From positions 1-24,283 of the IMG/VR virus record IMGVR_UViG_3300032286_001872: a DNA stretch of 24,283 bases; one strand, given 5' to 3'. A model generated the notes under the pieces. It did not search any database. It saw only the letters and a list, made by a program, of their open reading frames with translations, and was not told where the DNA came from. Of this stretch, positions 1 to 24,283 are shown one piece after another (the stretch's first letter is position 1; each line of letters opens with the position of its first letter). The DNA comes from a virus. A program made the position numbers and the translations under genes.

Positions 1-1241
1 GTAGGCGCTTCTTTCTTGCCAATGATTTCAATGCCAAATGTTTTCTTTACCCATTCCGGATCAACATCAAAAAACGGCAGCGCATCCACAACGCGTTTCC
101 AATCTTCAGTTAAATCCTCTGGAATGGTATATCTGAACTTTACATCACCTTTTACAAATCCTAATTTCTTAAGCGCAGGTAAAACGGTTCTATTCCAATA
201 ATCTTGAGAGGTAACTACGTCCTGCAGTACTAAATCCCAAAGTACATCTTTTGCACTTTCATCTTTTGAGCGGTTTCCGTTAACTGTATCTTGTCCAATG
301 ATTGCACCGGATACCAACATCGACATTTCATTGTTACAAAGAGTAATCAAATTTCGATATACATCACCATTAGTTGTAACACCTTGAGCAAATTGGAACT
401 CCTCTGTTTCATCGATTACAAACCAAGCAGCTGCACCCATATCACTCATCATTGTTTCAGCGCGATTAAGCATTGCTTTGTCTTGCGTATTGGTTTTCAT
501 GAAGCGCGGTGGAATACCATAAATCTCACACAATTCAGCCCAACAACTTTGTGAGAATTTTTTCATCAGCACATGAGGAATTGCTTTATTGATTAAGCCA
601 CGTTTTTTAGAGTCAAATTCAAGAATATAAATTCCATACTCACGCATATTTCTATACTCAATGAATTTATCTTCAGTGTAGTCAAAATAGTATCGTCCTA
701 ACTGCGGAACAATGTGTGTTCGTGGTAACCTATCAATATTGATGACATCCTCACCGTCAATATTTTTGGAGAGTGACAGTTCAATCAAGTTGTATTCCAC
801 GTAATGCGTTTCCAGTATCGCTTTAGTAATCTCTCTCCAGGCGTTTGAATCTTTTAGCTTGGTGGTTTGTTCCTCGTCTGCCTCTCCTGTTTTTGGATTC
901 ACCAAATTCCACTCTATGCCAAACAACTTGGTCATTCTGTTTTCCATTTGAGAGGAAAGTAAGGCATCGTCCATTACTCGTGTATAAAGGTCCTGGAGTG
1001 CGAAGTTCTTTGGCTCGTCAGACTGTGCCATATCTAAGGCATCTTTCCACGTTTTAATATCTTGACGATTGTTGCTAACTGCTTTCATTTTGTAAGGCAA
1101 CACACGCTTCACATCTTTTAAAGCAGCCGCTAATTCAGCTTTTGAAAGTTTACCGTCTGTTACAATTGGTTTTGCGCTAAGTGTTGAAACTTTGCTTTCT
1201 ATAATGGCTAAACCCTCGCCAATGTTTTTTAAGATTCCCAT
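1..1241 (-). CDS. Phage portal protein, DUF935 / Mu gp29-like (3' end beyond window)
   Basis: This is the portal, the dodecameric ring at the head vertex through which DNA is pumped and to which the neck attaches. I translated 413 residues from an ATG at 1241; the frame stays open to the window edge, so the C-terminus is missing. Recognisable points are the region around residues 85-110 (LYTRVMDDALLSSQMENR), where DUF935 proteins carry a similar stretch, and the segment at 230-250 with W234 and YGIPPRFM at 241-248, which matches the W...YG.P.R signature of the Mu gp29 family. The start lies 2 bases after the stop of the DUF1320 gene, so it is the fourth gene of a leftward unit with both terminase subunits. 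A MuF-like gene may follow outside the window. The family call is by eye but several blocks agree. Confidence 0.88.
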   Translation of the reverse strand, partial: MGILKNIGEGLAIIESKVSTLSAKPIVTDGKLSKAELAAALKDVKRVLPYKMKAVSNNRQDIKTWKDALDMAQSDEPKNFALQDLYTRVMDDALLSSQMENRMTKLFGIEWNLVNPKTGEADEEQTTKLKDSNAWREITKAILETHYVEYNLIELSLSKNIDGEDVINIDRLPRTHIVPQLGRYYFDYTEDKFIEYRNMREYGIYILEFDSKKRGLINKAIPHVLMKKFSQSCWAELCEIYGIPPRFMKTNTQDKAMLNRAETMMSDMGAAAWFVIDETEEFQFAQGVTTNGDVYRNLITLCNNEMSMLVSGAIIGQDTVNGNRSKDESAKDVLWDLVLQDVVTSQDYWNRTVLPALKKLGFVKGDVKFRYTIPEDLTEDWKRVVDALPFFDVDPEWVKKTFGIEIIGKKEAP

Positions 1242-1243
1242 GA

Positions 1244-1702
1244 TTACTCGTGATTAAATTTAGTTCGTGAACCCATTCTAAAGGGCAAATTAGCCGCAGG
1301 ATTTTCCCCTTCAGGATCAAGCTGTGGCAAGGTGCTTAGATTTACTTTTCCGCTTGCTAAATCACGCAACCAAGAAATAGCTCGGTCGTAGCGTTCTTTA
1401 ACGTTTTCATAAATCACATCGGCATTACACAATTGAATGATATGCCAAATTGCAACGGTTTTAGTATGCGCTAGAATCAAGGAATTGCGATCCTCTCCTG
1501 AGGCATTAAAAATGGCTTGAGTATCATAGAGCAGTCGCCCATCAGAGTTCTTGCGCTGATTGTTGATGTCTAAATAACTCTTTACCTCCTCGATTGCCGT
1601 TGCAATTCCAGTTTCAATTATAGTGTCATCGCCCTCCGTTATTTGGTCGATTTGAAATTGATAAATAGAAGTTTGTAGCTCCTCTTTGTTTAAAAATGGC
1701 AT
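1244..1702 (-). CDS. Head-tail connector, DUF1320 / Mu gp36-like
   Basis: A 152-residue protein resembling Mu gp36 (DUF1320), an adaptor of the neck between portal and tail. The family pattern is visible: an N-terminal helix pair, the block AIEEVKSYLDIN around residues 37-48, a central helical core, and near residues 103-117 the ERYDRAISWLRDLASGK motif typical of these connectors, followed by a proline-rich low-complexity tail. The gene sits 3 bases downstream of the large terminase and 2 bases upstream of the portal on the minus strand. In Mu this gene lies after the capsid gene, whereas here it is inside the packaging block, an unusual position. No Shine-Dalgarno of note. Function is inferred from family and context. 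Confidence 0.8.
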   Translation of the reverse strand: MPFLNKEELQTSIYQFQIDQITEGDDTIIETGIATAIEEVKSYLDINNQRKNSDGRLLYDTQAIFNASGEDRNSLILAHTKTVAIWHIIQLCNADVIYENVKERYDRAISWLRDLASGKVNLSTLPQLDPEGENPAANLPFRMGSRTKFNHE

Positions 1703-1705
1703 ATA

Positions 1706-3232
1706 TTAATTTTTAAATGAAATGCGTTTACCAACCGCGTATGTGTTTTCGATAACGATGTTACTTTCCTGTAATTTGTGAATGCCACCTTCTAATGCAT
1801 CTGGAAAGTCCATTACTTTAGAACTTGGAGAAACATCTAACATTTGATCCTCGGCACGTTCCATGTCGGGTGTATCTTTTAACTTTTCATCAAAGATTAA
1901 ATCGCCATCCCGGTGTATTGGTTCCAGTGTTCCCTCGATACGAAAATATTTATCAGGTTTGTTCCTGGTGTCTTTTGAAATTGGTAATCGTGACTTACGA
2001 ATTAAAGAACGTTTGCGTATTTCAGGTTGAATAACTTGCTCATAGAATGAATCCTGTAATGAATTGTTTTCTATCCAAAGTCGCTTGGTGTCCACCTTCA
2101 TTTTAGTAAGGTATTCGTGCGCATCAAATAACCAATCGACAAATTTTGAATTGCTTGTTTGATCTACTCTTAACCAATATACAAAAAATTGAAAATGTTT
2201 GTAGCCAATCACTACAACGGCTTTACAGCTTGCTGAGCCGCCGCTTTTATCCTTATTAGATGTTGAAGGGTCAGCATACACAACTACTTTTTCACACGTG
2301 TGAATAGCAGGAACTCTACCGTATTTCAATTGCTTGAAAACTTTACCACGCTTCATTGGGTTATTGAAGTACTCTCCCTGTGCAGCGTTATAGCTTATTT
2401 TGGAAAGCGTTCTATCAATCATTTCCTCCGTGTTCTTGGTTGGCCATGTTGATTTACCATCTTTGTCACGTATATTGATCACCTCAAAGCAATCGGCTTT
2501 TTTTGCAAGTTCAGTGACCGTTGTTTTTTTGGCAATGATGTTACCACAAATGATAATTAACATTGGATTGGAAATGGAGCGGGTACCAAATAAGGCCTTT
2601 TCTACCCACTCAACCTTTTTATCAATTCGGTCAGGATTACGTACCTCCTCATCTGTGTCAATATCATCCACAAGAATTACATCGGGACGCACTTCATCTT
2701 TCCTGGTACCACGAGGAGATTGTCCTGCTCCGATAGCTCTAAAGGAAACACCGGGTTTAGTAATGAATTCCGTTGAAGTCCAATTGCCAAGGCTTTCTTG
2801 CTCGCCGTAATCATTTTTGACACGAAGATTAGATTCTAATAAAGACTTATAGGGCAATAACAAACGCTCTGCGTCTGTGAGTGTGGCCGATACCATCAGT
2901 ATGTTTTTCTTTTTGCCTGTTACGGCTAAGAAAAGTACCTCCATCATTGTGCGAGCAGATTTGGCAAGCTCACGCGACCACGCACGCACCTCAAACCATT
3001 CGGGATTGTTTAAAATACGTTTGGATGCCTTTAAATGAAACGGTGCGGGCTCTGAGGAATAGAATAATGAAAAGTAATATTTAAACCACTCTTCAGGGTT
3101 TTGTTCCAAGCGTTTGACACGTTTTATTTTTTCCGCTTCGCTTTCACCAGGATCAATGGAACTGGACGCGGCAATGCTTGTTCTAAATGACTGCCAATCC
3201 TGTAAATACTGTTTATCTGTATATTTTGCCAT
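1706..3232 (-). CDS. Phage terminase large subunit (ATPase + nuclease), Mu gp28-like
   Basis: This 508-residue protein is the packaging motor. The N-terminal half is an ATPase: a degenerate Walker A-like stretch SRELAKS at residues 86-92, a clear Walker B DVILVDDID at 184-192, and a hydrophobic coupling strand IIICGN near 226-231. The block SPRGTRKDEVRP at 172-183, just before Walker B, resembles Mu-type large terminases. The C-terminal half is an RNase H-fold nuclease: YADPS with D321, an acidic strand LWIENN with E388, and MDFPDALEGG with D475/D478. Length is normal for the family. It starts 2 bases after the small-subunit stop. The Walker A lacks the usual GKS/GKT glycine, as in several phage motors, so activity is expected but not proven. 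Confidence 0.92.
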   Translation of the reverse strand: MAKYTDKQYLQDWQSFRTSIAASSSIDPGESEAEKIKRVKRLEQNPEEWFKYYFSLFYSSEPAPFHLKASKRILNNPEWFEVRAWSRELAKSARTMMEVLFLAVTGKKKNILMVSATLTDAERLLLPYKSLLESNLRVKNDYGEQESLGNWTSTEFITKPGVSFRAIGAGQSPRGTRKDEVRPDVILVDDIDTDEEVRNPDRIDKKVEWVEKALFGTRSISNPMLIIICGNIIAKKTTVTELAKKADCFEVINIRDKDGKSTWPTKNTEEMIDRTLSKISYNAAQGEYFNNPMKRGKVFKQLKYGRVPAIHTCEKVVVYADPSTSNKDKSGGSASCKAVVVIGYKHFQFFVYWLRVDQTSNSKFVDWLFDAHEYLTKMKVDTKRLWIENNSLQDSFYEQVIQPEIRKRSLIRKSRLPISKDTRNKPDKYFRIEGTLEPIHRDGDLIFDEKLKDTPDMERAEDQMLDVSPSSKVMDFPDALEGGIHKLQESNIVIENTYAVGKRISFKN

Positions 3233-3234
3233 AC

Positions 3235-3672
3235 CTATTTCATACGAGTTAAAATGTATGCGTCAAAGTAAGTAGTAGCTTCTTTTGCTTTATCAACATC
3301 AATTTGGCGCAGGAATTCAATAAATCCTTTTGCAACTTCAATCGTTTGGCCAACCGATGTCTCCACCTCTAGGCGTTGAATAGAAGTTGTGAGCATTGCA
3401 ATCGACTGGATTTCTTTTAGGTTGCCAAATTTAACTTCACGACTTTGGATGTCTTCATTTATGGCCTGCAATTGCTCGTATAATAGGAATAAGTTGTGGT
3501 CTTTTGTAACCAACATTGATTTGCGCATTTGTTCCCATTTGCCATCCTTTGCCCATTTACTAAGTGTGCGCTCAGACACATCTACACGCTGCGCTATTTC
3601 CTTTTGACTTAGCTTTTCATTGACAAATAGCATTCTAGCAAACTCTTTTTCTTGCGCTTTACTGATTCCCAT
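3235..3672 (-). CDS. Phage terminase small subunit (helix-turn-helix DNA-recognition protein)
   Basis: This 145-residue protein probably recognises phage DNA for packaging. Residues about 20-45 form a helix-turn-helix (LSQKEIAQRVDVSERTLSKW) followed by a KDGKWE turn, the pattern of small terminases related to the DUF1804 and Mu gp27 groups. The remainder is predicted helical, with heptad-like spacing, suited to oligomerisation. It is the first gene of the leftward unit and is followed at 2 bases by the large subunit. The ATG at 3672 is preceded on the minus strand by AAGGAAGTT, a fairly good Shine-Dalgarno for this phylum. An alternative reading as a transcription regulator is less likely given its place directly before the motor gene. 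Confidence 0.8.
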   Translation of the reverse strand: MGISKAQEKEFARMLFVNEKLSQKEIAQRVDVSERTLSKWAKDGKWEQMRKSMLVTKDHNLFLLYEQLQAINEDIQSREVKFGNLKEIQSIAMLTTSIQRLEVETSVGQTIEVAKGFIEFLRQIDVDKAKEATTYFDAYILTRMK

Positions 3673-3688
3673 AACTTCCTTTTAACCA

Positions 3689-3696
3689 CAAAATTG
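3689..3696 (-). promoter_or_regulatory. Candidate promoter (-7 element) of the packaging genes
   Basis: On the minus strand CAATTTTG matches the Bacteroidota -7 consensus TAnnTTTG in seven of eight bases, with a T-rich stretch (TTTTTTC) about 20 bases upstream where the -33 element should be. It lies 17 bases before the terS start. The match is moderate. Confidence 0.35.
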
Positions 3697-3743
3697 AAGT
3701 GATTTAAGACGTTTGTGAAAAAATCTTGAAAGCCTTGCACAAC

Positions 3744-3777
3744 TTTTTGACTACACGTGAAAAGGCACTCACTTTTG
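3744..3777 (+). promoter_or_regulatory. Candidate promoter of the capsid/lysis/tail genes
   Basis: TTTTTG at 3744-3749 and CACTTTTG at 3770-3777 are separated by 20 bases, fitting the Flavobacterium-type TTG-N17-23-TAnnTTTG promoter with one mismatch. Transcription would begin about 30 bases before the protease ATG at 3813. It faces away from the terS promoter, so the 140-base gap 3673-3812 is a divergent control region. Confidence 0.5.
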
Positions 3778-3812
3778 TATCCTCATTGTGTTACAGTTTA
3801 AATTTTTGTTAG

Positions 3813-4760
3813 ATGCCAACTTTCATCCTTAATGACGAATCCAAACTAAACTCTTACGGGTTTAGAACCAAAAATGCGGGTATTGATTTGGAGCGATTCA
3901 AAGCCAATCCTGTTATGTTGGATTCGCATTTTGGAGGAAGTACCAGTTCGGTAATTGGCAAATGGACAAACATACGCATCGAAGGACAGTTATTGAAGGC
4001 CGATACTGAGTTTGACATGGAGGACGAAAGCGCAAAAAAGATAGCCGGCAAAGTTGAACGCGGATTTTTGAAAGGTGTTTCAATGGGACTATCTTTTAAC
4101 AGATCATTCATGGTTGCATTATCCGATGGAACGTTTGAACTCGAAAAAAGCGAATTATTAGAGGCTTCGATTGTTTCTATTCCATCCAACGCCAACGCCA
4201 TTAAACTGTACGCAGAAACAGGAGAATTGATTCCAGAGGAGGAAATCAAGTTATCACTCCAAAATTTACCAAGTAATTTCAAAAACCCAAATATGTTAAA
4301 GTTAAATCTATCATTGATGACTTTAGTAGCGTTAGGTCTGCAAAATGCGGATGACGGCGTGGCTTTAAGTTCAGCAATCGAAAAATTAGTTTCTGACCAC
4401 AAGGCCTTAGGAACACAGCTTGATGCTGAGAAAGTAGCTCGCCAAGCAGTTGAAGCAAAATTGCAAGCAATCGCCGACAAGGAGGCAACCGCTTTGGTTG
4501 ACCAAGCTGTTACAGATGGACGCATCACTGCCGACAAAAAAGAACATTTCTTAAGCCTTGCAAAAACAAATTTTGAATCGGCAAAAGGAATCTTGGAAGC
4601 TATTCCTGCAAAAGCTTCATTGGCTGGTGCAACTGTAATTCCTGCAACTGGAGAGTTCGCAAACGTGAAAACGGAGGACGATTTCCAAAAGTTGACGGAG
4701 GCGCAACAATTGTCTTTCAGAAACGATTGCCCGGACGCTTACGCTAAGTTATTCTCTTAA
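3813..4760 (+). CDS. Prohead protease fused to scaffold domain (HK97 protease / Mu gpI-like)
   Basis: This 315-residue protein matures the head. Residues 1-135 look like a prohead serine protease: NPVMLDSHF with H39, an IGKW strand at 48-51, the FLKGVSMGLSF block with S90, and ELLEASIVSIPSNANA at 114-129, a hallmark end of this domain. H39 and S90 are the candidate catalytic pair. From about 155 the protein becomes helical and charged, with a probable coiled coil around 190-220, then ALVDQAVTDGRIT with KEHFLSLA, resembling the C-terminus of Mu I-type proteins, which act as internal scaffold. The protein therefore combines protease and scaffold. It is the first rightward gene; the capsid gene follows after 49 bases. 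Confidence 0.85.
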   Translation: MPTFILNDESKLNSYGFRTKNAGIDLERFKANPVMLDSHFGGSTSSVIGKWTNIRIEGQLLKADTEFDMEDESAKKIAGKVERGFLKGVSMGLSFNRSFMVALSDGTFELEKSELLEASIVSIPSNANAIKLYAETGELIPEEEIKLSLQNLPSNFKNPNMLKLNLSLMTLVALGLQNADDGVALSSAIEKLVSDHKALGTQLDAEKVARQAVEAKLQAIADKEATALVDQAVTDGRITADKKEHFLSLAKTNFESAKGILEAIPAKASLAGATVIPATGEFANVKTEDDFQKLTEAQQLSFRNDCPDAYAKLFS

Positions 4761-4766
4761 GCCTCC

Positions 4767-4803
4767 ATTTTCAAATTAATCAATTTTCAAATTTTCAAAT
4801 TAA
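4767..4803 (+). repeat. Three short direct repeats in the capsid gene leader
   Basis: The leader of the capsid gene holds three copies of ATTTTCAAA (from 4767, 4783 and 4791), two of them extended to ATTTTCAAATTAA. They end just before an A-run and the ATG at 4810. They may form an A/U-rich, unstructured ribosome-loading leader; no function can be shown from sequence. Confidence 0.6.
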
Positions 4804-4809
4804 AAAAGT

Positions 4810-5736
4810 ATGCCAAGTACATTTCCAGAAGTATGGTTGAAGAGAGTAATCTTCATTATTACATCATTAGTTAGCGCTCCGTGGTTGGACGGAATTCCAG
4901 AATTAGACGTAACAGTCGTAGAAATGGGTTCAGGTTCGGCAAGTGAGTTAAACGCTATTCACATCCCGGTTGAAACATTCGAAGCAGATGTTTTGATAAA
5001 CAACACAACCTATCCAATCGCATCACAAGCGTTTGAAGATGGCGAGGTAATCATCCAGTTGGATAAATACCAAACCAAAGTTACAACCTTATCTGATGAC
5101 CAAATCATGGGTGCTGCTTACCCTAAGATTGATTCTGTTACTGGTTCGCACACAAGAGCAATGTTGAAAAACAAGTTCAAGAAAGCAATTCACGCTTTAG
5201 CACCTGCAGCAGATACAACGGACACACCGATTTTGGTTGCCACAGGTACGGCTGTTTCAGTTGGTGGACGTAACCGTTTAACTTATGCAGACATCGTTGC
5301 TGCTAAGGATAAATTAGACAAAATGGACTGCCCAGAGGAAGGACGTAGATTAGTTTTATCAACTGATCATTACAACGATCTATTGGTTGGTGCAGACCGC
5401 AATTCAATGGCTACTTTATTGGCAGACATCAATAAAGGTAAAGTAGCACCGATGATTGCAGGATTTGAAATCTACAGTTATTTAGGAAACCCTTATTTTG
5501 AATTAAACGAGGACGATGAGTGGGAGAAAAAACCATTCGGAGCAGTTGTTTCTGGTACGGATAGAAAAGGTTCAGTATTCTTCTTAACGAGCAATGTTGC
5601 TAAGAAAACAGGAGCCACAAAACAATATTTTGCAAAGGCCGACACTGATCCAGCAACTCAAACAAACCGTTTGAATTATCGCCACTATTTCATTGCAATG
5701 CCAATGAAACAAAAGTACTGCGGAGCAATCGTCTAA
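4810..5736 (+). CDS. Major capsid protein (HK97-fold, probable)
   Basis: A 308-residue protein placed where the major head subunit is expected, directly after the protease/scaffold gene. Length matches Mu gpT-sized capsid proteins. Visible features are an acidic N-terminal part, a polar strand region (HIPVETFEADVLINN, about 50-65) that could form the E-loop, a helix rich in K near residues 120-130, a P-domain-like helix at about 160-172 (TYADIVAAKDKLDK), and a conserved-looking strand RRLVLSTDHYNDLL. The C-terminal half ends in short beta strands (FIAMPMKQKYCGAIV). No single motif is diagnostic, so the call rests on position, size and secondary-structure pattern. It has the repeated A/T-rich leader expected of a highly translated gene. 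Confidence 0.75.
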   Translation: MPSTFPEVWLKRVIFIITSLVSAPWLDGIPELDVTVVEMGSGSASELNAIHIPVETFEADVLINNTTYPIASQAFEDGEVIIQLDKYQTKVTTLSDDQIMGAAYPKIDSVTGSHTRAMLKNKFKKAIHALAPAADTTDTPILVATGTAVSVGGRNRLTYADIVAAKDKLDKMDCPEEGRRLVLSTDHYNDLLVGADRNSMATLLADINKGKVAPMIAGFEIYSYLGNPYFELNEDDEWEKKPFGAVVSGTDRKGSVFFLTSNVAKKTGATKQYFAKADTDPATQTNRLNYRHYFIAMPMKQKYCGAIV

Positions 5737-5739
5737 GCA

Positions 5740-6045
5740 ATGGTAGAAGCATTGATAACCATAGTAACAGGGTTTTTTGCGAGCCTTGTTACATGGTTCT
5801 TTGCAAGACGTAAATCTCTTGCAGAGGCTAAATCGCAAGAGATTGATAACGCAGTTAAAAACGCTGATTATTACCAAAAGCTAGTTGATGATTGGGTGGA
5901 GCGCTACCAAAAGATAGTTGCAGAACTTGACAGAGCAAGTGAGATAATCAAGGCGAAAGATTTTCAAATAAATGAGCTGATGGATTCAATCAACCATCTT
6001 ACAGAGGAACTCAAAAAGTACAAACAGTTAAACGGAAAGTCATGA
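5740..6045 (+). CDS. Small membrane coiled-coil protein, possible holin or lysis accessory
   Basis: A 101-residue protein with one hydrophobic segment at about residues 3-21, directly followed by ARRK, then a long charged heptad-type coiled coil to the C-terminus. The basic patch after the helix suggests the coiled coil faces the cytoplasm. Its stop overlaps the endolysin start by four bases (ATGA), so translation is coupled and it belongs to the lysis cassette. With a likely spanin two genes on, a holin-type or holin-regulating role is the obvious guess, but single-span proteins of this shape could also be inner-membrane spanins. Function not established. Confidence 0.7.
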   Translation: MVEALITIVTGFFASLVTWFFARRKSLAEAKSQEIDNAVKNADYYQKLVDDWVERYQKIVAELDRASEIIKAKDFQINELMDSINHLTEELKKYKQLNGKS

Positions 6046-6500
6046 CATCAATAGCGAAATCAAGCCTTGAAACCGCAATAACCCAATTAGGCGTTGAAGA
6101 ATCACCCAAAGGATCAAACGCAGGAAATGACGTAGAAAAGTATTTAAAAAGTGTTGGTTTAGGTAAAGGATATGCGTGGTGCATGGCTTTTGTTTACTGG
6201 TGTGTAAGTGAGGCAGCTAAAAAGGAAGCTTGCAAAGTTCCACTTACTAAAACCGCTGGCGTTTTGAGACAATGGAATGAAAACCCATCGTTGCGCAAAA
6301 CAACTCCCGAAGCTGGCGACATTTTCATTATGGATTTTGGCAAGGGTCAAGGACATACTGGATTTGTGGAGAAGGTGCTCGGCAACAACAGAATTCAAAC
6401 AATTGAAGGAAACACCAACGACGATGGTTCCAGAGAGGGCTTTGAAGTTTGCAGACGCACACGAACAATTTCATCTTGTAAAGGATTTTTAAGAATTTAA
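6042..6500 (+). CDS. Endolysin, CHAP / NlpC-P60-like peptidoglycan hydrolase
   Basis: This 152-residue enzyme should cleave peptide or amide bonds in the cell wall at lysis. The CHAP-type fold is recognisable: GYAWCMAFVYW with candidate nucleophile C47 at the start of a helix, EAGDIFIMDFG at 90-100, GHTGFVEKV with catalytic H105, and TIEGNTN around 120-125 with E122/N124 as third polar residue. There is no signal peptide, so export needs a holin. It resembles the TIGR02594 group of phage-associated proteins. It overlaps the upstream membrane protein gene by four bases and is followed after one base by the spanin gene. Three cysteines in addition to C47 lie at 54, 64 and 137, with another at 146. 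Confidence 0.85.
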   Translation: MTSIAKSSLETAITQLGVEESPKGSNAGNDVEKYLKSVGLGKGYAWCMAFVYWCVSEAAKKEACKVPLTKTAGVLRQWNENPSLRKTTPEAGDIFIMDFGKGQGHTGFVEKVLGNNRIQTIEGNTNDDGSREGFEVCRRTRTISSCKGFLRI

Positions 6501-6501
6501 C

Positions 6502-6996
6502 ATGAAACCAATACGATTATTTTCACTCATTTTTCTACTCGCCCTGGTGGTGGGTTGCAAACCGGCAAAAGAAGTGGTGTATGTTGACCGAGTTGTAGAG
6601 GTAACAGTAACCGAAACCATTCACGATACCGTATTTGTTACAAAGCCTGACTCGTCTCGCTTTACGGCAGATTTGGTGGTGGATAGCAACGGAAACATTA
6701 CTGTTACCAATACATCGGCTATCAATGGAAATCACCTTGGTGCTCCTAAAGTGGGCATCGAAAACAACAAACTTACGGTTGACTGCCGTGCTGAAGCCGA
6801 AAAGCTTTTCTTTCAATGGAAGGAAAAATACAAGTCAACCAACAAATCTGAAACCGTTCGACAACCAGTTCCTTATCCTGTTCAGGTGGAGCAAGAATTG
6901 AATTGGTTTCAAACCACATTTATTTGGCTAGGAGTCATTTTTACTATTTTATTAATCATTGCTGCCGTGGCACTCGTTGTCCGTTGGCGCGTTTAA
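6502..6996 (+). CDS. Probable unimolecular spanin (lipoprotein with C-terminal membrane helix)
   Basis: A 164-residue protein with a lipoprotein signal (about 1-18, lipobox VVGC with C19 as the acylated residue), a periplasmic middle part rich in V/T beta segments, and one strong hydrophobic segment near the C-terminus (about 141-160) that ends in RWRV. A protein tethered to the outer membrane by its lipid and to the inner membrane by a C-terminal helix is the architecture of u-spanins such as T1 gp11, which fuse the two membranes in the last step of lysis. It begins one base after the endolysin stop. The middle region contains two cysteine-free beta blocks and a proline patch PVPYPVQV at about 124-131. 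Assignment rests on topology and neighbours, not on a sequence match. Confidence 0.75.
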   Translation: MKPIRLFSLIFLLALVVGCKPAKEVVYVDRVVEVTVTETIHDTVFVTKPDSSRFTADLVVDSNGNITVTNTSAINGNHLGAPKVGIENNKLTVDCRAEAEKLFFQWKEKYKSTNKSETVRQPVPYPVQVEQELNWFQTTFIWLGVIFTILLIIAAVALVVRWRV

Positions 6997-7007
6997 AAAA
7001 TTACACC

Positions 7008-7358
7008 ATGAACACAGATTTTTTTAAAGCAAATCCCTCGTTAAACGAGTATTTTGAAACATCAGATGGAAAGAAATTCTATACTGAAAACGCAGCACAA
7101 AACCATGCTAAAGCAAAAGCTTTGAAGGATAGAACAGTTAACCACGTTGAACGACCTGAGGAACTGGAGCAAAAGGTTGTTGTGCCTCATTCACCTGAAA
7201 AGAAATTGTCTAAAATGACAAAAGCAGAGTTGAAAGCTTTGGCTGCTGAATTAGGCATTGAGGTGACGGACGAAACCAACGCTGAATTGGTAGTACTTAT
7301 CGAAACTGCTCAAAACGAATCACAAACTCCCTCAAACGAGGACAATACTGAAGCATAA
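7008..7358 (+). CDS. Small charged protein with Rho-N/SAP-like motif, neck or sheath-adjacent
   Basis: A 116-residue hydrophilic protein of unknown role. I chose the ATG at 7008, which sits 11 bases after the spanin stop, over an upstream start inside the spanin gene. Residues 67-95 contain LSKMTKAELKALAAELGIEV, a helix-turn-helix-like pair of short helices of the Rho-N/SAP/LEM type often found at the end of phage structural accessory proteins. The C-terminus is acidic and low in complexity. Its stop overlaps the sheath start by one base (TAATG), so it is translated with the sheath. Small genes at this place in Mu-like phages (gp37/gp38 region) act in the neck, which is a possible role here. 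Confidence 0.65.
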   Translation: MNTDFFKANPSLNEYFETSDGKKFYTENAAQNHAKAKALKDRTVNHVERPEELEQKVVVPHSPEKKLSKMTKAELKALAAELGIEVTDETNAELVVLIETAQNESQTPSNEDNTEA

Positions 7359-8566
7359 TGTTACCAGGAATAAACATTGAATTTGAAAACGGAAACTTAG
7401 GAACGGTTGTTCCAAGTGCCGATGGTATTTTAGGAGTAATTGCGCACGCAACTGCTCCTGAGGGAACACCTACTTTTGATTACAGAACTCCGTACCAACT
7501 GAAAAGTTTGGCAGCGGTTGAAGCTTTGGGAATTATTGACGATGTGGAAAACCACGTGCTTCATAAATTCTTCAATGAGTTCTTTAACATTGCCGGAACA
7601 GGAGCAGAGATTTGGTTGATTTGTATTTCTAAAGAAGATTTACTAATAGACCATTTTGCGACAGATGGCGCTATTGAAGCATTGCTAAATACCGCTAATG
7701 GAAGTATTAAGGGCTTAGCTTGTGTGAACAATTCAGGTGCTTCAATTACAATTGAGGATGGATTGTCAGACGAAGTATTGCCATTGGTTAACGCCGCGCA
7801 AATCTATTGTGTGGATTACATGAACCGCAAAAACGTTCCTGTATTCACATTGGTGGAGGGCTTTGCCTTCAACGGTACACCGAGTGCCCTACCTGACTTG
7901 AATGAAGCAAATTTCAACCGAGTTGCTATATTGATCGGCGACACGGATTCAAGAACTGGAACGTATGCTTCCAAAGGTGCAGCACTTGGCTTATTGGCAG
8001 GTCGCATTGCAAAGAACTCAGTTCACGTAAACATTGGTAAAGTGTTAGACGGTGCAATTACTGCAGGAGACGTCTTCATCAAAGATACTGCGCCCGAGCT
8101 GTTCGATGTTGAGGCATTGCACGACAAAGGATTCATTTCTTTCCGTAACCACAATGGTCGTTCGGGTTACTTCTTTACGGATGACCCTATGGCAACTGAT
8201 GGAACGGAAGACTACGCACATATCACCAACAGACGCGTAATTGACAAGGCGTATAGAATCGCTTACGATACTTTGCTAGATGAAGTCTTGGCGGACATTC
8301 CGGTAACGAATACTGGAACCATTCACTCTTCTTACATCAAAACGTTAGAGGGTCGAGTTTTGGGAGCACTTAAAGCTAACATGACGAACAATGGCGAATT
8401 GTCGGCTGATGCTGCAGACCCAAATGATTTTGGTGCAATTTGTAAAATCAGTTCTACACAGAACTTGGTAAGTACCTCAAGAATTACGTTGGAATACTTG
8501 CGCGTTAGACCGAAAGGCATCGCTCGATACATTGATGTGCCACTTGGATTCGTGGCTTTTAACTAA
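7358..8566 (+). CDS. Contractile tail sheath protein
   Basis: This 402-residue protein forms the contractile outer tail tube. It has the N-terminal start MLPGINIEF and a repeated alpha/beta pattern with Gly-rich turns, and ends in a domain containing LEYLRVRPKGIARYIDVPLGF (about 378-398), similar to the C-terminal handshake region of DUF2586-type sheaths in Bacteroidota phages. Directly downstream are a 135-residue tube protein and then the tail chaperone, the invariant gene order of myoviruses and R-type tailocins. Size is on the short side for phage sheaths. It shares one base with the upstream stop codon. Confidence 0.85.
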   Translation: MLPGINIEFENGNLGTVVPSADGILGVIAHATAPEGTPTFDYRTPYQLKSLAAVEALGIIDDVENHVLHKFFNEFFNIAGTGAEIWLICISKEDLLIDHFATDGAIEALLNTANGSIKGLACVNNSGASITIEDGLSDEVLPLVNAAQIYCVDYMNRKNVPVFTLVEGFAFNGTPSALPDLNEANFNRVAILIGDTDSRTGTYASKGAALGLLAGRIAKNSVHVNIGKVLDGAITAGDVFIKDTAPELFDVEALHDKGFISFRNHNGRSGYFFTDDPMATDGTEDYAHITNRRVIDKAYRIAYDTLLDEVLADIPVTNTGTIHSSYIKTLEGRVLGALKANMTNNGELSADAADPNDFGAICKISSTQNLVSTSRITLEYLRVRPKGIARYIDVPLGFVAFN

Positions 8567-8584
8567 TCTTTAAATTCATTTAAA

Positions 8585-8992
8585 ATGTCATTTGATACAA
8601 GACAATACGAATGGGCTGACTTAACGCTCATTTTAGGAGGTAACGACATCACAGGTTTCAGAGGAGTGAAATACTCTGAAAAAATCGAACGTGAGCCAAT
8701 TTATGCTAAGGGCAAACATCCTCATAGCATTCAATCGGGTAATGTTGCCATTGAAGGAGAAATAACTTTGTTGCAATCAGAGCTTTTGGCTTTAGAGAAT
8801 GCTGGTAATGGTTCCATTTTAGGCTTGAGCTTAGATGCTGAAATCAACTACGGCAATCCACCAGATGCTTCAAGAACCGACCGCGTTGTTGGTTTACGCT
8901 TCACAGAAGCACCAAAAGAATTGAAGCAAGGCGACAAATTCATGGAAATCACTTTACCATTCATCGCACTACGCGTGCAAAATAATATTTAA
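8585..8992 (+). CDS. Tail tube protein
   Basis: This 135-residue protein should form the inner tube that is pushed through the host envelope. Size and the alternating beta-strand pattern (WADLTLILGGNDITGFRGV near the N-terminus, then NVAIEGEITLLQ and a C-terminal EITLPFIALRVQ) fit the gp19/FII-like tube fold, a beta barrel that stacks into hexamer rings. It sits between sheath and tail chaperone. An 18-base A/T-rich leader precedes it and the next gene starts one base after its stop. No catalytic residues are expected. Confidence 0.8.
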   Translation: MSFDTRQYEWADLTLILGGNDITGFRGVKYSEKIEREPIYAKGKHPHSIQSGNVAIEGEITLLQSELLALENAGNGSILGLSLDAEINYGNPPDASRTDRVVGLRFTEAPKELKQGDKFMEITLPFIALRVQNNI

Positions 8993-8993
8993 G

Positions 8994-9284
8994 ATGTACA
9001 AGCCAACAAAAGAAAGAATTGCCGAGCTGAAGGCCGAGCACGGAGAAATCTTCATGATTAGTGTAGAAGATAAAGCGGCTATTTTCAAAGCACCAAATCG
9101 CAAAACCTTAAGCTATGCTAACAACGCGAAGCAAGACATCGTGAAATTCAATGAAACGATTTTGAATGCTTGTTATGTTGAAGGGGACAGAGAATTGCTA
9201 GACAATGATAAGTACTTTTTAGCAGCTGGTGCAAAAGCGATTGAACTGATAGAAATTAAGGAGGCAGAGATCGTAAAGCTTTAG
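8994..9284 (+). CDS. Tail assembly chaperone, short (zero-frame) form
   Basis: A 96-residue protein between tube and tape measure, the place of the tail assembly chaperone (the role of lambda gpG, P2 gpE, Mu gp41). It is mostly helical and charged, with FKAPNRKTLSYANNAK around residues 33-48 and ends EAEIVKL. It probably binds the tape measure protein and brings it to tube subunits. In this family a minor, longer form is made by ribosomal frameshift; a frameshift signal and an open downstream frame are present here (separate entries). The gene starts one base after the tube stop. Confidence 0.8.
   Translation: MYKPTKERIAELKAEHGEIFMISVEDKAAIFKAPNRKTLSYANNAKQDIVKFNETILNACYVEGDRELLDNDKYFLAAGAKAIELIEIKEAEIVKL
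9258..9278 (+). promoter_or_regulatory. Programmed -1 ribosomal frameshift signal
   Basis: AAGGAGG at 9258-9264 is a near-perfect Shine-Dalgarno sequence inside the gene. Ten bases downstream is the slippery tetramer A-AAG at 9275-9278, where a lysine tRNA on AAG can slip back to AAA. The same spacing of internal Shine-Dalgarno and A-rich slip site is known from E. coli dnaX. The zero-frame stop is at 9282-9284, two codons past the slip codon. The -1 frame has been open since 9260 and runs to 9445. Confidence 0.75.
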
Positions 9285-9445
9285 AGGCTTCTGAGGTTAA
9301 TCCAGATGATTGGATTAGAATTGCTAATTCAAATTTGAGGAAGTACTACAATATTCAGGAGCCTGATTTACTCAGCGACCAAGAGTGGTGTATGAGAGTA
9401 CAAGAATTGAAATATTTAAGAATAAAAGAGGCTGAGAAATCTTAG
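9260..9445 (+). CDS. Tail assembly chaperone, -1 frameshift extension (T-domain-like)
   Basis: The -1 frame is open from 9260 to a TAG at 9443-9445. After slippage at K95 it adds 55 residues (beginning ALEASEVNPDDW), giving a fused protein of 150 residues. The frame has no usable start codon near its beginning, so it makes sense only as a frameshift product. The stretch PDDWIRIANSN and a closing helix rich in E/K and L look like real coding sequence and resemble the second part of known G/GT-type chaperones, which contacts tube monomers. Its last codons form the 5' arm and loop of a terminator hairpin. Confidence 0.78.
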   Translation, partial: GGRDRKALEASEVNPDDWIRIANSNLRKYYNIQEPDLLSDQEWCMRVQELKYLRIKEAEKS

Positions 9446-9454
9446 CCTCTTTTT
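9424..9454. terminator. Strong bidirectional hairpin terminator
   Basis: AAAAGAGGCT at 9424-9433 pairs perfectly with AGCCTCTTTT at 9444-9453, and the stem extends by three more pairs (one G-T) to a four-base AAAT loop. It is flanked by A's on the left and T's on the right, so it works on both strands: it ends rightward transcription after the chaperone and leftward transcription of the small membrane protein gene. Confidence 0.85.
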
Positions 9455-9476
9455 ATCAATTAAAGCATTTTAATTT

Positions 9477-9734
9477 TTAAAACAAGGAATAAATTAGAAT
9501 TGCAGCTATTGAAAGAGAAACAATTTGAATAATAAACTCTCCAACGGCCATAACTTTTTGCTCTTTAGTTAAAGTATTAAAAGTTGCTGGAGATAGTTGA
9601 CCAAATACTCTTTCCAAATTAGGTATTAAACCTGAAAAAGTTGCTGTCACGTGATTAGTTACTTTAGGAATTGACCTAATGATTAAGTAAAAAAACGCAG
9701 ACAAACCCACAATTACAATAATGGCAAATAACAT
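9477..9734 (-). CDS. Small two-helix membrane protein, possible moron / superinfection protein
   Basis: Minus-strand gene for an 85-residue protein from the ATG at 9734, filling the 275-base space between chaperone and tape measure. It has a hydrophobic helix at about residues 2-18 closed by R20, a 45-residue polar loop (PNLERVFGQLSPATFN near the middle), and a second helix at about 64-84. I recognise no family. The frame extends further upstream, but that part is antisense to the tape measure and has no hydrophobic or regular pattern, so the start at 9734 is preferred. Its start overlaps the tape measure start by 14 bases. Small antisense membrane genes inside phage structural operons are often morons expressed by the prophage, for example to block superinfection; a holin-like role is also possible. 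Confidence 0.55.
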   Translation of the reverse strand: MLFAIIVIVGLSAFFYLIIRSIPKVTNHVTATFSGLIPNLERVFGQLSPATFNTLTKEQKVMAVGEFIIQIVSLSIAAILIYSLF

Positions 9735-12252
9735 AGCATATATTTTAAGTCTTAACGACCAAATCTCATCTAAGTTAGGTAAAATCTCTGGAATGGGAGA
9801 TACTGCCGTTAAAAAATTTAAAGCTTTGTCCGAAATGACCAAAAAAGTTGAGACTACCATGCATGATATGGGAAACTCTGTTGGTTCTTTAAGACAAAAG
9901 CTAGAATTACTTAAAGCCGAAAAGGAGTGGATACCACAAAGTAATTTAAACTCCATTCGCGCTTACAATACCGAAATAAAAAAACTGGAGAAAGAAATCC
10001 AGCATTTAGATACCATCAATGGCAGTGTGTTCAAAAGAAACATGAAAGATGCCATTTCAAACTTGCCCTTTAGCAATTTAATTACAAACCCAGTTGCTTT
10101 AGCAGGCGCAGGTTTATTTTCCGCTGGGAAAAGCGCCTTTGACTTTGAGGAGGGAATGGCGAAAATTAATACAACCGCACAATTATCACAACCAAATTTA
10201 GAAAAGTTAGGTAAAAACCTAAGAAGTATTGGAGTTGAATATGGTGCAGATTTAAACACTGTTCCAGATGCTTTTGAAAAAATACTCTCTCAAACTGGAG
10301 ACGTTAAAGTTTCAACTGATATTTTAAAACAAGCTTTAAAAGGTTCTAAGGCAGGTTTTACAGACCAAATAGTAGTTGCTGATGCTCTTGCGCAAACCTT
10401 ATCTGTTGTCGGAAAAGAAAATACGAATGCAAAAGAGGTACTAGATACCTTTTTTCAAGCAAAAAACGTTGGAGCAGGAGAGTTTAAAGATTTTGCCCAA
10501 TACATGCCAGGACTAATTGCCTCAGGAAAAGCACTTGGTATTAATTTCAAAGAAACAGCTGGTGTATTTTCATATATGACAGGAAAAGGACAAAGTGCCG
10601 AACGTTCTGCCGTTTTAATGGAAAATGCTTTTTCTGCTTTAGGTAAAACAGACATTCGTGAAAATTTAAAAGCTGAGGGAATCAATGTTTTTGATGAGAA
10701 GGGAACCATTCGTTCAATGACTGCCATATTTAAAGATTTGGAAAAACGAATGAAAGGAATGAGTAATGAAGATAAGTCCTCCTTTCTTGCAAAAATGGGA
10801 TTGGTTGATAAAGAAGCTCGTTCCGCATTTATCATTATGACAGATGAAACCAAGAAGCTTTCTAATGTTATGAATGAGGTTAAAAACTCGACCGGAGCGG
10901 CCGATGAGGCGCTTAAAAACTCAATGAATAATAAACAGAAACTCCAACAACTTTGGTCAAGAATTCAAGATTTATCAATTACACTGGGTGGAGCAATTGC
11001 AGGTGTTTTAGTTCCTGCTTTTGATATTTTAGCTTCTGTATTAAGCCCAGTATTAAGTGCTACCTCATGGCTTATTGAAATGTTTGATCAAAACAAAACA
11101 GTTATAGTAACATTGGCGGCTGTTTATGGTGCTCTTTGGGTAGCCTCTAATGCAGATCTTGTGATGAAAAAATTATTAGCTGTTTGGGAAGGAAGATCAA
11201 TAATTCAGAAAAAACTTAAAGTCGCTTGGATTTGGCTTGAGAATATCGCAGTAACTGCAGTAACTGGTGCCATAAAGTTATTGATTGGTGCTGAGAAGGT
11301 ACTCAACGCTGTTATGGCTATGAATCCTTTTGGTGCGGTGATTGTTTTACTTGCGGGCTTAGCCGCTGGTGCTTATGCGCTTACAAAAATGCTTAAAGGT
11401 GCTTCTTTACACACCAAAATAATGGGAGAGGTAACGAAGGAAGCAAATATGCGGATGATTGATGAAAAGGTGGCATTAGATCAACTTTTCGGACAGTTAA
11501 AGAAAACGAATCCAGGTACTGAAGAAAGGAAAAAATTAGTTGAAGAGTTAAATCAAAAATATCCTGACTTACTTGATAAATATGATTTAGAAACAGCCAA
11601 ACTTAAGGATTTAGATAAAATCCAAAAAGAGGTTTCTAAAAATATGTACAAGAAAATCACTCAAGAAATAAAAGTAGAAAAGGCTAAAGAGTTGATGAAA
11701 TCCGCTGAGGATATGAAAGATAATTGGGCCGGTTTTGGTTCAACAAGTAGAGCAAATGAAATCAAATGGAAAAAAATTAAGGCACTTCAAAAAGAAGCAC
11801 AGTTATTACTTGAAGAGGCAAATAAACCAGAGGAAGAAAAGAAATCAAAACTTCAAAAACAGGTCGATGCACATCAAAAAATTGTCGAACTTCTTGACAC
11901 TGAGGAAAAGATTAATGCAAAAATTCAAGAGTTACAGGGATTAAAGGGAAGTGAGAAAATTGGTTCAAAAAAGTATAAACAATACATCGCCGAAATCTCA
12001 CGACTTCAAAAATTACTCAATGGAGGCAGCTCATCAGGTGGAGGTGGTAAAACAGGTGTGGGAGCATCCACCAACGAAGCAATTGCAACTGGAGGAGTAA
12101 AACAAACCACAATCAACTTAAATTTTAAGAATGTGGTGGAAAGTTTAGTGGTACGCGCTACGGATTTACAAAACAGCGCCGACCAAATAGAGCAACAAGT
12201 AGGCGATGCTCTTTTGCGCACTTTAGGTATGGCAGTAACAACGGCAGGATAA
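9721..12252 (+). CDS. Tail tape measure protein (TP901-type)
   Basis: This 843-residue protein sets tail length and sits inside the tube. Residues 30-100 are charged and coiled. About 140-400 is the TP901/PhageMin-type core, opening FDFEEGMAKINTTAQ and including GAGEFKDFAQYMPGL and KGQSAERSAVLMENAFSALG. Three hydrophobic stretches follow at about 418-455, 461-481 and 535-558, typical of regions inserting into the host membrane on DNA ejection. Residues 600-770 are lysine/glutamate-rich coiled coil, then a Ser/Gly linker and a short C-terminal domain that should contact the baseplate. No peptidoglycan hydrolase domain is visible. It follows the antisense membrane gene and overlaps its start. 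At about 0.15 nm per residue the tail would be near 125 nm, an inference. Confidence 0.92.
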   Translation: MANNIAYILSLNDQISSKLGKISGMGDTAVKKFKALSEMTKKVETTMHDMGNSVGSLRQKLELLKAEKEWIPQSNLNSIRAYNTEIKKLEKEIQHLDTINGSVFKRNMKDAISNLPFSNLITNPVALAGAGLFSAGKSAFDFEEGMAKINTTAQLSQPNLEKLGKNLRSIGVEYGADLNTVPDAFEKILSQTGDVKVSTDILKQALKGSKAGFTDQIVVADALAQTLSVVGKENTNAKEVLDTFFQAKNVGAGEFKDFAQYMPGLIASGKALGINFKETAGVFSYMTGKGQSAERSAVLMENAFSALGKTDIRENLKAEGINVFDEKGTIRSMTAIFKDLEKRMKGMSNEDKSSFLAKMGLVDKEARSAFIIMTDETKKLSNVMNEVKNSTGAADEALKNSMNNKQKLQQLWSRIQDLSITLGGAIAGVLVPAFDILASVLSPVLSATSWLIEMFDQNKTVIVTLAAVYGALWVASNADLVMKKLLAVWEGRSIIQKKLKVAWIWLENIAVTAVTGAIKLLIGAEKVLNAVMAMNPFGAVIVLLAGLAAGAYALTKMLKGASLHTKIMGEVTKEANMRMIDEKVALDQLFGQLKKTNPGTEERKKLVEELNQKYPDLLDKYDLETAKLKDLDKIQKEVSKNMYKKITQEIKVEKAKELMKSAEDMKDNWAGFGSTSRANEIKWKKIKALQKEAQLLLEEANKPEEEKKSKLQKQVDAHQKIVELLDTEEKINAKIQELQGLKGSEKIGSKKYKQYIAEISRLQKLLNGGSSSGGGGKTGVGASTNEAIATGGVKQTTINLNFKNVVESLVVRATDLQNSADQIEQQVGDALLRTLGMAVTTAG

Positions 12253-12253
12253 A

Positions 12254-12913
12254 ATGGATAAAAATCAAATCATATTCGCTTCATTGGTTGGCTCTAAAGT
12301 AGCCGAAAGCTTGCCCCGATTTGCTACAGTTCAAAATGAATTGTCGAAACGTGTTTTGCCTGTTTTGCCGATTCCATTTTTTGGCACAAGCACACGCGAT
12401 GAAATGATTGACATCGCCTACAATGATTATAAGGATTTGAATAATTGGAAATCAGATAAAAATTCATTCTCCTCTCATTTCTTTCCTTTAAGCTTTATGC
12501 GACCAGGAACAAATCAGGCATATCAATTTCCATACGAACCAATGATTTCAATATCAGGTGGAAATTCAATCGCAACCCGCAAAGTGGCAAAAGCGCCCAA
12601 CTTCATTGGAACCGTCAAAGAGCACTGGTGTCAAGATGATTATGAAATAACGATTACAGGTGTAGCAATTGGAGCGCTAGAAACAGGAAGCGTTGAAGAC
12701 TGCTATCCTATAGATCAGTTCCAAGCGCTTAAGGAATTTTGCACACATCCTGCGGGCATTCAATTGTACTGCGAGCCTTTACAATTATTAGGAATTAATA
12801 ATGTGGTCGTGAAGTCTTTTTCCTTTCCATTTACGAAAGGCGAAAACGTTCAAGCCTACGAAATACAATGTTTAAGCGATTTTACTTCAGAACTTTTACT
12901 AGAAATAGACTAA
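12254..12913 (+). CDS. Baseplate hub-associated protein, DUF6046-like
   Basis: A 219-residue protein directly after the tape measure and before the gpD-like hub, the position of the hub-tube adaptor (LysM/gp53 or Mu gp43-like roles). The readable core is APNFIGTVKEHWCQDDYEITITG at about 113-135 (residues G118, W123, DDYEI), followed by YPIDQFQAL and a C-terminal strand region. This resembles the DUF6046 group seen with contractile tails in Bacteroidota. The ATG at 12254 lies one base after the tape measure stop; its own stop overlaps the next start by one base (TAATG). The exact structural role is inferred from position. Confidence 0.6.
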   Translation: MDKNQIIFASLVGSKVAESLPRFATVQNELSKRVLPVLPIPFFGTSTRDEMIDIAYNDYKDLNNWKSDKNSFSSHFFPLSFMRPGTNQAYQFPYEPMISISGGNSIATRKVAKAPNFIGTVKEHWCQDDYEITITGVAIGALETGSVEDCYPIDQFQALKEFCTHPAGIQLYCEPLQLLGINNVVVKSFSFPFTKGENVQAYEIQCLSDFTSELLLEID

Positions 12914-13896
12914 TGTACGCACTGAATTACGACATACAATTCAATAATAATGGCAAGAAATTCAAATTGTTGCTATTGGCTTCCGTGAACATTAAAAAGT
13001 CAGTTGAGAACTTGGTGGATACTGCTACAATTGTGCTCCCCGAATCTGTGTTAAATACCGTTTTAAACATTGAAAGTAAAATTAATCGTGGCACAACTGT
13101 TACAATTAAATTAGGCTACGATAGCAATCTAAAAACAGAGTTTGTGGGCTACGTTACCGACGTCACCAATAATTCAAACGCGCTTGTGATCAACTGCGAG
13201 GATGCGCTTTTTGTGTTCCGTAAATCTGTCCAAGATAAAATATTTAAGCCTGCACCGGTGAAGTTAATCGTTCAATATCTGGTAGATCAGGTGGACAAAA
13301 GTTTCAAGGTAGTTTGCGACTTTGATTTCACGTATGAGAAATTCACAATTTACAAAGCAACGGCATTTGATGTGCTGCTGAAATTGGTAGAGGAACTGAA
13401 AGTAAACATTTACTTCAACACCGAGCTGAAGGAGTTACACGTTCACGCGCCCTATTTTGAAAAGGGTGGACAAGTCAAATACAGAATGCAAAAGAACGTG
13501 GAAAGTTCCTCATTGGAATACAAGCGTTCGGAGGATAAGAAGTTAGAAATTAACATCGAGTGTACAGGTAAGGATGGCAAAAAACTGATTGCAAAAGCAG
13601 GAGTTGAAGGTGGCGACAAAATTACCAGAACTGTTAGCGCAACCTCTCAAGGTGACTTAGATAAAATTGTTGCAAATGAGTTCCTCGTAAGAAGTGGCAA
13701 TCGCTACGAGGGTTCATTTACAGGATGGTTAATTCCATACTGCGAACCAACATATAGCATTGACTTCGCCGACGACGATTACAAAGATGAAAAAGGAGAG
13801 AATCCAAAAGCAGGACTTTACTATTGCACAAGTGTTGAAACAAACTTTTCAGATGCAGGAGGAAGTAGAACCATACAATTAGGAATTAGATTATGA
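12913..13896 (+). CDS. Baseplate hub protein, gpD / gp27-like (late control protein D family)
   Basis: This 327-residue protein should form the trimeric hub that joins tube and spike. The start at 12913 is chosen because it overlaps the upstream stop (TAATG). Family features: an N-terminal beta region (NLVDTATIVLPES near 36-48), GTTVTIKLGYD, the LKTEFVGYVTDVTN strand pair, then PVKLIVQYLVDQVDKSF, KATAFDVLLKLVEELKVNIYFN at about 155-176, typical of phage gpD/VgrG-like hubs, and a C-terminal beta domain ending IQLGIRL. It overlaps the spike gene by four bases (ATGA). No extra effector domain is present. Confidence 0.85.
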   Translation: MYALNYDIQFNNNGKKFKLLLLASVNIKKSVENLVDTATIVLPESVLNTVLNIESKINRGTTVTIKLGYDSNLKTEFVGYVTDVTNNSNALVINCEDALFVFRKSVQDKIFKPAPVKLIVQYLVDQVDKSFKVVCDFDFTYEKFTIYKATAFDVLLKLVEELKVNIYFNTELKELHVHAPYFEKGGQVKYRMQKNVESSSLEYKRSEDKKLEINIECTGKDGKKLIAKAGVEGGDKITRTVSATSQGDLDKIVANEFLVRSGNRYEGSFTGWLIPYCEPTYSIDFADDDYKDEKGENPKAGLYYCTSVETNFSDAGGSRTIQLGIRL

Positions 13897-14417
13897 GTAA
13901 ACACGCAGAAATAAAACGCTTACTGAAGCAATTAGCCGGAGGAGATTATAGCCTTCCGATTTTGGGCGAAGTTGTTTCGGTTGAAGGTGATTCTTGTACG
14001 GTTAAAGTTAGCAACATTGGAGGCTCAATTGATATTCCTGATGTAAGGTTAAAGGCAAGCATCGACGGCTCTGAAAACTGCTTATTGCTAACGCCTAAGA
14101 AAGGCACATTAGTAAGAATGATTTCTTTAACAAAAGGATTAGAGGATTTAGCAATCATTCATATTGATGAAATAGAAAGCATTTCTTACAAGCAAAATGG
14201 CTTGGAGGTTTTGATTGATTCAACGGATAAAAAAGTAATGATTAAAAACAATCAAGTAAGCTTAGTTGATGTTTTCAGTGAATTGAAATCATTACTTCAG
14301 AATTTTAGTGTGCTTTATGTTAATCCTGCTGGAGTGGCCACACCAACAACGGCAAATCCTGCAATGCTTCCGAATTTAACACAGTTTGAAACCAAGTTTA
14401 AATCTCTTTTAAAATGA
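13893..14417 (+). CDS. Baseplate spike / puncturing protein, gpV or Mu gp45-like
   Basis: A 174-residue protein with an N-terminal OB-fold-like domain (LGEVVSVEGDSCTVKV, about 25-40, and VRLKASIDG), then short repeating polar beta strands at about 100-125 (ISYKQNGLEVLID, KKVMIKNN) that look like a triple-stranded beta helix, followed by a helix and a short Pro/Asn-rich end. This is the build of contractile-tail central spikes. It is short: no extended needle and no His/Cys metal tip is seen, so a separate PAAR-like tip or a blunt spike is possible. It overlaps both neighbours by four bases (ATGA). Confidence 0.75.
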   Translation: MSKHAEIKRLLKQLAGGDYSLPILGEVVSVEGDSCTVKVSNIGGSIDIPDVRLKASIDGSENCLLLTPKKGTLVRMISLTKGLEDLAIIHIDEIESISYKQNGLEVLIDSTDKKVMIKNNQVSLVDVFSELKSLLQNFSVLYVNPAGVATPTTANPAMLPNLTQFETKFKSLLK

Positions 14418-14749
14418 AAGGTTACGGCATCCAATTAAACGACACGAACGACGGTTCTGAATTGTGCGACTTAAAAGTTGACATCAAACGTGATGCTTCA
14501 GGCAAAATTGTTAGCGGTTTTTCTATTGGTTCAACCTTGGAGCAAAACAAAGCGCTGCTTCTCATATTGCAACCAGGAGAATTGAAAGAGCACCTAACTG
14601 TTGGCGTTGGAATAAATGACATGTTACTTGGCGCCGACTTATTAGCGATGCGCCACAAGATAAGAAAGAACTTCGCCGCTGATGGGTTGACCATTACCGA
14701 GCTGAAGCTTTACAATACTAATCAAATTTCAATCAAAGCAAATTATTAA
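14414..14749 (+). CDS. Baseplate wedge protein, gpW / gp25-like
   Basis: A 111-residue protein that initiates sheath assembly at the baseplate in related tails. It matches the gp25 pattern in size and layout: an N-terminal segment, an EQNKALLLILQPGELKEHLTVGVG block around 43-66 (Q44, G54, E55, G63), which corresponds to the conserved core of this family, then helices NDMLLGADLLAMRHKIRKNF and a final beta strand. It overlaps the spike gene by four bases and is followed after two bases by the gpJ-like gene. No lysozyme activity is implied despite the historical family name. Confidence 0.85.
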   Translation: MKGYGIQLNDTNDGSELCDLKVDIKRDASGKIVSGFSIGSTLEQNKALLLILQPGELKEHLTVGVGINDMLLGADLLAMRHKIRKNFAADGLTITELKLYNTNQISIKANY

Positions 14750-14751
14750 AA

Positions 14752-15609
14752 ATGGCACGAGCACTCAACGATATAACACAGGAATTGCGCACAAATTATA
14801 TGGCCAATGAAACCATTCAAGCGCATTATGACCTTGCACCGGGAGCGGTGTTTGAAGATGAATTTTCAATTGTAAGTTTTGAAGCGATTTTGTTTTACAT
14901 AATTGCCGTTTCCATTTGGACACTTGAAAAAATCTTCGACGATCACAAAACTTGGATGGCTGTAAAAGAATCCGAATTAAAACCTTGGAATTTACCTTCA
15001 TTGGTTGCAAATGCTAAAAAGTTTCAATTGGGTGATGATTTAGTTTATCAGGACGATGCTTATAAATATGCCACAGTTGACACAGAAACGCAAATTGTTA
15101 AACTTGCCTCTGCCTCAGAAGTTGGAAATATCGTTGTGCTGAAGGTTGCAAAGCTTGACGGTTCAGGAGTACCTGAGAAATTACACGACATAGACGAACT
15201 CGTACCATTTGTTGAATACATTAAACTTTTGAAGCCACCGGGAGTGAAATTATCAATTGTAAGTAGACCCGCAGATTTATTGAAAATCTATTACAGAGTT
15301 TACATAAACCCATTAGTGATGAGTGCCTCAGGCGAGCTCCTTTCAGACCCATCAGTTAAACCTGTAGAGGATGCGATCAACGCTTATTGTAAGGGGCTGA
15401 ACTTTAACGGCGTTTTTTCAGTAACTGAGCTAACGGATAAAATCCAACAGGCGACTGGCGTTTCAAACCCTGTATTTGAAAGTGCTGCTTCGAAGTATGG
15501 TTTAACTCCTTACGCCGCAATCAATGACTATTTTACACCGAATGCCGGGTATTTCAAAATAGATGAAGATTTCCCACTTTCTGCAACAATCACTTATCTG
15601 GTACCATGA
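14752..15609 (+). CDS. Baseplate wedge protein, gpJ / Mu gp47-like
   Basis: This 285-residue protein is the main wedge subunit around the hub. The N-terminal part carries helical sequence near residues 38-60 (IVSFEAILFYIIAVSIWTLE), followed by a domain that fits the family in size, a central beta strand region, and near 205-245 the segment VEDAINAYCKGLNFNGVFSV...LTDKIQQATGV, the clearest baseplate_J-like feature. It overlaps the next gene by four bases (ATGA). Shorter than Mu gp47 (about 380 residues) but of a size common in Bacteroidota contractile tails. Confidence 0.82.
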   Translation: MARALNDITQELRTNYMANETIQAHYDLAPGAVFEDEFSIVSFEAILFYIIAVSIWTLEKIFDDHKTWMAVKESELKPWNLPSLVANAKKFQLGDDLVYQDDAYKYATVDTETQIVKLASASEVGNIVVLKVAKLDGSGVPEKLHDIDELVPFVEYIKLLKPPGVKLSIVSRPADLLKIYYRVYINPLVMSASGELLSDPSVKPVEDAINAYCKGLNFNGVFSVTELTDKIQQATGVSNPVFESAASKYGLTPYAAINDYFTPNAGYFKIDEDFPLSATITYLVP

Positions 15610-16115
15610 TTTATATTGATTTCATATTACTCACGACGTTGTTGTTGCCTATTCTTTTGCGACGCACTTTAATTAGTGCCTGGCTCACAATTGCGACCGC
15701 TTCTATCGATACAGTTCAAACAGAATCAACTGCGCTTTATGATGCAACAAATTATCGTTTGAAATTTAATGAACTCAAAATTTACATAGAGCACTACCTC
15801 AATGATCAGCACGACCCAACTGATAGGATGATTCGAATAGCCGACGTGGAGCAGGAACAAAACACTTACATTTTTAATAGTAATGAAGACAACGAAAACC
15901 TGTATATGTGGAATGTTGATGACCCAGACGGCGACGATGCTGATTTATTACCTGATGGCGAAGACATTTACCTATTCAACGACTCTGAAATTGACGATAT
16001 TGAGGACTTTATTGTAGAAGTTCCTGTGGCTCTTGTTTTCAATGAAGATGCTTTACGAAGAGACGTTGACACCTTTCGATTACCAGGAATGAAATACTCC
16101 ATTGTAAATGTATAA
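15606..16115 (+). CDS. Baseplate protein, gpI / Mu gp48-like position, acidic
   Basis: A 169-residue protein after gpJ, where gpI-type proteins lie. Residues 10-25 (LLLPILLRRTLISAWLT) resemble the start of gpI-like proteins, followed by a helix and a stretch LNDQHDPTDRMIRIADVEQEQ around 65-85. The rest is strikingly acidic: about residues 92-135 are mostly D/E/N, after which VALVFNEDALRRDVDTFRLPG may be a fibre-linking end. The acidic low-complexity block is unusual for a wedge protein. Its stop at 16113-16115 is followed by two ATG-TAG pairs before the next gene. Assignment rests on position and the N-terminus. Confidence 0.6.
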   Translation: MIYIDFILLTTLLLPILLRRTLISAWLTIATASIDTVQTESTALYDATNYRLKFNELKIYIEHYLNDQHDPTDRMIRIADVEQEQNTYIFNSNEDNENLYMWNVDDPDGDDADLLPDGEDIYLFNDSEIDDIEDFIVEVPVALVFNEDALRRDVDTFRLPGMKYSIVNV

Positions 16116-16137
16116 TGTAGAATGAAAAATGTAGAAT
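16114..16137 (+). repeat. Direct repeat with ATG-TAG start-stop pairs
   Basis: AATGTAGAAT occurs at 16114-16123 and again at 16128-16137. Each copy carries a start codon directly followed by TAG, the first sharing its A with the upstream stop. The real start of the next gene is at 16139. The role, if any, is unknown. Confidence 0.5.
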
Positions 16138-16138
16138 T

Positions 16139-16393
16139 ATGCAAGTAACAGTAAAAAATGGCCAATCACTTATTGATTTAGTAATTCAACACACTGGAAG
16201 CATTGAAGCCCTATTTGATCTAATGCATTTGAATGGCCTAAAATCGCTTATGGAAATTCCTGCAGTATTGGAAGTTCCAACGGTTATCAATAAAAAAGTG
16301 TTTGCCTTTTTTCAAACGGAAAGCATTCAATTAGCTACAAATGTTCCTTTATCGGGTTCGTTTTCCAATTCATTTTCTAACGATTTTAACTAA
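16139..16393 (+). CDS. LysM-like small tail protein (gpX-type)
   Basis: An 84-residue protein beginning VTVKNGQSLIDLVIQHTGSIEALFDL (read here in short: NGQSLIDLV at 7-15, GSIEALFDL at 20-28, NGL at 32-34), the LysM pattern of gpX-type tail proteins in which a GQ-S motif, a helix and an N-G-L turn alternate. The second half is Pro/Val-rich with ALEVP-type strands and ends in Ser/Asn-rich repeats (SGSFSNSFSND). In P2-like tails such proteins attach to the hub; in Bacteroidota contractile tails a comparable gene often precedes the fibres. Unlike its neighbours, it has a 23-base leader with start-stop repeats. Confidence 0.6.
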   Translation: MQVTVKNGQSLIDLVIQHTGSIEALFDLMHLNGLKSLMEIPAVLEVPTVINKKVFAFFQTESIQLATNVPLSGSFSNSFSNDFN

Positions 16394-16398
16394 AATAT

Positions 16399-16857
16399 AT
16401 GTCACTAACAAGAGAAGAAGTTTTCGCACTAATTGATGAAACGATTTACAATAACAATTCAAAGCAAATTGAGGCTTCAGAAGTAAATGCACTTTTGAAG
16501 GCCATTTATGATAATGCGCCTGTGCCAACATCGCCAATTAAAGTATTAAGGGCAAGAATAACTCAATCTGGAACATCTGCTCCAACATTTAATTTGATTT
16601 TAGAAAACACAATTGGTACAGTTGAATTTAGCTATATTGATGTGGGTATGTATAGGCTGAATGGAAGTTTTCCAATTGGTAAAGTTTATATAAATTTTTT
16701 TAAGCAGCATTCCTCCGCACAAAGCAGATTTTCAATAGTTCATTATAACAATTCATTTATAGATTTTAGATCAACTCAGGAATACCCATATAATGAATTC
16801 TCGCCTTTAAATTCGGGTTTCAATAGCGATTTTATAGAAATAATTGTTTACCCATAA
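16399..16857 (+). CDS. Tail fibre or baseplate-fibre linker protein
   Basis: A 152-residue protein. The N-terminal part LTREEVFALIDETIYNNNSKQIEASEVNALLKAIYDN (read as two helices around a KQIEASEVN turn) is a recurring N-terminal anchor of Bacteroidota phage fibres, in which K-I-A-E-V-N precedes a helix ending I-D. Residues 45-152 are beta-rich and aromatic, with no similarity I recognise, and would be the exposed part. Its DNA is AT-rich (16 G/C in 60 bases at 16681-16740). It is followed after 12 bases by a second fibre protein. Host-binding role is inferred. Confidence 0.55.
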   Translation: MSLTREEVFALIDETIYNNNSKQIEASEVNALLKAIYDNAPVPTSPIKVLRARITQSGTSAPTFNLILENTIGTVEFSYIDVGMYRLNGSFPIGKVYINFFKQHSSAQSRFSIVHYNNSFIDFRSTQEYPYNEFSPLNSGFNSDFIEIIVYP

Positions 16858-16869
16858 AAATCAAAATCC

Positions 16870-17634
16870 ATGAATAAATTAATCACCACCCCCAATGGAG
16901 GTTTTCCATTAAGAAGTAACGATTTTCGTTTTATAGATGAATCAATTCGCTTGGCTCTTAAAGGACTTGCATCAATTGTAAATGATGTTTCAGCTAATGA
17001 GGCTGTTATTCTTTCAGGATGTGAATTGACCCATTTAGGAGGAGCAAGCTATTCAAGAGCAGAGGGCTATATTTCAATTGGAGGAGAAATTTGTTACTTT
17101 CCTGGACAGACTTATGCTAATGTTTTTGGTTTTCCAAAATACTTTACGATTGATGTAACCAATGATCCTGATGGCTCTAAAATATATAAAGATGGTATCA
17201 CGCATCAAGCTTACCAAGTAAGAGTTGCCAAAATTATTGCATCGTCTGGAACAGTTCCTACAGGATATACAAATGTTACACAAATCAAAACTGCAATTCA
17301 AGTCATTGCAGAAAAACTTCCAAATACTGAGTGGGAAGATTTACCTGATTCTTTGGATGAGTATCCGGGTGAATTTGGTTCAGCTAAGTATATGAAAGAT
17401 GCACTTGGTTTTGTGCATTTGAAAGGTCATTTCTCAGCGGAAGATCCTTCACCTGATTCTACAATAGGAAACTTGCCGAATGGCTTTAGACCTGCAGAAC
17501 CTATGCAGATTGCAATATGGGCTGGGACTGTATTCGTTCAAGTAAAAATTGAAACTAATGGAAATATTCACTTTGTTGGTACTCAATCGCAAACAGTAAG
17601 ATTGTATGAATTGCCTCCATTTAAGGCTGTTTAA
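16870..17634 (+). CDS. Tail fibre / receptor-binding protein
   Basis: A 254-residue protein ending the structural block. Residues 1-50 contain an anchor-type start (PNGGFPLRSNDFRFIDESIR) and then a helix; 55-110 is beta-rich (ELTHLGGASYSRAEGYI, IGGEICYFPGQ). The C-terminal domain (about 170-254) has MKDALGFVHLKGHF, LPNGFRPAEPMQIA and strands ending LYELPPF, the beta-sandwich pattern with a LP-GFRP turn found in many phage fibre tips. Probable adhesin for host surface polysaccharide or protein. No chaperone gene or diversity-generating repeat is seen downstream; the terminator follows 20 bases after the stop. AT-rich like the preceding gene. Confidence 0.65.
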   Translation: MNKLITTPNGGFPLRSNDFRFIDESIRLALKGLASIVNDVSANEAVILSGCELTHLGGASYSRAEGYISIGGEICYFPGQTYANVFGFPKYFTIDVTNDPDGSKIYKDGITHQAYQVRVAKIIASSGTVPTGYTNVTQIKTAIQVIAEKLPNTEWEDLPDSLDEYPGEFGSAKYMKDALGFVHLKGHFSAEDPSPDSTIGNLPNGFRPAEPMQIAIWAGTVFVQVKIETNGNIHFVGTQSQTVRLYELPPFKAV

Positions 17635-17654
17635 GAACAAATAATTGATTGCAT

Positions 17655-17686
17655 AAAAAAAGGGATTCTTTCGAGTCCCTTTTTTT
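17655..17686 (+). terminator. Strong hairpin terminator of the tail operon
   Basis: A 14-pair stem, 17655-17668 with 17673-17686, closed by a four-base loop TTTC. The GGGA/TCCC core is flanked by seven A's and seven T's; one pair is G-T. It ends rightward transcription 20 bases after the last fibre gene. Confidence 0.9.
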
Positions 17687-17730
17687 GTCTTTAAAAAGTA
17701 TTTAAAATGAATTTAAAGACATTTCAAATG
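17687..17730. repeat. Helically phased AT-rich repeats with an inverted repeat
   Basis: Four related units lie one DNA turn apart: CTTTAAAAAGT (17689), ATTTAAAATGA (17700), ATTTAAAGAC (17711), ATTTCAAATG (17721), spacing 11, 11 and 10 bases. GTCTTTAAA (17687-17695) and TTTAAAGAC (17712-17720) form a perfect 9-base inverted repeat across the first three units. The last unit recurs at 17840-17849. Curved DNA or a protein-binding site at the phage end is possible; no function is proven. Confidence 0.5.
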
Positions 17731-17834
17731 GTGTTATAATCAAGATACCTCAGGAGGACAAATACTCCACGTTTGAGCCTTCCACAGACGTTAGGGATAT
17801 ATTTAAGCCTGATTTATTGATGTTGAACCCGTGA
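17706..17834 (+). pseudogene. Start-less coding fragment at probable phage/host junction
   Basis: One frame (open from 17706, stop TGA at 17832-17834) reads 42 residues with no ATG at its start; the lower part, around IKIPQEDKYSTFEPSTD, then RDIFKPDLLMLNP, looks like genuine protein with mixed codons rather than random AT-rich reading. An ATG near 17820 is too late to be a start. This could be the 3' end of a host gene interrupted by phage insertion, or a leftover of a phage gene. No family recognised. The 200-base gap 17635-17835 otherwise holds the terminator and the phased repeats. Confidence 0.3.
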
Positions 17835-17835
17835 A

Positions 17836-20022
17836 TTAAATTTCAAATGACCACGTGTGTGTTTTGTGGTCATTTGAAATTACTAATTTTGGTATTTTGA
17901 ATTTTTCGAATATATCAAGAATTCCGCCACCTGTTAATGAATAAACTGTAAACGTATTGTTTTTCAAGGGCTTGATATTTCCATAAATAGAAGGAATAAT
18001 TTGCTTTCCATCCCAATTGATAACCCCAGAACATTTTGTTAATTGGGTTTCATTTTTTAGACACGCTCCTTCAACAATTTTAAAACCCTTCATTTGATTT
18101 TCTTGAATTTTCAATTGACTTTTTGAGTCGTCAAAATTCAAATAATAATATTCCCAAGTTGTTCTTTTTTCAATCTGAGCAAAGGCAAAAAAACCATCTA
18201 CTCGCTTTTGTTCAATCGATGCGTATACACTCAACTCTACACATTTATCATAAACAAAAGGATAGACAATTTCATTAAATTGGTTGACGATTCCGTATTT
18301 ACCAATGTCTTTTTTAAGTCGAACACTTAGATAGAAATTTCCTTTTTGATTCACTAAAAAATTGTTTTCTCCATACATCAATGGAATTGTGAAATAACCT
18401 TTTTTGTGCAACAAGCCATATTTTCCATCACGTCCAACTCGACAAAAGCCATTCTTCACATTTTCAGCAAAATCAAAATATTCAGGTGACAATAGTTTCC
18501 CTGTGGAGTCCATTATGTAGAATTGTTTGTTTATTTCGATGGTTGCTATTCCATCTTCAAAACAAGTTATTCTGTCTGCTTTGATCGGACAAATTTCTCT
18601 AAAATCATAATCGATAAATCCCCACAAACCGTCTTTTTGAACAGAAATTCGATTTTCGCGTACACACATCAGATTGTCGTAAATACTTGAACGATTGGAA
18701 GGGTTTTTAAGATCAATAAATAAGTGTTTTCCTTCCACAACCAATTTATATACACCATCAGCATATTTATAAACGTCAGTAATCGCAAAATCAAGAAAAC
18801 GATTTCCATCGTGATCAGTAACTGCTAATTGATTGTTCAAATCGTAAACCTTCAAGAAGTATTCGTCTAAAACCTGAATCGATTTAAACACTTCTGTACT
18901 TACTTTATCAAAATTCATATCTACTAATCGCCACTTTGCACTTTTGACAAGTTGGGATGCATCGTTCATACTAGCGTCGTAGCCAATCATCAACGTATAA
19001 TCATCTATTTTCCAAATGTCGTGATACAATTTATCAGAAATCATTTGGTTTTTGGCATCAACTAAAGCTCGTTCTTGATAGTTTGGACCTACAACAAAGC
19101 GATTTCTATTAATGATATTGAAAACTTGATAATTCGTTTTAAGTACATTTTTACCCGAGGAATCAATCACATTCCAGTCATTAGCAGCTTTATAAACGAA
19201 AAAACCATCGCGGGAATAAATTTCTGCAACGGGCGAAAATGGAGCCAAATAACGTTTGTTGTCCCACGAAATAAATCCATATAAATTTCCAGCTTGAAAT
19301 TCATAATTCCCGACCATATAACGGGATTTTTGAACTATTTTATATTTCATTGGAAGCTGTTCTTTACCAAATCGATTGATCATTCCATATAAACCATCTT
19401 TTCTGACAATCAATTGATTATGCACAAAATCCGAATAAATAATTGAATCGTAAGCGATGTTGTTTATAGGTTTAAATGTTGCGTCGTACAAATAATATGA
19501 TTTGTCTTTTTTTACGATAAATGTCGAATCAATGTACTGAATATGGTCAAATTCGATTGGAAAAACCAAATTACCTATTGTGTCAATCAAACCCACTTTA
19601 AAAGACGAACAAACCTTATAATCATTGAATTGACAGTTATAAATTGGATACAATTGATTGTAACCTGAATCATCGTTTCCGATATTATTGGAAGTGTTTT
19701 TTGCCTTAATTTTATGAGCAATCGGTTCTTCTTTGTGAAGATAATCTCGTGTAAAAAGACGCTTATCAAGATTGTTAAAATCGTTGTAGGTTTTTGTGAC
19801 TTCACCCAAATTATTTCGAAAAACATAGATGGGTAAATTTTTAAGTTCCTCTGCGTTTTTTGCAGTTGAAATAAAAGCTTTGGTTTCAGGATACCATTGC
19901 TTTTGCTTCACTTCTAAAAGTTGAATTGTTCCATAAATTGGATGAAAAACAGTGTCTAATACTTGTTGCGCTGTACTTTGAAAGTTGAAAATAATCGCGA
20001 GAAAGAGGAGTAAATTTTTCAT
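17836..20022 (-). CDS. Secreted WG-repeat protein
   Basis: A 728-residue protein from the ATG at 20022 (an in-frame TTG five codons upstream is unlikely). The first 20 residues are a signal peptide (KNLLLFLAIIFNFQSTAQ), so it is exported to the periplasm or outer face. From about residue 130 onward it carries many WG (KWG) repeats of about 25-45 residues: units such as GLYGMINRFGKEQLPMKY, LWGFIDYDFREICPIKAD, KYGLLHKKGYFTIPLMYG and KYGIVNQFNEIVYPFVYD, which likely fold as a beta-propeller or beta-solenoid. No catalytic domain is visible. WG-repeat proteins are frequent in Bacteroidota, with unknown roles. It has its own promoter (20064-20096) and converges on the phage tail operon. Host gene, not phage. 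Confidence 0.8.
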   Translation of the reverse strand: MKNLLLFLAIIFNFQSTAQQVLDTVFHPIYGTIQLLEVKQKQWYPETKAFISTAKNAEELKNLPIYVFRNNLGEVTKTYNDFNNLDKRLFTRDYLHKEEPIAHKIKAKNTSNNIGNDDSGYNQLYPIYNCQFNDYKVCSSFKVGLIDTIGNLVFPIEFDHIQYIDSTFIVKKDKSYYLYDATFKPINNIAYDSIIYSDFVHNQLIVRKDGLYGMINRFGKEQLPMKYKIVQKSRYMVGNYEFQAGNLYGFISWDNKRYLAPFSPVAEIYSRDGFFVYKAANDWNVIDSSGKNVLKTNYQVFNIINRNRFVVGPNYQERALVDAKNQMISDKLYHDIWKIDDYTLMIGYDASMNDASQLVKSAKWRLVDMNFDKVSTEVFKSIQVLDEYFLKVYDLNNQLAVTDHDGNRFLDFAITDVYKYADGVYKLVVEGKHLFIDLKNPSNRSSIYDNLMCVRENRISVQKDGLWGFIDYDFREICPIKADRITCFEDGIATIEINKQFYIMDSTGKLLSPEYFDFAENVKNGFCRVGRDGKYGLLHKKGYFTIPLMYGENNFLVNQKGNFYLSVRLKKDIGKYGIVNQFNEIVYPFVYDKCVELSVYASIEQKRVDGFFAFAQIEKRTTWEYYYLNFDDSKSQLKIQENQMKGFKIVEGACLKNETQLTKCSGVINWDGKQIIPSIYGNIKPLKNNTFTVYSLTGGGILDIFEKFKIPKLVISNDHKTHTWSFEI
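17839..17881. repeat. Long perfect inverted repeat at the 3' end of the WG-repeat gene
   Basis: AATTTCAAATGACCAC (17839-17854) and its exact reverse complement (17866-17881) flank an 11-base loop. It overlaps the last codons of the minus-strand gene. It probably works as the hairpin of a terminator or a transcript-stabilising end for that gene, although the following tract is poor in T. Confidence 0.6.
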
Positions 20023-20063
20023 AGAAAGATGCACCAATTGTACAGCTAAGGTAAGGATTGGTT

Positions 20064-20096
20064 CAAAAGTAGGATAATAATAAGTTAAGTTATCAA
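20064..20096 (-). promoter_or_regulatory. Promoter of the WG-repeat gene
   Basis: On the minus strand TTG (20096-20094), 22 bases, then TACTTTTG (20071-20064), a perfect match to the Bacteroidota TTG-N17-23-TAnnTTTG consensus. The start codon follows 41 bases downstream. Confidence 0.65.
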
Positions 20097-20129
20097 TTTT
20101 CAGTGAAACTATTCTAATTTGATGCGTTA

Positions 20130-20149
20130 TTGGTGTATATTTACACCAA
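20130..20149 (+). promoter_or_regulatory. Palindromic operator before the toxin-antitoxin genes
   Basis: TTGGTGTA and TACACCAA form a perfect 8-base inverted repeat around TATT. It contains TATATTTA (20136-20143), close to the -7 consensus TAnnTTTG, and ends 12 bases before the antitoxin ATG. A ribbon-helix-helix antitoxin bound here would repress its own operon, the usual control of ParDE modules. Confidence 0.65.
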
Positions 20150-20161
20150 AATTAATTCAAA

Positions 20162-20401
20162 ATGAAAAGACAAAGTATTTCTTTCACCGAACCGAATGAT
20201 GAATGGTTGAAAAGTCAAATTGCAAGTAAAGAGTACGCTAGTAAAAGTGAATTAGTGAATGAATTAATCAGACAAGCTCGTAAACAAGAAAAGCAGATTG
20301 ATTGGATTCGTGAAAAAATTGATTTAGCTGAAGCGAGTGGATTTACTCGCGACAGTAAAGCAGATATATTAAAGCAATCCAAAGAACTATTGAATGACTG
20401 A
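20162..20401 (+). CDS. ParD-type antitoxin (ribbon-helix-helix)
   Basis: A 79-residue protein whose N-terminal part, RQSISFTEPNDEWLKSQI, gives the beta strand and first helix of a ribbon-helix-helix DNA-binding fold, followed by KEYASKSELVNELIRQARK, which matches the second helix of the ParD/CC2985 group. The charged C-terminal part (about 45-79) would wrap around and block the toxin. The gene follows a palindromic operator and overlaps the toxin gene by eight bases. Functions with the next gene as a type II toxin-antitoxin pair; dimers also repress the operon. Confidence 0.85.
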   Translation: MKRQSISFTEPNDEWLKSQIASKEYASKSELVNELIRQARKQEKQIDWIREKIDLAEASGFTRDSKADILKQSKELLND

Positions 20402-20681
20402 ATTTAGGTTAAGCAATGTTGCAAAAGACGATTTAATTAGAATACATCATTATGGTGTTGATAATTTTGGAATCAAACAAGCTGATTTATATTTCGAGGC
20501 ATTTTTTGTTCAATTTGAATTGATAGCTAAACGCCCTCTTGCTTTTGAATCTGTTGACTATATAAAACCGGGTTATAGAAAATGTCCTTGTGGCGTTGAC
20601 ACAATATATTATAGAATCAACAGCAATTTTGTTGAAATAATGACAATCATTAGATTTCAAGATTTGAAAAACATCAAATAA
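20394..20681 (+). CDS. ParE/RelE-type toxin
   Basis: A 95-residue protein of the ParE/RelE superfamily: an opening strand EFRLSNVAKDDLIRIHHYG, a helix with FGIKQADLYFEAFFVQFELIAKRP, then a turn around 55-70 with YRKCPCGVDTIYYRI and a closing strand VEIMTIIRFQDLKNI. ParE proteins inhibit DNA gyrase, RelE proteins cut mRNA at ribosomes; the closely related antitoxin favours the ParE side. Several conserved positions are present (R near the third strand, I-IRF-D at the end), so it looks intact. Its start overlaps the antitoxin stop, so the two are translated together. Confidence 0.85.
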   Translation: MTEFRLSNVAKDDLIRIHHYGVDNFGIKQADLYFEAFFVQFELIAKRPLAFESVDYIKPGYRKCPCGVDTIYYRINSNFVEIMTIIRFQDLKNIK

Positions 20682-20744
20682 GATTTTGAACCTTTTCTAA
20701 ATTTAGGTGTAATTTTTGATAAGCAATTTACCTATCTTTAGATT

Positions 20745-22946
20745 ATGAATTTTCTTAAACTATTAATTCTACTTTTTCCACTTTTGACTTTCGCACAAAC
20801 TAATTGTGAATTCAAGTATCAAAACAAAAAAGGAGGGAATTTTCTTTTTTCTATTTACTATGAAACGGATATGAAAACGCCGTTGAATGGAACATGCGAA
20901 ACAAAATACAATGATAATCGCATCTTTGAAAAACGCACCTTTCAAGACGGAAAATTGGTAGAAGAAATATTAAATTACGAAAGTGGAAGTTCAAAAACGA
21001 AAGTCAATCCCACTTGGAATACGCGCGATTCTGTCATTGCAACAATGGAACAATTTTGGCCAAATGGTAATCGCAAACAAACAAATATTTATTATTGGGA
21101 CAAAAACAAACGTCGCTGTGAAAAATACACCGATTATCACTTCAATGGTAAAGTACGATTTGTAAATTTCAACGCCTTTGCGAGATTGACTGAAATCAAT
21201 GAATACGACATCAAGGATTATCCACCTCACACAATTGATTACGATGGTTACACAACTTTACGTGTTCCTTTTGGTTTGGCACTAGAATACGATGATGCTG
21301 GAGTTTTGAAGTCGAAAACGACTCACAAAATGATTCTAAACGGTGGACATGAACATTCATCAAGGGAAGGCTTGTATGAAGATTACCATCACAATGGCAA
21401 ATTAAAAACAAAAGGATACTACAAAGATGGAGATCCCGATGGGAATTGGGTAATCTATAGTTTTACTGGAAACAAATACGAGGAGCAACATTACCAGCGC
21501 AACATGAAAGTTGGCACCTGGAAAGGCTGGTACGATAGCGGGAAACCACGTTTCGAATACGTTTATGACACGCTTTCAAATTTCATTTTTCACCCCAACA
21601 AAAAAGAATGGAATGAAGCCGGTTTACTTGTTTTGGAACGCTTCATTGACCGTAAAGGAAGGGGTTTTGAAAAAAAATGGGCAGACAACGGCACTTTGAT
21701 ACAGCATCTTGAGTTAGTTTACAACTCGAAAGAACAAGGTTCAGAGAAAAATTGGTATCCCAACGGTCAATTGAAATCATATTTAAACAATAACAGAAAG
21801 TCAGATACCACTTATGTGAGCTATTTCCAAAATGGAAAAATGGAAGAAATTCACCTGAAAACCAAAATCGAAATGGACGAAGTAATTTCCAATAAAAAAT
21901 GGAACGAATCTGGAGTTCTTATTTCATCTTTGACAAAAAGAACACGACCTGAAAACGAGCATTTTGAATATTTTGACTACTGGTCGAATGGAAATCCGAA
22001 AAAGTACATTTACCAATTGAATGAAACTCGATTGGAAGAAACTTACTATTTCAATGGTAAATTCAAAAGTACTGTCCGTACATTGAATGGAAAATTGGAT
22101 AGTAAATCAGAGCAATTTGATAGTACAGGAGTGTTATTACAAGAATATTATTACACCAACAACCTAAGAAATGGCTGGTGTAAACGCTTTGATAAAACTG
22201 GTAAATTGATTTTTGCACAATACTACGAAAACGGCTGTCCGAAAAAAATGCCAGGTGAATTACCTGCCAAAAAACGAAACTTCGAAGAACTTTCAAAAGA
22301 CGAAAGAGAACTGTTTGTAAGTTTTATTTACAACAACTTGAGTCAATACGTTTCGCCAAATGAAACACAATTATATTACACAAAAAAACAAGTAGATTCA
22401 ATCGCAACCTATTACATGTATTTGTTTGATACTTGGTCAAAATATGCACCTTTCCCATTTCCAAACCATCAAATTACAAGTCAAGTGATTAGTTTTCGAT
22501 TGCCAAGTGTTTATTTGACAGGACTTGAAAAAAGAGATACAATGGATAAATACGTAAGGGAAGTCGTTACTGCCTTTGAAAAAAATGGTTGGAAAATCAG
22601 TAATTTAAAATCTGAAAGCGGTTACCATAATTGGGATTTAAAAGTAGAAGGATTTTACACCCAGAAGTTCATTCAAACCCATTTTCCTTTACTTCAATCG
22701 TTTATTTATATTTTACCTCAATCAAAAAATGTAGAACCCTTAGAAACATTCAACAAAGTTCGTCATTCACGTCCGATAACAATTGCCCCTTATTCGAATT
22801 GTGTGGCGATTGCAAGCTCAAGTTCGTATGAAAAATCATTTCAATTTCTAATTTACTCAGATAGCGAAGTAGATTTATTGAATGGACGATCGTGGGAAGA
22901 TATTAACGAAATCAACGATTTTTCAAGGGAATTGCCATATGATTAA
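20745..22946 (+). CDS. Secreted MORN/YwqK-repeat protein with unrecognised C-terminal domain
   Basis: A 733-residue protein with a signal peptide at 1-17 (KLLILLFPLLTFAQ). Residues about 40-500 hold many MORN/YwqK-type repeats of about 20-25 residues: examples are WYDSGKPRFEYVYD, NWYPNGQLKSYLNN, YDDYxxNGK-type stretches such as YHHNGKLKTKGYYKDGDPDGNW, and FNGKFKSTVRTLNGK. Such repeats form elongated beta structures. From about 510 (ELSKDERELFVSFIYNNL) the sequence changes to a mixed alpha/beta domain I do not recognise. YwqK-family proteins are often labelled antitoxins in databases, but nothing here supports that. Its end overlaps the next gene by eight bases. Confidence 0.8.
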   Translation: MNFLKLLILLFPLLTFAQTNCEFKYQNKKGGNFLFSIYYETDMKTPLNGTCETKYNDNRIFEKRTFQDGKLVEEILNYESGSSKTKVNPTWNTRDSVIATMEQFWPNGNRKQTNIYYWDKNKRRCEKYTDYHFNGKVRFVNFNAFARLTEINEYDIKDYPPHTIDYDGYTTLRVPFGLALEYDDAGVLKSKTTHKMILNGGHEHSSREGLYEDYHHNGKLKTKGYYKDGDPDGNWVIYSFTGNKYEEQHYQRNMKVGTWKGWYDSGKPRFEYVYDTLSNFIFHPNKKEWNEAGLLVLERFIDRKGRGFEKKWADNGTLIQHLELVYNSKEQGSEKNWYPNGQLKSYLNNNRKSDTTYVSYFQNGKMEEIHLKTKIEMDEVISNKKWNESGVLISSLTKRTRPENEHFEYFDYWSNGNPKKYIYQLNETRLEETYYFNGKFKSTVRTLNGKLDSKSEQFDSTGVLLQEYYYTNNLRNGWCKRFDKTGKLIFAQYYENGCPKKMPGELPAKKRNFEELSKDERELFVSFIYNNLSQYVSPNETQLYYTKKQVDSIATYYMYLFDTWSKYAPFPFPNHQITSQVISFRLPSVYLTGLEKRDTMDKYVREVVTAFEKNGWKISNLKSESGYHNWDLKVEGFYTQKFIQTHFPLLQSFIYILPQSKNVEPLETFNKVRHSRPITIAPYSNCVAIASSSSYEKSFQFLIYSDSEVDLLNGRSWEDINEINDFSRELPYD

Positions 22947-23973
22947 AACCAACTATTTCTTGCTATTACTGATTTTCGCAATTAGTTTTTCAGTAAAAGC
23001 TGATCTTCGCCCAGTTTACCTAACCTTAGAAATCAGTGCTTCGAAAACGAAATTTACAACTTCTGAATTGGTTCAGATTAATGTTACCCTAAAAAATTGT
23101 ACCGGGATTGATCATTCAATTCTAATTCCTGGAAATCAATCGAAAGGATTAAAATTGATTTACTTTTCGTGGTACAAAGTGGATGAAAACAACTTTTATA
23201 AGGAAGTTCACCGTGAATCAAGGGTGATTTCAATGGACACAAGTGTGAAAGGTTACGTCAGTTTTAATCGATTGGAACCAAATGAATCCATAACAATTCC
23301 CTTTTTCTTTAATGATACAAAAAATGCACCCAGACACATCAATTCAACTTACGAAATCCCAAAATTAGCACCTGGGAAGTATAAAATAATCGCTTGGTAT
23401 TATCCTTGGGATGAAGAACTTTCGAAATATGCGTTCAATAAATACGATTGGAAAGGTCATGACCTTAATCCAGATAAAAATCTTGAATTACTTGATTTAT
23501 CTGAAGCGGGCACGCAAAGCACTTATTTTGATGTGGAAATCATAACCCAAGCAGAAGCTAAAGAAACTAATTCTGTTAATAGTTGTGGTAAAGGATGTAA
23601 GTTGTGTCGAACAGTTGAATATGAAAATTGGAGAAAAACCAAACGAATAATTCGTCGCGATTCAAAAGATTTGAGCGAGTACAACATGGGAAAAGGCACG
23701 AATGGAAATTGGCAAAAAGCGCACCGAAACATTGCTTATTTAGGAGACAATCCAGATGCTATTTTGTCTTCTTTACCTAGCTATTTATCGCGTGAAATTA
23801 TTTTTCAAAACAAAAATGGAATTCATTACTTCTATCTCACTTGGCAAATCGGAAAAGTAAGTAAAGTTGGATCTAGAATTAATTCGCTTTTCTACATGAT
23901 TGGTTTGAGAAATGTAAGAATCAGAGATTCGAGAGTAAGATATTCGAAATTGAAATGGTTGAAGGGGTATTGA
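22939..23973 (+). CDS. Secreted protein of unknown function with Ig-like N-terminal region and CxxxCxxC motif
   Basis: A 344-residue protein from the ATG at 22939, chosen because a signal peptide begins there (NYFLLLLIFAISFSVKA, 5-21) and it overlaps the upstream stop by eight bases. Residues 25-205 look like an Ig-like beta sandwich (LEISASKTKFTTSELVQINVTLKN, then FNRLEPNESITIPFFF and LAPGKYKIIAWYY), similar in style to secreted adhesin or carbohydrate-associated domains. A cysteine cluster C216/C220/C223 follows, then a basic region rich in W/Y/R (230-344) I do not recognise. Made with the MORN protein, so the two probably work together outside the inner membrane. Confidence 0.7.
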   Translation: MIKTNYFLLLLIFAISFSVKADLRPVYLTLEISASKTKFTTSELVQINVTLKNCTGIDHSILIPGNQSKGLKLIYFSWYKVDENNFYKEVHRESRVISMDTSVKGYVSFNRLEPNESITIPFFFNDTKNAPRHINSTYEIPKLAPGKYKIIAWYYPWDEELSKYAFNKYDWKGHDLNPDKNLELLDLSEAGTQSTYFDVEIITQAEAKETNSVNSCGKGCKLCRTVEYENWRKTKRIIRRDSKDLSEYNMGKGTNGNWQKAHRNIAYLGDNPDAILSSLPSYLSREIIFQNKNGIHYFYLTWQIGKVSKVGSRINSLFYMIGLRNVRIRDSRVRYSKLKWLKGY

Positions 23974-23977
23974 AATT

Positions 23978-24283
23978 TTAATCAAAACTGATTTTATTTT
24001 CTTTTAAGATTTCATTGAATTTCTTTTCTTTTCCTTGTTTTTTCATTTCGACATAAAGCGCGTTAATTAACTTTTCAGCGTCTGTTCTATAAGGTGATTT
24101 TTGCTCTACATATAAATTGTAAGCCTTGCACATATTTTCTAATGATAACTCAAAATCTATTAATGAAGAAGCATAAATTAATCCTATTCCGTAATAAATT
24201 TCAGGGTTATTTCTATCTAAAACTGACAATCTTTTGTAAGCATCAAGTGCTTTTTGGTATTCCTTTTTATATTGATAAGCCAC
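23978..24283 (-). CDS. TPR-repeat protein (partial, 5' end beyond window)
   Basis: The C-terminal 101 residues of a minus-strand protein open to the right edge; the first codon seen is GTG, likely internal. It shows a TPR pair: KEYQKALDAYKRLSVLDRNNPEIYYGIGLIYA with the A/Y/G spacing of TPR helices, then a less regular helix pair ending in a basic lysine-rich helix and NKISFD. A protein-protein interaction role is likely. It ends 4 bases past the convergent stop of the unknown secreted protein gene, with no clear terminator between them. Confidence 0.65.
   Translation of the reverse strand: MAYQYKKEYQKALDAYKRLSVLDRNNPEIYYGIGLIYASSLIDFELSLENMCKAYNLYVEQKSPYRTDAEKLINALYVEMKKQGKEKKFNEILKENKISFD

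Follow-up and report, generated by a model that had tools for sequence, protein, structure and literature searches.

The window analysed here, a virus record of 24,283 bases, carries a tail assembly chaperone gene in which a programmed −1 frameshift would join the zero frame to a C-terminal extension. According to this reading, to which as a whole we assign a probability of roughly 0.88, slipping would be brought about by a slip site and a downstream RNA stem, optionally helped by an internal Shine-Dalgarno (SD) sequence, and would yield two chaperone products. Conservation of the frame and the slip site, covariation of the stem and enrichment of the SD motif are all read directly from the sequences of related loci.

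Frameshift locus and selection of relatives

The features of the locus, all on the plus strand, are as follows:

7358-8566, plus strand: tail sheath (DUF2586), context
8585-8992, plus strand: tail tube-like protein (phrog_4579, tail protein), directly 3' of the sheath gene; search anchor
8994-9284, plus strand: zero-frame tail assembly chaperone (G-like); ATG at 8994, TAG at 9282-9284, 96 aa
9258-9264, plus strand: internal SD-like AAGGAGG, 10 nt before A_AAG; facultative in the family
9272-9278, plus strand: slip site C_GTA_AAG (tetramer A_AAG at 9275-9278); family consensus X_XNA_AAR
9278-9445, plus strand: −1 frame extension (T-like), 55 aa plus stop codon at 9443-9445
9285-9295, plus strand: 5' arm of the stem (AGGCTTCTGAG), starting 6 nt after A_AAG
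9310-9332, plus strand: predicted upper hairpin inside the stem (9310-9318 pairs with 9324-9332; MFE fold)
9354-9364, plus strand: 3' arm of the stem (TTCAGGAGCCT), 11 pairs with 9285-9295; the family stem covaries
9721-12252, plus strand: tape measure protein (PF10145 and many tape-measure PHROGs)

Coordinates were checked directly. The −1 frame is open from 9260 to 9445 and has no start codon, and a slip from AAG (9276-9278) to AAA (9275-9277) is predicted to fuse 95 zero-frame residues to 55 new ones, giving a protein of 150 residues. An earlier interpretation made from the letters of the window (the sequence-only reading) had given the same zero-frame end, the same startless frame and the same 55 residues, and had placed AAGGAGG ten bases before A_AAG; exactly 10 bases lie between the motif and position 9275. 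A 13-pair hairpin (9424-9453, −19.8 kcal/mol), with A and T runs on its flanks and terminator-like in both directions, overlaps the stop codon of the −1 frame and is also found in the loci L005 and L006.

The gene order sheath, tube, chaperone, tape measure is the same in the annotated phage Peternella_1 and supports the lambda G/GT-type position claimed in the sequence-only reading; for the tube-like protein, a match stronger than that to phrog_4579 is to phrog_9206, labelled major head protein. Upstream lie genes for a prohead protease (matching the Mu-like prophage I protein), a capsid protein and a CHAP-domain protein. The zero-frame protein has no Pfam match, and phrog_19076, which PHROGs lists as unknown, was found in all 34 family members scanned. 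Its AlphaFold model (pLDDT 93.6) most closely matched 3fgx (Z 8.4), YqbN (3klu, Z 5.0) and the HK97 tail assembly chaperone (2ob9, Z 4.5), with Foldseek E-values above 0.001 in the PDB and Z under 8 for the named chaperone. Taken together, fold matches and gene order make a lambda G/GT-type tail assembly chaperone the best reading of the gene, as judged from a modelled structure.

Relatives were gathered with the tube protein as anchor, because profile scans with chaperone alignments were unsuccessful, the alignments holding too few conserved stretches; the loci were thus collected without presupposing a frameshift. They were thinned at 80-85% identity, and those remaining are still related to one another. 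Tube-protein relatives in the genome collection sit in Bacteroidota genomes, which supports a placement in this phylum, and two isolated relatives, FPSV-S1 and Peternella_1, are Winoviridae. Both carry A_AAA_AAG at the slip site, and their annotation calls the chaperone gene product a hypothetical protein and omits the −1 extension.

The gap between chaperone and tape measure gene is far shorter in most relatives than in the window, where it holds a small hydrophobic ORF on the minus strand (9477-9728) that has no Pfam match and is conserved in frame in L006. A ParD antitoxin and ParE toxin gene pair (20162-20681) follows the structural genes of the phage. At 17836-22946 lie two ORFs of 733 aa, one with WG repeats (minus strand) and one with MORN_2 repeats (plus strand), which are possibly cargo or host DNA beyond the phage.

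Shifted frame and slip site

Of 163 distinct homologous loci, 162 keep the −1 frame open for at least 100 nt past the zero-frame stop, a figure that may change slightly as the automatic gene pick was wrong in a few loci (e.g. L094, L139, L158). Only L144 departs from this: its slip site is gone (GAA ACG), and its extension stops early. A +1 or −2 shift was ruled out because the +1 frame is open over the same minimum length in just 13 of the 163 loci. Mismatches within the extension are distributed 30/18/52% over positions 1, 2 and 3 of the −1 codons, which is the pattern of a translated frame, and a core of NAQLRYY.HI.DPDSLSDEEWA...ELEWIR is conserved. Judged by these alignments, conservation of the extension is far beyond chance and confirms the frameshift observation. 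The proposal of a programmed −1 frameshift at A_AAG with a 150-residue fusion, for which the sequence-only reading had suggested an alignment of homologous loci as a check, is supported by this outcome, the slip site being kept in nearly all loci.

Slipping would occur at a heptamer that lies one sense codon before the stop in nearly all relatives. Among 150 loci below 80% identity, the commonest heptamers are G_GAA_AAG (52), A_AAA_AAG (33), G_GTA_AAG (15) and A_AAA_AAC (15); A_AAT_TTA, A_AAC, A_AAA and T_TTT or T_TTC occur as alternatives at or beside the same place, with A_AAG, an established minimal −1 site in bacteria (PMC5009743), dominant. The base preceding the P-site codon equals the first base of that codon in 134 of the 150, and a Leu codon before a Gxx codon ends in G in 70 of 78 cases, compared with a CTG plus TTG usage of about 36% in these phages. 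We infer that this base matching reflects the requirement of a two-tRNA slip with partial re-pairing in the P site. The window heptamer, C_GTA_AAG, belongs to the minority that violates the rule. Across the aligned loci this seven-base rule, which the sequence-only reading had missed, is more widely conserved than the SD. In the Weeksellaceae prophages L091, L092, L096, L257, L259, L261 and L262, G_GTT_TTT replaces the A-rich slip site, a clade-specific switch.

Two explanations other than ribosomal frameshifting bear on these data. The −1 ORF could be a separate gene reached by coupled re-initiation, with the GGAGG shortly upstream of the junction as its ribosome binding site; this is very improbable, given that an ATG, GTG or TTG in the −1 frame before the conserved domain is present in just 20 of 156 loci, that the slip heptamer is conserved past coding need, and that the chaperone start codons of the same loci are themselves without GGAGG. 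RNA polymerase slippage on an A run, producing edited mRNAs that join the frames, would suit the longer A runs of some relatives, e.g. ATAAAAAAG; the A run is just three long in the window (GTAAAG) and three or four in many relatives, however, and the conserved 3' stem and positional SD signal described below point to ribosomes, which leaves polymerase slippage with hardly any probability.

RNA stem downstream of the slip site

Folding of the 80 nt past the stop codon is more stable than in dinucleotide-shuffled sequences (mean z −1.89, standard error 0.16, n=125). RNAalifold returned no consensus structure for 58 diverse sequences. The analysis turned to counting the pairs of one specified stem, controlled by shuffles and slides; no Rfam family matched above the curators' cut-off. 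In the commonest classes of relatives the 5' arm starts 5-6 nt after the slip site and the 3' arm ends 88-93 nt from the start of the stop codon. The stem scores 17.2 against 11.9 in synonymous shuffles that keep the protein, a difference of 5.28 ± 0.46 (standard error, n=155) or about 11 standard errors, and the same test begun at control positions elsewhere in the extension gave differences of 1.5, 0.6 and −0.1. Three length classes, each one codon apart from the next, have their best register at 90, 93 and 96, the register moving with codon insertions and deletions. Covariation amounts to 0.193 compared with 0.137 ± 0.008 in shuffles, with 39 versus 12 double changes and no equal among 500 shuffles, and in a second length class, aligned separately, to 0.439 compared with 0.174 ± 0.038 (0/500 shuffles); one pair of the stem occurs as all six standard pair types across relatives. 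On these comparisons the long-range stem is a main cause of the excess folding past the stop. The upper stem covaries weakly in relatives (0.147 against 0.106 ± 0.008), and a slid control scores equally high (0.156 at slide −2).

At the level of single loci, 39% are individually significant for the stem (p≤0.05). For the window stem, synonymous shuffling gives p of about 0.01; its register (i+j=85) is one of the rarer ones and is shared with L089. The sister locus L005 has neither a strong stem nor a strong SD. The presence of the SD and the strength of the stem showed no link on the tree. As far as the compared loci indicate, the 3' stem, which had gone unnoticed in the sequence-only reading, is more widely conserved than the SD, many relatives keeping it.

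Mushuvirus mushu (L340), which infects an Oscillospiraceae host and whose tube protein is distant, shows a −1 extension of 70 codons following the gene next downstream of the tube gene (2972-3328 and beyond), immediately followed by a very stable predicted RNA stem (−45 kcal/mol). A structured signal of this kind may thus reach beyond Bacteroidota.

Shine-Dalgarno sequence upstream of the slip site

GGAGG is present in 28 of the 132 loci outside Weeksellaceae, compared with 10.3 expected from codon choice under a model with independently chosen codons, and the sequence 5' of the slip site is more complementary to the anti-SD than synonymous codon choice would make it (z about −6). This SD-type enrichment 5' of the slip codons is confined to spacings of about 4-11 nt. 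At Lys-Glu codons, AAGGAG is used in 21 of 52 cases at this spot versus 16 of 198 elsewhere in the same loci (p=1.3e-7, a value weakened by sequence relatedness). By clade, GGAGG is clearly enriched in Bacteroidales (13 of 45 loci, 5.5 expected) and not enriched in Flavobacteriaceae and close kin (1/23, 0.9 expected) or in Weeksellaceae (0/20, 0.8 expected).

The AAGGAGG of the window might nevertheless be an accident of its Lys-Glu-Ala codons and play no role, with the slip site and 3' stem doing everything. This would agree with the lack of the motif in L005, the window's sister and closest distinct relative, and in most other relatives, with the 24 changes that the tree requires for GGAGG in 26 of 120 rows, with the unenriched Flavobacteriaceae, and with Bacteroidia ribosomes hiding their anti-SD, which is sequestered with bS21, bS18 and bS6 (PMC9976891, PMC8710568). 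It is opposed by the observed signal strength, reached in none of 500 synonymous shuffles, by the over-use of AAGGAG relative to the same dipeptides elsewhere, and by the restricted spacing and repeated independent appearance of the motif; we give it a considerable chance, though one short of even. Most Bacteroidia moreover keep an SD-containing frameshift site in prfB (PMC9976891, PMC8710568), and its retention despite the hidden anti-SD makes SD use during elongation plausible.

Weeksellaceae were considered as a natural experiment on the SD, since their 16S rRNA tails read CATCTCATT (Elizabethkingia, Chryseobacterium, Halpernia) or CATCTCTTT (Apibacter) in place of CACCTCCTT. The contrast does not discriminate, because 0.8 occurrences were expected among the 20 loci and Flavobacteriaceae with a normal tail likewise show just one in 23; matches to the altered anti-SD were not significantly enriched in Weeksellaceae loci either (z −1.1).

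The sequence-only reading had described the frameshift as driven by the internal SD. The motif does stand out, its codons being over-represented at this spot across relatives, but an element found in about one fifth of relatives, absent from L005 and gained or lost some 24 times cannot be the conserved driver. A fair reading of the sequence comparisons is that the SD would act as an optional booster, recruited repeatedly. Selection of the upstream GGAGGC as an alternative partner for the 3' arm of the stem (GCCTC/T), rather than as an SD, appears improbable: the 3' arm could also pair with GGAGGC, which is similar to the 5' arm GAGGCTG, yet GCCT in the 3' arm is hardly more frequent in loci with GGAGG (14/30) than in those without (44/126).

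Proposed mechanism and related systems

Under the preferred reading of a −1 frameshift at slip site and stem, most ribosomes would read 8994-9284 to the TAG and produce the 96-residue chaperone. A minority would slip one base back, with the tRNA-Lys on AAG (9276-9278) re-pairing on AAA (9275-9277), and go on to 9445 to yield the 150-residue fusion. The slip sequence and the long RNA stem 6 nt downstream (9285-9295 with 9354-9364) would favour slipping, which the stop codon just past the slip site perhaps also promotes; in the window phage and about one fifth of its relatives, a further contribution probably comes from the SD, located 10 nt upstream, through base pairing with 16S rRNA. For the two products, roles like those of lambda gpG and gpGT are probable: the shorter protein would bind the tape measure protein, and the extension would recruit tail tube subunits. 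Frameshift efficiency, stimulation by stem and SD and these protein roles are what we infer from the features of the locus.

As a whole, the signal resembles by analogy a cassette of the dnaX/IS911 type placed in a lambda G/GT-type gene. The frameshift in the tail assembly chaperone of phage lambda and its relatives (Levin 1993; Xu 2004; as reviewed in PMC5009743) likewise lies near the end of a gene between tail tube and tape measure, uses a slip site ending in A_AAG and gives a short and an extended product, as predicted here. The C-terminal extension in the shifted frame, conserved in 162 of 163 loci and rarely provided with its own start (20/156), fits membership in this group, while no sequence-family match was found. 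The lambda slip site is G_GGA_AAG, whereas those of the present loci are mostly G_GAA_AAG, A_AAA_AAG and G_GTA_AAG, followed one codon later by the stop and by a conserved, covarying 3' stem.

In E. coli dnaX an SD lies about 10 nt upstream of the slip site. Both systems combine an upstream SD and an A_AAG-type slip with a 3' stem shortly downstream, after a spacer of 6 nt in the window. The 10-nt SD spacing of the window, in which the sequence-only reading had seen the geometry of dnaX, agrees with that cassette. In place of the dnaX heptamer A_AAA_AAG the window has C_GTA_AAG (A_AAA_AAG is found in 33 of 150 relatives). In further contrast to dnaX, where the shift yields a shorter product, the product here is longer, the SD is optional, and the loop closed by the stem is much larger and contains an upper stem. 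The IS1222 transposase shares A_AAG after a non-AAA codon and the IS911 transposase a large 3' structure, there a three-way junction (PMC5009743); gene and function differ, and the comparison of structures is an analogy. In Bacteroidia, whose anti-SD is occluded, prfB (PMC8710568) likewise has an SD-like element within its coding region; Weeksellaceae, with their altered anti-SD, lack it. The prfB shift is +1, and spacing and gene differ.

Implications

A literature search outside subscription journals found no description of a −1 frameshift in the chaperone of these phages. We tentatively suggest, at less than even odds, that the tail chaperone genes of Mu-like Bacteroidota phages contain a so far undescribed family of structured signals for recoding, consisting of a slip heptamer and a covarying bipartite hairpin of about 90 nt, with the SD repeatedly recruited as a booster in Bacteroidales phages. 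The loci supply more than 100 natural variants of one −1 frameshift signal and correct the annotation of a whole group of prophages and phages from Bacteroidota, namely Winoviridae and their kin, the extension having been missed in the annotated records examined. They also offer a testable handle on whether Bacteroidota ribosomes use the anti-SD while elongating, for which prfB was the only case found in the literature searched. If the suggestion is true, an anti-SD that is hidden at initiation would become available to the mRNA during elongation in these ribosomes.
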